A DNA stretch of 64,000 bases, from assembly GCA_028718185.1 (NCBI GenBank), contig JAQUMH010000001.1, positions 157,186 through 221,185 on the forward strand. The letters are read 5' to 3'. Below, one piece after another: positions 1 through 64,000 of this stretch. Position 1 is the stretch's first letter. Every line of letters begins with the position of its first letter. The stretch is from Elusimicrobiota bacterium (GTDB taxonomy: Bacteria > Elusimicrobiota > UBA8919). The notes under the pieces are model-generated. The model made no database searches, had not been told where the DNA came from, and saw only the letters and a program-made list of their open reading frames with translations. Made by a program: the position numbers and the translations under genes.

Positions 1-48
1 CAAACCTTATTTTTACACACTTTAAAAAAAGCCTGTTCCCTTTTCCAA

Positions 49-303
49 TCAGCCTTCATTACCAGCAGAACCCCTGAATAGGATTTTTCCTGTCTTTTTA
101 GAAATGATAATTACAGTGCTACTTCTAATCATATAAGAAGAGTTTCTCGGCTTATTATACACGATATACCAGCAAGGGTCATTTTTATCACGAAATTTAT
201 AACAATGAAATGTTTTAGGTTTCTTGCTATAAACAGTGAAATTATCTTTATTTGGCTTAAAACACCCAATCGCAATTTTAACAGCTTTAATTTTCGTTAT
301 CAT
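49..303 (-). CDS. Small hypothetical protein (84 aa)
   Basis: I do not recognise this protein with confidence. It has no signal peptide or membrane segment. It is basic, and its second half (WYIVYNKP, then a beta-rich stretch VIIISKKTGKIL) looks like a short beta-sheet domain ending in a 'KKTGKIL' turn, as in some NTF2-like immunity or PepSY-type small domains; that resemblance is weak and is only inference. It starts at an ATG with no obvious Shine-Dalgarno sequence. It lies downstream, in the same direction, of the tRNA-like element and the restriction operon, so it may belong to the accessory island. Confidence 0.5.
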   Translation of the reverse strand: MITKIKAVKIAIGCFKPNKDNFTVYSKKPKTFHCYKFRDKNDPCWYIVYNKPRNSSYMIRSSTVIIISKKTGKILFRGSAGNEG

Positions 304-400
304 TTTTGTTTAATATAAAATATCATCTACTAGCACATCTTTTGTAAGTCAAACATTCAAACACCGTTCCGTTGCCCTTTTCGGCTATACAGCAAAACAA

Positions 401-421
401 TTAGTATTGTGTCCCCCGATT
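401..421 (-). repeat. GGGGACACAATACT-type element remnant (copy 1)
   Basis: Read on the minus strand this is a GGGGGACACAATACTAA sequence. Near-identical text recurs at 8561-8580 and 9704-9720, on the other side of the restriction-modification island. From memory, similar motifs often flank IS200-like/REP-tyrosine transposase genes in metagenome-derived genomes, but no transposase is present here. The rest of the 304-457 gap shows nothing else I can support. Confidence 0.45.
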
Positions 422-457
422 CAGTGTCCGATTCGAGGTTGTGTTCCAAAAAAAATA

Positions 458-569
458 CGGGGCTAAGAGGAATCGAACCTCTCACGCTCAACCCCATATG
501 TAAAGGGTATTCTATTTGAAAAGACATATCTTCTCTTTTGATTTTGGAAACTGTCACCAGACAGCCCCG
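458..569 (-). ncRNA. tRNA-like element with acceptor and T arms (possible tRNA/tmRNA remnant)
   Basis: On the minus strand, GGGGCTG (568-562) pairs with TAGCCCC (465-459) to give a 7-bp acceptor stem with one G-U pair. A further C569-G458 pair is possible. A perfect T arm precedes the 3' strand: stem AGAGG/CCTCT (482-478 and 470-466) around the loop TTCGATT. A hairpin ACCC/GGGT sits where a long variable arm would be. The 5' part instead forms CTGTC-TGGT-GACAG, which is not a normal D arm, and no good anticodon stem is seen. At about 112 nt it is too long for a normal tRNA and far too short for tmRNA. It may be a degenerate tmRNA or tRNA, or an attachment-site relic beside the island. Confidence 0.35.
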
Positions 570-618
570 CGAGCGTTGTCCCCGCCATCAAAAACATAAA
601 AAATGTAAAGTTAATCAT
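463..618 (-). CDS. Small ORF with hydrophobic N-terminus (51 aa), overlaps the tRNA-like element
   Basis: A strong ribosome binding site (GGAGG, 631-627, 8-nt spacing) precedes the ATG at 618. The predicted peptide begins MINFTFFMFLMAGTTLAG, which looks like a signal peptide or membrane anchor. The C-terminal half is charged and ends in the codons that also form the T arm of the tRNA-like element. It could be a real secreted micropeptide, or the stub of a gene cut off by insertion of the tRNA-like sequence. Nothing identifies a function. Confidence 0.3.
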   Translation of the reverse strand: MINFTFFMFLMAGTTLAGLSGDSFQNQKRRYVFSNRIPFTYGVERERFDSS

Positions 619-714
619 GATCTTAACCTCCAAAGAGGCATTGACCAAAACCAACAATAAAAAAATATAAATCCTTTCGCTTACAATACCCACGTATGGG
701 CATTATTTCATTTT

Positions 715-2160
715 TTATATATCTTTTGCAATTTTGCTAAATTTCTTTAATGCAATATTTAAATTCTTTGCGATGTCTTTGGCGATGATGTCGGGAGCGG
801 GTAGATTTTCCAAATCCATAATACTGTCGTCTTTAAGCCAGATTATATCAAGATTGGTCTTGTCCCGCCTTATCAATTCGTTATATTTAAAACTTTTAAA
901 TCTTTTTGCTTCTTTCCTGTTATGCCTATTATTTGCATTATAACATTTTACAAAATCCTCAAGATGTTCGTATTTTAAAGTGTTTTCTTTAAGCGTAAAA
1001 TGCATATTGGTTCTTAAATCATAAATCCAAAGTTTATCTGTCCATGGTTTTTCACTTGCTTTTCTTTTGTCAAAAAAAAGCACATTCGCCTTAACTCCCT
1101 GTGCGTAAAATATTCCGGTCGGTAACCGCAGTAAAGTATGAACATCACAAGTATCAAGCAGTTTCTTTCTTATTGTTTCCCCTGCCCCACCTTCAAAAAG
1201 AACATTGTCAGGAATGACTATTGCTACTTTACCATTTTCTTTCAATATGGTTTTCACATGCTGTAAAAAGTTAAGTTGTTTATTTGAAGTAGTTGCCCAA
1301 AAATCCTGTCTTCCGTAAACAAGCGATTCCTTATCTGCTTTGCCGTCTCCGTTTACAATAGTGATACTGCTTTTTTTACCAAAAGGCGGATTGGTAAGCA
1401 CCATTTCAAATCTGTCACCGGAATCGGATGCTAAAGCATCGCTAACAATAATTGGGCTTTCATCTCCACCTATACCATGTAAAAACAGGTTCATTACACA
1501 AAGCCGGGCAACTCCATCTACTATATCCCAACCCTTAAAAGTTTTTGACTTTAATATTTTCTTTTGGTCTTTATCCAGATTCTTTTTTGATAAATATTCA
1601 TAGGCAGCAAGTAGAAAACCACCGGTGCCACAAGCAGGGTCGCATATTTTCATTCCCAATTCGGGTTTCATTACATCTACCATCGCCCTAATCAATGGGC
1701 GAGGTGTAAAATATTGCCCGGCGCCGCTTTTAGTATCTTCGGCATTTTTCTGCAAGAGACCTTCGTAAATATCGCCTTTTACATCAATATCCATTCCTAT
1801 CCACGTCTCGGAATTAATAAGTTCCACCAACCGCTTTAATTTTGCAGGGTCTTGTATTCTATTTTGTGACTTACGGAAGATTACACCCAATAATCCCTTT
1901 TCTTTGCCAAGTTCCTGTAATATACGTCTATAATGGTTCTCAAGAGCAGTTCCATCCTTTGTTACCAAACTTTGCCAGTCAAGTCCTTTTGGTATTTCTG
2001 AAGATTTTTTTATTTTTTCTTTAACCATCTCATCTTCCATTTTTAGAAACAACAGATAAGTCAACTGCTCCACATAGTCGCCATAACTTACACCGTCATC
2101 TCTTAACACATTGCAGTAATTCCACAACCGCTGGACAATCGTAACCGATTCTTTAGTCAT
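715..2160 (-). CDS. hsdM: Type I restriction-modification system, methyltransferase subunit M
   Basis: HsdM is the adenine-N6 methyltransferase subunit. With HsdS it protects host DNA, and it is also needed for restriction with HsdR. The 481-residue protein has the N-terminal helical HsdM_N domain (about 1-140), then the N6 DNA methylase domain. SAM-binding motif I is DPACGTGG (about 174-181) and catalytic motif IV is NPPF (about 257-260). The ATG is shared with the stop codon of hsdS (TAATG), so the two are translationally coupled. Length is normal and no frameshift is seen. It is the last gene of the operon. Confidence 0.97.
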   Translation of the reverse strand: MTKESVTIVQRLWNYCNVLRDDGVSYGDYVEQLTYLLFLKMEDEMVKEKIKKSSEIPKGLDWQSLVTKDGTALENHYRRILQELGKEKGLLGVIFRKSQNRIQDPAKLKRLVELINSETWIGMDIDVKGDIYEGLLQKNAEDTKSGAGQYFTPRPLIRAMVDVMKPELGMKICDPACGTGGFLLAAYEYLSKKNLDKDQKKILKSKTFKGWDIVDGVARLCVMNLFLHGIGGDESPIIVSDALASDSGDRFEMVLTNPPFGKKSSITIVNGDGKADKESLVYGRQDFWATTSNKQLNFLQHVKTILKENGKVAIVIPDNVLFEGGAGETIRKKLLDTCDVHTLLRLPTGIFYAQGVKANVLFFDKRKASEKPWTDKLWIYDLRTNMHFTLKENTLKYEHLEDFVKCYNANNRHNRKEAKRFKSFKYNELIRRDKTNLDIIWLKDDSIMDLENLPAPDIIAKDIAKNLNIALKKFSKIAKDI

Positions 2161-3455
2161 TAGTTTTTCTTATCCTTTTGTTTCTTTATTCTTTCAAGTA
2201 ATATTTCTGCCGGTTCATCTTTTGAATTTTGTGGAACAAGTTTACCTTCAAAAGCATTTTTTAGAATACTTTGTCGTAATGTCTCCGCTTGCGTTAGCGA
2301 CCACTCAACAGTTTTTTCTAATTCGTCTGCTAAGGCAAACCGGCTTTCAATTTCCCTTACGATTTGATGTTGTTCTTTAATTGAACAAATAGGAATTATT
2401 TGATTAAAAACATCGCTATCTCGAACCGCAGGATAAGATGATCCTGTCTGCAAATCATTCAATGGTTGTATGAGCTTATCCGATAAGACATATTGAAATA
2501 AATATTCTGGCAATAATATATCTTGTCTTGTCCTTATAACTGTGAATCCAGTAGAGCCAATTTGATCATTAAATTTAGTATCTGCAACTTGAGCAATATT
2601 TTTTAAATAAGTTCTTACTGTAGAGAATAAAATATCTCTGTATTTCAATATTTGTTGAGCACGAGAAGGAGCATTTTTCCATTTATATTCTTTATAACTT
2701 ATAATTTTATTGGTTGAATTATCTATACTCCCAATATCTAAATATTTAAACACATACTCATCGTCAATTTTTCGTCTATTTATTTTTTCTACTTTTTTAA
2801 CTGTATCACCTAATTTTACTAAAATCCAATGCTTTGGCAATTTTCTATTTTTAATATTTTTATTTGTCAATCTTCCTTCAAAGGCTTGTTTTAATACTGA
2901 TTGTCGGTATTGTTTTATCTGCCCCTGCATTTTTTCAAGTATTTCCACCCCTTCGTCCAATTCCTTGAACAACTCCTCAATTTTCCTCACAATCCGTTTC
3001 TGCTCCGGCAACGGTGAAATAGGAATTGGTATATTTTTAAGCTTTGTAGCGTTTACATTTGCAAGAGCAATACCAATACTTTTTTCTAAAATATGATTCC
3101 AATAAAATGGACTTTTTAGAAAATATGCAAAATATTTATTATTTATTCGCGGGATAAATCTAATAAGATATGATGCAAATACTGCCTTTTCAGGATTTTC
3201 AATTAAAAAACTATACCCTACAGAACCAGCTCTCGAAATTACCACATCACCATTTTTAAGCAGGTATTTATTTAGTTCGGCAGGAACATCTTTACAAAAA
3301 GGAACAGTATCCCAATCTATTTTACCGGATGTTATATCGGTGGTTCTTAACAAGTGTATTTCTCCCATGTCAGATGCACTTGTTGTATATCCATATTGAG
3401 TATCTTCGCACACATCAGCAATTGTTGCTGTTTCCCAATTCTTAGGCATTCTCAT
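2160..3455 (-). CDS. hsdS: Type I restriction-modification system, specificity subunit S
   Basis: HsdS recognises the bipartite DNA target for the methyltransferase and restriction complex. The 431-residue protein has the usual two-fold layout. Target-recognition domain 1 (about 1-150) is followed by conserved region 1 (PLPEQKRIVRKIEELF, then a helix ending LKQAFEGRL). Target-recognition domain 2 (about 205-350) is followed by conserved region 2 (KEQHQIVREIESRF and ILKNAFEGKL). Both halves are intact, so the target should be bipartite; it cannot be predicted here. It overlaps the upstream ATPase gene by four bases (ATGA) and hsdM by one. No second specificity gene, inverted repeat or invertase is present, so phase variation is not suggested. 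Confidence 0.96.
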   Translation of the reverse strand: MRMPKNWETATIADVCEDTQYGYTTSASDMGEIHLLRTTDITSGKIDWDTVPFCKDVPAELNKYLLKNGDVVISRAGSVGYSFLIENPEKAVFASYLIRFIPRINNKYFAYFLKSPFYWNHILEKSIGIALANVNATKLKNIPIPISPLPEQKRIVRKIEELFKELDEGVEILEKMQGQIKQYRQSVLKQAFEGRLTNKNIKNRKLPKHWILVKLGDTVKKVEKINRRKIDDEYVFKYLDIGSIDNSTNKIISYKEYKWKNAPSRAQQILKYRDILFSTVRTYLKNIAQVADTKFNDQIGSTGFTVIRTRQDILLPEYLFQYVLSDKLIQPLNDLQTGSSYPAVRDSDVFNQIIPICSIKEQHQIVREIESRFALADELEKTVEWSLTQAETLRQSILKNAFEGKLVPQNSKDEPAEILLERIKKQKDKKN

Positions 3456-5728
3456 ATTTTAAAGAATTCGTTTTTTAATTGCTCAAAATAATATTTACTT
3501 GAAGAAACTAGAATATCTGGTGTACTGCAATTGCTCACATACATCCCTTTAATCCGTATCTTTTCTTCTACATTTCCTATAACAAATATTTTATGCGTTG
3601 CAGCATTATCTTCTATTACTTTTGATATTTGCTTTAAACTATTAATAATTGCTTGAGTAAAAGGAATAAAAATAATCTGCCGAGAGTATTGTTGATTGAA
3701 CAACACAACATGAGCATAATTAAGAATTACTTTTCTTACCTGGTCAGCAGATCCAACAAATAAATTTCCATTTTGGGAAAGCTGTTGATTTTTAAGGTTT
3801 AAATTACTATAGAGGTCACGAGTTATACGATCAAAAACTATATATAAATTTGCAAACATACTATTCGTATGACTTATAATTTGCTCTGTTCTTTGTTCAA
3901 TATCTTCTCTCTTATAAGGATAAGGAGGTATTCTTGATATAAGGTTTTGGTAGATAGTGAAATGTGAATTAAACTGGGATGACGCATCAAAACCTAAATC
4001 ACTTATAGTATGAACATAGCCACTTGAATTTTTCCAAAATATTTCATTATTTATTTCCTGTTTTCCCTGTTGCAATAATAAAATATTATTTATTGAAATG
4101 ATATAGTCGCAATATTTTTTAAATTCATCGATAAATCTTTTTTCTATTTCACTTGGCACAGTAAGATTTATTGGTGGGTCATTTTCTACATTTCCGATGT
4201 ATTGATAAGCTCTAATCGGAACCAATAGCCCTCTTATACTTTCTTGCGATTCAGTAATTATAGTTAAGGCACCCAATCTATAGATAAGCGCATTGAAATC
4301 TCTTATCGCAGAGGCAATTGGCGTATCGTTATTAATATCATTGAATTTCTGTCCGGAATACTTGGAAGAGATATTATCTCTTACATGTGAATATAATGTC
4401 CTAAGAATATTTTCATTTTCATGCCATTTTGATGGTTCGTGGGCAAGATATTTTTCTTCAAATATTAAAGTAATTGATTTATGTAATCTCGCTTTTAACA
4501 TTACATCTTGTTCAAGTTTATCTATCTTAATAATGCTATATCCATTTTCGTCAAAACCTGTAATGTTATCTTTTATGACTCTAATTAAATCAAAAAAATC
4601 ATTTATAGAATCAAATACAAATGAGTGCTTTAATATTTCGTATTCAATATTACCTAGTTCTTTACTTTCGACGATATCATCTAAATATTTGCTCAAGTCA
4701 TTCCAAAGAGGACGTGCAAAAAAGTATTTTGAAGTAAAATACGTATATTCTTTGGATCTATAAAACTCTGGTCTTTCTGGTTTAGTTGCTATTATGTAAG
4801 AAAAAAATTCTTCTCCGCTAACAAAAATGAATATTGCTTTTGAAAGTGTAAAAAGATTTTTGAAATACTTCAAAACATCTTTTAATTTTTCAGTATCAAG
4901 CTTGTCTAATTCATCGATTACATAAACCAATTTAATACCATTTCCATATAATTCTTTATGAATATTCTCCAAATCAAATTCAAGATTACTAATACTATTA
5001 TCATACTCGTAAAGTGCTCCTGCTTCTTCCTTTGTGCAATCAATATTTCTTTTTGTTCTCCTTTTTTTATACCATAGATTAAATGTAAACGGGATAGGCA
5101 ATGCAAATAAAAGAGGAAGTAATTTATCTAACCAAACTATTTTTGTGGATAAATATACCTGAAATACAACTGCTAAAGTCCATGAAAAAACAAGTATTAT
5201 GTGTTTAATATTATTTTCGGAAAATAAAATATCTCTATTTTCTTCTTTTATTTGTTCATCTGATTTTTCCGATAAGTGTTGGTAATTTTCCCTCAACTTA
5301 AATTCGCTTGCCACAGCTTTTCTATACAGATTTTCAATTTTTTTATTTAAATCACCTTTTTTTAGTTTTTCATCTTGCATAGAAGAATAAAGTCTACGAA
5401 TTAAATTTTGTATTATTTTTTCAGGTAATATATTATCATCTTCATTATCTTCCTTAGTAGATTCGGCCTCCAACTGTGCTGCGTTCATTAACACTATGCG
5501 AATATCTTTTTGCTTTTTCTTAGCTTCTAAAAGAGCTTTATATACAGCAGAAGTTTTTCCAACACCCCTATAACCACTTACTAGAATAGAACCTTGATTT
5601 TTGTGCAAAATTTCATTTATTAGTAATTCTACTTCCCTTTCACGCCCGGCAAAATAACCATGTCCTTTCGATTCGTAAATAGGCGGTTGGATAGGGACAT
5701 CCCAATCTTTTTTTAATTTAATGATCAT
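3452..5728 (-). CDS. Membrane-anchored P-loop ATPase embedded in the type I RM operon
   Basis: This 758-residue protein is not a normal type I RM subunit. Walker A is GYRGVGKTS (about 52-60) and Walker B is VYVIDELD (about 267-274), followed by a sensor-like IFVSGEEFF segment. Between them lies a charged coiled-coil-like stretch and two adjacent transmembrane helices (about 175-195 and 198-218). Membrane segments inserted in the NTPase core are typical of KAP-type P-loop NTPases, which is my best guess; a STAND/AAA relative is also possible. The C-terminal 400 residues are unassigned. The start is ATG at 5728 with GAGAGGTG upstream. It overlaps hsdS by 4 nt and follows hsdR by 33 nt, so it is co-expressed with the system. 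A role in defence regulation, or in an abortive response at the membrane, is inference. Confidence 0.85.
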   Translation of the reverse strand: MIIKLKKDWDVPIQPPIYESKGHGYFAGREREVELLINEILHKNQGSILVSGYRGVGKTSAVYKALLEAKKKQKDIRIVLMNAAQLEAESTKEDNEDDNILPEKIIQNLIRRLYSSMQDEKLKKGDLNKKIENLYRKAVASEFKLRENYQHLSEKSDEQIKEENRDILFSENNIKHIILVFSWTLAVVFQVYLSTKIVWLDKLLPLLFALPIPFTFNLWYKKRRTKRNIDCTKEEAGALYEYDNSISNLEFDLENIHKELYGNGIKLVYVIDELDKLDTEKLKDVLKYFKNLFTLSKAIFIFVSGEEFFSYIIATKPERPEFYRSKEYTYFTSKYFFARPLWNDLSKYLDDIVESKELGNIEYEILKHSFVFDSINDFFDLIRVIKDNITGFDENGYSIIKIDKLEQDVMLKARLHKSITLIFEEKYLAHEPSKWHENENILRTLYSHVRDNISSKYSGQKFNDINNDTPIASAIRDFNALIYRLGALTIITESQESIRGLLVPIRAYQYIGNVENDPPINLTVPSEIEKRFIDEFKKYCDYIISINNILLLQQGKQEINNEIFWKNSSGYVHTISDLGFDASSQFNSHFTIYQNLISRIPPYPYKREDIEQRTEQIISHTNSMFANLYIVFDRITRDLYSNLNLKNQQLSQNGNLFVGSADQVRKVILNYAHVVLFNQQYSRQIIFIPFTQAIINSLKQISKVIEDNAATHKIFVIGNVEEKIRIKGMYVSNCSTPDILVSSSKYYFEQLKNEFFKI

Positions 5729-5761
5729 TTTGCACCTCTCTTATAATATATCTTCACATAT

Positions 5762-8521
5762 CTACTCTGTTAATACTATGTTCATATTCTGAATTATATT
5801 TTTCAGTTCTTTCCCAAACACCTTCTGTGCCTTTATTCTTCCACCTTTTTCAAAGAAGGGAGTGTTGTCAAAATCGCTTTCTTCAATTAAGAATGAAGTC
5901 GCTATGTAATTTTTTATCATTATAAGCCAGTCCATCTGTTCCGGTGTGAACTTCCTGCCTGTTTTTTCCTGTTCCGTAAGCCAGTTGTTGAAGTTTTCTG
6001 CAACAGTATATTCAAACGGTTCAAGGATTTTCTTTTCGCCTATTGTGAAACGGACTAAGGAAATTATGTCTGTAAGTAATTTATGTGGTCCCACTTTCTT
6101 TACTTTGGACTTTTCCAATTTTTCATAAGCAGACCAAAGTTGTTCCGATGTTAAATTATATGGAGGTTTTTGTATCGCTTCTGCAAGTTGCTTTATTTGT
6201 TCATAAGTTATATGCCTGCTTGTGTAGGGTTTGTTGTAAATCATCTGCAATGCCGTGATTTCACTTTTGTTGTCCTGTATAAATTTCTTGAATGTATCAA
6301 TTATGCTTTTTGCTTTTTCTTTTGCCTGTTCATCATAGCCGGTAAAAGTTACTTTATCTATACTGACTGTATCTATTACTTGTTCGCTTCTCTTTTTTAT
6401 ATCAATAAGTATATTTCTGAATTTCGGGTTATCAAATATTGTACACGCTTCTTTTGTTAGTTCTTCGGTTGCTTTTTTTATCTGTTCTTTTGTAGGTTCG
6501 GCTATTTTATGTTTTTGTTTTGCTTTTTCTGTTTGTTTGTCCGGGTCAATGGCATCCAAGATGGTATTTATTATCTGTTTAAGTGTTTTGCCTTGTGCTG
6601 TTTTTTCTATTTCTGTCCTGTCTTTTTCTGAGATTTCTCTGTCTAAACCTGCCAGTCGTCCGGCAAGTGTTGTGAGGGTGTCTGTGTCACGATTACCTAA
6701 GGCGACATCCATTAAGAGTTTATCAAACGGTATGCTTTTTTTTCTTTCCATTGGGCGGGAATCGGTTTTGTCGGTTTCGCAGACACCTATTGCGTCTACG
6801 ATAACAAAATGCGTTTTATTGAATGCATCCGGTGTAACAGCTCGGAAGTCCGTTGATTCTATTACTCTTGTGCCCCTGCCTTTCATCTGCTCAAAATATA
6901 CTCTTGATTTTACATCCCGCATAAATAAAAGACATTCAAGGGGTTTTATGTCCGTTCCGGTGGATATCATATCTACGGTTACTGCTATACGCGGATTGTA
7001 TGAGTTTCGGAATTCTGCTATTAGGTCTTCGGGCTTTTCGCCGGTTGTCCGATAGGTTATTTTTTTGCAAAAGTCGTTGCCTTTGCCGAATTCTTCCCTT
7101 ATTATGTGAACGATGTCTTCGGCGTGAGAGTCATCTTTGGCAAATATCAGGGTTTTAGGAACAACTGTTCTTCCCGGAAATATTTCCGTAAAGAGGTTTT
7201 CTTTAAAGGCACGGATTATGGTTCTTATTTGGTCTTGGGCGACTACATCCCTGTCCAACTGACCGGCATCGTAGACCATATCTTCGTCAAGTTTTTCCCA
7301 ACGGGTTTTTCTTGTCTGCTTGTTTCTTTTGTCCACATAGTATCCGGCTTCTACTTTGCTGCCGCTTTCGGTTATATCCGTTTTTATTCGGTAGACCTCA
7401 TAGCCGACGTTTACACCGTCTGCCACTGCTCTATCGTGTGTGTATTCCGTTACAAGATTTTGATTAAAAAAACCGAGTGTCTGTTTAGAAGGTGTTGCGG
7501 TAAGTCCGATTATATAAGCGTCAAAGTATTCCAATACCTGTCTCCAGAGGTTGTATATTGAGCGGTGACATTCATCGGTAATTATGAAGTCGAAAGTTTC
7601 TATCGGGATTTCGGAATTATATACTACATCTTTAGAAATTTCATTGCTTGTGGTCATATTGTAAAGAGATTGCTCTTCTAATTCCGGATCAAAATTCTGT
7701 TCACCCCGGAGCATTGAGTAAAGCCTTTGTATTGTGGTAATACAGACGCGGCTGACTTTGTCTATTTTGTTTGTGCTTAAGTGTTGAACATTATAAAGTT
7801 CGGTGAATTTTCTGCCGTCATCGGGGGTTATGTACTGCTGAAACTCTTTTAGTGTTTGGCGTCCTAAGTTGTTTCTGTCAACAAGGAAAAGTACTCTTTT
7901 TGCGTCTGCGTGTTTTATTAAGCGGTAAACAGAACTGACTGCCATGTATGTTTTTCCGCTTCCGGTTGCCATTTGTATAAGAGCACGAGGACGGTCGTCT
8001 GCAAAAGATTCTTCAAGTGTTTTTATTGCTACTATTTGACAGTTTCTTAATCCTTGGGTGATTAGCGGCGGTATTTTTTTTAGTTTTGTTCTTAGGGTTT
8101 CTGATTGTTCGTAGATTTCTTTTAATATTTCGGGTCTGTGAAAACTATAAACCCGTCTTGAACGCGGGTCGGGGTCTCTGTTGTCCCTAAAATATGTTTC
8201 TACGCCGGTGCTTTCATATGCAAAAGGCAAAGGTTCTTTTACATGAGGTAGATTGTCGGGCAAATCAGTTGTATATTTTGCAGATTGTTCTGCAACACCG
8301 CTTAATGTTGTGCCTTCTTTTTTTGCTTCTACTACTCCGATAGCGATTCCGGCTACAAAAAGAAGGTAGTCAGCTGTCCCTACCTTGAGTGGAAATTCAC
8401 GGATGGCAACACCCAATGATGAATGAATATTCAGTTCTTTTATGTCCTGAATTTCCCATCCGGACTGTTTTAAAAGTTCATCTATTTTCTCTCTTGCTTT
8501 GTCTTCCGGTTTATTTCCCAT
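5762..8521 (-). CDS. hsdR: Type I restriction-modification system, restriction (R) subunit
   Basis: HsdR is the ATP-dependent translocase and endonuclease of the type I complex. The 919-residue protein has an N-terminal PD-(D/E)xK nuclease domain (D51, and E65-x-K67 in VVEAKK). A superfamily 2 motor follows: Walker A ATGSGKT (about 185-191), DECH box (about 316-319), and the second RecA fold with STGTDIKP and MKGRGTRV. The C-terminal part resembles the EcoEI-type R C-terminal domain. It is shorter than EcoKI HsdR, as expected for the EcoEI/EcoAI-like group. It is the first gene of the operon hsdR-ATPase-hsdS-hsdM. No inactivating change is visible. Confidence 0.96.
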   Translation of the reverse strand: MGNKPEDKAREKIDELLKQSGWEIQDIKELNIHSSLGVAIREFPLKVGTADYLLFVAGIAIGVVEAKKEGTTLSGVAEQSAKYTTDLPDNLPHVKEPLPFAYESTGVETYFRDNRDPDPRSRRVYSFHRPEILKEIYEQSETLRTKLKKIPPLITQGLRNCQIVAIKTLEESFADDRPRALIQMATGSGKTYMAVSSVYRLIKHADAKRVLFLVDRNNLGRQTLKEFQQYITPDDGRKFTELYNVQHLSTNKIDKVSRVCITTIQRLYSMLRGEQNFDPELEEQSLYNMTTSNEISKDVVYNSEIPIETFDFIITDECHRSIYNLWRQVLEYFDAYIIGLTATPSKQTLGFFNQNLVTEYTHDRAVADGVNVGYEVYRIKTDITESGSKVEAGYYVDKRNKQTRKTRWEKLDEDMVYDAGQLDRDVVAQDQIRTIIRAFKENLFTEIFPGRTVVPKTLIFAKDDSHAEDIVHIIREEFGKGNDFCKKITYRTTGEKPEDLIAEFRNSYNPRIAVTVDMISTGTDIKPLECLLFMRDVKSRVYFEQMKGRGTRVIESTDFRAVTPDAFNKTHFVIVDAIGVCETDKTDSRPMERKKSIPFDKLLMDVALGNRDTDTLTTLAGRLAGLDREISEKDRTEIEKTAQGKTLKQIINTILDAIDPDKQTEKAKQKHKIAEPTKEQIKKATEELTKEACTIFDNPKFRNILIDIKKRSEQVIDTVSIDKVTFTGYDEQAKEKAKSIIDTFKKFIQDNKSEITALQMIYNKPYTSRHITYEQIKQLAEAIQKPPYNLTSEQLWSAYEKLEKSKVKKVGPHKLLTDIISLVRFTIGEKKILEPFEYTVAENFNNWLTEQEKTGRKFTPEQMDWLIMIKNYIATSFLIEESDFDNTPFFEKGGRIKAQKVFGKELKNIIQNMNIVLTE

Positions 8522-8560
8522 TTAAAATCCTATTTGTCTTTATATTTTTATTTATTTTGA

Positions 8561-8750
8561 ATCCGGGGACACAACACTTGATTTTTAACCAAGTAAGCGT
8601 GCCTAACGGCAGTCAGGCTCGGCAAATACAACAACGACCTTTTACTTTAGACCCTTCGCCTTTAGCTCAAGGGTGACATCAAGCCCTATATTAAAGAGGA
8701 CAGTGACTTTTTATTAGGACAATTAGCAGGGTAAGACCCTGCAGCTACGA
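8561..8750. repeat. Repeat cluster upstream of hsdR (element remnant, nested palindrome half, REP)
   Basis: Three separable repeats lie here. 8561-8580 is copy 2 of the GGGGACACAATACT-type motif. 8594-8625 carries a decayed version of the nested palindrome seen intact at 23334-23375 (TGCCTAACGGCAGTCAGG, then CTCGGC). 8725-8748 is a minus-strand REP-like hairpin: a GTAG head, then arms GCAGGGT/ACCCTGC around CTT. No gene is seen in the 8522-8816 gap. Confidence 0.6.
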
Positions 8751-8816
8751 AGGGCATGACAAGAGTCTGACAGTTGCGGGGTCAAGTCTTGATTCTTGAA
8801 TTATATGCCCCTCTTA

Positions 8817-9668
8817 TTATTTTTTATTTTTATGTCCCTCTATCGCTTTATCCTTTTTTAAAGGTAAATAGTTTTCTTTAGATATTACTTTTTTGCCGGT
8901 TTTTTCTTCCAATTCTAATCTTGCTTTCTTGGCAATGCCACCGCCTTTTTTACCGGCTATTTTGTTTTCTGTCATGCCTTTGGCAATCATTGTTTCGGCT
9001 ATTTGTCTGGTAGATAATTCTGCTAAAGCGGTAAAAATAAGTTCTGCTTCGGTCATATGGTCCCTTAAGTTTTGCGTCTTTAAACCTTTGACTTTTTTGT
9101 GTTCATTTACTGTAACATCTGACCATTCCTGATGTATTATGTTAGTAAGTATCGCGTACTCTTCTTCTTTGGTTACTTCGTGCTTGCTCCAGTAGTCAGT
9201 TAATTTATTTCGTGTTTCCTGCCCCATCATTCGTTGTTGTATCCACTTCCCGCTTCTTCCGTGTTTCTGCCAGTTTTCTCTGGCTCTGTTTAACGACTTT
9301 TCAGGGTCTGCCATTTCCTGCATTCTTTCATAGCCAACTTTAGCTAACCACATTTTTATTGGTTCTGCTTTTGGACTTGGAACGGACTGGATAAGACGTA
9401 AAAGTGTTTCAGGATTGGCAACATCAGTAATATATTTCTTCCCGTCAGACGCTTCCATTTTCAGTTGGTCACATTTTGTGACGACCTCACTTCCTTCTTC
9501 TTTTAATCGGTTTTTCAATGTCGTCCAATAACTTTGAGCTTTCTTATGTTCATGCTGTTCCGTTAAAACAGCAATAATGTCCACAACAGAGAAATACCAT
9601 GTTTCAGTTTTTTCATCATAAAGCCGACGGATTTTGAAATTTTCAAAGATTGCTAAATTACTCAACAT
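8817..9668 (-). CDS. DinD/BRO-N domain protein
   Basis: The 283-residue protein resembles DNA-damage-inducible protein D. An N-terminal BRO-type domain (about 1-120; IFENFKIRRLYDEKTETWYF, SVVDIIAVLT) is followed by the DinD-specific half with WIQQRM and DYWSKHEVTKEEEYAILTN. The C-terminus is Lys-rich. Proteins of this type often sit next to restriction-modification genes, and E. coli DinD is SOS-inducible and affects RecA. Here it lies upstream of hsdR on the same strand, separated by a 295-nt repeat-bearing gap. The start is ATG at 9668 with GGAG upstream. Its precise role is not known from the sequence. Confidence 0.85.
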   Translation of the reverse strand: MLSNLAIFENFKIRRLYDEKTETWYFSVVDIIAVLTEQHEHKKAQSYWTTLKNRLKEEGSEVVTKCDQLKMEASDGKKYITDVANPETLLRLIQSVPSPKAEPIKMWLAKVGYERMQEMADPEKSLNRARENWQKHGRSGKWIQQRMMGQETRNKLTDYWSKHEVTKEEEYAILTNIIHQEWSDVTVNEHKKVKGLKTQNLRDHMTEAELIFTALAELSTRQIAETMIAKGMTENKIAGKKGGGIAKKARLELEEKTGKKVISKENYLPLKKDKAIEGHKNKK

Positions 9669-9703
9669 CTTGATTCTCCTATATTTTACTCATAATTTTA
9701 ATT

Positions 9704-9822
9704 TTGGGGATACAATACTTAATTATTAGCCGAGCAAGCTCGGCAAGTACAACTTTTGAGACTAAATAGAAACTCGGTATTCCTCAACAAAAACTATTAG
9801 CAGGGTAAGACCCTGCTGCTAC
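9704..9822. repeat. Element remnant (copy 3) and two REP-like hairpins
   Basis: 9704-9720 is copy 3 of the GGGGANACAATACTT motif. 9729-9750 is a GCCGAGC/GCTCGGC hairpin with a GTAC instead of GTAG head, read on the minus strand. 9799-9822 is the same AGCAGGGT/ACCCTGCT hairpin type as at 8725-8748, with a GTAG head. They separate the accessory island from glmS. Confidence 0.6.
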
Positions 9823-9851
9823 AAAAAGCAGACGCTTAAGACAGCGACCAT

Positions 9852-11681
9852 CTACTCAACTGTGACGGATTTGGCTAGGTTTCGGGGTTGGTCTACGTCA
9901 CAGCCGCGTAGAATACCTATATAATATGCTAAGAGCTGGAGCGGGATAACGGTTAGGATGGGATATAACAATTCGTCGGTTTTGGGGACGTAGAAAACGT
10001 GGTCGGATTTTCCTTTTATCAGCTCGTCGCCTTCTGTGGCGATTGCTATGACTATTCCTTCACGGGCTTTGACTTCTTCAATGTTTGAAAGGATTTTTTC
10101 GTATACTTTACCATGTGTTGCAATGCAGACGACAGGCATGTTTTCATCAATTAAAGCGATTGGTCCGTGTTTCATTTCGCCGGCAGGGTAACCTTCGGCG
10201 TGGATGTATGAAATTTCTTTAAGTTTAAGGGCACCCTCAAGGGCGATAGGGTAGTTAAGTCCCCTGCCCAGGTAAAGAAAATGCGATTTTTTAAAGAATT
10301 TTTTTGCGATTGTTTTTATTTCCTGTTCCCTGTTTAATATATTGGTTATATCTCGCGGGATTTTAATCAGTGAATCGATAAACTTTACTGCATAATCTTT
10401 TGTTATTTTTCCCCTGACTATACCAAAATATAACGCCAAAAGATAAATTGCTGTGAGTTGTCCTGTAAACGCTTTTGTGGATGCAACTCCGATTTCGGGA
10501 CCGCATCTTGTGTAAATAGTAGCTTGTGAATCGCGGGTGATTGTTGAACCCATTACGTTACATATTGCGAGCGTTTTTGAATGGAATTTTTTACTTTCCC
10601 TTAAGGGAGCGATTGTATCTGCTGTCTCCCCGGACTGGCTTATTGCCAGGACGAGTGTTTTATCATCTATGATTAAATCGCGATACCTGTATTCGGAACC
10701 GATTTCTGTTTCTGTTGATACTCCTGCAATTGTTTCAAATAAGAATTTACCGATTAAGCCGGCGTGGTATGATGTTCCGCAGGCAACTATGGAAACACGA
10801 TTTATATTACGTATCAGTTCCGGGTTTAGTTTCAGCTCGTTAAAAAACTCGCTTACATCTTCAACAGCTATCCTGCCGCGAAATGTATCTTCTATTGTCT
10901 GGGGCTGCTCGTTAATCTCTTTGAGCATAAAATGCTTGTAGCCGGCTTTTTCAGCCATTAAGGAGTCCCATTCGATTGTATTTATTTTCCGCTCGCAAAC
11001 TCCGCCTGTTTTATCATAAATCTTATAACCGTCTTTCTTTAATTCTGCAATATCGCCATCTTCAAGAAATATAAACTTTTTGGTATTTAAAAGCAGTGCA
11101 GGGATATCTGATGCGATAAAATATTCATTATCACATAGACCGACGACTAATGGTGCGTCAAAACGGACGCCAATCAGAACATCGGGATTATCCTGTGAAA
11201 TTACGCCAAGTGCATATGCACCTTTAAGATGGGTAACTGCTGTTTTTACTGCTGACAAGAGGTCGCCTTTGTAATGTTTTTCTATTAAATGGACAATTAC
11301 TTCTGTGTCTGTTTCGGACAGGAATTTGTGACCTTCGGAAATAAGTCCCTGTTTCAGCTGCCTGTAATTTTCAATAATACCGTTATGGACAACTACTATT
11401 TTACCGGAACAGTCAGTATGGGGATGTGCGTTTTCTTCGGAAGGTCTGCCGTGGGTCGCCCAGCGGATATGACCGATGCCTACTGTGCCTGAAAACTTTT
11501 CTTGTTTGATAACTGTTTCAAGGTTTTTTATTTTGCCGACTGCGCGGGTGGTTTTTATTTTTCCGTTTTCGATTGTAGCAATGCCGGATGAATCGTAACC
11601 GCGGTATTCAAGACGTTTTAATCCGCTGAAGATTACGTCTGAGGCAATTTTATCACCGATATATCCGACTATTCCGCACAT
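9852..11681 (-). CDS. glmS: Glutamine--fructose-6-phosphate aminotransferase (isomerizing)
   Basis: GlmS converts fructose-6-phosphate and glutamine to glucosamine-6-phosphate, the first step of UDP-GlcNAc synthesis for cell wall and lipid A. The 609-residue protein has the Ntn glutaminase domain with catalytic Cys2 (MCGIVGYIGD) and the HNGIIENY loop. Two SIS domains follow (SIVACGTSYHAG, AISQSGETADT, STKAFTGQL), ending in the conserved DQPRNLAKSVTVE. Length is normal. The 92-nt region upstream contains two REP hairpins and no glmS-ribozyme structure that I can see. Confidence 0.98.
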   Translation of the reverse strand: MCGIVGYIGDKIASDVIFSGLKRLEYRGYDSSGIATIENGKIKTTRAVGKIKNLETVIKQEKFSGTVGIGHIRWATHGRPSEENAHPHTDCSGKIVVVHNGIIENYRQLKQGLISEGHKFLSETDTEVIVHLIEKHYKGDLLSAVKTAVTHLKGAYALGVISQDNPDVLIGVRFDAPLVVGLCDNEYFIASDIPALLLNTKKFIFLEDGDIAELKKDGYKIYDKTGGVCERKINTIEWDSLMAEKAGYKHFMLKEINEQPQTIEDTFRGRIAVEDVSEFFNELKLNPELIRNINRVSIVACGTSYHAGLIGKFLFETIAGVSTETEIGSEYRYRDLIIDDKTLVLAISQSGETADTIAPLRESKKFHSKTLAICNVMGSTITRDSQATIYTRCGPEIGVASTKAFTGQLTAIYLLALYFGIVRGKITKDYAVKFIDSLIKIPRDITNILNREQEIKTIAKKFFKKSHFLYLGRGLNYPIALEGALKLKEISYIHAEGYPAGEMKHGPIALIDENMPVVCIATHGKVYEKILSNIEEVKAREGIVIAIATEGDELIKGKSDHVFYVPKTDELLYPILTVIPLQLLAYYIGILRGCDVDQPRNLAKSVTVE

Positions 11682-11702
11682 TTTTAAAAACCCCTAACAG
11701 AT

Positions 11703-11761
11703 GCACCGCAAGGCGGTGCGACTACATTAACATCACTTCGGGTGGGCAAGCCCACCCCTAC
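11703..11761 (-). repeat. Two REP-like hairpins
   Basis: 11703-11725: GTAGTC head, then GCACCGC/GCGGTGC arms. 11740-11761: GTAG head, then GGGTGGGC/GCCCACCC arms. Both are in the intergenic gap between the VWA gene and glmS, and both have the GTAG tetranucleotide 5' of the stem on the minus strand. Confidence 0.7.
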
Positions 11762-11773
11762 GCGTTCAACTAG

Positions 11774-13378
11774 TTAATCTTTGAACTTGAAATCTTTTTT
11801 AGCGGCTTGGGTGTGGATTGCTTTTAGCATTGCTTGGTCTAGAGTTTGGGTATTATTACCCTTTACTGTCTCTTTTTCTTTTTGGGTTATATATTTTCTG
11901 CGGGCTTCGCTTAATTCAGTGATTTTCTTTTGGATTTCTTTTTTCTCGATGATTTTTTTCTGGATGTAATCGCTTAGTTCCTTCCGGGTCATTGATTGTA
12001 GCTCTTTAGGAAGGTCTTCTTTTTTTATATCTTCTACTTTCAATCTCTTGCTTTCAACTTCGCTGACTACGTCCCATGAGGCATTGCTGTATTGTGAACT
12101 TGCTTTGAATAAAGCACGCTGGGTCGGTGCGCCCGCGCCGGCATACGATTCCGCCATTCTATCCTGTGTAACTTGCATCTCTTTTGCTTTTTGTCCTTCA
12201 GTTCCGTATGGGATATTTGTTTTATTTATTTCTTTGCCTAATTTCTGTATTTCGTCATCCTGCGGGGCTTTTATGGAAACTATCTGTGCTTCCTGGTCAA
12301 TGTTCATATATTCACCATTGCCGGTTTCAGCACCTGCTTTCCATTGTGTTGCGATACCTTCCTGGTATCTGCCGCAAAAAATAGTATTTACAATAATTCC
12401 CTTTCCGGCTGCTGATGTAACAGATTCTCTGAAATCAACAGTACCCTGAGTAAAAGGTTCATTGCCGGCGATAAAAATTGATTTATAAACGTCCGAGTGA
12501 TTGTCCCATTTAAGCCCGTTAACTGCATCCCTTATAACAGCCCCGCAATATTCCTGTCCGCCGTTGGTTTTTAAAGCAAAAAGGCTTTCGGAAATTTTAT
12601 CTAAATCGGTAGTAAAAGGAAGTACCTGGCGGATATATCCTTCTCCGGCACTTAAACCGGCGTTACCGTATTCATAAAGAGCTACTTGAAGTATCGGGTT
12701 GTCCCCACCTTTTTCAGCTGAAGATAATTCGTTGACTATTTTCCAGAGTTGGCTTTTTGTCTGGTTAATAAGCCCGTCCATACTATTACTTGTATCTAAA
12801 AGAATAGCAATTTGAACCAGCGGTTTTCCAAGAAAATTATTTGGTGTTGTGGTTGTTGATGTAGTAGGAACAGTTGTTGTACCCGATGGCTTGACAGGTG
12901 CATCGGTCCATGTTTTTTTTATAACTGCCTGACCTGCTGCAAGGATTTTACCGGTTTCGGTCTGGATAACTCGCGCATTGACTTCTGTTTTACTGCTGCT
13001 GATATCGTTCAATGTTCCTGTTATAATCGCATTAACGCCGAGCAGTTTACCTATTTCCTGAGTTGTCTTGATATCTGTTATTCCGCTCATTTCCAGCTTC
13101 ATCTCTTCTAAAACTTTCTTAAGCAGGTTTCTTTCAATAACTTCAACTTTTTTACTTTCAACAAGAAACGTGGTTAGACGTTCCTGGACAATAGTTGAGC
13201 CGCTGCTTAAAGCACCGTCCGGATAAGGGAGGCTTAAGACTGCTACTTTTTTGTTGGGTTGGTCAGAAAAGCTTTTTTCAAGTTTTCGAGATAAATCTTT
13301 AAGGGGGTCAGCGTTAATGGTGTTGAAAAAGAATAAAAAAGTAAAAATAATTAAAAAAAATATTTTAAAAAGTCGCAT
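11774..13378 (-). CDS. Exported FlgO-like domain fused to a von Willebrand factor A domain
   Basis: The 534-residue protein has an N-terminal signal peptide (about 1-23). Next comes a FlgO/CsgG-like domain (about 42-155) with KVAVLSLPYPDG, the VIERNLLKKVLEEMKLEMSG motif and LLGVNAIITGTL. A Thr/Pro-rich linker (about 165-180) leads to a VWA domain whose metal site is DTSNS (about 195-199). The C-terminal 90 residues are charged and helical. The FlgO-like fold is associated with outer-membrane assembly proteins, and VWA domains bind protein ligands through a divalent metal. The start is ATG with GGAG upstream. Function is unknown; an envelope scaffold is inferred. A relative without VWA but with TPRs lies at 62402-64000. 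Confidence 0.8.
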   Translation of the reverse strand: MRLFKIFFLIIFTFLFFFNTINADPLKDLSRKLEKSFSDQPNKKVAVLSLPYPDGALSSGSTIVQERLTTFLVESKKVEVIERNLLKKVLEEMKLEMSGITDIKTTQEIGKLLGVNAIITGTLNDISSSKTEVNARVIQTETGKILAAGQAVIKKTWTDAPVKPSGTTTVPTTSTTTTPNNFLGKPLVQIAILLDTSNSMDGLINQTKSQLWKIVNELSSAEKGGDNPILQVALYEYGNAGLSAGEGYIRQVLPFTTDLDKISESLFALKTNGGQEYCGAVIRDAVNGLKWDNHSDVYKSIFIAGNEPFTQGTVDFRESVTSAAGKGIIVNTIFCGRYQEGIATQWKAGAETGNGEYMNIDQEAQIVSIKAPQDDEIQKLGKEINKTNIPYGTEGQKAKEMQVTQDRMAESYAGAGAPTQRALFKASSQYSNASWDVVSEVESKRLKVEDIKKEDLPKELQSMTRKELSDYIQKKIIEKKEIQKKITELSEARRKYITQKEKETVKGNNTQTLDQAMLKAIHTQAAKKDFKFKD

Positions 13379-13397
13379 GGATACTCCTTTTGATTAA

Positions 13398-13590
13398 GTA
13401 GTTGCACGCCCTTGGCGTGCTTTATGGAACAGCATGTGCTTGCCGAGGGCAAGCTACTACAACTAACAACAAGCCGAGTAAACTTGGCAACTACAAACAA
13501 GAACAAGCAGAGCTTTGCTCTGCGGCTACAAATTAAAAAAAATTCAAATTTACAAAAACTAAGGGCTGCACCGCAAGGCGGTGCTGCTAC
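13398..13590. repeat. Cluster of five REP-like hairpins with five different stems
   Basis: In order: 13398-13420 (+), GCACGCC/GGCGTGC; 13439-13460 (-), CTTGCC/GGCAAG; 13473-13494 (-), decayed GCCGAG/CTTGGC; 13507-13529 (-), GCAGAGC/GCTCTGC; 13564-13590 (-), GCACCGC/GCGGTGC. Each has GTAG (CTAC on the opposite strand) at the head of its stem. They fill the gap between pdxJ and the VWA gene; nothing else is seen there. Confidence 0.7.
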
Positions 13591-13629
13591 ATAAACATTG
13601 TTGCTCTGCTTACTTAAAAAACAAAAGAT

Positions 13630-14352
13630 TTATGATACTGAGTCTATTAAAGATTTCATTTCTTTTACTGCGTTGGATAAGCCTACAAAAACTGAACGGC
13701 ATATTATGGAATAACCTATGTTTAACTCGTTCATTCCTTTTATTTTGGCTATATCTTTAACATTTTCATAATCAAGTCCGTGACCGGCGTTGAGACCTAA
13801 TCCAAGCTGTAAAACATATTTTGATGCGTTTTGGATTTTCTTTAGTTCTTTTCTTCTTTTAACTTCGTTCGGCGCATTAGCGTAGGAACCGGTGTGAAGC
13901 TCGACAAAATCAGCATCAATATCTTTTGCTGCGTCAATCTGGCGGAAATCAGGGTCGATAAAAATACTGACGCATATTTTTTTGTTTTTTAATTCTTCCA
14001 CTACTCTTCCTATCATTTTTTTATTTGAAACAACATCCAAACCGCCTTCTGTCGTTAATTCCTGTCTTTTTTCAGGGACAAGACATACATCATCAGGTCC
14101 TATCTTCTTCGCAAACTTTACAATATCGGGAGCAATTGACATTTCGAGGTTCAGTTTTGTTTTTATTTCTTTTCTTAATCTTTTAACATCTTCATCAGTT
14201 ATATGTCTCCTGTCTTCCCGCAGGTGAAAGGTTATGCCGTCGGCACCCGCTTTACCTACGATTTTTGCAGCATAAACCGGGTCAGGAAAGCAGCCTTTCC
14301 TTAAATTTCTTATTGAAGCGATGTGGTCGATGTTTACTCCGAGTTTTACCAT
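13630..14352 (-). CDS. pdxJ: Pyridoxine 5'-phosphate synthase
   Basis: PdxJ condenses 3-amino-2-oxopropyl phosphate with deoxyxylulose 5-phosphate to make pyridoxine phosphate (DXP-dependent vitamin B6 route). The TIM-barrel protein shows the family start KLGVNIDHIASIRNLRKG, with FHLREDRRHITDEDV, a conserved ELHTGSYA and LNAGHGLDY. I chose the ATG at 14352, because the upstream GTG at 14379 lies inside a REP-like repeat and AGGAG precedes the ATG. That gives 240 residues, the normal length. No pdxA is in the window. Confidence 0.95.
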   Translation of the reverse strand: MVKLGVNIDHIASIRNLRKGCFPDPVYAAKIVGKAGADGITFHLREDRRHITDEDVKRLRKEIKTKLNLEMSIAPDIVKFAKKIGPDDVCLVPEKRQELTTEGGLDVVSNKKMIGRVVEELKNKKICVSIFIDPDFRQIDAAKDIDADFVELHTGSYANAPNEVKRRKELKKIQNASKYVLQLGLGLNAGHGLDYENVKDIAKIKGMNELNIGYSIICRSVFVGLSNAVKEMKSLIDSVS

Positions 14353-14375
14353 ATAATTAAAAAGATATCTCCTAA

Positions 14376-14516
14376 GCACGCCAAGGGCGTGCGACTACAA
14401 CTTAAGGCAAATTCAAAACAACAACAACAACTAACAACAAGCCGAGCAAGCTCGGCAACTACAAATTAAGAACAAAAAATAATCTTTAATTTGAGGGTGA
14501 GCAGGCTCACCCCTAC
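14376..14516 (-). repeat. Three REP-like hairpins
   Basis: 14376-14398: GTAGTC head, GCACGCC/GGCGTGC arms. 14441-14462: GTAGTT head, GCCGAGC/GCTCGGC arms. 14495-14516: GTAG head, GGGTGAGC/GCTCACCC arms. The first overlaps the alternative GTG start of pdxJ. Confidence 0.7.
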
Positions 14517-14533
14517 GCGATATTTGTTAAAAC

Positions 14534-15601
14534 TTAATATTCTCCCAGTTTTTTTGCTAAATCTACAATTTGCTTGAAATTTTCAAGACTTACGCTTGAA
14601 GGGACTGAATGGTCCGAAGAAAAGATATATCCTCCTAATTCTTTCATCACCGGCACCACTTTATTCATTTCGGATTTTATCGCCTCTGTATTATCCCAAA
14701 GAACAGCATTTATACCGCCATGCAGGACCAAATCATTACCATATTTTTTCTTAATTTGAACAGGGTCCATCCCGGCTTTTACTTCAAGCGGATTTAATGC
14801 ATCCAAACCGATTTCAACGAGTTCCGGAATTAAAGGATTAATGTCGCCGCAAGAGTGCAGGTGTGCTTTAATTCCTTTTGAATGCGCCCAATCAATAGCC
14901 CGTTTGTGGACCGGTTTTGAAAGTTCGCGATAAGTTTTAAGAGAAAAAAATTGGTGGTTTTTATATCCCATATCATCCCACCAAAATATACTGTCAAGTT
15001 TATACCCGGCATCCAAAATCATTTCCAAAAGTGCTAAATTATCATCCAGAAATGTGTTGTACATATCAGAGCACCATTCAGGGTCTTCAACCAGAGCCAT
15101 AAGCAGTCTCTCTGTCCCGATAACCCAGGAATGTGTTATATCAAAACCGAACCATAAACGCGCTTGTATCCAATAACCTTCTTCACGCCATTTCTTATAA
15201 TCTTTCTTAAGTTTATTCCAGTTGATTCTATCTGAAGTTGGCGCCATCCGGCTTTTTGCTTTGAGCCATTCGTCTTTACTGTTAATTTTAAAATCTAAAA
15301 ATTGCGGAGTAGAACCGGCGTGTTTCCACTGTTTCAGGGTAACACCCCATTCTGTAGTATGTATCTTATACTCTTCTGTTTCTTCTATGATTTTTGTCTT
15401 GTATCTTGGACTAATGTCAATATCAATATTTGCAACACGGTCAAGTCCGAAATAATCTACATAATTTACATTTTCAGGCATTCCTTCTTTATGCCATCTT
15501 TCTATTGTAGAACTCCAGGGGTCATCTATTACGGGTATACGGTCTGCTTCTTTGTGTTCGAACATTCTTTTAAAACGTTCAAATGATGTCATTTCACCCA
15601 T
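14534..15601 (-). CDS. Uroporphyrinogen decarboxylase-family (UroD/MtaA-like) protein
   Basis: The 355-residue TIM-barrel protein belongs to the UroD superfamily, which holds true HemE and zinc-dependent corrinoid methyltransferases (MtaA, MtbA, CmuA). It has the N-terminal RFKRMFEHKEADRIPV motif of the methyltransferase-like branch. The HLHSCGD segment has the His-x-Cys arrangement that ligates zinc in MtaA-type enzymes, and the end GGYIFSSDHSVP is also family-like. No haem or corrinoid genes lie nearby, so the substrate is unknown. I chose the ATG at 15601; a GTG at 15631 and an ATG at 15592 are alternatives, none with a strong ribosome binding site. Confidence 0.8.
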   Translation of the reverse strand: MGEMTSFERFKRMFEHKEADRIPVIDDPWSSTIERWHKEGMPENVNYVDYFGLDRVANIDIDISPRYKTKIIEETEEYKIHTTEWGVTLKQWKHAGSTPQFLDFKINSKDEWLKAKSRMAPTSDRINWNKLKKDYKKWREEGYWIQARLWFGFDITHSWVIGTERLLMALVEDPEWCSDMYNTFLDDNLALLEMILDAGYKLDSIFWWDDMGYKNHQFFSLKTYRELSKPVHKRAIDWAHSKGIKAHLHSCGDINPLIPELVEIGLDALNPLEVKAGMDPVQIKKKYGNDLVLHGGINAVLWDNTEAIKSEMNKVVPVMKELGGYIFSSDHSVPSSVSLENFKQIVDLAKKLGEY

Positions 15602-15638
15602 ATTTTTATTTTTCAATCTATACAAAGTCACAAGTCAG

Positions 15639-15695
15639 GCTTGCCAAGGGCAAGCCACTACAAATAACAACATGCCGAGCAAGCTCGGCAACTAC
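15639..15695 (-). repeat. Two REP-like hairpins
   Basis: 15639-15661: GTAGTG head, GCTTGCC/GGCAAGC arms. 15674-15695: GTAGTT head, GCCGAGC/GCTCGGC arms. They fill the gap between glmM and the UroD-like gene. Confidence 0.7.
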
Positions 15696-15722
15696 ACTAC
15701 AATAAACGCTAAATATCTCTTA

Positions 15723-17054
15723 TTAAAAATCTACTACACTGGCGATTTCTTTTGCGTATTGGTTTATTGTATTGTCATCAGGTCCTTCTACCATTATTCT
15801 TAGAAGGGGTTCGGTGCCGGAATACCTGACAAGCACCCTGCCGTCGTCTTTAAGCTTTTCTTCAACTGCTTTTATAGCGTCACTTAATTTTTTATTTTCT
15901 GCAATCGGGATTCTCTTTGTTACTTTTACATTTAAAAGGATTTGCGGATATTTTTTAACAATTTTTGATAGTTCCGAGAGCGTTTTTCCGCTTTTCTTAA
16001 CTATAGATGCAATCTGGAGAGAAGTCAAAAGCCCGTCGCCCGAATTCATATAATTTTTGAAAATGACATGACCCGACTGCTCGCCCCCTAAAATAACATC
16101 ATTCTTAACCATCTCGTCATAAACATATTTATCACCTACGGCGCTGCTATAAACTTTTACTCCGTCTCTTTCCATTGCTTTGTAAAAACCGAAGTTTGAC
16201 ATAACAGTTGCAACTACGGAATTATTTTTTAGTTTTGAATTTTTTCGCAGGTGGTCGGCGACAATAGCTACCTGATAATCGCCGTCCCTAACTTCACCTT
16301 TTTCATCGACAAATATGCACCTGTCACCGTCACCGTCATACGCAATTCCGAAATCCGCTTTATTATCAAGCACTGCTTTCTGAAGATTTCTTAAATGAAG
16401 GGAACCGCAATCCTTATTGATATTTTTGCCGTCAGGATTAGCAGAGATAGTGACTACACTTGCTTTCAAATCAGAAAACAATTCATCTGCAATCTTATAA
16501 TTTGAACCATTGGCACAATCAATGATAATTCTCATTCCTTCAAAATCCGAAACATCATCTAACGTCGAACATAAGAATTTTAAATACGATTTTTCGGCAA
16601 GAGTGTCCCGGTGCAATATTTTACCTGTTTTATTCTCAGATACAACTATATCTTTATTCAAAAGCTTTTCTTCAATCTGCATCTCTATTTCATCGGCAAT
16701 TTTGATACCTGAATTGGAGAAAAACTTTATTCCGTTAAACTCCGCGGAATTATGTGAAGCGGATATAACACAACCGGCAGATGAACCTCTTTTTGAGGTG
16801 AGATATGATATTGCAGGAGTTGAAATAACACCGCAATCAAAAACATTTACGCCGGCAGAATTTATGCCTTTTGAAATAATTTCCGATATCCACAAAGAAG
16901 ACTCGCGGGTGTCCCTGCCTAGAACAAACTCATGTTTCTTAGAACCATTAAGGCTTAGCGCAGCGACATATCCTATTTTCTCAATAAAATCCGGTACAAG
17001 AGGATACTTACCTGCAATACCTCTTATCCCATCAGTGCCAAAAAGTTTTTTCAT
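15723..17054 (-). CDS. glmM: Phosphoglucosamine mutase
   Basis: GlmM interconverts glucosamine-6-phosphate and glucosamine-1-phosphate, following GlmS in UDP-GlcNAc synthesis. The start MKKLFGTDGIRG is family-typical, so I place it at the ATG at 17054; the in-frame extension upstream is repeat-derived. The catalytic phosphoserine loop is SASHN, the Mg2+ loop is DGDGDRC and the C-terminal phosphate-binding loop is RYSGTEP. Length (443 aa) is normal. It follows cdaA and the mini-cdaR on the same strand. In Firmicutes GlmM binds and inhibits CdaA, so the order suggests the same partnership. Confidence 0.97.
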   Translation of the reverse strand: MKKLFGTDGIRGIAGKYPLVPDFIEKIGYVAALSLNGSKKHEFVLGRDTRESSLWISEIISKGINSAGVNVFDCGVISTPAISYLTSKRGSSAGCVISASHNSAEFNGIKFFSNSGIKIADEIEMQIEEKLLNKDIVVSENKTGKILHRDTLAEKSYLKFLCSTLDDVSDFEGMRIIIDCANGSNYKIADELFSDLKASVVTISANPDGKNINKDCGSLHLRNLQKAVLDNKADFGIAYDGDGDRCIFVDEKGEVRDGDYQVAIVADHLRKNSKLKNNSVVATVMSNFGFYKAMERDGVKVYSSAVGDKYVYDEMVKNDVILGGEQSGHVIFKNYMNSGDGLLTSLQIASIVKKSGKTLSELSKIVKKYPQILLNVKVTKRIPIAENKKLSDAIKAVEEKLKDDGRVLVRYSGTEPLLRIMVEGPDDNTINQYAKEIASVVDF

Positions 17055-17110
17055 AAAAGACCACAGAACTGACACAGAACTAATACACGGAACTGACACA
17101 GAACTAAAAC
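17055..17110. repeat. Iterated tract between mini-cdaR and glmM
   Basis: About 50 nt made of near-repeats of GACACAGAACT and related units, between the mini-cdaR stop (17122) and the glmM ATG (17054). It belongs to the family of short iterated tracts seen across the window, and it may have separated glmM from a once longer cdaR. Confidence 0.55.
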
Positions 17111-17121
17111 TTCTGAGTCAC

Positions 17122-17220
17122 TTACTTGCTGAGCCTTTGCTTGACTATCCATAAAAGTATGGCTAGGATTATGGAGAGGATTTTTGCATCAAGATTTTTT
17201 TTAAACCACTTTATTTGCAT
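17122..17220 (-). CDS. Minimal CdaR/YbbR-like membrane peptide (32 aa)
   Basis: This short ORF starts 20 nt inside the end of cdaA and encodes a charged Trp-containing start (MQIKWFKKNLDAKILS), one hydrophobic helix (IILAILLWIV) and a short basic tail. The pattern W-x-x-KN-x-x-x-KILS-x-x-LA-x-x-LW is the N-terminal anchor of YbbR/CdaR proteins, the membrane activators of CdaA. Normal CdaR carries several extracytoplasmic YbbR domains; here the stop follows at once and I see no YbbR domain in any frame before glmM. Its place between cdaA and glmM matches the cdaA-cdaR-glmM operon of Firmicutes. It may be a functional minimal partner or a truncated relic. Confidence 0.7.
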   Translation of the reverse strand: MQIKWFKKNLDAKILSIILAILLWIVKQRLSK

Positions 17221-17992
17221 TATCGGTTATCCTTCTTCTTAAAAAGTATTTTTCGGATTTTTTCCACCTGTCAATTAAAAGTTTGCCAAGGTCGTCAATA
17301 CCTATACCGCTATCAAGTTTTCCGTTTTGCGAAATTGATATTATTCCTGTCTCTTCTGACACGATAATAACAAAAGCGTCGGAGACCTCAGTAATACCGA
17401 TACCGGCACGGTGCCTCGTTCCCCAGAATTTTGAAATTGTAGGATTTTCAGATGAAGGTAAAATACACGCAGCGGCAATTATTTTTGAACCCGCAAGAAC
17501 AACTGCCCCGTCATGTAAAGGTGTTCGGGGATTAAATATTGTAAGTAAAAGTTCTGACGTAATATCACCGTTGATTTTAACACCTTTTTCAATAATATCC
17601 CTTAATCCCGTCTCCTGTTCAACAACTACAAGCATTCCCATTTTTTTATTAGAACATTCCCTGACTGCAGCTATTAGTTCTTTTATTGCTGTTATTTCTT
17701 CCCTCATGAATAAACGTGTAATTTTTCCGCTCCCAAGCTGAGCCAGCGCAGAACGGATATCAGGCTGGAAAACTACAACAATTATTACAACTCCTGCAGC
17801 CCAGAAATTTTTCAAAAGCCATGCAGTTGTTTCAAGTTTCAGATAAATCGCTATTATAGTTATAACTCCAAGTACAACTATCCCCAATATAACCTGAACG
17901 GCACGTGTGCCCTTAACTAAAACTATCAGTCTGTAAAATATATAAGCAAGGACTACAATATCAACAATATTAGTTAAAATTTCTTTATACAT
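17201..17992 (-). CDS. cdaA: Diadenylate cyclase CdaA (c-di-AMP synthase)
   Basis: CdaA makes cyclic di-AMP from two ATP at the membrane. The 263-residue protein has three N-terminal transmembrane helices (about 8-26, 33-51, 61-76) and a DAC domain with the catalytic DGA motif (161-163, in LHDGAVV) and the RHR motif (193-195, in GTRHRAG). It overlaps folP by 8 nt and the mini-cdaR by 20 nt, which indicates a tightly coupled folP-cdaA-cdaR-glmM operon. In other bacteria c-di-AMP controls potassium and osmolyte transport; a cation/proton antiporter with a TrkA_C-like tail lies at 34536-35999, but no link is shown. Confidence 0.96.
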   Translation of the reverse strand: MYKEILTNIVDIVVLAYIFYRLIVLVKGTRAVQVILGIVVLGVITIIAIYLKLETTAWLLKNFWAAGVVIIVVVFQPDIRSALAQLGSGKITRLFMREEITAIKELIAAVRECSNKKMGMLVVVEQETGLRDIIEKGVKINGDITSELLLTIFNPRTPLHDGAVVLAGSKIIAAACILPSSENPTISKFWGTRHRAGIGITEVSDAFVIIVSEETGIISISQNGKLDSGIGIDDLGKLLIDRWKKSEKYFLRRRITDNANKVV

Positions 17993-18782
17993 TTTTTATC
18001 GCCTCAAAAACAGTGATTGCTCTTTTAATTTGTAAAACGTCGTGAACCCTTATATAATCCGCATCATTTATTAACGAAAAAATTGATGCGGCTATTGTGC
18101 CTTCTAAACGGTTAGAAGTATCCACGTTCAATAACCCGCTGATAAATGATTTCCTGGACGGACCTACCATAACCGGCAATTTTAATTTTTTGAATTCTGA
18201 AAGATTTTTTAATATCAAAAGATTGTGTTCAAGTGTCTTTCCAAATCCTATGCCAGGGTCCAATATCATTTTTTCTTTTTTAATTCCCTTCTTTTCTGCA
18301 AACTCTACCTGATTTTTAAAAAAATCATTAATATCCGCAATAACATCTTTATATTCCGGGTTCTTCTGCATAGTTTGCGGGGTTCCCTGCATGTGCATAA
18401 TTATGACAGATACCTTTTTCTTAGATACTATATCCGCCATTTTCCCATTCTTCCACCTGAGACCGTAAATATCATTTACTATTTCTGCGCCTTCATCAAT
18501 AGCATTTGATGCAACTACACTTTTATAGGTATCAATTGAAACAGGTATTTTACTGAATTTCTTTTTTATTTCCCTGATGACCGGTATGACTCTTTTTGTT
18601 TCTTCTTCTTCTGATACTAAAACACTTCCCGGCCTGGAAGACTCGCCGCCAACATCAATTATATCCGCACCGTCTGATATTAGTTTTTCCGCTTGTTTTA
18701 AAGCATCACTTATTGAAAAGAACTTTCCGCCGTCCGAAAATGAATCAGGTGTTACATTCAAAATACCGACTATTTTAACCAT
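17985..18782 (-). CDS. folP: Dihydropteroate synthase
   Basis: FolP joins 6-hydroxymethyl-dihydropterin pyrophosphate to p-aminobenzoate in folate synthesis. The 265-residue TIM barrel shows GILNVTPDSFSDGGKF (pterin and phosphate binding), DVGGESSRPG, a conserved IIMHMQGTPQTM, DPGIGFGKT and VGPSRKSFI. I chose the ATG at 18782 rather than a TTG two codons upstream. It leads the operon into cdaA (8-nt overlap). folE lies just upstream, beyond a repeat-filled gap. Confidence 0.96.
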   Translation of the reverse strand: MVKIVGILNVTPDSFSDGGKFFSISDALKQAEKLISDGADIIDVGGESSRPGSVLVSEEEETKRVIPVIREIKKKFSKIPVSIDTYKSVVASNAIDEGAEIVNDIYGLRWKNGKMADIVSKKKVSVIIMHMQGTPQTMQKNPEYKDVIADINDFFKNQVEFAEKKGIKKEKMILDPGIGFGKTLEHNLLILKNLSEFKKLKLPVMVGPSRKSFISGLLNVDTSNRLEGTIAASIFSLINDADYIRVHDVLQIKRAITVFEAIKNV

Positions 18783-18809
18783 ATTCAAGTTAATGCTACA
18801 TAAAACATT

Positions 18810-18978
18810 GTAGTGGCAGAGCTTGCTCTGCCTGCATTTAATAATCTCCCATCAGGAGAGTTACTGCGGATTGCCAAGGGCAATCCACTACAACTAACTA
18901 CAAGCCGAGCAAGCTCGGCAACTACAAATATAGCACAAAAAAAATCTTTAATCTTTGGGTGAGAATATTCACACCTTA
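18810..18978. repeat. Four REP-like hairpins (one decayed)
   Basis: 18810-18832 (+): GTAGTG head, GCAGAGC/GCTCTGC arms. 18868-18891 (-): GGATTGCC/GGCAATCC arms. 18904-18925 (-): GCCGAGC/GCTCGGC arms. 18956-18978 (-): a decayed GGGTGAG...CACACC copy. With the CATTGCGAG element next to them they fill the 18783-19109 gap. No gene is seen there. Confidence 0.65.
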
Positions 18979-18994
18979 CTTATTTCAATATTTT

Positions 18995-19070
18995 GTCATT
19001 GCGAGGGTAAAACCCGAAGCAATCTATATTTTAATTACTGACGAGATTGCTTCACTTTGTTCGCAATGAC
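18995..19070. repeat. CATTGCGAG-type palindromic element (copy 1)
   Basis: The element is bounded by GTCATTGCGAGG and TTCGCAATGAC, with internal GAAGCAATCT and AGATTGCTTC, so it forms a long imperfect hairpin. The same family occurs at 53811-53883. Elements with GTCATTGCGAG ends and internal AAGCAATCTC are familiar non-coding dispersed repeats in many bacterial genomes. Confidence 0.7.
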
Positions 19071-19109
19071 TACACAAAAATATCTTTTGTTACTTCGTTA
19101 TATTATTGT

Positions 19110-19670
19110 TTAATCTTTTATTAATGACATTGCTTCGGCTCTGGCTTTGGCGTCTTTTGAGAAAACCCCTCTTATTGCAGATGTCACTATTTTTGAACCG
19201 GGTTTCTTGACTCCGCGCATTGTCATGCAAAGATGTTCTGCCTCAATAACAACTATGACACCGTGAGGCGAGACTTTCTTCATAATAGTATCAGCAAGTT
19301 GTTTTGTTATACGTTCCTGTAACTGTAGCCGTTTGGAAAAAACATCTATAATCCGGGCAATTTTTGATATTCCCAATAGTTTATCTTTCTTTGGAATATA
19401 CGCAATACTGACATTTCCAAAAAAAGGAAGAAGATGATGCTCGCATGTTGAATAAAAACTGACATTTTTAACAAGAACTATTTCCTCGTGCTTTTCCTCG
19501 GCATAATAAACCTCAAGTTCCTGTTCAGGATTTTTTTTCATTCCCGAAAGAATCTCTTCATACATTTTCGCAACACGATAAGGCGTCTTCAAAAGACCCT
19601 CGCGGTCGGGATTTTCACCCACAGCTATCAGGATATCACGAACTGCTTTTTCGATTTTTCCCTTATTCAT
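19110..19670 (-). CDS. folE: GTP cyclohydrolase I
   Basis: FolE converts GTP to 7,8-dihydroneopterin triphosphate, the first step of folate synthesis. The 186-residue protein has the zinc site [10 protein letters not shown] and the second zinc ligand in HLCMTMRGV, plus the conserved [10 protein letters not shown] and QLQERIT segments. Length is normal for FolE1. It lies upstream of folP on the same strand, separated by about 330 nt of repeats. The folK and folB genes are not in the window. Confidence 0.97.
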
Positions 19671-19699
19671 GGTTATTTCCGTTCCATAGATATTAAATT

Positions 19700-19790
19700 C
19701 GTTCTAATGTTCTAATGTTCTTGTGTTCTTAAGTTTTTAAAAGATGATTTTTAAACCTTAGAACTTGAGAACTCAAGAACTTAAGAACGC
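19700..19790. repeat. Inverted pair of GTTCT-iterated tracts
   Basis: The first arm iterates GTTCTAAT/GTTCTTGT units (19700-19740) and the second iterates their complement AGAACTTGAG/AAGAACTT (19758-19788). Together they can fold into a long imperfect hairpin between ftsH and folE, which may act as a terminator. Similar inverted pairs with other units occur at 23716-23822 and 25478-25600. Confidence 0.5.
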
Positions 19791-19792
19791 CA

Positions 19793-21610
19793 TTATGCTT
19801 TTGGTATATTTTCCACTTCGCCGTTCAGCAGCTTTGCGAGTTCGTCGCCTTCTAAAATTTCTTTTTCTACAAGTTTTTCTGCAAGATGATTTAATTTGTC
19901 AATGTTGTTTTTTATAAGTTCGGTTGCCCTGTTAAACGCATCATCTATTGTTTTCTTTGTTTCTTCATCTATTTGCTGGGCTGTCTTCTCCGAATAAAGT
20001 TTTTCCTGGGCAAAAATATCCCTTCCCATAAATATTTCTTCTTCTCTTTTTCTTAAAGAAACATTCCCTAATTTTTCAGACATACCATATATACAAATCA
20101 TATTCTGCACCATGCTTGTAGCAACTTTCAAATCATTTTCTGCACCGGTTGTAATATCGTTAAAAATAATTGTTTCAGCAGCACGCCCTCCGAGCAGAAC
20201 AGTAACCTTGCTCATTATTTCAGATTTTGATGTTAAATATTTATCTTCGGTAGGCAACTGAATTGTATACCCAAGCGCCATTCCTCTCGGAATTATAGAT
20301 ATTTTATGGACCGGCTCGGTATTAGGCAAAAGTTTCGCAACAAGAGCATGTCCGGATTCGTGGAATGCAATAATCTTTTTCTCTTTATCCGATATTTTCC
20401 TGGATTTACGTTCGGGTCCAGACATAACCCTGTCAATCGCTTCTTCAAGTTCAGGCATTTCAACAGATTCTTTATTGCGTCTGGCAGCAAGAAGAGCAGC
20501 TTCATTTATAAGATTTGCAAGGTCTGCACCGACAAAACCAGGCGTTCTCTTCGCTATTATCGACAAATCTGCCGTCTCTGACATCTTTATGCCTTTTGCA
20601 TGTACCCGTAAAATTTCTTCCCGCCCTTTTATATCAGGAACAGGAACTACTATGTGTCTGTCAAACCTGCCGGAACGTAAAAGCGCCGAATCAAGAACAT
20701 CCGGTCTATTAGTAGCAGCAAGAAGTATAACACCTTCTTTGGTGTCAAAACCATCCATCTCAACAAGGAGCTGGTTAAGTGTCTGTTCTCTTTCATCATG
20801 ACCGCCGCCATAGCCGGCACCTCTATGCCTGCCGACAGCATCTATTTCATCTATAAATAAAACACAGGGCGCATTTTTTCTGCCCATATCAAATAAATCG
20901 CGAACACGGGAGGCACCAACTCCGACAAACATTTCAACGAACTCAGAACCACTGGATGAAAAAAACGGTACTCCTGCTTCGCCCGCCACTGCTTTTGCAA
21001 GAAGTGTTTTTCCGGTACCCGCGGGACCAACTAACAAGACACCTTTAGGAATTTTACCGCCTAATTTTTGGAACCTTGCAGGGTCTTTAAGAAATTGTAT
21101 TATTTCCTTAAGTTCTTCTTTTGACTCTTCAACACCTGCGACGTCGGCAAATGTTATTTTATTTTTCTTGTCGGTCTGCTGAAGACGGGCTTTACTGCGT
21201 CCGAACGAAAAAATCTGCTTGCCGCCCATTGAGGCACCCCTGAAGAATAAAAAGTACCATAACCCTAAAAATAAAAGCCATGGTATTGCGGATAAAAGAA
21301 GTTCAACAAACCAGCCGCGATTCTTTTGTCCCTTATACTTTATCTGGGAATTTTCAAGGTCTTCGACAAGTTTAGTATCCGGAACGGGGACAGCTCTAAA
21401 TTTATATGTTTTACCGTCTTTCTGAAGTGAACCAAATATTAAATCAGGTGAAATCACGACATCTGTAACTTTCTTTTCTTTGACCGCCTGTTTAAATTCG
21501 GAATAACCGATATCAATCTCTTTTGCTTTGTCATTTGCCATTAGCCAGAGATAAACAAATCCGACTATTATAAGCATCCAAAGCGCTAAACTTTTTGCCT
21601 GTTTATTCAT
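19793..21610 (-). CDS. ftsH: ATP-dependent zinc metalloprotease FtsH
   Basis: FtsH is a membrane AAA+ protease that degrades damaged or regulated membrane and cytoplasmic proteins. The protein has two N-terminal transmembrane helices (about 8-25 and 105-124) around a small extracytoplasmic domain. Then come Walker A GPAGTGKT (about 195-202), Walker [10 protein letters not shown], the SRH with [18 protein letters not shown], and the zinc protease motif HESGH (about 417-421). I chose the ATG at 21610 (GGAGTG upstream) over a TTG two codons earlier. It follows hpt by a few bases in the conserved tilS-hpt-ftsH order. Confidence 0.97.
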
Positions 21611-21617
21611 TTTCAAT

Positions 21618-22196
21618 TCACTCCTCTCTGCCTGCCGGCAGGCAAGTCTCTTTTTGCTGTTTATAAATCTTTTGCTTTAATACAGCTATATAAGGTAAAT
21701 TTCTATAGGATTCATTAAAATCCATTCCATACCCGACAACAAATTTATCAGGGACATTAAAACCGGTATAATCGATATTAATGTTAACATCTTTTAGCCG
21801 TCTTGAGGGTTTATTAAGAAGGGTACAGATTTTAACCGATTTCGGATTTACGGTTTTTAATTTTTTTAAAACAAAATTTACTGTACGACCTGTATCAACT
21901 ATATCTTCAACAATTAAAAAGTCCCTGCCTTCAGGTAAATCTTTTAAATCCATTGTAAGTTTAATAACTCCCTTTGACTCCGTATTTTTATAAGACGAAA
22001 CCGTCATAAAACTAACATTCAAATGAATTGTAATATTTTTTATCAAATCGGCAAGGAAAACAGTCGCTCCTTTTAATATTGGCACGAGTGTTAGTTTTTT
22101 ACCCTTGTAATCATTTGATATTTTTTTGGCAAGTTCTTTTACTCTTTTCTGTATCTGCTTTTCTGAAAAAACTATTTCCTCGATATCATTAAGCAT
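21618..22196 (-). CDS. hpt: Hypoxanthine phosphoribosyltransferase with repeat-derived C-terminal tail
   Basis: Hpt salvages hypoxanthine and guanine to IMP and GMP using PRPP. The PRPP-binding loop is EDIVDTGRT, with VPILKGATVF upstream and PDKFVVGYGMD near the C-terminus, as expected. The last residues (ETCLPAGREE) are not part of the family core: they are encoded by a CTGCCTGCCGGCAGGCA palindrome inserted at the 3' end (21629-21644). I chose the ATG at 22196 over a TTG one codon earlier. It sits between tilS and ftsH, a widely conserved order. Confidence 0.95.
   Translation of the reverse strand: MLNDIEEIVFSEKQIQKRVKELAKKISNDYKGKKLTLVPILKGATVFLADLIKNITIHLNVSFMTVSSYKNTESKGVIKLTMDLKDLPEGRDFLIVEDIVDTGRTVNFVLKKLKTVNPKSVKICTLLNKPSRRLKDVNINIDYTGFNVPDKFVVGYGMDFNESYRNLPYIAVLKQKIYKQQKETCLPAGREE
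21629..21644. repeat. TGCCTGCCGGCAGGCA palindrome inside hpt
   Basis: A perfect 16-nt palindrome within the last codons of hpt. The same family occurs intergenically at 54939-54958, with variants at 52954-52973, 33066-33119 and inside the nested repeat at 23334-23375. Confidence 0.7.
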
Positions 22197-22208
22197 CAAC
22201 TGTCTCTT

Positions 22209-23207
22209 TCAATGGTCCTTTAATTCCATTTTTAGCACATTTTCCGTACTATCTGTTACTTTTGCGTCGTTTGACCTTTTTATACCGGCAACCCACAATA
22301 TTTTATTATTACAAGAAACAACAGGTATTTCTTTTCTCATTTCCCTGGGAACCTTACTATCGGTGAAAATATCCTGAAGTTTTTTAGAACCCGTCATCCC
22401 GAAAGGCACCATCTTATCGCCTTCTTTCCACTTTCTTATTTTTATCTTTTTAATGCTTATTTTATCAGCATCAAAAAAAACCCGTTTTTCGGGGCTGGAA
22501 TAAGCAACTTTTCTATTATAGTATTTTTCACCCGAAGTGTCAACATTGCTTTTCTTACTTAGTATGCCTGAAAGATTAAAAATGTGCGCTTTTATTTTGG
22601 GATTTAATTCTTCAAGAAGCGGAAGTATTTTTAAGCGGATTTTATTCCTGACAAATTTCGAAGTAAAATTTGTCCTGTCAGTGCAATATTTAATTCCGTT
22701 TTTTTTAAGATAACTCAATATCTCCTTTTTTGAAATACACAAAATCGGTCTTATAATTTTCCCCCTTCTTGGAGGAATTCCTTTAAGCCCTTTTAGACCG
22801 CATCCCCGTACCATCCACATAATAACTGTTTCGGCATTATCATCAAGAGTATGCCCTGTAGCTATTTTTGTGCATTTGTATTTTTTTGCGATTTCCTCAA
22901 ATATTTTATACCTTAAATCTCTCGCTTTCTCCTCGGAAAATCTTTTTAATTTAATTTTTCTTACTACAACAGGGATATCTAATTTCTTGCAGAAATTTAT
23001 CACAAAATCCGCATCTTTATAAGAATTTTTACGATATTGATGGTCAATATGGCAAGCACAAAGATTTGTTTTATAGATGCCTTTTAACTGTAAAAGAGCA
23101 TGAATTAAAAAAACAGAGTCCGGACCTCCTGAAAGACCTACAAGGACTCTATCGTTTTTTCCTAATAACTCGTATTTATCAATAAATCGTTTAATTTTCT
23201 GAATCAT
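22209..23207 (-). CDS. tilS: tRNA(Ile)-lysidine synthase
   Basis: TilS modifies C34 of the CAU-anticodon tRNA-Ile to lysidine, so that it reads AUA as isoleucine. The 332-residue protein has the PP-loop ATP motif GLSGGPDSV near residue 25 and the ATGHTLDDNAET segment. A C-terminal TilS domain (about 240-330) carries KKLQDIFTDSKVPREMR. It begins at ATG 23207 and starts the tilS-hpt-ftsH cluster. A tRNA with anticodon CAT at 25612-25683 could be its substrate, or elongator Met. Confidence 0.96.
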   Translation of the reverse strand: MIQKIKRFIDKYELLGKNDRVLVGLSGGPDSVFLIHALLQLKGIYKTNLCACHIDHQYRKNSYKDADFVINFCKKLDIPVVVRKIKLKRFSEEKARDLRYKIFEEIAKKYKCTKIATGHTLDDNAETVIMWMVRGCGLKGLKGIPPRRGKIIRPILCISKKEILSYLKKNGIKYCTDRTNFTSKFVRNKIRLKILPLLEELNPKIKAHIFNLSGILSKKSNVDTSGEKYYNRKVAYSSPEKRVFFDADKISIKKIKIRKWKEGDKMVPFGMTGSKKLQDIFTDSKVPREMRKEIPVVSCNNKILWVAGIKRSNDAKVTDSTENVLKMELKDH

Positions 23208-23297
23208 TATGTATATGGTCGTAATCGTGAAGACGTTAAAAGATTTATAGCTATCACTTACTCCTGCCTGCCGACCGGGTTTTTAGTTGTTAACTGC

Positions 23298-23427
23298 GGA
23301 TTGCCGAGGGCAATCCACTACAAATGACAACAAGCCGAGCAAGCCTGCCTAACGGTAGTCAGGCTCGGCAACTACAAAAACAGCACAAAGCAAATCTTTT
23401 TTTTTGGGTGAGCAGGCTCACACCTAC
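23298..23427 (-). repeat. REP-like hairpins including one nested palindrome
   Basis: 23298-23321: GTAGTG head, GGATTGCC/GGCAATCC arms. 23334-23375: the common GCCGAGC/GCTCGGC hairpin, but a 19-nt second palindrome (CCTGCCTAACGGTAGTCAG) sits inside its loop. 23406-23427: GTAG head, GGGTGAGC/GCTCACAC arms. A CCTGCCTGCC stub lies at about 23264. The rest of the gap down to tilS shows no gene. Confidence 0.7.
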
Positions 23428-23535
23428 GCAAACTTTAAACAAATTCACCGCTACTCGGTTATCCTCTCTGCCGTAGAGAGGATAAGCATTCTGTATCTTA
23501 TTATATAAAAATACCTTAAAAACACAATAAAAAAA

Positions 23536-23608
23536 TGAGCCCGGTGCGACTTGAACGCACGACCACTTGATTAAAAGTCAAGTGCTCTACCAACTGAGCT
23601 ACGGGCCC
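23536..23608 (-). tRNA. tRNA-Lys (anticodon TTT)
   Basis: A complete 73-nt cloverleaf: 7-bp acceptor GGGCCCG/CGGGCTC (one G-U pair), D arm GCTC/GAGC, anticodon stem CTTGA/TCAAG with loop CTTTTAA, and T arm GTGCG/CGCAC with loop TTCAAGT. The discriminator is A. CCA is not encoded; a T-run follows and may terminate transcription. It lies 34 nt downstream of tRNA-Thr. Confidence 0.95.
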
Positions 23609-23642
23609 ACATTACTTTATTTTTTCTAACTCAACGAACACA

Positions 23643-23714
23643 AGCCGGCGAGAGGGATCGAACCTCCGGCCAGCGGTTTACAAAACCGCTGCTCTACCGC
23701 TGAGCTACGCCGGC
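23643..23714 (-). tRNA. tRNA-Thr (anticodon TGT)
   Basis: A complete 72-nt cloverleaf: acceptor GCCGGCG/CGCCGGC, D arm GCTC/GAGC, anticodon stem GCGGT/ACCGC around TTTGTAA, and T arm GGAGG/CCTCT (one G-T pair) with loop TTCGATC. The discriminator is T, which is common for Thr. CCA is not encoded. It is the first of a two-tRNA unit with tRNA-Lys. Confidence 0.95.
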
Positions 23715-23715
23715 A

Positions 23716-23822
23716 CACAATAGGGTTCATAGGGTTCGTAGAGTTTGTAGAGTTCATAGAGTTAAAAGTCCAACCCTATAACCCTATAACTCTATAACTC
23801 TATAACCATCCAACCCTCTATA
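23716..23822. repeat. Inverted pair of 9-nt iterated tracts (AGGGTTCAT and ACCCTATAA units)
   Basis: 23720-23763 iterates AGGGTTCAT/AGAGTTCAT units. 23772-23822 iterates their complement, ACCCTATAA/ACTCTATAA. The arms can pair into a long imperfect hairpin between the FlgT-like gene and tRNA-Thr. The ACCCTATAA unit recurs at 55123-55185, and its complement at 55938-55981. Confidence 0.6.
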
Positions 23823-23823
23823 A

Positions 23824-24900
23824 CTATTTTAATTCTGCCTCTATATCGTATGCGCCAACTTTATTAATTTTTATTGAAAAATTCTGGTTCTCTTCAAGAC
23901 GTTTTGCAACTTCTGCTGCAGTCCCTTTTTTCATATCTAAATCAACAGATGCGATATTATTGGAATAATTCCTGACAAAACAATCACGGACTTCTATTAA
24001 AGCACGAACGGAACGGACAAAATCATTCAGCTTGTTTATATTATCCACATTGGATATAGTTAGACGGACAGTTGACCTTTCTCTTAAAAACTTGAGGACT
24101 ACTGAAGGCAGATTCTGTCCAATTTTTCTCGCGCTGTTTAATGTGGCTGCTTTAGATGCTGCCGGCTTAGTAACATCAATACCACCGACTGTTTCTTCAG
24201 CTGTAGTCACGACATCACTTGAACCGGTCTTTATAACCTTAACGGAAACTGTTGCACGATAGGAAATCATTCCGCCTAAACCCTGGTCAGTATTGAAGTT
24301 TGAATCTGCTTTACCGTCTATGAGAATATCAGAAGTAACTGTTGATTCAGAAACAACAAACCCTGCTTCAATAAACTTGTTTTTCAATTCCGATTCTGCA
24401 TATTTCAAATCTGACGATTGTCCATCCATGGTTTCTTTAAAAGAAAATACTACAACAGGATTCCCGAGTTTCTTCGGTTCAAGTTCAAGTGCTTTTAACT
24501 TTGCCGAAAGATCTTCTTTTCTTACAAGAGCCTTTATCCTTGTCTTGTAAAAATTACCTTCCTGCCATTCTTTTAGAACATCATACTTCTCAATATAACC
24601 TTCTGTCTGGGATGTGATATTATCTTCAATCAATATTGCTTTTGAAACAAGCGCTTCCTGCGAAACATATACGCCTATTACAAGTCCAAGAGCGTTTTTC
24701 ATTGCTTCGTGAAGCGATGTTTTTTTCGCACCGTTTATATCATTATTAACAATAGGACCTATACCTTCCGCTTCAACAACTTCGGTATTAGGTGCTGTCG
24801 CTTTTATCTTATTACCTGTTGAAGCACAACCGATAAAGGCAGCACTCAGCACACAGCAAACAGAAAACAGCGACACAAGTGAAAAATTAAATCTTTTCAT
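23824..24900 (-). CDS. FlgT-like lipoprotein
   Basis: The 358-residue protein has a lipoprotein signal peptide with lipobox AFIGC. A domain with VEAEGIGPIVNNDINGAKK, then ALGLVIGVYVSQEALV, matches the N-terminal part of FlgT-type proteins (about 45-140). FlgT, FlgO and FlgP build outer-membrane flagellar ring parts in Vibrio, but no flagellar genes occur here, so a general envelope role is more likely. The rest has a beta-rich middle region and a C-terminal repeat-like region (VRLTISNVDNINKLNDF). I chose the ATG at 24900, because AGGAGGG lies 10 nt upstream and MKRFNF starts the signal peptide. It follows the LPP20-like gene in the same direction. Confidence 0.75.
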   Translation of the reverse strand: MKRFNFSLVSLFSVCCVLSAAFIGCASTGNKIKATAPNTEVVEAEGIGPIVNNDINGAKKTSLHEAMKNALGLVIGVYVSQEALVSKAILIEDNITSQTEGYIEKYDVLKEWQEGNFYKTRIKALVRKEDLSAKLKALELEPKKLGNPVVVFSFKETMDGQSSDLKYAESELKNKFIEAGFVVSESTVTSDILIDGKADSNFNTDQGLGGMISYRATVSVKVIKTGSSDVVTTAEETVGGIDVTKPAASKAATLNSARKIGQNLPSVVLKFLRERSTVRLTISNVDNINKLNDFVRSVRALIEVRDCFVRNYSNNIASVDLDMKKGTAAEVAKRLEENQNFSIKINKVGAYDIEAELK

Positions 24901-25002
24901 ATATAAAAATCCCTCCTGCAATTATTGTATCTATCATTGCAGTTTTTAAATTAATTTATAACTATACTTGCCCGCCAAAGTTTCAGTGGCGGGAACTATG
25001 AA

Positions 25003-25455
25003 CTACTCAGCAGCTAACTTCAAGCCCATGTCTTTAAGTGCTTTTTTGGAAAGCCGGAGAATAATAACGCAACCGTCATCAGCTGTCCATTCACTTCTCA
25101 CAACTTGTGCACCTTTAATTGTAGCATTAATGCTTGTCGCTAATACTGAATCTGTTTCAATTGCTTTCTCTACAGTAATTCCGCCTTCTAAATTTACGCC
25201 TTTAATAACTGAAAGCATATTATACTGAGCGTTCACAATTGCAGAATTCCTCGATGTAGCCATTTTTTGTGTTTTGTTCTCAAGTTTCTGGTCAGCAGCA
25301 CCCATACCGCGGGCAAAAATGAAATTCTTTGTAATTCCCTGCTCAACCCATTCCCTGTCAATTTCACCGTCTTTACCAACTGTCCCCTTATCAGGACTTG
25401 ATGCACAACCATAAAGCAAAACTGCAGTTACTAAAACAACCAACAACTTTTTCAT
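25003..25455 (-). CDS. LPP20/FlgP-family lipoprotein
   Basis: The 150-residue protein has an N-terminal lipobox (VLLYGCAS). The mature part has a helix-rich region with RNSAIVNAQYNMLSVIKG and ends in the beta-type IILRLSKKALKDMG, as in LPP20/FlgP-like lipoproteins. The start has a strong GGAGG site. It lies 102 nt upstream of the FlgT-like gene, so the two are likely co-transcribed and act together in the outer membrane. Lgt and LspA for its maturation are encoded at 55-56 kb. Confidence 0.75.
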   Translation of the reverse strand: MKKLLVVLVTAVLLYGCASSPDKGTVGKDGEIDREWVEQGITKNFIFARGMGAADQKLENKTQKMATSRNSAIVNAQYNMLSVIKGVNLEGGITVEKAIETDSVLATSINATIKGAQVVRSEWTADDGCVIILRLSKKALKDMGLKLAAE

Positions 25456-25477
25456 AAAACCTCCCCCACGATTTTCT

Positions 25478-25600
25478 AAACGGCGTTCATATGTTCATGT
25501 GTTCATTTGTTAATGCGTTATTATGTTTTTCAAACATTTCAACATTTGAACACGTGAACACGTGAACGCCTTTCTGATTCTATTTGAACGCCTTTCTGCA
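25478..25600. repeat. Inverted pair of GTTCA-iterated tracts
   Basis: 25486-25525 iterates GTTCATATGTTCATGT units; 25540-25570 carries the complement, AACATTTGAACACGTGAACAC. A partial TTTGAACGCCTTTCT repeat follows to 25600. The arms could form a long hairpin between the LPP20-like gene and tRNA-Met. Confidence 0.5.
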
Positions 25601-25611
25601 TCTATTAAACT

Positions 25612-25683
25612 TGCCAGCGGAAGGAATCGAACCTTCGACCAATGCCTTATGAGAGCACTGCTCTGCCGCTGAGCTACGCTGGC
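25612..25683 (-). tRNA. tRNA with anticodon CAT (elongator Met, or Ile2 read by TilS)
   Basis: A 72-nt cloverleaf: acceptor GCCAGCG/CGCTGGC, D arm GCTC/GAGC, anticodon stem GTGCT/GGCAT (two G-U pairs) with loop CTCATAA, and T arm GAAGG/CCTTC with TTCGATT. Discriminator A; CCA not encoded. It is not the initiator, because position 1-72 is a normal G-C pair. Met versus lysidine-modified Ile cannot be decided from the sequence alone. A good promoter lies just upstream (25709-25736). Confidence 0.93.
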
Positions 25684-25708
25684 GACGCGTAAACTAGATT
25701 AAAGATTT

Positions 25709-25736
25709 ATTATAATAAAAAATTACAAAAAAGCAA
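25709..25736 (-). promoter_or_regulatory. Sigma70-type promoter for the CAT-anticodon tRNA
   Basis: On the minus strand, TTGCTT (25736-25731), a 16-nt spacer and TATAAT (25714-25709). The predicted start is near 25702, about 19 nt before the tRNA 5' end. Confidence 0.6.
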
Positions 25737-25739
25737 GTT

Positions 25740-26594
25740 TTATTTTTTTAAAGCAGTAATGTCCTGGAAAATCATTCCGGTACCTTTTATAACACCGGCA
25801 ACGCTTTTTATAACCAATGTTGAATAACCTATAATTTTATGTTTGTTCCCGATAGTTAATTGCATCTCTCTTCTGACGTGTGATTCTGTTTTGGATAGCG
25901 CTGTTTTAAAAAGCTCGACTATTTCCGGAAATCTCATAAAACCTGTCGTGAAATTTTCGCCGACAAGCTCTTTTGGAATATTTAATATTTCTGAAGCACG
26001 CGGATTAACTGTTGTTATTCTGCCATGGTTATCAACTGCCACAAATCCGCCCGGCATTGATTCAAAAATATCACTCATATATTCTTTTAAAGTATAAATC
26101 TCTTCATAAAGACGTGCATTCTCAATTGCAACTGCAGATTGTGCAGCAATAGCAGAAATAATTTCCGTGTCCGTTTCGGTAAAATTGCCTGATTTCTTGT
26201 TTATAAGTTCAATTGCACCAAGCACTCTTCCTTTAATAGTTATAGGAACAGCAAGCAGCGATTTAGTTGTAAAACCTGTCAGCCAATCTATGTCCTTTTT
26301 AAATCTTACATCATCAAGAACATTATTAACAACTACAATTCTACCGGTATGAACAGCCACACCGACAATACCTTCATCAAGTTTAAAATTCACGCTTAGT
26401 TCTTTTAGTATATTTGATTTTTCACCTTTTGCTACTTTGAATTCCAACTTTTGGGTTTCACTGCTTATCAATATAATAGAACCCGCTTCAACTCCTACTA
26501 ACTTTATTGACTCATCCAATATGCTCTCCAAAACTTTGTCCAGGTGTAATGTTGAAGATATGCTTTGTGCAATTTCAATAAGAACTTTTTCCAT
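25740..26594 (-). CDS. GAF-PAS sensor protein without output domain (copy 2)
   Basis: The 284-residue protein has a GAF domain (about 15-165; EAGSIILI, VGVAVHTG, LAVPITIKGRVLGAIELINKK) and a PAS domain (about 175-282; NMPGG-like ESMPGGFVAVDNHGRITTVN). It ends right after the PAS core (FQDITALKK), where a histidine kinase or cyclase domain would normally begin. It is a close relative of the gene just upstream, and the pair probably arose by duplication. The start is ATG 26594 with AAGGAG upstream. The function is likely signal sensing, with an unknown partner. Confidence 0.85.
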   Translation of the reverse strand: MEKVLIEIAQSISSTLHLDKVLESILDESIKLVGVEAGSIILISSETQKLEFKVAKGEKSNILKELSVNFKLDEGIVGVAVHTGRIVVVNNVLDDVRFKKDIDWLTGFTTKSLLAVPITIKGRVLGAIELINKKSGNFTETDTEIISAIAAQSAVAIENARLYEEIYTLKEYMSDIFESMPGGFVAVDNHGRITTVNPRASEILNIPKELVGENFTTGFMRFPEIVELFKTALSKTESHVRREMQLTIGNKHKIIGYSTLVIKSVAGVIKGTGMIFQDITALKK

Positions 26595-26634
26595 AGTCGC
26601 TTTGCTCCTTATTCCCGTACCTGTTCCGCGTTCC

Positions 26635-27501
26635 TCATTTCCTTATTTTTGTTAAATCCTGGAAGGTAACCCCGCTTCCGAGAATATTATTCTCCCTGTC
26701 TTTTATTACTATAGTAGAATACCCGAAAAGCAGCGGTTCGCCGTCACGCTTCAGCAGTTTTATTTCCTGTCGTGACACCGTTTTCCTTTTCTGATTAGTA
26801 TCCCATAAAATATCTGCCACCTCTTTATGATGCGGAAGCGCTTCATATAGGAATTTTCCCGTAACTACCGCTCTTTCAACTTCTAAAATTCTTGCAGCAT
26901 TAGGATTAACTGTCGTAATTGTTCCAAATGCATCAATAGCTATAAATCCGCCCGGCATATTTTCCATAATGGAATCGGTGAAATTTTTTAATTTTAATAT
27001 TTCGCTATAAAGCCGTGATGTTTCAACCACAAGCGAAATCTGACTTGTAGTTAATATAACCAATTCCAAATCATCTTCTGTAAATTTCCCTTTTTTATTC
27101 AAAAGCTCAACCGCACCAATTACCCTGCCTGTTGAAATCATAGGTACGCATAGAATATTTGTTGTTTTGAACCCTGTAATGGTATCAACTGTTGAATTGA
27201 AAGAATCGTCCTCGCTTGTATTATTAACAATTTTTGATTCCTGCGTCTGGACAACTTTCCCGCAAATTCCTATTCCAATTTTAAATGGAATGGAATGTAT
27301 AACAGTATCGGCAGCACCTCTTGCAGCAACAAGCTTAAGTTCGTCTCTTTGATTGTCTGTCAAAAATATTGAACCCGCTTCACATTTAACCGTCTGGCAG
27401 ATTTTCTCGAGAAAAACATTCAAAAGACGGTTTTTGTCATAAATATACCTGATGTCATTCACAACTTCGTAAATTACTTTTAACTGTTCAGCCTGTAACA
27501 T
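26635..27501 (-). CDS. GAF-PAS sensor protein without output domain (copy 1)
   Basis: The 288-residue protein has the same layout as its neighbour: a GAF domain (about 18-170; EAGSIFLTDNQRDE, GICGKVV, LCVPMISTGRVIGAVELLNKK) and a PAS domain (about 180-285; SIMENMPGGFIAIDAFGTI), ending FQDLTKIRK. No kinase, HD-GYP, GGDEF or phosphatase part follows. It overlaps the end of hisS by 14 nt and has its own GAGAGG site. The two proteins may form homo- or heterodimers feeding a kinase encoded elsewhere; that is inference. Confidence 0.85.
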   Translation of the reverse strand: MLQAEQLKVIYEVVNDIRYIYDKNRLLNVFLEKICQTVKCEAGSIFLTDNQRDELKLVAARGAADTVIHSIPFKIGIGICGKVVQTQESKIVNNTSEDDSFNSTVDTITGFKTTNILCVPMISTGRVIGAVELLNKKGKFTEDDLELVILTTSQISLVVETSRLYSEILKLKNFTDSIMENMPGGFIAIDAFGTITTVNPNAARILEVERAVVTGKFLYEALPHHKEVADILWDTNQKRKTVSRQEIKLLKRDGEPLLFGYSTIVIKDRENNILGSGVTFQDLTKIRK

Positions 27502-28738
27502 TTTTTACCTCTCCAATTATCTTTTCTATCGAAACCTCTTTCTGTTCTTTTGTTTTCATATCACGCAGGACAACTATATTTTTTTTAATCTCATCATCAC
27601 CAATAATTACAACAAATCGTGAATTCAAAGCGTCTGCGAGCCGCATTTGTGATTTTAAAGATTTTGTAAAATAGCCTCCATCTGAGAACAAACCGGTATT
27701 CCTTATTTTAGTCAAAATATCAAAACCACACTTAAGCGATTCTTCGCTGCCAATTGCTATAACAAAAATATCCGGATTAACGACTTCGATTTTGAGGCTT
27801 TCTGATTTGTTAATAATTTCGACTAAACGGTCAACACCAATTGCGAAACCTACCGCAGGCATAGAAGGACCTCCGAGTTCTTTTGTAAGATTATCGTATC
27901 TGCCTCCGGCACATACGGCGTTCTGGCTTCCTAAAACGTCAGAAGTTATTTCAAATACGGTTTTTGTATAATAGTCTAAACCTCTGACAAGTTTATTAGA
28001 TATCGTAAAATCAACATTTGAATTTTTTAAACCGGTTTTTATTTTTTCTAATTCTATTTTGCAATTTTCACACAACGCCGGTTCAATATTGGAAAATTTT
28101 TCCCGGTCAATTTTACAATCAAGCGCACGAAGCGGGTTTTTCTCTGAACGTTTCTTACAATCATCGCATAACCCGTTGAATTCTTTCTTTAAAATATCTT
28201 TTACTGAATTTGCAAACGCCGGACGGCACTTTTCACATCCAAGCAAATTAATTTCTATTTTAATATTTTTAATCCCTATTTTTTCCAAAATTTCTTTTGC
28301 TATTAAAATTACTTCCATGTCGGCATAAACAGAGTCGTTCCCGAAATACTCACAACCTATTTGATAAAACTCCCTCAACCTGCCTGCCTGCGGTCTTTCC
28401 TGGCGAAACATCTGGCCTATATAAAAAAACTTTTGGGACGGACACTTTTGAGAAAGGTTGTTTTCTACATAAGCACGGACAACGCCTGCCGTTCCTTCCG
28501 GCCTAAGTGCGATTTTTCTGTCACCTTTGTCATTAAAAACATACATTTCTTTTTCAACTATATCCGTTGTCTCGCCTATCGAACGTAAAAAGAGTTCCGC
28601 CGATTCAACAGTAGGAACTCTTATTTCACGGTAATTATATTTTCCCAGAACGCTTTTTGCAGCATTTTCTATAAAAGTAAATGTTTTAGCATCTTCGCCA
28701 AAAATGTCCCTGAAACCTTTTAGTGATTGATATTTCAT
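27488..28738 (-). CDS. hisS: Histidyl-tRNA synthetase
   Basis: HisS charges tRNA-His. The 416-residue class II synthetase shows motif 2 (MFRQERPQAGRLREFYQIGCEYFG), the histidine-binding LVRGLDYYTKTVFEI, and motif 3 (AVGFAIGVDRLV). The C-terminal anticodon-binding domain ends the protein. A Cys-rich insertion (CEKC, CDDC, CENC) sits in the middle, as in many bacterial HisS. The ATG overlaps the stop of the upstream isomerase gene, indicating one operon. Confidence 0.97.
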   Translation of the reverse strand: MKYQSLKGFRDIFGEDAKTFTFIENAAKSVLGKYNYREIRVPTVESAELFLRSIGETTDIVEKEMYVFNDKGDRKIALRPEGTAGVVRAYVENNLSQKCPSQKFFYIGQMFRQERPQAGRLREFYQIGCEYFGNDSVYADMEVILIAKEILEKIGIKNIKIEINLLGCEKCRPAFANSVKDILKKEFNGLCDDCKKRSEKNPLRALDCKIDREKFSNIEPALCENCKIELEKIKTGLKNSNVDFTISNKLVRGLDYYTKTVFEITSDVLGSQNAVCAGGRYDNLTKELGGPSMPAVGFAIGVDRLVEIINKSESLKIEVVNPDIFVIAIGSEESLKCGFDILTKIRNTGLFSDGGYFTKSLKSQMRLADALNSRFVVIIGDDEIKKNIVVLRDMKTKEQKEVSIEKIIGEVKNVTG

Positions 28739-29589
28739 AATAAATAATTATCCAAAAATTTCTTTGTTTCCTGGTGTACTCCCGATAAAACTGCATTTGT
28801 ATCGCAATATCCCGGCTTTTTCAGGACTTCAAGCATAAAAACACCTGAATAATTTGTACTTTTTAAGGTTTTCAAAAAAACTTCCCAGTCTATATTTCCT
28901 TTACCCATGGAAAAATGGTCATCCCAGGAACTATTGTTGTCAGATATATGAAGTGCTATAATTTTTTTCCTGAACATCGTAAGAAAATCTATACACGAGA
29001 ACTCAGGATTAAAGTTGGCATGCGAAGTATCAAAACATATGCCGACAGGCAACTGGTCTGTTAATTGTTTTAATACTTCCTTTTGACCGCCTAATATATG
29101 CGGAAGAAGATTTTCAACAGCAACTCTCAAACCAAGTTTTGTTGTAGTTTTTAAAATTTCAGATAAACTTTTTTTTATCCGGGAAATCCTCTTTACTTTC
29201 TCTTCTTCGCTAATGCTATATATTTCTTTTACAGAAGGATGAATTATAAGTATGCTGCCATTTAACGTTTTTAACGACCTGGCTGCTTTTTTTATTTCTT
29301 TAACAGCAGTTCTGCGGTTCAGCTCATTTAAATCCGAAATATCAATAGTATCCGAAAAAGGCGCATGTAGTGATGAAACAGTTAAATTAAGTTCTCTTAA
29401 GGTTTTCTTTAAATTTTTAGTGTACGTGGAATTATTCCACTGTATCTGTGAAACTGCCCCAATTTCTATAAAATTAAATCCACAATTTTTCAGTATTGTT
29501 AAATTTTTGAGTAATTCTTGCAGCTTTTCAACAGGAGAACGCAAATCATCATTATAAAAAAAACCCGTTGAAATTCCGATATCTAGCAT
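28735..29589 (-). CDS. Sugar phosphate isomerase/epimerase family TIM barrel
   Basis: The 284-residue protein belongs to the xylose isomerase-like/AP endonuclease 2 superfamily. Likely metal ligands are E in VAVENLLP, D and H in CFDTSHANF, H in ALHISDN and E in FMLEVL. The DHFSMGKGNIDWEVFL segment is typical of the epimerase branch. The substrate cannot be named. It overlaps hisS by 4 nt and follows the Crp/Fnr-type gene by 10 nt, so it belongs to the nitroreductase-crp-isomerase-hisS unit. Confidence 0.85.
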   Translation of the reverse strand: MLDIGISTGFFYNDDLRSPVEKLQELLKNLTILKNCGFNFIEIGAVSQIQWNNSTYTKNLKKTLRELNLTVSSLHAPFSDTIDISDLNELNRRTAVKEIKKAARSLKTLNGSILIIHPSVKEIYSISEEEKVKRISRIKKSLSEILKTTTKLGLRVAVENLLPHILGGQKEVLKQLTDQLPVGICFDTSHANFNPEFSCIDFLTMFRKKIIALHISDNNSSWDDHFSMGKGNIDWEVFLKTLKSTNYSGVFMLEVLKKPGYCDTNAVLSGVHQETKKFLDNYLL

Positions 29590-29599
29590 ATCTGTAACT

Positions 29600-30277
29600 T
29601 CAATATATCCAACCTTTTATTTTTTTAAGATTGGTTATAATTATCTGTTTACCTTCAAATTTAATGCATTTCGTCTTTTTAAAAGTTGTTATTATTTTTG
29701 TAATAACTTCTCTTGCAGTTCCTGTCATTTCCGCTAAATCCTGATGTGTTAAATCCATATTAATCAAAATACCACCCCGTATTTTTGTACCGTGGTCTTC
29801 CGCTAAATCACATAGAACCATAGCGAAACGGCCGAGAGCATTCTGGAATGTTAATGAAGATATTTCTCTGTTTGCTTTCCTTAAACGCGAGGCAAGCAGT
29901 GAAATTATAACAAGGGATGACTGGGGATATTCTGAAAGCAGTTTTAAAAAATTGTTTCTTTCGCAGGCAAAAACTTCGACATTTGTTATTGCTCTTGCCG
30001 AAGCAGAACGGCCAGCATGGTCAAACAAAGCCATTTCACCAAAAAACTCATTTTTTTTCAGAATGGCTAACGTTTTTTTTGCAGAGCTGCTTTCAGATGA
30101 CCTGAAAATTTTTACCAAGCCAGATAGAATTATATAAATGCTATCACCTTTCGTATTTTCCGAAAAAATGATTGAATCTGCGGAATATTTTTTAATTTTA
30201 AATATTTTACTGACTTTTTTTAATGCAGCAGCCGGAAAGTGAGAAAACAACGTAATTTCTTTAAAATGGTCTTTCAT
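29600..30277 (-). CDS. Crp/Fnr-family transcriptional regulator
   Basis: The protein (225 residues from the ATG at 30277) has an N-terminal cyclic-nucleotide-binding fold with phosphate-binding cassette FGEMALFDHAGRSASARA (about 85-102). A long dimer helix and a C-terminal winged helix follow (DLTHQDLAEMTGTAREVITKII, about 170-190). No N-terminal Cys cluster is present, so it is not an Fe-S FNR sensor. A TTG at 30301 could also start it but would overlap the nitroreductase stop. The FNR-like palindrome at 30845-30858, upstream of its own operon, is a likely target (inference). Confidence 0.9.
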   Translation of the reverse strand: MKDHFKEITLFSHFPAAALKKVSKIFKIKKYSADSIIFSENTKGDSIYIILSGLVKIFRSSESSSAKKTLAILKKNEFFGEMALFDHAGRSASARAITNVEVFACERNNFLKLLSEYPQSSLVIISLLASRLRKANREISSLTFQNALGRFAMVLCDLAEDHGTKIRGGILINMDLTHQDLAEMTGTAREVITKIITTFKKTKCIKFEGKQIIITNLKKIKGWIY

Positions 30278-30285
30278 AAAATGGA

Positions 30286-30777
30286 TTAAAATTTTTCCCA
30301 ATGTATAACATCTTTTAAGTTTCTTTTTTGAATTTTCGGCTCTTCTTTGGAATAACCGACGGGTATTATAGAAATGAGTTTATATCCTGAAGGTACATTT
30401 AAATATTTTGCCACATTTTCAGCATAATCCTTTTTGTCACCTGCTACCCAACAGGCGGAAAGTCCATAAGAATTTATTGCCAGTAAAATATTTTCAGTTG
30501 CTGCACAGCCATCTTCTAAATAATATTTTACATCTTTTGAAAAAACAATTATGCAAAAAGAAGCATCTTTTATAAAAGGACCGTTAACAGCAATCTCGGA
30601 AAACTCCTTCAGCTTTTCTTTATTAGTAACAACTATGAATTCACATGGCTGAACATTAACTGCTGTCGGTGCAAGCCTACCACAGTCTACTATTTGTTCG
30701 ATAATATTTTTTTTCACTTCCCCTGAAGAGAATTTCCTTTTACTTCTTCTTGTCTTTATACATTCAATAGTATCCAT
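30286..30777 (-). CDS. Nitroreductase-family protein
   Basis: The 163-residue FMN-binding nitroreductase-type protein starts with the typical DTIECIKTRRSKRKF, followed by IVDCGRLAPTAVNVQPCEFIVV and the C-terminal GYKLISIIPVGYSKEEP. It is short, as in the minimal nitroreductase subgroup. The physiological substrate is unknown. It is the first gene of the leftward operon, with an AAGGTG ribosome binding site, and a good promoter lies upstream. Confidence 0.92.
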   Translation of the reverse strand: MDTIECIKTRRSKRKFSSGEVKKNIIEQIVDCGRLAPTAVNVQPCEFIVVTNKEKLKEFSEIAVNGPFIKDASFCIIVFSKDVKYYLEDGCAATENILLAINSYGLSACWVAGDKKDYAENVAKYLNVPSGYKLISIIPVGYSKEEPKIQKRNLKDVIHWEKF

Positions 30778-30810
30778 ATCGACACCTTAAACTATTTTTT
30801 AAGCTATTTT

Positions 30811-30839
30811 ATTATATAAAAATAATTAAAGAAATACAA
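30811..30839 (-). promoter_or_regulatory. Sigma70-type promoter of the nitroreductase-crp-hisS unit
   Basis: On the minus strand, TTGTAT (30839-30834), a 17-nt spacer and TATAAT (30816-30811). The predicted start is near 30804, giving a leader of about 27 nt with a ribosome binding site. The Crp/Fnr-like box lies just upstream of the -35. Confidence 0.6.
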
Positions 30840-30844
30840 GGCAC

Positions 30845-30858
30845 TTGACAAAAATCAA
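30845..30858. promoter_or_regulatory. FNR/CRP-type palindrome TTGAC-N4-ATCAA
   Basis: The sequence TTGACAAAAATCAA matches the FNR consensus TTGAT-N4-ATCAA with one mismatch. It covers the -35 of the rightward promoter, and its centre lies about 47 nt upstream of the predicted leftward start. Binding could repress the cNMP gene and activate the leftward operon; this is inferred from position. Confidence 0.5.
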
Positions 30859-30873
30859 TATTTTTCATATCAT
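30845..30873 (+). promoter_or_regulatory. Sigma70-type promoter giving a leaderless mRNA
   Basis: TTGACA (30845-30850), a 17-nt spacer and TATCAT (30868-30873). Seven nucleotides after the -10 is the A of the ATG at 30880, so the transcript is predicted to be leaderless. No ribosome binding site precedes that ATG. Confidence 0.6.
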
Positions 30874-30879
30874 TTAGTT

Positions 30880-31326
30880 ATGGATGATATCTTGGATTTT
30901 CTAAAAAATCATATTTATTTTTCTTTTTTAACTGAAATAGAACAAAAAGAATTTGCAAATATACTTAGTATTGAAAACTTTAAAAAGGATGATATTATAT
31001 TCAAACAAGGTGAATTAGGTGACCGTCTTTACCTTATTAAGGAAGGTCTGGTCAGAATATACATTACCGAAACAGACACAGAAGAAACAATTGCACTTAT
31101 GAAACAAGGAGATATTTTTGGTGAACTTTCGTTATATGATACTCAACCGCGTTCTGCTTACGCATCAGCACTTGACTCCACAGTGCTTTTAGCAATTACC
31201 AAAGAAAAATTCGATGAGTTAAAAAAGAAAAATTCTGAAATGGCTTCCAAGATATTCCAAATAATGTTAAAAATCATTTCTAAACGGCTCCGACGAACAA
31301 CAACAAGGCTTTACGGACAATTCTAA
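30880..31326 (+). CDS. Cyclic-nucleotide-binding domain protein without DNA-binding domain
   Basis: The 148-residue protein is a stand-alone cNMP-binding domain. It has DIIFKQGELGDRLYLIKEG and the phosphate-binding cassette FGELSLYDTQPRSAYASA. After the beta-roll comes a single helix (KIFQIMLKIISKRLRRTTTRL) and then the stop; there is no HTH. It may act as a small regulatory subunit or nucleotide sensor. It is one of the few rightward genes, divergent from a Crp/Fnr operon, and ends at a strong hairpin terminator. Confidence 0.85.
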   Translation: MDDILDFLKNHIYFSFLTEIEQKEFANILSIENFKKDDIIFKQGELGDRLYLIKEGLVRIYITETDTEETIALMKQGDIFGELSLYDTQPRSAYASALDSTVLLAITKEKFDELKKKNSEMASKIFQIMLKIISKRLRRTTTRLYGQF

Positions 31327-31365
31327 GGCAGTACCCCTAAGTAAATTTCCTTAAAAATAGCAGAT

Positions 31366-31417
31366 GACCCAACACGGTTTTGCCTTCGGCAAAATTAGCC
31401 GTGTGGGTTATTCTTTT
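31366..31417 (+). terminator. Strong hairpin terminator after the cNMP gene
   Basis: An outer stem ACCC-ACACGG/CCGTGTGGGT with a bulge encloses a perfect inner stem TTTTGCC/GGCAAAA with loop TTC, followed by a T-rich run (ATTCTTTTCTTT). It lies about 40 nt after the stop codon of the cNMP gene. Confidence 0.7.
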
Positions 31418-31473
31418 CTTTATTCCCGCCAAGTTTCACTTGACGGGATATTTGGTGAAGAACAACAAAACAC

Positions 31474-31502
31474 TTGACATAATTTTAACTTTCTGTTATA
31501 CT
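31474..31502 (+). promoter_or_regulatory. Consensus promoter abutting the initiator tRNA
   Basis: TTGACA (31474-31479), a 17-nt spacer and TATACT (31497-31502). The tRNA begins at 31508, so transcription should start within about a base of the mature 5' end, leaving almost no 5' leader. Confidence 0.7.
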
Positions 31503-31507
31503 ACATG

Positions 31508-31581
31508 CGCGGGGTAGAGCAGCCCGGTAGCTCGTCAGGCCCATAACCTGGAGGTCGTAGGTTCAAATCCTACCCCCGCAA
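31508..31581 (+). tRNA. Initiator tRNA-fMet (anticodon CAT)
   Basis: A 74-nt cloverleaf with the hallmark C1-A72 mismatch (CGCGGGG against CCCCGCA), D arm GAGC/GCTC, and T arm GTAGG/CCTAC with TTCAAAT. The anticodon loop is CCCATAA, so position 33 is C instead of the usual T. The third G-C pair of the anticodon stem is replaced by A29-U41 (AGG/CCT instead of GGG/CCC). Discriminator A; CCA not encoded. Confidence 0.95.
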
Positions 31582-31591
31582 ATTAAAAGCT

Positions 31592-31810
31592 ATGAATTAT
31601 AATATTTCTATGCAATCGTCCGAAGGTAACAGTAAGGACTTGAAAGCACCGGCACCTATAAGAAGGATGGGTTCCGATTGTGCCTATTGTTTACTTGAAG
31701 AAGGCGTCAGTTGTATGTTGTATTTCTGTAAAAAAAAATCTTCCCTTAACAAAAAAAGGGAGATTTGTAATGACGGCTTCAGAGGTAGATGTCCTTACTA
31801 CAAACCTTAA
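31592..31810 (+). CDS. Small Cys-rich hypothetical protein (72 aa)
   Basis: Not recognised. The protein has six cysteines (in DCAYCL, SCMLYFCK, ICNDGF and GRCPYY), suggesting a small metal-binding knuckle or disulfide-rich fold. There is no signal peptide and the middle is basic. It begins 11 nt after the initiator tRNA and ends before a perfect hairpin terminator, so it may be co-transcribed with the tRNA. No ribosome binding site is clear; an internal ATG at 31610 is an alternative start. Confidence 0.5.
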   Translation: MNYNISMQSSEGNSKDLKAPAPIRRMGSDCAYCLLEEGVSCMLYFCKKKSSLNKKREICNDGFRGRCPYYKP

Positions 31811-31877
31811 TCTGTATCTTTTAACAACAGGAAATTGATTTGTTTTTTTGCTTGAAAAAAGCCGGCGGGATGTTACA

Positions 31878-31902
31878 CCCCTGTAATTACAGGGGTTTTT
31901 TT
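31878..31902 (+). terminator. Rho-independent terminator (perfect CCCCTGTAA/TTACAGGGG stem)
   Basis: A 9-bp perfect inverted repeat without spacer (31878-31895), followed by TTTTTTT. It ends the rightward tRNA-fMet/Cys-rich unit and lies just before the convergent tRNA-Glu. Confidence 0.85.
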
Positions 31903-31903
31903 A

Positions 31904-31979
31904 TGCCGCTAATGGGATTTGAACCCATGATCTCCGCCTTGAGAGGGCGATGTCCTGAGCCAGTCTAGACGATAGCGGC
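31904..31979 (-). tRNA. tRNA-Glu (anticodon CTC)
   Basis: A 76-nt cloverleaf: acceptor GCCGCTA/TAGCGGC, the Glu-typical ATCGTCTAGA D-region, anticodon stem TCGCC/GGCGG with loop CTCTCAA, and T arm ATGGG/CCCAT with TTCAAAT. Discriminator A; CCA not encoded. It transcribes towards the fMet unit, so the two are convergent. Confidence 0.94.
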
Positions 31980-32121
31980 TTTAAAAACAGAAGAAAGAAA
32001 TAAGAAGTAAGAATCAAGATTCAAAAATTATGAACTAAGAATTCAGAACTCAGTTTTACAAAAGAACCACACCTATCGCGAACATTACTTCACTAAATTT
32101 TACAAAATTAATTAAAAATAA
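31980..32121. repeat. Iterated AAGA/ATTCAAGA-type tract and gap
   Basis: 31986-32055 contains short iterations of AGAAGTAAGAATCAAGATTCA and AAGAATTCAGAACTCAG type, similar to the tract at 36050-36080. Nothing else is seen between tRNA-Glu and the archease gene. Confidence 0.4.
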
Positions 32122-32547
32122 TCAAATAGCAGGGACATCAAAAACTATGTGGGTTTTGTAGCCTGTTCTTGTTTTGCTTATTTTTATATCTTCATATCTA
32201 GCCGATTTTATGTCGTTAATAATAGAATGATGCCTGCCGATATTCTCACCGGTAAGTTTTGCATGGACTTTATTCTCCGTAAGCGACATAACCCTGAAAC
32301 TGCATAATAATATTTTCCTTACGGAATAATAATGAAGCAACTCTTTTAAGAAGTTCATCAGCAGGTCTTCTGTATTGTTAGCAGTTGCTGTTATTTTCAT
32401 CGGTTTCCTTATACTGTCAGCATCAGGTTTGGCAATAAGAGAACACAAGGTAAAGGCAGCATTTTCAAACAATTCTTTCATGTTCTTCCCGTAAACAACT
32501 ACTTTCAAACATGATGCGTCATTTATAATTTTATGTTTATTTCCCAT
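32122..32547 (-). CDS. Archease family protein
   Basis: Archease activates the RNA ligase RtcB by promoting its guanylylation and turnover. The 141-residue protein matches the family in the YGKNMKELFENAAFTL start, the EDLLMNFLKELLHYYSVRK helix, the HHSIINDIKSARYEDIKI segment and the final THIVFDV. The N-terminal Asp region (INDAS) is looser than in characterised archeases. No RtcB gene is present in this window. It follows the YvlD-like gene by 11 nt and is likely in one operon with it. Confidence 0.88.
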   Translation of the reverse strand: MGNKHKIINDASCLKVVVYGKNMKELFENAAFTLCSLIAKPDADSIRKPMKITATANNTEDLLMNFLKELLHYYSVRKILLCSFRVMSLTENKVHAKLTGENIGRHHSIINDIKSARYEDIKISKTRTGYKTHIVFDVPAI

Positions 32548-32558
32548 ATTTATTAACT

Positions 32559-33023
32559 CTATCCCTGTTTTTCTAAACCTTGTTGCCTATTCTCTTCCTT
32601 TGCTTCAACATCAATTACATCATGATATTTATTTTTACGAAAATCAGCAGGTCTGTGAAAACCAAATTTTACTTTGCCATGGGAGGGGCTGATAAATATA
32701 TTCAGAATTGCGCCAGTAATACTGAAAATCAGGGCGCCGATTACAGCATTCCAAAAATTTACGACATAAAATCCCTTAACAATTTTAGAAACTATATAGA
32801 ACATAAAACCATTAATTACAAAAGTGAAAAGTCCTAAAGAAAGTATATTTAATGGGAGTGTGAATAAAAGAATGGACGGTTTCAGAAAAGCGTTTACAAA
32901 AGTAAGGACAATTCCGACAATAATGACTGTCTTCCAATTGTCTACCTGAATACCGGAAACTAATTTAACCACGAATGTAAAAGAAATTATATTAACAATT
33001 AACTTTATTAAAACATTTTTCAT
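32559..33023 (-). CDS. YvlD-like four-helix membrane protein (phage holin 4 family)
   Basis: The 154-residue protein has four transmembrane helices in about the first 112 residues, with the family pattern GIVLTFVNAFLKPSILLFTLPLN, then LGLFTFVINGFMFYIVS. A charged cytoplasmic tail of about 40 residues follows. YvlD-type proteins carry the name 'holin' by domain similarity only, and there is no phage context here. Its role is unknown, possibly in envelope stress. Confidence 0.85.
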   Translation of the reverse strand: MKNVLIKLIVNIISFTFVVKLVSGIQVDNWKTVIIVGIVLTFVNAFLKPSILLFTLPLNILSLGLFTFVINGFMFYIVSKIVKGFYVVNFWNAVIGALIFSITGAILNIFISPSHGKVKFGFHRPADFRKNKYHDVIDVEAKEENRQQGLEKQG

Positions 33024-33065
33024 AATTATAAATTGAGGGTAAGAAATAAATCCCCATCAATGGTA

Positions 33066-33119
33066 TTTTCAACCTGCCTGCTGACAGACATATTAGGCGG
33101 GTATCCGCCACTGAACCGT
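33066..33119. repeat. Decayed CCTGCCTG-type repeat
   Basis: CCTGCCTGCTGACAG is followed by a decayed partner TTAGGCGGG and then a short GCCACTGAACCG stretch. It resembles the CCTGCCTGATGACAGTCAGG element at 52954-52973. It lies between gdhA and the YvlD-like gene. Confidence 0.4.
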
Positions 33120-33136
33120 TGACGGATTACAAATTT

Positions 33137-34405
33137 TTACGGGAAAACGCCTCTCAATTTTGAGGCTGTTGCGACTCTGCTTACTGCAAGAATATATGAT
33201 GCGAGACGCATATCACATTTTTCTCTTTCAGCGATTTTTATAACATCTTTAAAACTTTTTGTCATAATTCTTGCAAGTTCTTTGTTGATGCTTTCCAAAT
33301 CCCAAAAATGCGATTGTAAACCCTGTACCCATTCAAAATATGAAATTGTTACTCCACCGGCATTAGCAAGAATATCAGGTAAAACAAATACACCTTTTTT
33401 CTGTAAAATCTCGTCTGCCTCAGGCGTAGTCGGACCATTTGCACCTTCTGCGATAATCTTTGCTTTTATATTCGGTGCATTTTCTTTTGTTATCTGATTT
33501 TCCAAGGCACATGGCGATAGGATATCAACATCCAGATTGAAAAGTTCCTCATTTGCTTTCTTACTATCTTTAATCATATCACCTTCACCAAATCCTTCTA
33601 TTGTTTTTTTGGGATTATTTTTAACATATTCCAGTAATTTAGGAATATCTATTCCTTTTTTGTTAAATAATCCGCCGGAAACATCAGTAACACCGACAAT
33701 TTTACAACCAATTTCATGCAAAAATTCTGCGGTAGCACTACCGACATTTCCAAAACCCTGAATCGCAACTGTACAATCTTTGGGTGACATTTTCAAATGT
33801 TTAAGCGTTTCTCTTACCACTATCATGACTCCCTGACCGGTTGCAGTAAGACGACCTTCGCTTCCGCCAATGTCAATTGGTTTGCCGGTAACAACACCCG
33901 GGGCAGAATAACCGACATTCATTGAATAGGTATCCATTATCCATGCCATGACTTGTGGATTCGTACCGACATCCGGAGCCGGAATATCCTTTTCCGGACC
34001 TATAATTATTGAAATTTCAGCCGTATATCTCCGAGTAAGTTTTTCGAGTTCATTAAGGGACATTTTAGTCGGGTCGCATATGATTCCACCTTTTGCACCG
34101 CCATACGGAATCCCGACAACAGCGCATTTCCAGGTCATCCACATGGCAAGCGCTTTCACTTCATCAAAAGTCACACCCGGATGATACCTAATACCGCCCT
34201 TGGCAGGACCTCTTACAAGATTATGCTGAACACGATAACCTTCAAAAACCTGTACTAAACCATTATCCATACGTATAGGAACGGAAACAATTAAAGAACG
34301 CTTGCATTGTCGAAGTTTTTCATGAACACTTTTATCAAGATTGATTCTTTTAGCTACAATGTCCAACTGCTGGCAAGCCATTTCCCACGGGTTATATTTA
34401 GCCAT
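33137..34405 (-). CDS. gdhA: Glutamate dehydrogenase
   Basis: The enzyme interconverts glutamate and 2-oxoglutarate plus ammonia using NAD(P)H. The 422-residue hexameric-type protein has the substrate-binding GPAKGGIRYHPGV, the catalytic Lys region PYGGAKGGI, and PAPDVGTN. The dinucleotide-binding GFGNVGSATAEF and the late LPDILANAGGVTISYFEW are also present. Length is typical of the small GDH class. The start is ATG 34405 with GGAGG upstream. Cofactor specificity cannot be read with certainty. Confidence 0.97.
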   Translation of the reverse strand: MAKYNPWEMACQQLDIVAKRINLDKSVHEKLRQCKRSLIVSVPIRMDNGLVQVFEGYRVQHNLVRGPAKGGIRYHPGVTFDEVKALAMWMTWKCAVVGIPYGGAKGGIICDPTKMSLNELEKLTRRYTAEISIIIGPEKDIPAPDVGTNPQVMAWIMDTYSMNVGYSAPGVVTGKPIDIGGSEGRLTATGQGVMIVVRETLKHLKMSPKDCTVAIQGFGNVGSATAEFLHEIGCKIVGVTDVSGGLFNKKGIDIPKLLEYVKNNPKKTIEGFGEGDMIKDSKKANEELFNLDVDILSPCALENQITKENAPNIKAKIIAEGANGPTTPEADEILQKKGVFVLPDILANAGGVTISYFEWVQGLQSHFWDLESINKELARIMTKSFKDVIKIAEREKCDMRLASYILAVSRVATASKLRGVFP

Positions 34406-34448
34406 TTTAGTCCTCCAAACATCTCCTTTAAATACACCTTATAAACAA

Positions 34449-34471
34449 GCAAAGCTTCGCTTTGCAGCTAC
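34449..34471 (-). repeat. REP-like hairpin
   Basis: GTAGCT head, then GCAAAGC/GCTTTGC arms. It lies between the antiporter gene and gdhA. Confidence 0.65.
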
Positions 34472-34535
34472 AAATTTATTATATTGTAACAACTAAGTTT
34501 ATTCTATCAAAATAACATTAAAAATCAAGTAATAC

Positions 34536-35999
34536 TTACTTTTTCTGATGACCCAGTAAATCCAATATTTCTTTTGAATTATTATTATTTACAAGAACCA
34601 GCAGGACATCTTCTGACTCAACTTTAGTTTGACCGCTTGGTACTATAAATTTCTCATTTCTTGCAATAAGAGTTATAAGACTGTCCTGCGGTAATCCTAT
34701 TTCTGAAACAGGTTTATCTATCATCCATGAGTTATACGGAACTATAAAATCAATCATTCTCGTATCCAAGTCGTCAGTATATTCAAATTCCAACGGATAT
34801 TTCTTTTTATTTTTAAAAGGAATATCTACTTTTAGTAATTTTGCCATAAAAGGAATAGAAGTTCCCTGTAAAAGTATTGAAGTCAGGACAATAAAGAAAA
34901 CAATATTAAAAATCATATCTGCTTTTGCTATTCCTGCAATAAGTGAAAAAGTCGCCAGTATAATCGGTACTGAACCCCGCAAACCTACCCAGGAAATCAA
35001 TATTTTTTCCCTGAAATTGAAGGATGTCGGCGCCATGGTAATAAACACGCTTATTGGTCGAGCGAGGAACATTAAAAACATTGAAACAATCAATCCTATG
35101 CCGGTTATTGATATTACTTTTGTCGGAAATACAAGAAGACCTAAGGTAAGAAACATAGTAATTTGCATAAGCCACGCTAAACCGTTATGAAAATGTATTA
35201 AGTTCCTTTTTTGTACTATATTACTGTTCCCCATAATTAAACCTACAATGTAAATGGCAAGGAATCCGCTTCCCTTCAATGCATTAACTACAGCATATGT
35301 CAGTAAAACCATTGCCATAGTTAAAACAGGATATAATCCGTCATATTCAAGTTTTATTTTATTAACAAAAAAAACAATCCCTTTTCCAAAAACATATCCC
35401 AAAAGCGTTCCCAACCCCATTTGTAAAACAAACATAAGGAACATATTGGTTATAGAATTATCTGTCTTTATAATAAAACCGATAAAACTTACAGTAAGAA
35501 AAACTGCCATGGGGTCGTTACTTCCTGATTCAAATTCTAATAACGGTCTTAATTTACCCGTAAGACTTATTTTTCTTGACCTTAATATGGAAAATATTGC
35601 AGCAGCATCTGTAGATGATACTATGGAACCAAGCAATAATCCTTCAAAAATAGAAAATTTGAGTACTAAAACCGTAAAACATGCCACCAATAAAGCTGTA
35701 ATAAGAATTCCTATCGTAGAAAGTGCTAATCCTTCAAACAGTATTGTACGAACATTTTTCCATTCTGTTTCCAATCCGCCCAGGAATAGTATAAATATCA
35801 ACGCCACTATTCCGATATATTGAGCAATCTGAGGATTACTGAAGTATCTACCGTCTATCCCCTCAGAACCCGCTAACATGCCAATAACTAAAAAAAACAG
35901 AAGCGAAGGTACACCAAGCCTGCTGGAAGCCTTGCTTGCTATAATACTGATAATGAGAAGACCTGAAATACCTATTAATATAATTTCTAATGATAACAT
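34536..35999 (-). CDS. Potassium (or sodium)/proton antiporter, CPA1 family with TrkA_C-like tail
   Basis: The 487-residue membrane protein has about 12 transmembrane helices with the CPA1 core: SIVSSTDAAAIFSILRSRK, LLEFESGSNDPMAVFL, GLRGSVPIILATFSL. A soluble C-terminal part (about 390-485) resembles a TrkA_C-type domain: FIVPYNSWMIDKPVSEIGLP and VPSGQTKVESEDVLLVLV. This matches NhaP2/CvrA-like K+/H+ antiporters. TrkA_C domains can bind regulatory nucleotides, including c-di-AMP in some relatives, and CdaA is encoded at 17 kb; that link is only inference. Confidence 0.92.
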   Translation of the reverse strand: MLSLEIILIGISGLLIISIIASKASSRLGVPSLLFFLVIGMLAGSEGIDGRYFSNPQIAQYIGIVALIFILFLGGLETEWKNVRTILFEGLALSTIGILITALLVACFTVLVLKFSIFEGLLLGSIVSSTDAAAIFSILRSRKISLTGKLRPLLEFESGSNDPMAVFLTVSFIGFIIKTDNSITNMFLMFVLQMGLGTLLGYVFGKGIVFFVNKIKLEYDGLYPVLTMAMVLLTYAVVNALKGSGFLAIYIVGLIMGNSNIVQKRNLIHFHNGLAWLMQITMFLTLGLLVFPTKVISITGIGLIVSMFLMFLARPISVFITMAPTSFNFREKILISWVGLRGSVPIILATFSLIAGIAKADMIFNIVFFIVLTSILLQGTSIPFMAKLLKVDIPFKNKKKYPLEFEYTDDLDTRMIDFIVPYNSWMIDKPVSEIGLPQDSLITLIARNEKFIVPSGQTKVESEDVLLVLVNNNNSKEILDLLGHQKK

Positions 36000-36002
36000 A
36001 AA

Positions 36003-36095
36003 ATCGTTCTTACGTTCACGTGTTCACATGTTCATTTGTTCATTAGGATTTAAGATTCAAGATTCAAGATTTAAGAATGAGGTCGGTAATTACAT
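36003..36095. repeat. Iterated GTTCA and ATTCAAGA tracts
   Basis: 36005-36041 iterates GTTCACGT/GTTCACAT/GTTCATTT units, and 36048-36080 iterates GATTCAAGATTCAAGATTTAAGA units. Unlike 19700-19790 and 25478-25600, no complementary second arm follows. The tracts lie between rmuC and the antiporter gene. Confidence 0.5.
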
Positions 36096-36118
36096 TTTTT
36101 AAATTACTATTCGCTAAA

Positions 36119-37204
36119 TTATTTGGGACCTTCCCCAATAACTTTTTTTTCATGATGTTCGACAGAGAGAAGTTTATCTCCGAATTTTTCTAATTTTTTG
36201 GCTGTCTCATCAAACTTACCTGAAGTTTTCGCAATATGCCCGCCTAATACCTCAAAATCTTCCCTGAACTTCCCAAAATCGCCCGTCAATCGCGAGAGTG
36301 TTTCCATTATTTTTTTTGCTTTTTCTTCTATCTCCATCCCGCGAAGTCCTAAAACAATCGCCTGTAAATAAGCATAAAAAGAATTCGGCGATACCGGTAT
36401 AACCTTTTTCTGAAGAGCATACGTGGAAATAGAATCTTGTTCACCGCTTTCATCTTTTATTATCATCTCGTAATAAACATTTTCAGCGGGTATATACATA
36501 AGTGCGAAATCAAAAGTACCCTCATCCGGCAAAATGTATTTTGACGAAATTGCATCAACATGTTTTTTCACATCACCGGCAAATTTTTTCCGTGCCTGGC
36601 TCTTTTCTTTTTCAGTAGATATTTCTATCATTTTTCTGAAATTTTCAAGAGGAAACTTAGAATCAACCGGTACAAGTTTTTGTCCGAGATGTATTATTGC
36701 ATCCACTTTTTCGCCGGATTTAAACTGATGCTGCAGCGCATAATATTTTGGCGGAAGAATTTGTGACAGCAAATCACCAAGAAAAAATTCACCTATAATC
36801 CCCCTCAATTTGGGCGCCCTTAATATTTCCTGAAGCGAAGCTATATCCTGCCCGACTTCAAAAACCCGCTTTGTCGCTTCTGAAAGCTGCCCGATGCTTT
36901 TATTTACATCATTGACAACTTTTGTAGCGCTATCTATTCTCTCACCGACAGTTTTCTGTGAATTAAGCAGCTGGTTTGCAACAGATGAAAGCTGTTTGTT
37001 TACCTGCTCGGTTAGTGCTGCTATCTGCTGATTAATAAGTCCTGTATTACCGGTAAGGGTTTCTGATACTTGTTTTCTCAAAGCATCTATTTCCTGCTGA
37101 ATAAGTAAGCTTGAATTAGTATCAGGTGAAGATGTTTTCTTTAAGTTAAAAAATATAAATACTGCAATTGCTGCAACAATAGCGATAACTACAATCATAT
37201 TCAT
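36119..37204 (-). CDS. rmuC: DNA recombination protein RmuC
   Basis: The 361-residue protein has an N-terminal transmembrane helix (about 4-20) and a long coiled coil (about 30-130). The RmuC domain follows (about 135-330) with IGEFFLGDLLSQILPPKYY, QHQFKSGEKVDAIIHLG, VPVDSKFPLENF and a late VIPVSPNSFYAYLQAI. RmuC limits inversions at short inverted repeats in E. coli, notable in a genome so rich in such repeats. It follows the small membrane ORF by 47 nt. Confidence 0.94.
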   Translation of the reverse strand: MNMIVVIAIVAAIAVFIFFNLKKTSSPDTNSSLLIQQEIDALRKQVSETLTGNTGLINQQIAALTEQVNKQLSSVANQLLNSQKTVGERIDSATKVVNDVNKSIGQLSEATKRVFEVGQDIASLQEILRAPKLRGIIGEFFLGDLLSQILPPKYYALQHQFKSGEKVDAIIHLGQKLVPVDSKFPLENFRKMIEISTEKEKSQARKKFAGDVKKHVDAISSKYILPDEGTFDFALMYIPAENVYYEMIIKDESGEQDSISTYALQKKVIPVSPNSFYAYLQAIVLGLRGMEIEEKAKKIMETLSRLTGDFGKFREDFEVLGGHIAKTSGKFDETAKKLEKFGDKLLSVEHHEKKVIGEGPK

Positions 37205-37251
37205 AATTGAATTATACCCAAATAAAATAATATTTCAATAATCCGGTAATA

Positions 37252-37458
37252 TTATTTATTTCTCTTTCTTAATTCGTTCAGCAGTTCTTTTAGCAGTTTA
37301 TTGGTTTCTTTCTCGGTTTCAACTGTCTCTTTTTTTATTTCAATATTTTTATTTAAAAGTTTTTCCGATTTAGAAAACATCCACAATACAAATATAAAAG
37401 CCGCTATGATAAATATTGCAACAAAGTACAATGAATATTTGGTTTCTTTATTTAACAT
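37252..37458 (-). CDS. Small membrane protein with coiled-coil tail (68 aa)
   Basis: One transmembrane helix (about 9-29) is followed by a strongly charged Lys/Glu coiled coil. The start codon overlaps the stop of the ABC permease gene (GATGTTAAATAA), so it is translationally coupled to the exporter and may be an accessory subunit. No family is recognised. Confidence 0.6.
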   Translation of the reverse strand: MLNKETKYSLYFVAIFIIAAFIFVLWMFSKSEKLLNKNIEIKKETVETEKETNKLLKELLNELRKRNK

Positions 37459-39340
37459 CTAAGTTATCTCCGGTATGGTTTCTGCTAAGCTTTTTTACAA
37501 ATTTATACACAAAACTGCGCAAAAATGTATTGCGCAAAAACAGCTGCATAAGATAAATGAAAACAAACATGAGAATTGCATATATTGACAACGTTGTAAT
37601 TTCAAATCTTAATGTATTTAAACCCGATTGAAAAAGAATAGTTTTTTTCAGAATCACCTGCCCCATAACGAAGGGATTGAATTTTGCAATTTTAACAAAG
37701 TATTCAGGCATACTTTCAATAGGCAAAATAAGGTCAGAAACAAACAGGAATACACTGCCGATTGAAATAGCAGCAAGCGTACTGGTTTCCTCCGACGTAA
37801 ACACATAACCGACAAGCATGCCGATCAATATAAATACGATGCTGACCAGAAGAATCACAGGTACAATATTAAATATATTTTCAATAATTTTTGCCTGGAA
37901 GAAATTAGACGAAATGACGAGAATGATAGATACTTGTATAATAATAACTATAAGCGATGAAAGGAAGGTCGCTAAAATAAATGTAAAATTATTGACCGGT
38001 ACTATAAAATTCCTGAAATATGCAGGCGAGTGTTTCTCAAGCATTACAAGTATACAGGAAAGTAAAATACTAATGAACATAATAACAAGAACAATCAGGC
38101 TGGGTAAAAGATAGTTCAAATAAGTATCTTCCCGTGATACCGGTTTTATGACTGTAACTATCGGACTTGTAATATTTTCTGCGTCAGAAACATCGAACAT
38201 TTTAAGTCCATTATTCACACTATCTAACGATATTTTAATATCACTTATTTGTTTTTTTGATTCATCCAATAAATCGATAATCCGGTCTGTTTTATTTCCT
38301 GCCGAAAATATTTTATCTCTTAACTCAGCAATTGATTTCCTCGCAGTTTTTATTAAATCAATTATATTCTTAGTCGCTTTCTTATTAATACCAGTCATTT
38401 TGGGTAAATTATTATTAAAACTTTTCATATCGGATTGTAACGTCTGGTCCAGGTTATTAAAATCTTGTACTAATTGATTTATGTTATCCTTTAACTCGAC
38501 ATATGTTTCGTCATCCTGCGTAGTTGTGCCAGGATTTTCCGATTCTTTATTTCTGATTCCTTCCTGCCGCTTGCTATCCAAATCCTTAAATTTATTTTCA
38601 AAATCCAGAATCTTTTGTTTAACATCAGATTGCGTTTTAATAATTTCATCAATTAATGGAAATGAATATTTAACAAAGCGGTTATTGGTATCCTGCACAA
38701 GAGTCGTATTCCATTCAATTTTCTTTGTTTTTAACGTATCTTCTGAAAACTTAGTATAAATGCGAGCTATTGATGTTTCCACATTATCTGCTGTCTCATG
38801 TTGAGCTGCATTAACCCTAAGAAGCCTGTCCAACGAAGAATCCTGCTTTAAAAGTTCTGTCCTTGATAACTCTATCTTTTTGAGAATTATACCTGTTATA
38901 TCTTTACTAATAGCAACCGACGTAGTTTTTATCTGTGCTGAGATTACATCCAAAATCATATAAACGAGATTGATTTTCGAGTTGTCAACATAAAACGTTA
39001 TTTCGCTTTTCTGTTTTATATCGGTAAAACTCATATTGGGCGGAAATATTATGCACGCATTTACCGCCCCATTTTTTATTTCATAGACACACATTTCCTC
39101 AGATTCTATTTTAATAATTTTAAATTTTTTATTGACTAATTCTTTTACAATTCCTTCTATATCGGTATTATACTGTTGTGCATATATTCCTATTTTAATG
39201 TTGGAAATATTTTTTGTGTTGAATGCAAGTCCTACAAATAAAATAATGAGCACAGGACCGGCAATAACAATTAACGCCGATGAACGGGAACGTATTAATA
39301 GTTTAAAATTCTTTATAATTAACCGGAATAAATTATTCAT
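37448..39340 (-). CDS. ABC-2 type transporter permease with large extracytoplasmic coiled-coil domain
   Basis: The 630-residue protein has one N-terminal transmembrane helix (about 20-40). A large extracytoplasmic region follows (about 45-405) with long Asp/Lys-rich coiled coils (about 180-380), then a C-terminal block of about five to six helices (about 415-610). The layout matches ABC-2/YhgE-Pip-like exporters. It lies directly after its ATPase, with the stop and start 2 nt apart, and is followed by the small membrane ORF. The substrate is unknown; the large exported protein at 40424-42826, just upstream, could be a client, which is inference. Confidence 0.88.
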   Translation of the reverse strand: MNNLFRLIIKNFKLLIRSRSSALIVIAGPVLIILFVGLAFNTKNISNIKIGIYAQQYNTDIEGIVKELVNKKFKIIKIESEEMCVYEIKNGAVNACIIFPPNMSFTDIKQKSEITFYVDNSKINLVYMILDVISAQIKTTSVAISKDITGIILKKIELSRTELLKQDSSLDRLLRVNAAQHETADNVETSIARIYTKFSEDTLKTKKIEWNTTLVQDTNNRFVKYSFPLIDEIIKTQSDVKQKILDFENKFKDLDSKRQEGIRNKESENPGTTTQDDETYVELKDNINQLVQDFNNLDQTLQSDMKSFNNNLPKMTGINKKATKNIIDLIKTARKSIAELRDKIFSAGNKTDRIIDLLDESKKQISDIKISLDSVNNGLKMFDVSDAENITSPIVTVIKPVSREDTYLNYLLPSLIVLVIMFISILLSCILVMLEKHSPAYFRNFIVPVNNFTFILATFLSSLIVIIIQVSIILVISSNFFQAKIIENIFNIVPVILLVSIVFILIGMLVGYVFTSEETSTLAAISIGSVFLFVSDLILPIESMPEYFVKIAKFNPFVMGQVILKKTILFQSGLNTLRFEITTLSIYAILMFVFIYLMQLFLRNTFLRSFVYKFVKKLSRNHTGDNLDVK

Positions 39341-39342
39341 TT

Positions 39343-40326
39343 TCAGGCTCTTTTGTGTTCGGATATCTTTTTATTCAGGAATTTGAACAAGTCATTAAGA
39401 TCTTGCCGTTTAATATCGATTTTTACCAGCTTTTCTTTAGTTATTTCAAGTGCGTGAAATAAAGTATGTAATACCTCTTCTGACTCTTCGGTAACTATGG
39501 TCAGGCAGTTACTGCGCTTGACAATTGATTCTATTGGAAGAACATGTTTTTTTAATTCATCTATAACGGCATCATAGTTTCCCGGATTTATTTCAATGAT
39601 TATGGTCTCTTTATCTTTATAATGTTCTTTCAATTCTACAATTGCTCCGATTTCTTTAATCTGCTTATCATACAGGACATTGATTTTTGTACAATAATTT
39701 TCTATTTCCACTAAAAAATGTGAAGCAATCATGACCGTTGTTCCCTCTGATACTATCTTTTTAATCAAGTCCCATATCTGGTTCCTTAATATCGGGTCAA
39801 GGTCGGCTGTAGGCTCATCGAGAATAAGCAGCTTTGGGTTATGAACCAATGCACATGCTATTCCAAGGCGCTTCTGCATCCCCCCGGACATAAATTGCAT
39901 CTGCCTGTTCGTTGCCTCTTCAAGATCGGTAAGTTCGAGAAGGTGCTTAATGTTATTTTTCCTTTTCTCCTTAGACAATCCGTATAATGCGCCATAGTGA
40001 TTAAGATTTTCATATGCCGTTAACTTAGGATAGAAAGACGGAGTTTGTGGTGCAAAACCGGTAAACATTTTAATCTCTTTATGATGTTTGAAGATAGATT
40101 TAAACTGGTTTTTCCCATTATTACTTGTTTGAAATAATATATCACCCTCTTCAGGAAAATAGTATCCGATAATGGTATGCAGCAATGTCGTTTTCCCGGC
40201 ACCTGACATTCCAATAATGCCAAAAATATCATTTTCATAAACTTCAAGACTCAAATTTTTCAATACATTTTTTTCCCCGAAGGATTTTGATATATTTTCA
40301 ACTTTTAATATAGGTTCGTTTGACAT
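39343..40326 (-). CDS. ABC transporter ATP-binding protein
   Basis: The 327-residue ATPase has Walker A GMSGAGKTT (about 38-46), Q-loop, signature MSGGMQKR (about 147-154), Walker B LLILDEPTADLDP and the H-loop IASH. A C-terminal extension of about 100 residues follows the nucleotide-binding domain, as in DrrA/CcmA-type exporters. It pairs with the permease downstream. Start at ATG 40326. Confidence 0.96.
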   Translation of the reverse strand: MSNEPILKVENISKSFGEKNVLKNLSLEVYENDIFGIIGMSGAGKTTLLHTIIGYYFPEEGDILFQTSNNGKNQFKSIFKHHKEIKMFTGFAPQTPSFYPKLTAYENLNHYGALYGLSKEKRKNNIKHLLELTDLEEATNRQMQFMSGGMQKRLGIACALVHNPKLLILDEPTADLDPILRNQIWDLIKKIVSEGTTVMIASHFLVEIENYCTKINVLYDKQIKEIGAIVELKEHYKDKETIIIEINPGNYDAVIDELKKHVLPIESIVKRSNCLTIVTEESEEVLHTLFHALEITKEKLVKIDIKRQDLNDLFKFLNKKISEHKRA

Positions 40327-40423
40327 GCTTTTTTCCTTTTTACTAATTCTTTCAAATAGAGATTCACAGAGTTTTAATCAGCCTGATTATACATTATTTT
40401 ACATTTTTTACTATATTTTTAAA

Positions 40424-42826
40424 TTATTTGTTTAAAATAAGTTTGTCCTTCTGGTCTTCTGTAAGTAGTCTGGCATAAAAAATATCCGAGTCCGGCTCAT
40501 ATCCCGAAGCTTTTACCGGATAATCATAAGTTTTATCCGGTCTATTAATGTTCAGATAAATCCATTTATTTTTTATGCCTTTACTTTTAATCAGATACTT
40601 ACTCCATTTTTCAATTTGAATGACTTTTTCTATGTTCGCCAGTGAAAGGAAAATACTTTCATCTTTATATCCTGCCGCTTTTTTTTGCTGTATAGATACA
40701 AGAGCATCGATAAAATCATTTAATATTATATCTTCGCCTTTATTCCATTTTAACTTTATTCCATCTTTTTGTTTTTCAGCATAAAAATTACCATAATTTT
40801 TATTGTCAGATTTGTAATTTAATCCAGGTTTTGCCTGATTTAACGTTGTTTTATCAACTTTTAAGCCTGATTTTTCTACATGTTTTTTTATTTCCTTTTT
40901 TGGTGACAGCTTATCAATAATATCTTTTCTTGAAGCAAGAGAAACACCGCCATACAAAAAGAAATTTTGTCCCATAAGCATATAATTACGGGAACTTATC
41001 AACTCCAGACATTCGGTTTTCCGGTTATATTTATTCTTATCTATAAAAGGAATATTTGATTTGTTCTTTAAGTAATCGGTGTTTTTATACCAGGTTTCAA
41101 AATCTAAATTACGTGAAACCTGCACCTGGAACAAAAAATCCAATAAATGCGAATTCTTTACTTTTAATACCGTAAAAATACAACCCCATTTTTGTATTTG
41201 GTCAAGTTTATAGTATTGAGGTTCATAATCTGCTATAGCAGAATAGTGCAAATCCCACCAGCCCAAAAACTCACCGCTCTGAAAATTAGGTTTTGTCTCT
41301 TTTCCGGGAAAAAGCGGATTTGAGGAAGCGGCATAAACACGTGTTGCTGTCGGACTAAACAACAATTTATTACTGTATATTTCGAAATTTTCCTGTCTCA
41401 AACCAAACCATAATCGTGTCTGGGACATTTTCATAAAATCGCTCCAGTAAAGTTTCGGTACTTTTATGTCTATCATAGTTCTAAATCCTGTAACATTACT
41501 CTTTGAAACTGCATCATCATAATTAAGTGCCATTAATTTTGCCGTAAGGTCAGTGTAAAATAGTACCATTCCTGTTTGAGTACCCTGAAGCATACCGTCG
41601 TAACGGGCATGCTGGTACGAATTTCTCATTTCAATATGCTGGAGTAAGTCGTCAAAACGGCGTTCTACAGGATTACCAGACCCGTCTAATTTTCTACGCA
41701 TAACCAAAAGCGGTTCTAACCCGGATTGCTCCTTTATTTTTTTGGCAATTGAAACAATATTATTTATATTAGAAGCAATATAAACATTAAATTCCGTATC
41801 TTGCGGATTAATTAGTTGCGAATTAATAAATTGACTGTCTTTTTGAGAAATTTTCAGCAAATCCTCTGACATGCCGATGTAATTAAACCCCGGATCAAGC
41901 GAAAAACCAATATTCGATTCTCCCTTTGACGGATCAGTGTATGGTATCCTTTTTCTAATTTCGCTCAATAACTGAGATTTCGTAAGTTTACCTGTTGTCA
42001 AATCTTTTCTTATTTTTTTATCGCTACTGATAATTTCATTATATTTTTGGTTTATAAAATATTCATATTCATTTTTATAATGTCTTTCTTTTTCGCTGCT
42101 TATCGGCATATTGTACGCCTGATACAAAGCTGCTATATGTTCAAGAAACAGGGCAGACATGTTGTTCTCGTTGCATTTCCTTCCGCCGAAGATAATGTAT
42201 TTTTCTTCCCATTGTACTTTTGTAATATTATCTATTTTTTCAATAAAATCTTTAAAATCATCTATATTTTTCACTTCTTTCTCATAATAATTATAATCCT
42301 GAGAATATATCTGCCTACCCGGAACTGTTTGAATATAAAAAACGGTTAATACATTAGAAGAAAAATCAACAGAATATTCAAATATATGTACAAATTTAGG
42401 AATTGAATTTGTTTGAAAAGTATTTCTATCAATAATACTTCCTATTAGCGATTTGTCTTTTGCTTTGTCTTGCTGTACTATAACCACACAATCATTATCA
42501 CTAACGAACTTTATTCTCCCGGGTGAAATATCATTTTTTGTTTTATTTTTAAGATATGAATACCGCATCGGTATACTATCCCGCAAAACATCTGCTGATT
42601 TATTCGATGAAATATAAAATTGTGAATCAAGCCCGTACATCGCCCAGTCCCGCAACTGTTCGGATTTTTCATCTACCGACAATGTTTCATAAAAAGGCAT
42701 TAGTTCGGAAATATCTATATTTGTTTTTTTCTGATTTATTATTCGATTGAAAAGAGTATCAGGTTCGGCAGCACATTTATTTGCTGCGGGTAAAAATAAC
42801 ACAACAAATATTATTATTTTTTTCAT
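40424..42826 (-). CDS. Large exported protein of unknown function (800 aa)
   Basis: I do not recognise the family. I start it at ATG 42826, because that gives a typical signal peptide (KKIIIFVVLFLPAANKCAA); a longer reading from 42889 would overlap the helicase gene. The mature protein is soluble, rich in Lys, Asn, Tyr and aromatic residues, with no transmembrane helix and no clear domain motif. The central part (about 350-560) carries RRFDDLLQHIEMRNSYQHARYDG-like and WSDFMKMSQTRLWFGLRQENF-like segments, which would help a profile search. It precedes the ABC exporter operon by 97 nt and follows a repair helicase. Confidence 0.65.
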   Translation of the reverse strand: MKKIIIFVVLFLPAANKCAAEPDTLFNRIINQKKTNIDISELMPFYETLSVDEKSEQLRDWAMYGLDSQFYISSNKSADVLRDSIPMRYSYLKNKTKNDISPGRIKFVSDNDCVVIVQQDKAKDKSLIGSIIDRNTFQTNSIPKFVHIFEYSVDFSSNVLTVFYIQTVPGRQIYSQDYNYYEKEVKNIDDFKDFIEKIDNITKVQWEEKYIIFGGRKCNENNMSALFLEHIAALYQAYNMPISSEKERHYKNEYEYFINQKYNEIISSDKKIRKDLTTGKLTKSQLLSEIRKRIPYTDPSKGESNIGFSLDPGFNYIGMSEDLLKISQKDSQFINSQLINPQDTEFNVYIASNINNIVSIAKKIKEQSGLEPLLVMRRKLDGSGNPVERRFDDLLQHIEMRNSYQHARYDGMLQGTQTGMVLFYTDLTAKLMALNYDDAVSKSNVTGFRTMIDIKVPKLYWSDFMKMSQTRLWFGLRQENFEIYSNKLLFSPTATRVYAASSNPLFPGKETKPNFQSGEFLGWWDLHYSAIADYEPQYYKLDQIQKWGCIFTVLKVKNSHLLDFLFQVQVSRNLDFETWYKNTDYLKNKSNIPFIDKNKYNRKTECLELISSRNYMLMGQNFFLYGGVSLASRKDIIDKLSPKKEIKKHVEKSGLKVDKTTLNQAKPGLNYKSDNKNYGNFYAEKQKDGIKLKWNKGEDIILNDFIDALVSIQQKKAAGYKDESIFLSLANIEKVIQIEKWSKYLIKSKGIKNKWIYLNINRPDKTYDYPVKASGYEPDSDIFYARLLTEDQKDKLILNK

Positions 42827-42867
42827 AGCAATTTGTATAGATTTCGTATGGGGTTTTAAATGGTGAT

Positions 42868-45822
42868 CTATATTTGAGCAGATGAACATATATTATTAAA
42901 CGGGCAATAATTACATGATAAATACTGCGGATTAGCTTCAAAATTATTACTTCTTATACCATTTGCAGTTTTTTCAATAATTTCTTCTATCTTGCACATC
43001 ATTTCTTCATCCGGGGTAACACTGCCCGTAACACCTGTATTTACAAAATGTAACTCTAATTTATAAGGCAATTCCTTCATTAACTCTTTCCATGCTAAAG
43101 CGTAAATAGCGAGCTGGGTGCTTTTCCCGGCACGATTATCTGCTTCTTCTTTATCGGATATTTCCGATGTTTTGAAATCAATAATAATTGTCCCTTTTTT
43201 TGTTAAATCCACCCTGTCAAACCTGCCGATAACAACATCTCTTTTAAAATTAAACCTGAATTTTTTTTCAATATATTTTGGAATTATCTTATGTTTTTGT
43301 TCTCTATAAAAAAACTTTCTTATTGCATCCCTGCCTTCTTCCAACCGCTGCATTTCGTGTTCTTGTGACAAAAAACCTGTTGATTCCCATTTTGATTCAA
43401 ACTTATTTATAAGTTCATCCACTCTAACCAAATCATTTTCCATTTTCTTTTTATAATAGAACTGGATTGTTTCATGCATCGCATTGCCATAAACAATCGA
43501 ATGGTTAGCCATTACAGGAATTTTCAATATATGAATATATTTGTATTTTAAAGGACAGGTAAGATAATCGTCAATCTGGTAATGACTTAATACAAGCTGC
43601 CTTTCTAAAGGCAACTGAAAATTATCGTCTGCTTTATCAGCAATATCATTTTTTTTAATTGCTTCAATCGGATGAAGTTTTTTAGCAGGAATTTTTGTTT
43701 GAGCCAAATTCAATGCTTCATATATAAATTGACTTATTTTTCTTTGACGGATACCGCCATAGTCACTTGCAGATGTAAGATGCAATTCATCTTTTGCCCT
43801 TGTCATACCGACATAAAAAAGCCGCCGTTCTTCCTGCTTATGAAAATCACCTAACGGTAAAATGTCTTTTATTAAAGCATCAGGGACTTCTATCAGTTCT
43901 TTCCTTTTATTGACCGGAAATTTTCCCTGGGCAAGTGAAACCATAAAAACAACAGAAAACTCAAGACCTTTTGCTTTGTGAATTGTCAATATATTCACCG
44001 CATCAGTATCGAAATCCGCTTCTGCTGTTGCAGGACTGCTCCCGGCTTCAATAAGAGCGGTAAGATGCGATACAAACAATTGAAGTTTATCATGTTTTGA
44101 AACTTCCGAAAAATTTTTTATAATATCGAAGAATATTGCGATATTTGAAACTTTCTCAACTGATTGAGCATCTTTGGCTTCAGTAAGTCTTTTAATCCAC
44201 CCTGTTTCATTTATAAATTTATAAAGCACTTGTCCCGTAGAAAAATCGCGTGAAGCTTCCATGTATTTTTTAATATCATCTACTATATTTTTGATTATCT
44301 GTCTTCCTTCAGGACTTATATCATTTAAACCGGATGCACCAACAAACACCTTATATAACGAAATCTTCTTTTTTGAAGCTTCATTTATACAGATTGTTAA
44401 ATCTGCCATAGGTATTTTATAAACTTCAGACGAAGCAAGATGAAAAAGTGAAATATTATCAGATAAATTTGAAACTGTTTTTAAAAAAGATATAAGTATT
44501 TTTACTTCTTCGCAGGCATAAAGCCCGCTCCCACCCGAAAAATGCCATGGGATGTTTTTCATATTCAATGATTTCATAAACATGTCGGCATCAGAATTTG
44601 CACGAACAAGAATTGCAAAATCACTATAACGTGTTCCTGACTTATTTTTAGCAGTCCCGGTCCTGACCATTTCAGCAATTTCCTCAGCAACAAAATCCGA
44701 TTCCTGTGAAATAGTATCAAAATGATGATGAAAAACAGCAGACGTAATTTCTCCGGTAGTTTTGTCAGGATTATCTCGCACAGATATGAGTTTTTTACTT
44801 ATTTTATTTTTTACTTCCAGGCGGTCGGGATTATTATATCTTATAAGAGCATATGCACAATCAAGGATATGTTGAATCGAACGATAATTTTTTGTAAGAA
44901 CTACTTGTTTTGCAGCAGGATATGCTTTTTTAAAATTTAAAATATTTGAAATTGCAGCACCACGAAATTTATATATTGACTGGTCATCATCTCCGACAAC
45001 TGTTATGTTTTTTTCGCTGTTCAACAAAATCTTTAATAACTGAAATTGCGAATAATTAGTATCCTGGAACTCATCTACAAGCATATATTTGAATTTTTTC
45101 CGGTATTTTTTCAATATAGAAGGGTATTTTCTGAAAAGCTTAAGAACTAACCATACCTGGTCACTGAAATCAATAAGACCATGTTGTATTTTTAAATCCT
45201 CGTACTTTTTGAAAATCTCAGATAATTCTTTTTGAATCAAAAATTCATCTTCTATTGATTTATCGTTCGGATTCTTTTTAACCACATTCTCTAAAAGTTG
45301 GACATAATTTGCATACTCTTCATGTGAAATATCCTCGTCTTTTAGACGAGAAAACAAAAAAAGAATCGCTTCTATGTGTTTTAAAGGATTGCCAAGCGGT
45401 CTGAGTATTTTCATCGGAAACTCAAAGAGATGTTCTCTGAAAAATACCAATTGATGGGGTTGTGCCATAACCTTAAAATCGCTTGTTAATCCTAAAAAAA
45501 TCGCATTGTCTTCCAAAACCCTGTTCCCAAAAGAATGAAAAGTGGAAATCCATACATCTGCAAAATTATAAGGCACTAAAAGGTCTATTCTATCCTGCAT
45601 TTCTGCAGCAGCTTTTTCTGTAAAAGTAAGTGCTAAAATTTCATTGGGTTTCGCTTTTTTCTGTGAAATAAGTTTTGCTATACGATGGGAAATAACAGTT
45701 GTTTTTCCTGTACCGGCGCCAGCTACAATCAAAAGCGGTCCTTTACCGTGAATAACCGCTTTTTGCTGCTCTATATTCAGAGTGGCAAATACATTATCAG
45801 AAAATAATCCTGTTTTAGACAT
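42868..45822 (-). CDS. UvrD/Rep-type helicase fused to a Fe-S PD-(D/E)xK nuclease (AdnAB/AddAB-like)
   Basis: The 984-residue protein has a superfamily 1A helicase: VAGAGTGKTTV (Walker A), MLVDEFQDTN, VVGDDDQSIYKFRGA, LTKNYRS, TIHKAKGLEFSVVF and LFYVGMTRAK. A C-terminal nuclease domain (about 740-980) shows YGNAMHETIQ, GRFDRVD and IIDFKTS, the metal-binding residues of a RecB/Cas4-type active site. Cysteines in DDYLTCPLKYK and the end CNYCPFNNIC would bind a 4Fe-4S cluster, as in AddB and AdnB. It likely resects double-strand ends for recombination. No RecB, RecC or AddB partner is seen nearby. Confidence 0.93.
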   Translation of the reverse strand: MSKTGLFSDNVFATLNIEQQKAVIHGKGPLLIVAGAGTGKTTVISHRIAKLISQKKAKPNEILALTFTEKAAAEMQDRIDLLVPYNFADVWISTFHSFGNRVLEDNAIFLGLTSDFKVMAQPHQLVFFREHLFEFPMKILRPLGNPLKHIEAILFLFSRLKDEDISHEEYANYVQLLENVVKKNPNDKSIEDEFLIQKELSEIFKKYEDLKIQHGLIDFSDQVWLVLKLFRKYPSILKKYRKKFKYMLVDEFQDTNYSQFQLLKILLNSEKNITVVGDDDQSIYKFRGAAISNILNFKKAYPAAKQVVLTKNYRSIQHILDCAYALIRYNNPDRLEVKNKISKKLISVRDNPDKTTGEITSAVFHHHFDTISQESDFVAEEIAEMVRTGTAKNKSGTRYSDFAILVRANSDADMFMKSLNMKNIPWHFSGGSGLYACEEVKILISFLKTVSNLSDNISLFHLASSEVYKIPMADLTICINEASKKKISLYKVFVGASGLNDISPEGRQIIKNIVDDIKKYMEASRDFSTGQVLYKFINETGWIKRLTEAKDAQSVEKVSNIAIFFDIIKNFSEVSKHDKLQLFVSHLTALIEAGSSPATAEADFDTDAVNILTIHKAKGLEFSVVFMVSLAQGKFPVNKRKELIEVPDALIKDILPLGDFHKQEERRLFYVGMTRAKDELHLTSASDYGGIRQRKISQFIYEALNLAQTKIPAKKLHPIEAIKKNDIADKADDNFQLPLERQLVLSHYQIDDYLTCPLKYKYIHILKIPVMANHSIVYGNAMHETIQFYYKKKMENDLVRVDELINKFESKWESTGFLSQEHEMQRLEEGRDAIRKFFYREQKHKIIPKYIEKKFRFNFKRDVVIGRFDRVDLTKKGTIIIDFKTSEISDKEEADNRAGKSTQLAIYALAWKELMKELPYKLELHFVNTGVTGSVTPDEEMMCKIEEIIEKTANGIRSNNFEANPQYLSCNYCPFNNICSSAQI

Positions 45823-45824
45823 TT

Positions 45825-46676
45825 TTAATCGTTATTAGCAGTAAATTCTTTGAGTTCTGTAATTCGTTTTTCACCAGAACCCGACGACTGAGTGGTAAGA
45901 ATTTTCCCAACTTCCGGGGCATAATACTCAACTGACCAGGACGGTGTTCCAATAAGTTGTTTTTTTATTTTTATACAATCTGAAAATTTCCCGGCAGCAA
46001 CTTCAACCTCTTCTTTTTTAGAAACTATCGTATTTTTTATATTCCCGACAACCCATTCTTTGTTGACCTCCAGAGGAAACAACAATATTGCTGTTAATAT
46101 CTCACCATTTTTATCTGTTTCATATAAACCATTAGGCATTTTTTTAAAATATTTTCTAAAACTACTTACAAAATTATTACGCGTGTAAAGATTCCTTGTC
46201 ATTTCATAAATATTATTCTGTTCTGCTACAATTTCATTTCTTGCCAGCATGTATTTACCTGATGTTTCGGAGTCAACTTCAACCCATTTTAAACCCTTCA
46301 AAAGCGGAAAATAATCAGCAATCTCCAGGAATAATTCTTTTGATTGCACTGCCCATTCTGTGGCAGAATATTCGTTAATTACTCTTTTATAATATATTTT
46401 TGCTTCGTCATTGTTTTCCAAATTCTGCTGGTAAATCTTCCCTATGTTATAAAATGCTTCAGGAACGCGGATGCTTTGAGGGTTTTTCTCAACTATTGAC
46501 TCATATTTTTTGACTGCTTCCAAAAATTTACCATTGTCCTTTAACGTTTCCGCTCTTTTAAACTGATAGTCGACACTGCAACCAAGAAAAACAGTAAGTA
46601 GGCAGCTCACCACTAAACCTTTGGCGAGCAGGTAGGAAGTAGGCAGTAGGAAAAACTTTTTAATTCTTGATTTCAT
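45825..46676 (-). CDS. TPR lipoprotein (BamD-like N-terminal half)
   Basis: The 283-residue protein has a lipobox (VFLGC), then two or three TPR-like helices (about 40-125: AETLKDNGKFLEAVKKYESIVEK, PEAFYNIGKIYQQNLENNDEAKIYYKRVI). The beginning resembles BamD-type lipoproteins; the C-terminal half (about 130-280) is beta-rich and unassigned. The signal peptide contains LLPTSYLLAK, encoded by an iterated GGAAGTAGGCAGTAGG-like tract (46625-46651), an example of a repeat inside a reading frame. It overlaps vanZ by 17 nt. Confidence 0.75.
   Translation of the reverse strand: MKSRIKKFFLLPTSYLLAKGLVVSCLLTVFLGCSVDYQFKRAETLKDNGKFLEAVKKYESIVEKNPQSIRVPEAFYNIGKIYQQNLENNDEAKIYYKRVINEYSATEWAVQSKELFLEIADYFPLLKGLKWVEVDSETSGKYMLARNEIVAEQNNIYEMTRNLYTRNNFVSSFRKYFKKMPNGLYETDKNGEILTAILLFPLEVNKEWVVGNIKNTIVSKKEEVEVAAGKFSDCIKIKKQLIGTPSWSVEYYAPEVGKILTTQSSGSGEKRITELKEFTANND
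46625..46651. repeat. Iterated GTAGGAAGTAGG tract within a lipoprotein signal peptide
   Basis: Near-repeats of GTAGGAAGTAGGCAGTAGG lie in frame in the signal-peptide codons of the TPR lipoprotein. The same unit type occurs in yggS (61606-61648). Confidence 0.5.
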
Positions 46677-47034
46677 AATTTCCTTTTTTTATGTAAATAT
46701 AAACAACTATAAGAATTCCTAAAGTATCAATTAATACGTCCCAGGGTGTACCACATCTGTTTTTGATAAATGTCTGGTGATATTCGTCGCTGCAAGCATA
46801 TAGAAATGAAAATATCGAGGGCAATAAAACCATTAAAGGAAACGATATCCTAAATGACCTTCTGAAAGCCCTTATTAAAAGAAGTGTCAGAATAAAATAC
46901 TCTGTAATGTGTGCACCTTTTCTCAAAAACAAATCCCACACCCCTAACCCTGTACCAAGTCCTGGAATATCCGAAAAAAAGTATATTATATAACACCAAA
47001 CAATTATAGGTACCCATAATTTGAAATATTTCAT
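46660..47034 (-). CDS. VanZ-family membrane protein
   Basis: The 124-residue protein has about four transmembrane helices and the family pattern RKGAHITEYFILTLLL, then ACSDEYHQTFIKNR, then WDVLIDTLGI. VanZ-like proteins are common; teicoplanin resistance is known only for the enterococcal member, so no drug phenotype should be assumed. It overlaps radC by 4 nt and the TPR lipoprotein by 17 nt, which places all three in one operon. Confidence 0.88.
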   Translation of the reverse strand: MKYFKLWVPIIVWCYIIYFFSDIPGLGTGLGVWDLFLRKGAHITEYFILTLLLIRAFRRSFRISFPLMVLLPSIFSFLYACSDEYHQTFIKNRCGTPWDVLIDTLGILIVVYIYIKKGNYEIKN

Positions 47035-47687
47035 ATTATATTTTTTGATTTCATGCTGAGAAAATTATTTTTTGAAACAATTATGTGGTCCAGGATTTCT
47101 ATTCCTAAAATTTCACCGGCAGAAATAAGCCGTTTTGTAAGTTTTATATCGTCTTCTGACGGGGTTATGTCGCCTGACGGGTGATTATGAACAAAAATCA
47201 CACTTGCGGCAGAATGTTCAATTGCCGGCTTAAAAACTTCTCTCGGATGAACAAGCGAAGCGTTCAATGTACCTATAGAAACAAAATCCCGCTTCAATAT
47301 TTCGTTCCTTGCATTCAGATAAAAAACAACAAAATGTTCCTTTTTCTTATCCCTTACATCCAGCGTATATGGAAGTATGTCTGTCGGCTTTTTTATGGAA
47401 ATAGCGTTTTTTTCAAACCCTCTCTTAACAAGTTCAACAGCAGCAGCAATAAAAGACGCTTTTGCGGGTCCAATTCCCTTTATCTGCTTCAACTTTGAAA
47501 GTGAGATACGAATTAAGTCGTCAGCCGGATATTCTTTCAATATTTCTTTTGAGAGTTGTAAAACATTTTTCCCTTTATATCCTGTACCTAAGATTATCGC
47601 CAAGAGCTCCTCATCTTTCAGTGACGCAATTCCGGTTCTTGCCAATTTTTCCCTGGGTCTGTCCACTTTCTCTATATTAAATGACAT
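47031..47687 (-). CDS. radC: RadC-family DNA repair protein
   Basis: The 218-residue protein has an N-terminal helix-hairpin-helix part (LSKLKQIKGIGPAKASFIAAAVEL) and a C-terminal JAMM/MPN domain with the metal-binding HNHPSGDITPSEDD. Length is normal. The actual role of RadC in repair is uncertain. It overlaps pgi at its 5' end and vanZ at its 3' end. Confidence 0.95.
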   Translation of the reverse strand: MSFNIEKVDRPREKLARTGIASLKDEELLAIILGTGYKGKNVLQLSKEILKEYPADDLIRISLSKLKQIKGIGPAKASFIAAAVELVKRGFEKNAISIKKPTDILPYTLDVRDKKKEHFVVFYLNARNEILKRDFVSIGTLNASLVHPREVFKPAIEHSAASVIFVHNHPSGDITPSEDDIKLTKRLISAGEILGIEILDHIIVSKNNFLSMKSKNII

Positions 47688-49068
47688 TCAGCGAATCCTT
47701 TTTTTTTGCCATAAACTCATCTATCTCTTTCTTTTCTTTTTCAAATCCGCTTCTGCCCATAAGTCCGTATGTAAGTACTTTGCCTAATTCTACACCCGGC
47801 TGGTCAAATGCATTTATTTCAAAAAGTTCACCGATATACGCCGTTGCAAGTTCAAACATATAAAACAATTGCCCGATTGTATGCTCGTTAATTTCAGGTA
47901 TAACTACAGTACAATTAGGTCTTGCTTGTTTGGTCAGCGCAACACGAGTTGCTTCTTCTTCGCATTTTATCAGCTCGTTAAGCGTATGTTTTTCAAGATA
48001 GTGTTTTTCTTTTGTCGGCGGGACAACAGCATTATTCCGGTATTTTTCAACTGATAAAAACGTAATAACCTTATCATACGGACCTTCTATATAAAGTTGA
48101 ACTTGTGAATGCTGGTCGGTAACACCAAGCGCCTTTACCGGTGTCGGACCTACATTTACAACTTCGTTTCTGATATTCATCTTCTTACCCAGTGATTCAG
48201 CCCATAATTGCCTGAACCAGTCAGAAACATCTTTTAATGCTTGCGAGTATGGCATCATTACATTTATCTTTTTTCCTTTCTGGTATAAAAGATACTGTAT
48301 TGCGGCATAAATAGCAGCAGGGTTTTTGGATATATCCTGCTGGCACCGTTCATCCATATCTCTTGCACCTGCCAAAAGTTCTTCTATTTTTATACCACAA
48401 AATGCTGCAGAAATAAGCCCTACCGGAGAAAGCACGGAAAATCTTCCGCCCACATTCGCAGGAATCACAAAAGAAGGAATATTTTCTTTATCGGCAAGTT
48501 CCCTGAGATAACCTTTTTTTTCATCGGTCGAAATAATAATATGCTTCTGCCAGTTTTTCATTCCTACTTTTTTTATTAAAGCATTTTTTAATATGAAAAA
48601 ATTGGCGAGACATTCTGCGGTAGTTCCTGATTTTGATATTATATTAAATACAGTTCTTTTTAGATTTAAAACATCCAAAAGCGATTTCAAAAGTTCAGGG
48701 TCAACATTATCAGGAACAAAAAGCCGCGGATTATCTTTTCTCTGCTTTTTTGATAAGAGGTTCCAGTACGGATGTTTAAGCGCGGTCTGAAGCGCAATAT
48801 TGCCCAGCGCGGAACCGCCAATACCAATCACAACAAAATCATCAAATTTAGACTTTTGCTTTTTTACGTAATCTTTTATTTTTATTGCTTCATCATTTTT
48901 ATACGGCAGTTCCATAAATCCAAGACTGCCTTTTGACTTTTTCTGCTGTATTATATTATGTGCAGATGATAATCGCGGGTAAAGTGCCTGCAATTCGGAC
49001 GAATTTATCCCTTGTTCTCCAACCAAATCCGACAAACAATTTGAAAAATCAAGCTTAATATTAACCAT
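47677..49068 (-). CDS. pgi: Glucose-6-phosphate isomerase
   Basis: Pgi interconverts glucose-6-phosphate and fructose-6-phosphate, the latter being the GlmS substrate. The protein (463 residues) shows VIGIGGSALGN, VFNIISKSGTTAECLANFF, the GGRFSVLSPVGL motif and KTLTxGL-like late motifs (YIGELFEINAFDQPGVELGK). This is the shorter bacterial/thermophile-type Pgi. I chose ATG 49068, with AGGGGG 7 nt upstream, rather than a TTG at 49083. It overlaps xseB by 8 nt. Confidence 0.96.
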   Translation of the reverse strand: MVNIKLDFSNCLSDLVGEQGINSSELQALYPRLSSAHNIIQQKKSKGSLGFMELPYKNDEAIKIKDYVKKQKSKFDDFVVIGIGGSALGNIALQTALKHPYWNLLSKKQRKDNPRLFVPDNVDPELLKSLLDVLNLKRTVFNIISKSGTTAECLANFFILKNALIKKVGMKNWQKHIIISTDEKKGYLRELADKENIPSFVIPANVGGRFSVLSPVGLISAAFCGIKIEELLAGARDMDERCQQDISKNPAAIYAAIQYLLYQKGKKINVMMPYSQALKDVSDWFRQLWAESLGKKMNIRNEVVNVGPTPVKALGVTDQHSQVQLYIEGPYDKVITFLSVEKYRNNAVVPPTKEKHYLEKHTLNELIKCEEEATRVALTKQARPNCTVVIPEINEHTIGQLFYMFELATAYIGELFEINAFDQPGVELGKVLTYGLMGRSGFEKEKKEIDEFMAKKKDSLNVI

Positions 49069-49270
49069 TGTTTTCCCCCTCAAATTCCTTTACGATTTCT
49101 TTCACTTCAACCTCTGTTTTTTTGAGCTTATTTCTTAATACTTTAATCAATTCAGTAGCTCTTTTCACCTTCTCAGCAAGTTTATCTATTTCAACATCTT
49201 CGCCCTCCAATTCCGCAAGAATCTTTTCCAACTCATCCAGAGACTTTGAATAAGATATTTTTTCTTCCAT
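49061..49270 (-). CDS. xseB: Exodeoxyribonuclease VII small subunit
   Basis: The 69-residue coiled-coil protein shows the family pattern SYSKSLDELEKILAELEGEDVEIDKLAEKVKRATELIK (read in two halves). It binds the large subunit to form the single-strand exonuclease. The start has GAGGAGGAT upstream. It lies just downstream of xseA and overlaps pgi, so repair and sugar genes share an operon. Confidence 0.94.
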   Translation of the reverse strand: MEEKISYSKSLDELEKILAELEGEDVEIDKLAEKVKRATELIKVLRNKLKKTEVEVKEIVKEFEGENNG

Positions 49271-49284
49271 ATCCTCCTCTCCCT

Positions 49285-49310
49285 GTAGTGTGCCTTTAAG
49301 GACGCACTAC
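49285..49310. repeat. Symmetric REP-like hairpin with GTAG at both ends
   Basis: GTAGTG is followed by a TGCC...GGAC region and GCACTAC, so both strands read GTAGTG at the 5' end. It fills the xseA-xseB gap. Confidence 0.6.
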
Positions 49311-50999
49311 TTACTTCAATGCTTGTTTTGATATAATTTTGCTTTCTAAGTTACCATCACGCAATCTAATTTCAACATTGTTTCCGACAACAACATTTTC
49401 CACACTTTTCACTATCTTGCCCTCTGAATTATAGACAAGTCCGAAACCCATTTTCATTATATTAAGCGGATTTTTAGAATTATTGAATCGTTCATATTCT
49501 TCGAGCTGCTTAAAATTATTTTCAAAGATGTTCTTTAGAACCCATTTGATTTTTTCATTAATCTGAAAAATATTGTTTTCAACATTTTTGGTAAATATAA
49601 GCGTTGCAGATTTTAGACTTTTTGTAATATTTTTTAAGTTCTCTATGTGGTCAATAAGAATTTCTTTTTGTCTTTCTAAAATGCGATTTAAAACATCTTC
49701 GGTATCTGTTTCATAATTACGAACTTTTTCAACTATAAACTGCGCAGTCGCAGTTGGTGTCTTAAATGACTGGTTTGAAACTTCATCTGCAATGGTTTTG
49801 TCAATTTGATGCCCTATGCCTGTTAAAACCGGTTTTGAAGAATTTGCTATTGCAACAGCAACACCTTCTTTATCAAAACCCATGAGGTCCGAGGCACTAC
49901 CGCCGCCCCTTACAATTGCTATTACATCAACAGCATGCCTGTTCAAAGTAAAAATCGCGCTGCGGACTTCTCTTTCCAAATCATTTCCCTGCATTTTTGC
50001 ATCACATAAATAAACTGAAAAAGCATAACCTGATTTATTCAATTCATCTACAAAATCATTATAGGCGGCACTGCCGTTAGAAGTAATTAAACCTACATTT
50101 AACGGTACTTGCGGAATTTCTATTTTTTTATTTTTTTCTAAAAGTCCTACACGTTTAAGTTTTTCAAGGATAAGTTTTCTTTCCAGAGCCATTTTGCCGA
50201 TAGTGTACTCCGGCTCAATATCTGTTACCCGAATTTGCACCTTACCTTGCGGCGGATAGAAATCTACTGAACATCTTGCTTTTATCTGAAGCCCGTCTTT
50301 AAGAGTTAATCCGGTAGCGAGTGCTGTCATTTTTTCATCAATTTTATTCCTGTCATCTCCCCACATTACAGCAGAAATTGTCGCTTTTCTTTCTTTTGTA
50401 ACCGGGTCTTGTTCTACAAGTTCAAAATATACCTGCCGGTAAAAACGGGTATTTGCTTTTTGGACATCTAAATCATATCTGTAAATTTCCCCGCAAACCC
50501 AAACACCTGACCTAAAATAATCATTCAGTATTTGTTTTATCTGACCGTTCAGCTGGCTTACCGTGAGAACATTATCCGGCGGTTTTTCAATAGAGTCCCA
50601 CCGGCTAAAATCAGCGGCACCTGCATCCCGAAACTGAGATGCCTGCGAAGTAACGTCTCCGGAGGACATCCGGCGGTTACTTTTTACGTGTTTATCCCCC
50701 GGTTTCGTCTGTGACAAGTGAGTAAAAAGTGTGTCTTCAGGCAAGAATTCTGAGGTTTTTTCCTGGTTCTTTTTTATCAAGCTAATAATTTCATCGCCAT
50801 ACTGAACCAGCTTTTTATTACCTACACCTTTAATTTTTGTTAAATCATTTATTGTTTTTGGATTAGAATCTGCAATATTTTTCAGGGTAGAATTTGGAAA
50901 TATAAAATATTTCTTCCCGGCGGCAATATTTTCTTTTTTTGCCTTTTCATCACGCCAGGTTACTAAGTGGTTATATAAATCCTGGTTATTTTTGCCCAT
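49311..50999 (-). CDS. xseA: Exodeoxyribonuclease VII large subunit with N-terminal HRDC domain
   Basis: XseA degrades single-stranded DNA in both directions with XseB. The usual parts are present: an N-terminal OB fold (about 145-245; VSQLNGQIKQILNDYFRSGVWVCGEI), the catalytic domain (about 250-480; GLITSNGSAAYNDFV, VDVIAIVRGGGSASDLMGFD, GIGHQIDKTIADEVSN) and the C-terminal coiled coil. The first 80 residues are extra and read as an HRDC domain (LYNHLVTWRDEKAKKENIA, then LTKIKGVGNKKLVQYGDEII), normally found in RecQ helicases and RNase D. A linker of about 60 polar residues follows. This gives 562 residues, about 110-160 more than usual. Confidence 0.95.
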   Translation of the reverse strand: MGKNNQDLYNHLVTWRDEKAKKENIAAGKKYFIFPNSTLKNIADSNPKTINDLTKIKGVGNKKLVQYGDEIISLIKKNQEKTSEFLPEDTLFTHLSQTKPGDKHVKSNRRMSSGDVTSQASQFRDAGAADFSRWDSIEKPPDNVLTVSQLNGQIKQILNDYFRSGVWVCGEIYRYDLDVQKANTRFYRQVYFELVEQDPVTKERKATISAVMWGDDRNKIDEKMTALATGLTLKDGLQIKARCSVDFYPPQGKVQIRVTDIEPEYTIGKMALERKLILEKLKRVGLLEKNKKIEIPQVPLNVGLITSNGSAAYNDFVDELNKSGYAFSVYLCDAKMQGNDLEREVRSAIFTLNRHAVDVIAIVRGGGSASDLMGFDKEGVAVAIANSSKPVLTGIGHQIDKTIADEVSNQSFKTPTATAQFIVEKVRNYETDTEDVLNRILERQKEILIDHIENLKNITKSLKSATLIFTKNVENNIFQINEKIKWVLKNIFENNFKQLEEYERFNNSKNPLNIMKMGFGLVYNSEGKIVKSVENVVVGNNVEIRLRDGNLESKIISKQALK

Positions 51000-51005
51000 A
51001 TTAAA

Positions 51006-51572
51006 TTATGATTGGTTTTTTTGAGATGTATTTGGAATGACTATCTTTTGGCCGCGATATATTTTGTCAAAATCTGAAATTTTTTCTTTGTTGGTTTTCC
51101 AGATATTATACCAATTTGAACCCTTTTTATAGTATTTCTTAGAAATACCCCAAAGATTGTCTCCTTTCTTTACAACATAAACCGGTGGCAGAACGGTTAA
51201 TGTTAGTGCATCTACAATATTAGATGATTCCCTGGCATATGCAATCGCATTTTCAAAATCAGAAAGGTCATATGCATTTTTAGCTTTTTTCAATACAACA
51301 ACTGCCGGTGTTACATCAACACCTTGCTGCCTTTTTAGCCTGATTTTTTCTCCGCATACGGCAATCTGCTGTTTAGCGTTCTGTTCAATTTTTCTCAGCC
51401 GCTCTTTTTCAATGTCTTCTTTAGCTTCAACCGGCGACTGTTGTTCTACAATAACGTCTCTATTGCTGTTTGAGTCCTGCCATGAACGATAAAATTTCTT
51501 ACAGATACCAAAAACAATAAAAAATACAATTATTAAATAGATTGCCTGCAATCGAGTAAGTCTATACGCCAT
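51006..51572 (-). CDS. LysM-domain membrane-anchored protein
   Basis: The 188-residue protein has an N-terminal transmembrane anchor (about 8-26), a charged helical region, and one C-terminal LysM domain (about 130-180; YVVKKGDNLWGISKKYYKKGS...IYRGQKIVIP) for peptidoglycan binding. The start is ATG 51572 with CGGAGA upstream. It overlaps the next upstream gene by 40 nt and lies 6 nt before xseA. It probably ties the inner membrane to the cell wall. Confidence 0.88.
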   Translation of the reverse strand: MAYRLTRLQAIYLIIVFFIVFGICKKFYRSWQDSNSNRDVIVEQQSPVEAKEDIEKERLRKIEQNAKQQIAVCGEKIRLKRQQGVDVTPAVVVLKKAKNAYDLSDFENAIAYARESSNIVDALTLTVLPPVYVVKKGDNLWGISKKYYKKGSNWYNIWKTNKEKISDFDKIYRGQKIVIPNTSQKNQS

Positions 51573-51979
51573 ATTTTCTCCGTAGCAAAATTATTACTCC
51601 ACCTATAAATAAACGAATAACTCAAGGGTCTGCTTAAGTTTCCAATCTGGTCAAAAACCAAATGAACTATATATGCAACAAAGACACCGCACAGAACTTC
51701 ACTTACAGGAGTGAACAAAATAACAAATGAAAATATCAGCAATAATTCCCAACTATGTAAAATTAAAAATGTCTTTTTGAAAGCGTAACCTTCAGCAACA
51801 TAAAAAAATCTTTTCACATTTAAGTTAAATCCATATTCATTAAAATATTCAAAAAGATGGTCTATGTCAATAAATATTCCGAATAATAGTGACGACAATG
51901 CTACAATATATGAATGAAAAATCAGATATAAAATCGTGGAAACTGAAGTAGATATTATAATATGCGAAGCCAACTTCAT
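51533..51979 (-). CDS. Membrane-bound metal-dependent hydrolase-like protein (YdjM type)
   Basis: The 148-residue protein has about four transmembrane helices. The start MKLASHIIISTSVS, with GIFIDIDHLFEYF and YIVHLVFDQIGN, contains the His and Asp residues typical of the YdjM/LexA-binding membrane-hydrolase family. The enzymatic role of the family is unproven. I chose ATG 51979, with GGAGG 9 nt upstream, rather than the TTG at 51994. It overlaps the LysM gene by 40 nt. Confidence 0.75.
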   Translation of the reverse strand: MKLASHIIISTSVSTILYLIFHSYIVALSSLLFGIFIDIDHLFEYFNEYGFNLNVKRFFYVAEGYAFKKTFLILHSWELLLIFSFVILFTPVSEVLCGVFVAYIVHLVFDQIGNLSRPLSYSFIYRWSNNFATEKIWRIDLLDCRQSI

Positions 51980-52006
51980 CGAAAACACCTCCAACCTTAA
52001 ACAATT

Positions 52007-52927
52007 TTATTTTACATATGTAAGCCAGTTGTATTTATCTTTGGTTTTTCCTTTTAAAACGTCAAAATATGCTTTTTGTAATTTCTTGGTGATTTCACCG
52101 CAAGCACCTTTCCCGATAGTTATATTATCTATCTTTGAAACAGGTGTAATTTCAGCAGCAGTACCTGACAAAAATACTTCATCAGCAATATATAACGATT
52201 CCCTGGGAATAGAATGCTGTTCTATCCTCATATTCATATCTCTTGCAAGTATAAAAATTGTATGTCTGGTAATACCGGCAAGTATTGAAGAACTCGTCGG
52301 CGGAGTATAAATTACTCCATTTTTTACCATAAAAATATTTTCGCCTGATGCTTCAGAAACATATCCATAGACATCTAAAGCAATCGCTTCATCATAGCCG
52401 CCCTGGATTGCTTCCATTTTTATAAGCTGTGAATTTATATAGTTTCCGCCGGCTTTGGCAAGAGACGGAAAAGTATCAGGAGCTGCACGCCGCCACGATG
52501 AAACATGCACAGACGCTCCTTTTTCCATCGCTTCTTTACCAAGATATGCCCCCCACTCCCATGCAGCGATTGCACAGTTAACAGGATTTTTCAACGGATT
52601 TACTCCCATCTCGCCATAACCGCGGAAAACAACGGGACGGACATAACATTCTTTAAATTTATTTATTTTTACTACATCAACAATGGCTTTAAAAAATTCT
52701 TTTTTTGTAAAAGGAATCTCCATCCTGTATATCTTCGCAGAATCATAAAGACGGTCAATGTGAGCGTCAATCCTGAAAAGAGCAGGTCCATTTTCTGTGT
52801 TATAACAACGCAGTGATTCAAAAATGCTTGAACCATAATGAACAACATGTGACAATACATGTATTTTGGCATCTTTCCAATCAACAAATTTTCCATCAAA
52901 CCATATTTTCCCTTCTCCAAAACCCAT
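52007..52927 (-). CDS. ilvE: Branched-chain amino acid aminotransferase
   Basis: IlvE transfers amino groups to branched-chain 2-oxo acids using PLP. The 306-residue fold-type IV enzyme has the N-terminal WFDGKFVDWKDAKIHVLSH, the catalytic-Lys region SLAKAGGNYINSQLIK, YVSEASGENIFMVKNG and LSGTAAEITPV. No other ilv or leu genes are nearby. The start is ATG with CGGAGGA upstream. It leads a run of small envelope and repair genes. Confidence 0.96.
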   Translation of the reverse strand: MGFGEGKIWFDGKFVDWKDAKIHVLSHVVHYGSSIFESLRCYNTENGPALFRIDAHIDRLYDSAKIYRMEIPFTKKEFFKAIVDVVKINKFKECYVRPVVFRGYGEMGVNPLKNPVNCAIAAWEWGAYLGKEAMEKGASVHVSSWRRAAPDTFPSLAKAGGNYINSQLIKMEAIQGGYDEAIALDVYGYVSEASGENIFMVKNGVIYTPPTSSSILAGITRHTIFILARDMNMRIEQHSIPRESLYIADEVFLSGTAAEITPVSKIDNITIGKGACGEITKKLQKAYFDVLKGKTKDKYNWLTYVK

Positions 52928-52953
52928 AAAATCCTCCGAAACCCCGAAACAAA

Positions 52954-52973
52954 CCTGCCTGATGACAGTCAGG
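52954..52973. repeat. CCTGCCTGATGACAGTCAGG palindromic repeat
   Basis: An imperfect palindrome of the CCTGCCTG family upstream of ilvE. The inserted palindrome in the nested repeat at 23334-23375 (CCTGCCTAACGGTAGTCAG) is a close variant. Confidence 0.6.
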
Positions 52974-53033
52974 TACGAGGTGACACTATCAATATTTTCA
53001 ATAGTGTTATTTTATAATAATTTACATGGTTTG

Positions 53034-53540
53034 TCAATGAACTGCGATAATTAGTGATATAACGGATATTCCCACGGCTACGTATGGGAGATATTCTTTT
53101 AGCGATTTCTTTGGTGAGATGGTTGGTTTCCTTCCTGCTGTAATATCTTCTCTGAGACGATAAATATCATCTAAAATAACTTTTAGAGCATCTTCATTTG
53201 CTTTAATTTTATCTTTTATTTTTTCAGATTCTGTCACTTTTGTCGATTTTTCATTTTCTAAATTTAAAATCTGCTGGCGAACTACTGAAATCTCTTCCAT
53301 TTTTGTATTCAGCTGTGCTATTTCCTGCTCAACTTTAATTAACTTTTCATTTAATTCATTTGAAACATTGCTTGATGTCTTAATGGTTTCTTTTATTTCT
53401 GCAATTGAATCTTTTATTTCAGAAACATTTTTTTTCAACTGCATTATGGAAATATCCATATCAGAAATACTTATTTCTTCAGAATAAACATGAAAACAAC
53501 TAAAGATTAAAATAATAAAGCTAAGAATTATTATTTTCAT
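53034..53540 (-). CDS. Exported coiled-coil protein with C-terminal membrane anchor
   Basis: The 168-residue protein has a signal peptide (KIIILSFIILIFSCFHVYS), a long coiled coil (about 25-125: DMDISIMQLKKNVSEIKDS, KVEQEIAQLNTKMEEISV) and a C-terminal hydrophobic helix (about 150-167; YVAVGISVISLIIAV). No enzymatic motif is seen. I start it at ATG 53540, the first residue of the signal peptide. It stands alone, with a 355-nt gene-free region upstream. Confidence 0.65.
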   Translation of the reverse strand: MKIIILSFIILIFSCFHVYSEEISISDMDISIMQLKKNVSEIKDSIAEIKETIKTSSNVSNELNEKLIKVEQEIAQLNTKMEEISVVRQQILNLENEKSTKVTESEKIKDKIKANEDALKVILDDIYRLREDITAGRKPTISPKKSLKEYLPYVAVGISVISLIIAVH

Positions 53541-53685
53541 TTTTTGAAACCGTTGAAAAATCATAAATGGTCTTGCTTATACAGATAACAGCACCACTGT
53601 CATTGCGGGCATAATACTCAAAAAATGTTGTTAAAAAACCTAAAAAATGACGATTTATAGACGAGCTTACAAGTAATATTAACTT

Positions 53686-53711
53686 CGTTTATTGAAACGG
53701 TTCAATAAACG
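53686..53711. repeat. Perfect 11-bp inverted repeat (arms CGTTTATTGAA)
   Basis: Two perfect 11-nt arms are separated by ACGG. A smaller hairpin (TAGAG/CTCTA) lies at about 53766-53782. It sits in the gene-free region 53541-53895 and could be an operator or part of an old element. Without a T-run it is a poor terminator. Apart from this and the CATTGCGAG repeat I see nothing in the gap. Confidence 0.6.
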
Positions 53712-53810
53712 AACAAATTTCATAAGTGTTAAAAATATAAGTCTCGTCGATAGTTTTCGATTTTCTAGAGTTTTAAGCTCTAAAAAACAACACAAAAAGA
53801 CTATTATGCC

Positions 53811-53883
53811 CATTGCGAGAGCCAATTTATTGGCTCGTGGCAATCTCACGAGATTGCTTCGTCATTTCATTCCTCGCAATGAC
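53811..53883. repeat. CATTGCGAG-type palindromic element (copy 2)
   Basis: Ends CATTGCGAGAG and CTCGCAATGAC, with internal GGCAATCTC and GAGATTGCTTC; it folds as a long hairpin. Same family as 18995-19070. Confidence 0.7.
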
Positions 53884-53895
53884 ATTCCTGTGTAA

Positions 53896-54792
53896 TCACA
53901 GATTTTTTGGTTTTTCAATCTCATTTTTTAAAACCTTTAATGCCGACTTAAAATCTTCCGGCAAAGGTGCCGAAAATTCGACTTTTTCCTTACTTTTCGG
54001 ATGCGTAATTCTTATACTTGAAGCATGCAATAATTGCCTGGTTGCTAATCCTGATAGTTTACCATACTCAGCATCGTTTAGAACAGGATGCCCAATATAA
54101 GCAAGATGTACTCTTATTTGATGTGTTCTGCCTGTATAAGGTTTTACTTCAAGATAAGTTTTAAATTTAAACCGTTCTATTACTTTAAAAAATGTCTTTG
54201 ACATTTTTTTTGAGTTAGGTCCTACAACAATTTTTTTTCTATCATCGCCCGACCTTCCCAGAGGAGCTTCAATAGTGCCTTCTGACTCTTTAATAATACC
54301 ATCAACAATTGTGAGATACTTCTTCTCAACAAGCCGTCTTTGAAACTGGTTTGATAGAAATTCTTTTGATTTTTCGTTTTTAGCAACAACTATAATTCCC
54401 GAAGTATCTTTGTCAAGCCGGTGGACAAGAAACGGGAATAACTTTTGATGCCAATAAAACAGAAGTCCATTTACAAGTGTATCCATCTGGTGGTGTCCCG
54501 CTGGATGAACTACAAGATTAGGTTGTTTGTTAATTACTATTATATCATCGTCTTCATAAATAATTTCCAGCGGAATTTCAAACGGCAATATCTTTTGCTC
54601 TTTTTCGGCAAATTCTATTGTTACTGTATCTCCTGTGCGTATTCTATGGCCGGATTGCGAATGTAATCCGTTAATTTTTACAAATCCATTTTTTATAAGC
54701 CTCTGGAAGTATCCCCTCGAATAATCGGGATATTTTTCTTTCAGAAAATTATCTAAACGGATTCTTTCTTTGTCTGATATAATATTTTCCAT
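53896..54792 (-). CDS. rluD: RluA/RluD-family pseudouridine synthase
   Basis: The enzyme converts uridines of 23S rRNA (RluD sites, inferred) to pseudouridine. From ATG 54792 it has 298 residues. An S4 RNA-binding domain (about 8-70; RIRLDNFLKEKYPDYSRGYFQRLI) is followed by the synthase domain with the catalytic Asp in HRLDKDTSGI and the RTHQIRVHLAYIGHPV motif. The in-frame region upstream to 54873 is not part of the family and is left out. RluA-type members can have other targets, so the rluD symbol is tentative. Confidence 0.9.
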   Translation of the reverse strand: MENIISDKERIRLDNFLKEKYPDYSRGYFQRLIKNGFVKINGLHSQSGHRIRTGDTVTIEFAEKEQKILPFEIPLEIIYEDDDIIVINKQPNLVVHPAGHHQMDTLVNGLLFYWHQKLFPFLVHRLDKDTSGIIVVAKNEKSKEFLSNQFQRRLVEKKYLTIVDGIIKESEGTIEAPLGRSGDDRKKIVVGPNSKKMSKTFFKVIERFKFKTYLEVKPYTGRTHQIRVHLAYIGHPVLNDAEYGKLSGLATRQLLHASSIRITHPKSKEKVEFSAPLPEDFKSALKVLKNEIEKPKNL

Positions 54793-54866
54793 AAAAATCG
54801 CTCGCAAGCAAATTTTCTTGAGTCGCTCGGCACCAACTCGCTCTGAGATTTGCTCTCGAAAGCATA

Positions 54867-55035
54867 GTCGCAAATCTAGGCTCTTTGAAAATTTCTTGCT
54901 TCACTCTCACTAATTAGGTTGTAAACAAATTTCTTCGACCTGCCTGCCGGCAGGCAGGGACGCTCTCTTGTGGTCGCTTTAACATTTGCTCCTGTGTGGT
55001 ATAGGTCGCAAATTCAGGCTCTTCGGAAATTTCTC
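54867..55035. repeat. Degenerate direct repeat and CCTGCCTGCC palindrome in a gene-free region
   Basis: 54867-54897 (GTCGCAAATCTAGGCTC...) and 55005-55035 (GTCGCAAATTCAGGCTC...) are about 30-nt near-repeats. Between them lies the perfect palindrome CCTGCCTGCCGGCAGGCAGG (54939-54958). The whole 54793-55174 gap shows no gene I can support. Confidence 0.5.
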
Positions 55036-55122
55036 CCTCGCTTCGCAATAAAAAAAAGATAAATTTTCCGAATACACGCTCAAAAAAGCATAGTCGTATA
55101 AAGTTTTAGCTTAAATCCATAC

Positions 55123-55185
55123 AACCCAATAACTCTATAACCCTATAACCCTACAACCCTATAACTCTATAACCCTATAACCCGA
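55123..55185. repeat. ACCCTATAA-iterated tract
   Basis: About seven tandem copies of a 9-nt ACCCTATAA/ACTCTATAA unit lie just after the lgt stop. The complementary unit occurs upstream of lgt at 55938-55981, and the same units form the inverted pair at 23716-23822. Confidence 0.65.
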
Positions 55186-55936
55186 TTGCTTTTCTTGATA
55201 GTTTATAGTAAAAAATTATACTTATAGTTAAAATTAAAATTGCGATAATCTGTGTCGGGGTAATTCCTAATATAATATTTCCCCGGAAGTCACCCCTTAA
55301 AAACTCTATAAAAAACCTTCCCATAGAAAAAAGAATTAAATATGTAAAAGATATCTGCCCGTCAAACTTTTTTCTTTTCCACAAAATTGTCAAGATTATA
55401 AAAAGAACAAAAAGCAATCCTGATGAGAAAAGCTGTGCGGGTACTAATTTTATGCCGGATGGTGCAAGGCAATTTTCCGGAAAAACAACCCCTATAAAAG
55501 AATCCGTAGGTTTCCCGTAGCAGCATCCCGCGAAAAAACAACCAATGCGACCGAAAGCATGTCCGATTGCTAACGCAGGTGCAAAAACATCTCCTGTTTT
55601 CCAGATGTATATTTTATTTTTTAACGAGATAATTATAACAGTAATTGTCCCACCTAAAAAACCACCCCAGAAAACAAGCCCGCCCTGCCATATTTTTAAA
55701 ATATCCAGCGGATTAGCTTTAAATTCATCAAAAGAAATCAGAACATAAAAAAGTCGGGCACCTAAAAGTGAAAAAATAAAAACTAAAAAAGTAAGTTTTT
55801 CTATCAGCTCAGGTGAGAAAGATGATTTTTTTCCGTAAAACAAAAGTGTTTTGAACCCGACAAAAAATCCGATTGCAACAAAAACACCATAAGTGTGTAT
55901 TTCAATAAAACCAATTTTTAATAAAGTTGGAAACAT
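55175..55936 (-). CDS. lgt: Prolipoprotein diacylglyceryl transferase
   Basis: Lgt attaches diacylglycerol to the lipobox Cys of prolipoproteins in the inner membrane. The 253-residue protein has about seven transmembrane helices with IEIHTYGVFVAIGF, GLVFWGGFLGG, the signature HAFGRIGCFFAGCCYG and GRFFIEFLRGD. It lies directly upstream of its tract and next to lspA, so the first two lipoprotein maturation steps are clustered. Confidence 0.96.
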   Translation of the reverse strand: MFPTLLKIGFIEIHTYGVFVAIGFFVGFKTLLFYGKKSSFSPELIEKLTFLVFIFSLLGARLFYVLISFDEFKANPLDILKIWQGGLVFWGGFLGGTITVIIISLKNKIYIWKTGDVFAPALAIGHAFGRIGCFFAGCCYGKPTDSFIGVVFPENCLAPSGIKLVPAQLFSSGLLFVLFIILTILWKRKKFDGQISFTYLILFSMGRFFIEFLRGDFRGNIILGITPTQIIAILILTISIIFYYKLSRKAIGL

Positions 55937-55937
55937 A

Positions 55938-55981
55938 AAAAAGAGTTATAGGGTTATAGGGTTCATAGAGTTATAGTGTTA
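55938..55981. repeat. GTTATAGGG-iterated tract
   Basis: GAGTTATAGGGTTATAGGGTTCATAGAGTT-type near-repeats (shown in parts) lie between lgt and lspA, complementary to 55123-55185. The two arms flank lgt. Confidence 0.6.
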
Positions 55982-55992
55982 TGTACTGCAAA

Positions 55993-56448
55993 TTAAGAGC
56001 TTTTTTTGGCAAATAGTGAATGGATAATTAAAATTGCTATTCCGATGCTAATTGAAGAATCGGCGACATTAAAAACAGGCCAAATACGAAAATCAAGGAA
56101 ATCAACAATGGAACCACGGAATAAACGGTCTGTAAGGTTACCAAATGCACCACCCAAAATGACTGAGAACGCCATTAATCCGGTCTTAGGAATTCCCTTT
56201 TGTTTATAGATTGAAATTGTAATTATGATTATGGCGACAATTGCGAAAATAAGGAGTATATTCCCGTAATTTTGCAGTAAGCCAAAAGCAGTCCCTGTAT
56301 TTGTAATATAGGTTATATGAAAAATATTATTAATGACTGGTAGCGATTCACCTAAATAGAAGTTCCTGACAATAAAATATTTAGTAAGTTGATCTACCAG
56401 CAAAATCGCTATAATAATTATTATAGATTTTTTATACATTTTGTACAT
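55993..56448 (-). CDS. lspA: Lipoprotein signal peptidase
   Basis: LspA removes the signal peptide of diacylglyceryl-modified lipoproteins. The 151-residue protein has four transmembrane helices and the catalytic Asp motifs FGNLTDRLFRG and VFNVADSSISIG, with DQLTKYFIV near the start. It overlaps the 3' end of ileS by 28 nt, the common ileS-lspA order. An internal ATG three codons in is an alternative start. Confidence 0.95.
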   Translation of the reverse strand: MYKMYKKSIIIIIAILLVDQLTKYFIVRNFYLGESLPVINNIFHITYITNTGTAFGLLQNYGNILLIFAIVAIIIITISIYKQKGIPKTGLMAFSVILGGAFGNLTDRLFRGSIVDFLDFRIWPVFNVADSSISIGIAILIIHSLFAKKSS

Positions 56449-59222
56449 ATTTCCTGATGGGTTGAATCGGAACCGACTGTCTCAGACCACATCCAGCATC
56501 GGACACATTTTTTACCGTCAGCGTGTAATACTTTTATTTCTATGTTTTCGGTTTCATCTTTTGTGCCGCCGACAGGTTCATCTGATACTTCTAATTGAGA
56601 AACAAGAAATGTATGTAAAAGATTTTGCCGGTTCTCTTTCAAGAATTTTTTATTTTCTGCGTTTTCCGAATATAATATAACCTTTGCTCCCAATGAATTG
56701 CCTATTATCTCTTGTTGTCGTAAAGGTTCCAAAAGCTTTAAAACTAAATTCCTGATTCTAATAATTTTTTCAAACTTTTTCTCAATATCCTCATTTATAA
56801 ACTTTTTATCAGCACTTGCCATATCCAACAAAAAAACACTTTCCATGTCGTTGGAACTTTGGACATCGGACATCGGACTCCGGACTAATACGTACTCTTT
56901 ATATACCTCCTCAGCCGTAAAAGGAATGATGGGTGCTAAAATCGGAGTTAACTTTAAAAATATTTGTTCAATTACTGTTTGTGCAGAAAGTCGTTCTTTT
57001 GACTTTCTATTAAACGTATAAAGCCGGTCTTTTAAGATATCAAAATAAAACGAGGAAAGTTCTACAACACAGAAATTATATATTAACCGGAAAACTTTAT
57101 GGAACTCATAATTATTATAACCATCTCTTACTTCAGCAATAAGCCGTTGAAGCTTTGAAAGCATCCATTTATCAATTTCCAAAAGTTCATTATATTCAAT
57201 CCTATCAGTCGAGGTAAAATCACTGATGTTTCCAAGTATAAACCTTAAAGTATTCCTGATTTTCCGGTATGCATCTACCAAATGAGTCAAGATTTCATCC
57301 GATAATCTAATATCTTCCTGGTAATTTTCGGCAGCTACCCATAAACGCAGTATCTCTGCTCCATTTTTTTTCATTATATCCTGGGGAACAATTACATTAC
57401 CAAGTGATTTAGACATCTTCTTACCTTCTCCATCAACAACAAAACCGTGAGTAAGGACTGTTTTATACGGTGCAACTTTTTCAAGTGCAACAGAAGGAAT
57501 TAACGAGGTCTGGAACCACCCGCGATGCTGGTCACTTCCCTCCAGATATAAATCGGCAGGAAAACAAAGCGATTCATTTTTTTTCAAAACAGCGAAAGAA
57601 GAAACCCCTGAATCAAACCACACATCCAGAATATCATCAGATTTTTTAAAGTTATTAGCGTTGCATTTTTTACATTTAACATTTTTACCTAAAATTTCGC
57701 TAACCGGCATTTCAAGATACTTATTTGAACCATCTTTAGCTATTATTCCCTCTATTTTACTCAAAACGCTTTCTTCTAAAATCGGCTCATCACATTCGGC
57801 GCAATAAATAACCGGTAACGGCGTCCCCCAATATCTCTGTCTCGTCAGGCACCAGTCGGGACGAACTTCAACCATGCCATTTATCCGGTTTTCCCCATAT
57901 GAAGGAACCCACTTGACTTTTTTTATAGCATCTAATAACTGCTGTCGAAGATTTTTATTTTCAACTGATAAAAACCACTGTTTTGTAGCACGGAAAATTA
58001 CGGGTCTTTTACATCTCCAACAGTGCGGGTAAGAATGTGAAATATCCTGCCTGGCAAGTAAAAGATTTTTTTCTTCCAGGTATTTTATTATTTTTTCGTT
58101 GGCAGCAAAAACATTTTCCCCCTCGAACTCTTTTACATCACTCGTAAACTTACCCTTATCGTTAACAGGCGATATCACCGGCAAATTGTATTTAAGCCCT
58201 ACAATATAATCTTCTTCACCGTGTCCGGGAGCAATATGTACGACACCTGTACCTTCTTCTGTAGATACAAAATCGGCGAGTATTCCGACAGATTCTGTAC
58301 CCATAATGGGATTTTTACATTTTATACCTTCAAATTCTGAACCTTTATGTTTTGATAAAATCTTATAATCTGATATTTTTAAAATATTTTTAAGGTTTTC
58401 TAACCTTGCTTCTGCAAGAATATATCTATTACCGTCAGAAACCTCTATAATAACATAATCAATATTAGGCTGGAAGGCAACCGCCACATTTGCAGGAAGT
58501 GTCCATGGGGTTGTTGTCCAGATAAGAACATTTAAAGATTGAAGAATTGAAAGATTGAAAGATTGGGGAAGGCTGATAACAGGGAATTTTACAAAAACTG
58601 ATGGGGAGGTGTGGTCGGCGTATTCTACTTCGGCATCTGCTAGTGCTGTTTCGCAAGAAGCACACCAATAAACCGGTCTTAATTTTCTGTAAATATAACC
58701 GTCTTTTAAAAGTTTTATAAAAACTGAAATAATTGTTCCTTCATATTCGTTCTTTAATGTCAGATAGGGATTTTCCCAGTCACCGAAACAACCCAGCCGG
58801 ATAAATTCATCCCGCTGAATACCTACAAACTTCATTGCATAATCTGCTGCTTTTTTCCTAAACTCTATTTTATCGATAGTTGATTTATTCTTTCCTAAAT
58901 CTTTCATCAGTTGATACTCGATTGGAAGACCGTGGCAGTCCCAGCCGGGAACATACGGCGAATCAAAGCCTGACATCAATTTGTATTTTATTATTATATC
59001 TTTCAGTATCTTATTGAGTGCAGTACCGAGATGAATATGACCGTTTGCATATGGCGGTCCATCATGCAAAATAAATTTCTCTTTACCTTTATTTTTCTCA
59101 ACAAGTTTTTTGTAAATATCTATTTTCTTCCAAAAGTCTAAAAATTGCGGTTCTTTCTGTGCAAGATTCGCTTTCATAGAAAAATTAGTTTTTGGAAGAT
59201 TTACCGTTTTACCGTAATCCAT
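56421..59222 (-). CDS. ileS: Isoleucyl-tRNA synthetase with two repeat-derived in-frame insertions
   Basis: IleS charges tRNA-Ile. The 933-residue class I enzyme has HIGH-type motif GHIHLGTALNK, the editing domain (WTTTPWTLPANVAV, GTGVVHIAPGHGEEDY), the KMSKS loop (KMSKSLGNVI) and a C-terminal zinc finger (CVRCWMWSE...CTKC). Two short insertions look repeat-derived: residues about 217-231 (LPQSFNLSILQS; tract 58531-58572) and about 780-790 (SPMSDVQSSND; tract 56852-56884). Both lie in probable surface loops, and the frame is kept. No T-box leader is seen upstream. Confidence 0.96.
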   Translation of the reverse strand: MDYGKTVNLPKTNFSMKANLAQKEPQFLDFWKKIDIYKKLVEKNKGKEKFILHDGPPYANGHIHLGTALNKILKDIIIKYKLMSGFDSPYVPGWDCHGLPIEYQLMKDLGKNKSTIDKIEFRKKAADYAMKFVGIQRDEFIRLGCFGDWENPYLTLKNEYEGTIISVFIKLLKDGYIYRKLRPVYWCASCETALADAEVEYADHTSPSVFVKFPVISLPQSFNLSILQSLNVLIWTTTPWTLPANVAVAFQPNIDYVIIEVSDGNRYILAEARLENLKNILKISDYKILSKHKGSEFEGIKCKNPIMGTESVGILADFVSTEEGTGVVHIAPGHGEEDYIVGLKYNLPVISPVNDKGKFTSDVKEFEGENVFAANEKIIKYLEEKNLLLARQDISHSYPHCWRCKRPVIFRATKQWFLSVENKNLRQQLLDAIKKVKWVPSYGENRINGMVEVRPDWCLTRQRYWGTPLPVIYCAECDEPILEESVLSKIEGIIAKDGSNKYLEMPVSEILGKNVKCKKCNANNFKKSDDILDVWFDSGVSSFAVLKKNESLCFPADLYLEGSDQHRGWFQTSLIPSVALEKVAPYKTVLTHGFVVDGEGKKMSKSLGNVIVPQDIMKKNGAEILRLWVAAENYQEDIRLSDEILTHLVDAYRKIRNTLRFILGNISDFTSTDRIEYNELLEIDKWMLSKLQRLIAEVRDGYNNYEFHKVFRLIYNFCVVELSSFYFDILKDRLYTFNRKSKERLSAQTVIEQIFLKLTPILAPIIPFTAEEVYKEYVLVRSPMSDVQSSNDMESVFLLDMASADKKFINEDIEKKFEKIIRIRNLVLKLLEPLRQQEIIGNSLGAKVILYSENAENKKFLKENRQNLLHTFLVSQLEVSDEPVGGTKDETENIEIKVLHADGKKCVRCWMWSETVGSDSTHQEICTKCIKNL
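56852..56884. repeat. Iterated GGACATCGGAC tract inside ileS
   Basis: GGACATCGGACATCGGAC-type near-repeats lie in frame in ileS and encode the extra residues SPMSDVQSS. Confidence 0.6.
58531..58572. repeat. Iterated GAAAGATTGAAAGATT tract inside ileS
   Basis: Near-repeats of GAAAGATT/GAAGAATT lie in frame in the editing-domain region of ileS, just before the WTTTPWTLPAN motif. Confidence 0.65.
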
Positions 59223-59319
59223 AAAATTTAATACTCCACTATTTTAAACATACGTTATTCTGTAATTCCGTACTTACAGGATTGTCATAACCTCATTTTA
59301 TGCTTTTTTACCGAATATT

Positions 59320-59460
59320 GTAGTTGCAAAGCTTGCTTTGCATTCCCGAATATTACCATAATATAGCCGAGCAAGCTCGGCGAATGACACAATCTTTTGA
59401 CATAGAATCTATTCTTTTATTTTAATAGATTCCCACTTCCGTGGGAATGACATAAGGGAA
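59320..59460. repeat. REP-like hairpins and a TTCCCAC/GTGGGAA hairpin
   Basis: 59320-59341 (+): GTAGTT head, GCAAAGC/GCTTTGC arms. 59366-59381: GCCGAGC/GCTCGGC stem, but its GTAG head is lost. 59428-59451: AATAGATTCCCAC and GTGGGAATGAC form another hairpin type. They fill the 59223-59488 gap; no gene is seen. Confidence 0.6.
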
Positions 59461-59488
59461 TCCTACTAAGCCACAGTTAATTGCAAAT

Positions 59489-60529
59489 TTAAATCCCTAA
59501 TACATTTTTTATATTTTTATGCGAAGGTTTCTTTATTACACCCTTTTCAGTTATAATTGCTGTTATTAATTCATGTGGAGTAACATCAAAAGCAGGATGT
59601 AATGCTTTCATACCAACCGGAGTAATCCGTTTTTTATTTACAAAAATGACTTCATCTGAATTTCTTTGCTCTATTTTAATTTTCTTACCATTGCTTATGT
59701 TCATATCGAAAGTTGATACAGGTGCTGCGACATAAAACGGAATTTTATTATACTTACACAAAACTGCCAATGAATAAGTCCCTATTTTATTGGCAGTGTC
59801 ACCATTAGATGCAATCCTGTCAGCGCCGACAATAACCGCATCAATGACACCTGTCGACATAAAATGTCCAGCCATATTGTCCGTAATCAGTACAGCGGAT
59901 ATTTTTTCCTGTAATAACTCCCATGCGGTAAGCCGTGCTCCCTGTAAATACGGTCTTGTTTCATCAACATAAACCATTTTCACTTTCCCTTGCTGATATG
60001 CGCTTCTTATAACCCCTAATGCAGTCCCCCAACCGGCAGTTGCAAGAGCACCGGCATTACAATGAGTTAGAATTGTTGAATTCCTCTTTAACAATTTTGC
60101 ACCGTTACTACCGATTTTTTTATTAATTAAAATATCTTCTTCATAAATCTTTTTTGCTTCTTGTCCGATTCTAACCTTCAAATCATTGGTATTTGAACCT
60201 TTATAACTATTTACAATTTTATTTATTCTCTCTACCGCCCAAAAAAGATTAACGGCTGTAGGTCTTGATGAGACAAGATATTTGCCGATATTAGTTATAC
60301 ACTTTTTCATCTCCAAAATATTTTTGTAATTCTTTTCACAACAAGCGATATACATTCCATACCCGGCAGTAACACCGATTGCAGGCGCACCTCTTACAGC
60401 CATATCTTTAATACATTTATACACGTCTTCATGGTTTCTACAACTAATATAAAATACTTTGGACGGCAATAACCGCTGGTCAAGTACCTTCAATATATTA
60501 TTTTCAAGATAAAGTGTTTTAACCATCAT
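59489..60529 (-). CDS. mtnA: Methylthioribose-1-phosphate isomerase
   Basis: MtnA isomerises methylthioribose-1-phosphate in methionine salvage. The 346-residue protein has RGAPAIGVTAGYG, the catalytic-Cys region HCNAGALATAGWGTALG, and the catalytic-Asp motif VGADRIASNGDTANKIGTY. No other salvage genes are nearby, and related sugar-phosphate isomerases share these motifs, so a ribose-1,5-bisphosphate isomerase role cannot be excluded. It overlaps proC by 4 nt. Confidence 0.93.
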   Translation of the reverse strand: MMVKTLYLENNILKVLDQRLLPSKVFYISCRNHEDVYKCIKDMAVRGAPAIGVTAGYGMYIACCEKNYKNILEMKKCITNIGKYLVSSRPTAVNLFWAVERINKIVNSYKGSNTNDLKVRIGQEAKKIYEEDILINKKIGSNGAKLLKRNSTILTHCNAGALATAGWGTALGVIRSAYQQGKVKMVYVDETRPYLQGARLTAWELLQEKISAVLITDNMAGHFMSTGVIDAVIVGADRIASNGDTANKIGTYSLAVLCKYNKIPFYVAAPVSTFDMNISNGKKIKIEQRNSDEVIFVNKKRITPVGMKALHPAFDVTPHELITAIITEKGVIKKPSHKNIKNVLGI

Positions 60530-61353
60530 GATATTTTCTTTGATTTATTCATTGCAGAAAACATTGCTTTTTGAAATATATCGGCTAATTTTCTGCTTGT
60601 CAGTATTTTAAACGCTGCTTCTGTGGTACCACCTTTTGAAGTCACTCTTTGCCTTAAGATTTCCGGACCTTCATTAGAAGCAATCAACATTTTTGACGCT
60701 CCCAACAATGTCTGGTTAACCAGTTTTTTAGCAATATCTTTTGAAAGACCCATTTTAACAGCAGTTCTTTCCATAATTTCAGCAACATAAAAAACATACG
60801 CAGGACCGCTGCCTGAAACAGCAGTTACAGCATCCATATCTTTTTCCGTTATATTAACAACAATACCGGATGAACTCAGTAGTTTTTTTGCAATTTCCAT
60901 ATCACTTAATTTAGCACATTTGCCTTTAGCAATAGCAATTGCACCGGTCCCAAGCAACGCAGGAGTGTTTGGCATCACCCTTATAACCGGAATATTTTTC
61001 TTATATTTTTCTATTTTAGATATCTTTATTCCGGCAGCAATTGATATTAAAAGTTTTTTATTGTCTAAATTATTTTTGACTTCATTTAATACTTCTTCAA
61101 CCTGATAAGGTTTAACTGCAAGAAATATTATATCTGAATTTTTTACAACGTCTGCATTACCGGATAATTTTTGAACCTCAAGCTTTTTAGAAATATAATC
61201 AAGCCGTTTTGAATTGATATCCGACACGTAAATGTTTTTTGGCGAAATCCCACCTCTTATAACACCGGATATTAACGCTTCCGCCATATTGCCTGCACCG
61301 ATAAAACCAATTATTTTAGTTCTTTTGTATTTCATTATTAATTTGCATCTCAT
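60526..61353 (-). CDS. proC: Pyrroline-5-carboxylate reductase
   Basis: ProC reduces pyrroline-5-carboxylate to proline with NAD(P)H. The 275-residue protein has the nucleotide-binding GFIGAGNMAEALISG, VKPYQVEEVL, PNTPALLGTGAIA and the conserved VSGSGPAYVFY with RVTSKGGTTEAAF. The start may be ATG 61353 or, six codons later, ATG 61335. It overlaps the small Arg-rich ORF at its 5' end and mtnA at its 3' end, in an operon yggS - small ORF - proC - mtnA. Confidence 0.95.
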   Translation of the reverse strand: MRCKLIMKYKRTKIIGFIGAGNMAEALISGVIRGGISPKNIYVSDINSKRLDYISKKLEVQKLSGNADVVKNSDIIFLAVKPYQVEEVLNEVKNNLDNKKLLISIAAGIKISKIEKYKKNIPVIRVMPNTPALLGTGAIAIAKGKCAKLSDMEIAKKLLSSSGIVVNITEKDMDAVTAVSGSGPAYVFYVAEIMERTAVKMGLSKDIAKKLVNQTLLGASKMLIASNEGPEILRQRVTSKGGTTEAAFKILTSRKLADIFQKAMFSAMNKSKKIS

Positions 61354-61510
61354 CCTGTCTTCTTATTATTTTTCTTCTTTCAGAGCCTCTTCTGTCAAGA
61401 CTGAATGACAGATTAATCTCTTTTACATCATCTATTCTTCTAACATACAGTCTTCTTTCATCAACTCGCCTAACCCATAAACGCCTGTCATTCAGCATTC
61501 CTTCAATCAT
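61316..61510 (-). CDS. Small Arg-rich hypothetical protein (64 aa)
   Basis: Not recognised. The protein is very basic and consists of related short units (DRRLWVRRVDERRLYVRRIDD, split here as DRRLWVRRVD and ERRLYVRRID), then a SLDRRGSERRKIIRR stretch. It starts on the stop of yggS (TTATGATT) and overlaps the start of proC by 38 nt, so it sits precisely in an operon. This suggests a real gene, perhaps with a nucleic-acid-binding role. No cysteine, signal peptide or membrane helix is present. Confidence 0.5.
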   Translation of the reverse strand: MIEGMLNDRRLWVRRVDERRLYVRRIDDVKEINLSFSLDRRGSERRKIIRRQDEMQINNEIQKN

Positions 61511-62202
61511 AATCGCTCTCCAAAAATTCCCGTTCCCACTCTAACCATATTAGAACCTTCCTCAATTGCTACTTCAAAATCATTTGTCATGCCCATTGAT
61601 AAGAAGGGCAGGAAGTGGGAAGTAGAAAGTAGGGAGTAGTGTGAAAAGGCTTTTTTAAAATATGGTCTGGTTAATTCGGGATTATCAAAATACGGGGCAA
61701 TTGCCATTAATCCTACAATATTCACACTTTTAAGTTCTTTTGCTTTCTCAAATATATCTTTTAGTTTGTCGGGCTGCAAACCATACTTTGTTTCTTCTTC
61801 CGAAATCTTTACTTCAACCATACATTCCTGAATCTTTTTAATCTCTACTGCTCGCTTATTTATTTCTTCCAACAAGTAAACCGTATCAACTGATTGAATA
61901 ACATCAAAATTTTCGACTGCCTTTTTTACTTTATTAGTCTGCAAGTGACCGATAAGATGTCTTTTAATATTAACTTTTTCTGACGTTATATTTCCTTCTA
62001 CAAAAAGTTCACTAAACTTTTTAACCGCTTCCTGAACCTTATTCTCACCAATATCAACTATTCCTGCACTAATCGCTTCCCTTACTTTATCCGCAGGAAC
62101 CGTTTTAGTCACTGCCACAAGTTTTACTGTATCCTTTCGCCCAACCTTGTTCTTCGCTTTTTCAATCCGTTCTAAAATATTCTTAATATTATCGCTAATC
62201 AT
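61507..62202 (-). CDS. yggS: PLP homeostasis protein (YggS/ProSC family)
   Basis: The protein binds PLP without a known enzymatic reaction and controls PLP pools. The 231-residue TIM-barrel protein shows VKLVAVTKTVP (PLP-lysine), GENKVQEAVKKF, HLIGHLQTNKV, SVDT and the end LSMGMTNDFEVAIEEGSNMVRVGTGIFG. A short stretch (SHYSLLSTSHFLP, about 185-199) is encoded by an iterated GAAGTAGAAAGTAGGGAGTAG tract and is absent from typical members. It heads the operon and has a near-leaderless promoter. Confidence 0.94.
   Translation of the reverse strand: MISDNIKNILERIEKAKNKVGRKDTVKLVAVTKTVPADKVREAISAGIVDIGENKVQEAVKKFSELFVEGNITSEKVNIKRHLIGHLQTNKVKKAVENFDVIQSVDTVYLLEEINKRAVEIKKIQECMVEVKISEEETKYGLQPDKLKDIFEKAKELKSVNIVGLMAIAPYFDNPELTRPYFKKAFSHYSLLSTSHFLPFLSMGMTNDFEVAIEEGSNMVRVGTGIFGERL
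61606..61648. repeat. Iterated GGAAGTAG tract inside yggS
   Basis: Near-repeats of GGAAGTGGGAAGTAGAAAGTAGG lie in frame near the end of yggS, just before the conserved SMGMTNDF motif. The same unit type is seen at 46625-46651. Confidence 0.6.
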
Positions 62203-62211
62203 TAAGCAACA

Positions 62212-62239
62212 ATTATATCAAAAAATCAAAAAATTACAA
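62212..62239 (-). promoter_or_regulatory. Sigma70-type promoter of yggS (near-leaderless)
   Basis: On the minus strand, TTGTAA (62239-62234), a 16-nt spacer and TATAAT (62217-62212). The predicted start is near 62205, about 3 nt before the ATG at 62202. No ribosome binding site could fit. The 62240-62401 gap shows nothing else. Confidence 0.6.
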
Positions 62240-62401
62240 CTAATTGCTTGATATTTTATATGTTATTCCTGTATTCTCCGATATATTTATACGATTATAC
62301 TTGCAGTCGCTTTACATTTGAGAAGATAACATTCACTTTTTGTTTCCAATTCAATGTAAAAATTACTTGCGAAAGATGGAAAAGTCAACCATCCCAGTAC
62401 T

Positions 62402-64000
62402 TTATTCTATCTTAACTGATAATATCTTAGATTTTCCTATAACCTTATTTTCTTTATTAACAAAGAGCAGAATATAATAGTAATTATCGGGTTGTAATGG
62501 AATAACTCCAGTCGGTGTCCTTGTCCCTATGTCTAAATAATTATGTAAAATGGTGCTTGTTTTAACAATATTTTGTTGATGTTGCCTAAACATGTGAAGG
62601 AATCGCATTAATTTAATATATACATTATTGCCCCTTAATAGTATAATACTACTAACATCGGGAAGATCATTCTTAGACCATTTTAAATTAACATTCTCTT
62701 TAATTATCTCATATTCAAAATTAACATCTATTTCTTCTACTTGAGACATATCCTGACTAAGCACATCACTAATCTTGAAACTAAAATCTCTCACACCTGT
62801 CGATGAAGTTCCCGGCTTTGCAATTGCTAGAATAAAATTATCTTCACTAAAGGCAAGAATAATATTTCCTGTTTGTACATCTATTATTTTGATATTAAGA
62901 TTCGCAGATAATTTATTTTTTTCTAATGTCCGTGAAGAGATGGTTCCTGTAACAAAAGCATCAACTGATAATAAATTACCCATCTTTTTAGTATTTTCTT
63001 TATCAGTTAATCCTGACAAATTAAAAGATTGTTCTTTTAATATTTTTTCAACATAGATACTATCTACTACTTCCAATATCTCACAATCAATTATTTCTGT
63101 AGATAACTGCTTTGATAAGTTTGTGCCAAAGTTAGATTTGCTGACATCTAGATCTGTAAAATTTAGAACAGCAATTTTGTAAATATTTTTCTTTATAAGG
63201 TCTTTACTTATTTTTTTAGCTAATTTTTCAAGTTGTTGCAATATTAGTGGATTAATATAACTTTTTTTTGATTTATCATGAAATTCTTTCATTTTATAAG
63301 CCATTTTGCGGCTGTTGTAGGCTTCGGTATATTTTGGATATATTTGAATTGCTTTAGTATAATCTTCTATTGCCTTATTATATAATCTTTTCTTAATATA
63401 TGCACTCGCACGGTTGTAATAAGCCTTTGCATGTTTTGGATTTATTTGTATTGCTTTTGTATAATCTTCTATTGCCTTATCATATTCACCCTTAGCATCA
63501 TAAGCAAGCCCACGATTGCTGTAGGCTTCTGCATATTTTGAGTTTATCTGTAGTGCTTTTGTAAAGTCTTCTATTGCCTCATCATATAATCTTTTAATAC
63601 CATAAACATTTCCGCGGTTGTTGTAGGCTTCTGCATGTTTTGGGTTTATCTGTACTACTTTTGTATAGTCTTCTATTGCCTTATCATATAATTCTTTCCT
63701 GATATATACACCTGCACGGTTGTTGTATGCAGCACCTTTTTCTTTAGTTACACACTGACCCGTGGGATCAAATTCTATTGCTTTATTGTAATCCTCGACT
63801 GCCGGGTCATATTCGCCTTTTTCATAATAAGCAATCCCACGGTTGTAATATGCACCTGCATATTCCGGGTCATATTCGATTGCTTTAGTATAATCTTCTA
63901 TTGCCTTTTCATATAATCCCTTCTTGTCATAAACAAGCCCGCGGTTGTTGTAAACAGCACCTTTTTGTTTGAGCCCGCATTGACCCGTGGGATCAAGTTC
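62402..64000 (-). CDS. TPR-repeat protein with C-terminal FlgO-like domain (5' end cut by window)
   Basis: The reading frame is open from the window end (64000) to the stop at 62402, so the gene begins outside the window. An ATG at 63304 is internal. It first encodes at least six full and one partial TPRs of about 34 residues with the pattern A-Y-x-N-R-G-x-x-Y-x-x-K-x-x-Y-x-x-A-I-E-D-Y-T-K-A-I-x-x-x-P. Then comes a FlgO/CsgG-like domain (KIAVLNFTDLD, EVVDSIYVEKILKEQSFNLSG, LLSVDAFVTGTIS) and a C-terminal beta-rich tail. TPRs at 63725-63770 and 63960-64000 carry insertions with PTGQC. It may be an envelope assembly scaffold. It is a relative of the VWA fusion at 11774-13378. Confidence 0.85.
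   Translation of the reverse strand, partial: ELDPTGQCGLKQKGAVYNNRGLVYDKKGLYEKAIEDYTKAIEYDPEYAGAYYNRGIAYYEKGEYDPAVEDYNKAIEFDPTGQCVTKEKGAAYNNRAGVYIRKELYDKAIEDYTKVVQINPKHAEAYNNRGNVYGIKRLYDEAIEDFTKALQINSKYAEAYSNRGLAYDAKGEYDKAIEDYTKAIQINPKHAKAYYNRASAYIKKRLYNKAIEDYTKAIQIYPKYTEAYNSRKMAYKMKEFHDKSKKSYINPLILQQLEKLAKKISKDLIKKNIYKIAVLNFTDLDVSKSNFGTNLSKQLSTEIIDCEILEVVDSIYVEKILKEQSFNLSGLTDKENTKKMGNLLSVDAFVTGTISSRTLEKNKLSANLNIKIIDVQTGNIILAFSEDNFILAIAKPGTSSTGVRDFSFKISDVLSQDMSQVEEIDVNFEYEIIKENVNLKWSKNDLPDVSSIILLRGNNVYIKLMRFLHMFRQHQQNIVKTSTILHNYLDIGTRTPTGVIPLQPDNYYYILLFVNKENKVIGKSKILSVKIE

Follow-up and report, generated by a model that had tools for sequence, protein, structure and literature searches.

Results

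Genes and spacers around cdaA

The window, i.e., the whole analyzed stretch of 64,000 nucleotides from an Elusimicrobiota bacterium, carries a short open reading frame between cdaA and glmM (Table 1). It reads from ATG to TAA and encodes the peptide MQIKWFKKNLDAKILSIILAILLWIVKQRLSK; the preliminary description of this DNA had claimed a 32-residue, anchor-only reading frame at this place, and the frame, its neighbors and the profile search below bear this out. The arrangement ftsH-folP-cdaA-peptide-glmM-pdxJ was found to be kept in relatives.

Table 1. Location of genes and sequence elements in the cdaA-glmM region of the window.
Feature	Position	Strand	Basis
glmM, phosphoglucosamine mutase	15723..17054	-	Pfam; PDB GlmM chains to 2.8e-119
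67-nt spacer from peptide stop to glmM; two 24-nt tandem units at 17062-17109	17055..17121
Anchor-only CdaR-like membrane peptide, 32 aa	17122..17220	-	Open reading frame, relatives, selection, profile match
Predicted membrane helix, residues 9-27	17140..17196	-	Position statistics; AF2 helix in related chains
20-nt overlap of cdaA 3' end and peptide start, in different frames	17201..17220	-
AGAAGG, probable ribosome-binding site of the peptide gene, within cdaA	17231..17236	-	Sequence
cdaA, membrane diadenylate cyclase, 263 aa; HDGA, GTRHRAG, and SEE motifs	17201..17992	-	Pfam, alignment, PDB relative
folP, upstream gene	17985..18788	-	Synteny in relatives

The cdaA product belongs to the CdaA class, since it has both the CdaA_N membrane domain (Pfam, 2.2e-7) and a DAC domain (4.1e-41) with the DGA and RHR motifs. 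Residues H160, D161, G162, A163, R193, and H194 were invariant in the CdaA alignment. A full-length relative was found in the PDB (9g69_C), and Foldseek matches were confined to the DAC domain. The nearest named relative found was the CdaA of Elusimicrobia bacterium RIFOXYD2_FULL_34_15, which is 71% identical to that of the window.

An iterated tract had been reported directly after the peptide stop codon, and it is real (Table 1). In the family of the window the spacers between peptide and glmM were between 1 and 196 nt long and unrelated in sequence; the tract is therefore a variable spacer and not the remnant of a longer gene. The spacers of the window (17055-17121) and of loci L002, L006, L007, and L008 consist of short words that are iterated and then recur in inverted form (e.g., CACGAATAAA.. 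and then ..ATTCGTG), the word being different in each genome. A dispersed repeat around CAAGCTCGGCAACTACA was present in eight near-copies in the window, where none is expected by chance. These are located at 8614, 9735, 14447, 15680, 18910, and 23360 on the forward strand and at 18809 and 59319 on the reverse strand; at least the copies near 14447, 15680, and 18910 are intergenic.

The peptide resembles the membrane anchor of CdaR

A profile made from 51 peptides, none of them from the family of the window, was run over the 1717 six-frame open reading frames of the window. The peptide was the sole credible match (E = 1.2e-6, compared to E = 0.75 for the runner-up) and is thus not a chance reading frame. 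Position statistics placed the conserved residues N9, K13, S16, A20, and W24 within the predicted helix.

The external test set consisted of the six-frame open reading frames of eight cdaA loci, seven from records of Bacillota plasmids or chromids and one from a faecal "phage" contig. With a profile made from the peptides only, the top seven matches were all CdaR N-termini, which scored 31.8, 16.9, 16.0, 13.3, 12.8, 10.4, and 7.8 bits, while no other reading frame scored above 6.5 bits. The matched gene directly follows cdaA and is named a CdaR family protein in the annotated records. At the eighth locus (L199) CdaR was not matched by the peptide profile. The single matches were mostly weak (7.8 to 17 bits); the pattern was specific. 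This result supports the identification as the N-terminal anchor of YbbR/CdaR that had been proposed.

Among the separate peptides, Lys was found at position 13 in 54 of 58, Ala or Ser at positions 16 and 20 in all 58, and Trp at position 24 in 57. Ala or Ser also occupied positions 16 and 20 in 17 of 17 anchors that are fused to CdaA (see below). Small residues made up 4% of the remaining core positions of the separate peptides. K13, A/S16, A/S20, and W24 are thus kept in separate and fused anchors, and largely also in CdaR of Bacillota, where the anchor has the pattern K-xx-[AS]-xxx-A-xxx-[WYF] in common with the peptide. K13, A20, and W24 lie on the same side of the helix and A16 is near them; small-xxx-small is a usual signature of helix packing.

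No YbbR domain (PF07949) was found in the peptide gene, the locus or the genome. Because PF07949 alone is insensitive in this phylum (the YbbR domain of genome G170 was missed at 21.1 bits with a cut-off of 22.3 bits), we used a second, phylum-specific YbbR profile. Over the genome of the window PF07949 gave no match and the phylum-specific profile gave none at E <= 0.1, so that the lack of a YbbR domain, originally noted for the locus, extends to the whole genome. The same two profiles ruled out that a complete CdaR lies in a different frame or at another site in the genome. The PF07949 count of 3 of 199 is a lower bound, and one of the matches is in G008, a genome without CdaA. The peptide matches no Pfam or NCBIfam family, and annotation is therefore likely to overlook it or to leave it without a name. 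The anchor profile matched no PDB chain credibly.

The peptide thus has two of the features that mark the CdaR/YbbR family, the CdaR-type membrane anchor at the N-terminus, seen by profile and position statistics, and a place for its gene between cdaA and glmM within the cdaA operon. It lacks another, at least one extracytoplasmic YbbR domain, and is therefore not to be called a standard CdaR. The natural fusions described below lend indirect support to a further feature of the family, binding to the membrane domain of CdaA. It is typically about 30 residues long, compared to open frames of 364-524 residues for the CdaR genes of the external loci. By its sequence it is probably an anchor-only derivative of CdaR, working like the CdaR anchor. 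It is unlikely that the resemblance arose by convergence, in a small membrane peptide that binds CdaA and works like the anchor but does not derive from a CdaR. Transmembrane helices converge easily, only 16-20 positions were compared and most external matches were weak. However, the locus, the gene order, and the polar and small positions are all shared with CdaR, the best seven external matches were without exception CdaR N-termini, and the phylum contains chains in which YbbR comes after an equivalent anchor.

Distribution among Elusimicrobiota

The phylum set comprised 341 genomes, 221 with and 120 without a DAC domain. The 221 were classed by combining several scans with loci that were read, a separate peptide being counted at a profile E <= 1e-6. 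About 152 had a separate anchor peptide. A further 42 made up family f18, where the anchor was fused to the C-terminus of CdaA without YbbR in 15 of 15 informative loci read, and two genomes (family f6, genus g62) had an independent CdaA-anchor fusion. Thirteen belonged to groups with CdaA-anchor-YbbR fusions (f20, f13, f16, and f28); not every one of these 13 was read, and one was cut by a contig end. In two genomes cdaA was decaying and the peptide match was weakened. The last ten (families f11, f14, and f27) had cdaA but no anchor detectable by profile search, and the peptide is therefore not strictly required and may be dispensed with in some backgrounds. At the f11 loci L136, L137, and L147 cdaA has moved directly upstream of a gyrB-like gene and the anchor peptide is gone. 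A scan of genome contigs with the CdaA sequence reached one relative and a scan of viral contigs none; the anchor-only survey accordingly covers the Elusimicrobiota.

Strong profile matches were found in 153 of the 221 genomes with a DAC domain and in one of the 120 without (Fisher p ~3e-41, a descriptive value that ignores relatedness). In the single exception, G130, 12 nt separate the peptide from a contig end and glmM-pdxJ follows directly downstream, so that the cdaA of this genome was probably lost in the contig gap. Three reduced genomes (0.7-0.8 Mb) with a broken cdaA gave weakened peptide matches only (E 2e-7 to 1.5e-4); in G105, G109, and G113 (loci L153, L154, and L156) these are located just downstream of the broken gene.

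The DAC-less genomes tested, those of f4 together with G008, still encode GlmM (E down to 1e-122) and have no peptide, which indicates that the peptide tracks CdaA rather than GlmM. CdaA and the peptide appear to be gone from nearly the whole of family f4, with about 100 genomes in the phylum set, and GlmM to be kept there. A role in serving GlmM instead of CdaA, by membrane recruitment or by translational coupling into glmM, is consequently improbable, even though glmM comes immediately after the peptide gene in many genomes and the two have stayed together where the operon was split. This was the case in G014 (L134 and L135), where folP-cdaA followed by a pyrB-like gene is on one contig and peptide-glmM-pdxJ on another. 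Conversely, f6 and part of f3 have cdaA and the peptide gene without an adjoining glmM, spacers of 67-196 nt make coupling to glmM unlikely in much of f1, and the natural fusions are to CdaA.

Natural fusions of the anchor to CdaA

In the 15 f18 loci read (e.g., L108) the anchor forms the C-terminal helix of CdaA. The same organization was found in two species of genus g62 (L071 and L202). Like the peptide, these fusions have no YbbR domain and end a few residues past the Trp or Tyr, but their anchor is a covalent part of CdaA while that of the window is a free peptide. In the open-access literature searched we found no description of a CdaA that naturally carries an additional membrane helix of this kind, i.e., an anchor without YbbR, at its C-terminus.

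CdaA, anchor and YbbR were found in one chain in f5 (second copy), f13, f16, f20, and f28. These chains share K13, A/S16, W24 and adjacency to CdaA with the peptide, but differ from that of the window in belonging to a separate CdaA clade and in retaining one YbbR domain. Such chains were read at loci L093, L095, L107, L111, L115, L118, L121, L123, L127, L130, and L205, and several score below the PF07949 cut-off. Genome G011 has two kinds of CdaA, one accompanied by a 30-residue peptide and another that carries anchor and YbbR in its own chain.

In a CdaA tree made by a quick method with SH-aLRT support only, the fused CdaAs of f5 (second copy), f13, f16, f18, f20, and f28 formed a clade (100% SH-aLRT), and the other clade contained the CdaAs of Bacillota together with those having separate peptides. 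The anchor-only f18 proteins nested among the YbbR-bearing ones, which suggests that YbbR was lost in f18 independently of the separate-peptide clade; the internal branches were weakly supported, leaving the number of YbbR losses uncertain. The g62 fusion, which fell within the separate-peptide clade, adds one more case of fusion. Given the anchor-only fusions of f18 and f6 and the chains that keep YbbR, reduction to the anchor alone probably happened at least twice.

Since the anchor is fused to the cytoplasmic DAC domain, its N-terminus should face the cytoplasm. As dissociation is impossible for a fused anchor, a structural subunit is a better fit in f18 than a regulator that acts reversibly. 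With moderate confidence, AF2 predicted the C-terminal anchor of an f18 fusion to be helical at residues 259-287 (pLDDT 59-73), and a read-through chain of CdaA and the peptide to have a helix at 262-283 (pLDDT 69-74); both predictions bear on the helix itself and not on its interface with CdaA.

The peptide might also be kept for another membrane complex or as a regulatory leader, its tie to cdaA being operon hitchhiking, as its contact with CdaA is one that we infer. This is very improbable, since in-chain fusions to CdaA occur in two separate CdaA clades and the peptide is absent wherever CdaA is absent.

Conservation of the free peptide gene

The preliminary description had left open that the gene is a truncated longer one and proposed a comparison of cdaA-glmM regions. 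A 32-residue anchor-only reading frame follows cdaA in seven of seven other genomes at the family level; none of them has a full CdaR, and the phylum-specific profile found no YbbR in them. Across the phylum we read 80 distinct loci with a separate anchor-only peptide of 24-64 residues (most 27-38), none with YbbR. The commonest start was an ATGA-type overlap with the cdaA stop codon. Outside the cdaA overlap, pooled pS was 0.74 and pN 0.14, showing purifying selection. In two relatives the peptide stop is 1-6 nt from glmM, which leaves no room for a lost tail. Hence truncation is rejected, and the reading of the peptide as a functionless relic of a cdaR gene, for which the tract after the stop codon in the window could be cited, is in effect already refuted by these sequence comparisons, with pN far below pS, conservation over more than 15 families and spacers of so few nucleotides.

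Discussion

We consider it likely that the peptide is the membrane anchor of CdaR without YbbR, made from a translationally coupled gene and acting as a small membrane subunit of CdaA. The peptide would insert into the membrane with its N-terminus in, and the face formed by K13, small16-xxx-small20, and W24 would pack on the bundle of three helices at the N-terminus of CdaA. In this subunit role the peptide may set the assembly or activity of the c-di-AMP cyclase. Membrane insertion, physical contact with CdaA and a constitutive, i.e., non-sensing, role are what we infer for it. The anchor helix may then be all that is left, or all that is needed, of CdaR in most Elusimicrobiota.

The locus resembles the cdaA-cdaR-glmM operon of Bacillota, where CdaR (YbbR) likewise sits between cdaA and glmM. 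Binding of YbbR/CdaR has been placed on the membrane region of CdaA (PMC6368335; PMC8573169; PMC8316131), and PMC8573169 refers to work in Listeria from 2020 on the membrane contact between CdaA and CdaR. In Staphylococcus aureus a suppressor of delta-ybbR alters Gly78 in TM3 of the cyclase (PMC5207132). The CdaA-GlmM complexes PDB 9g69 and 7olh contain the two proteins encoded on either side of the peptide (CdaA at full length in 9g69), and neither has a chain that the anchor profile matches credibly.

Reports on full-length CdaR/YbbR conflict between activation and inhibition (PMC5207132). For the proteins of B. subtilis in E. coli, CdaR was reported to activate CdaA (PMC8316131); activation was suggested for Chlamydia (PMC12422730), while a ybbR transposon mutant of S. 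aureus had raised c-di-AMP (PMC11520302) and no conclusive effect of CdaR was seen in PMC6368335. The mode of CdaR control over CdaA is stated to be unclear (PMC8573169). The sequence evidence presented here supports a partnership of the peptide with CdaA and is neutral on activation or inhibition. In the open-access literature searched, with subscription papers mostly outside, neither an anchor-only CdaR nor any c-di-AMP study of Elusimicrobiota was found.

Survival of the anchor alone together with its fusion to CdaA in one phylum suggests that what matters is the membrane helix. We find it evenly balanced whether the core function of CdaR is that of a single membrane helix, which in Elusimicrobiota would be a near-obligate cyclase subunit, reduced at least twice and fused at least twice, with YbbR as an optional sensor. 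With about 30 residues, the peptides of Elusimicrobiota would be ready-made minimal constructs, and the conserved helix face (K13, A/S16, A/S20, and W24) is offered for comparison with CdaR of B. subtilis.
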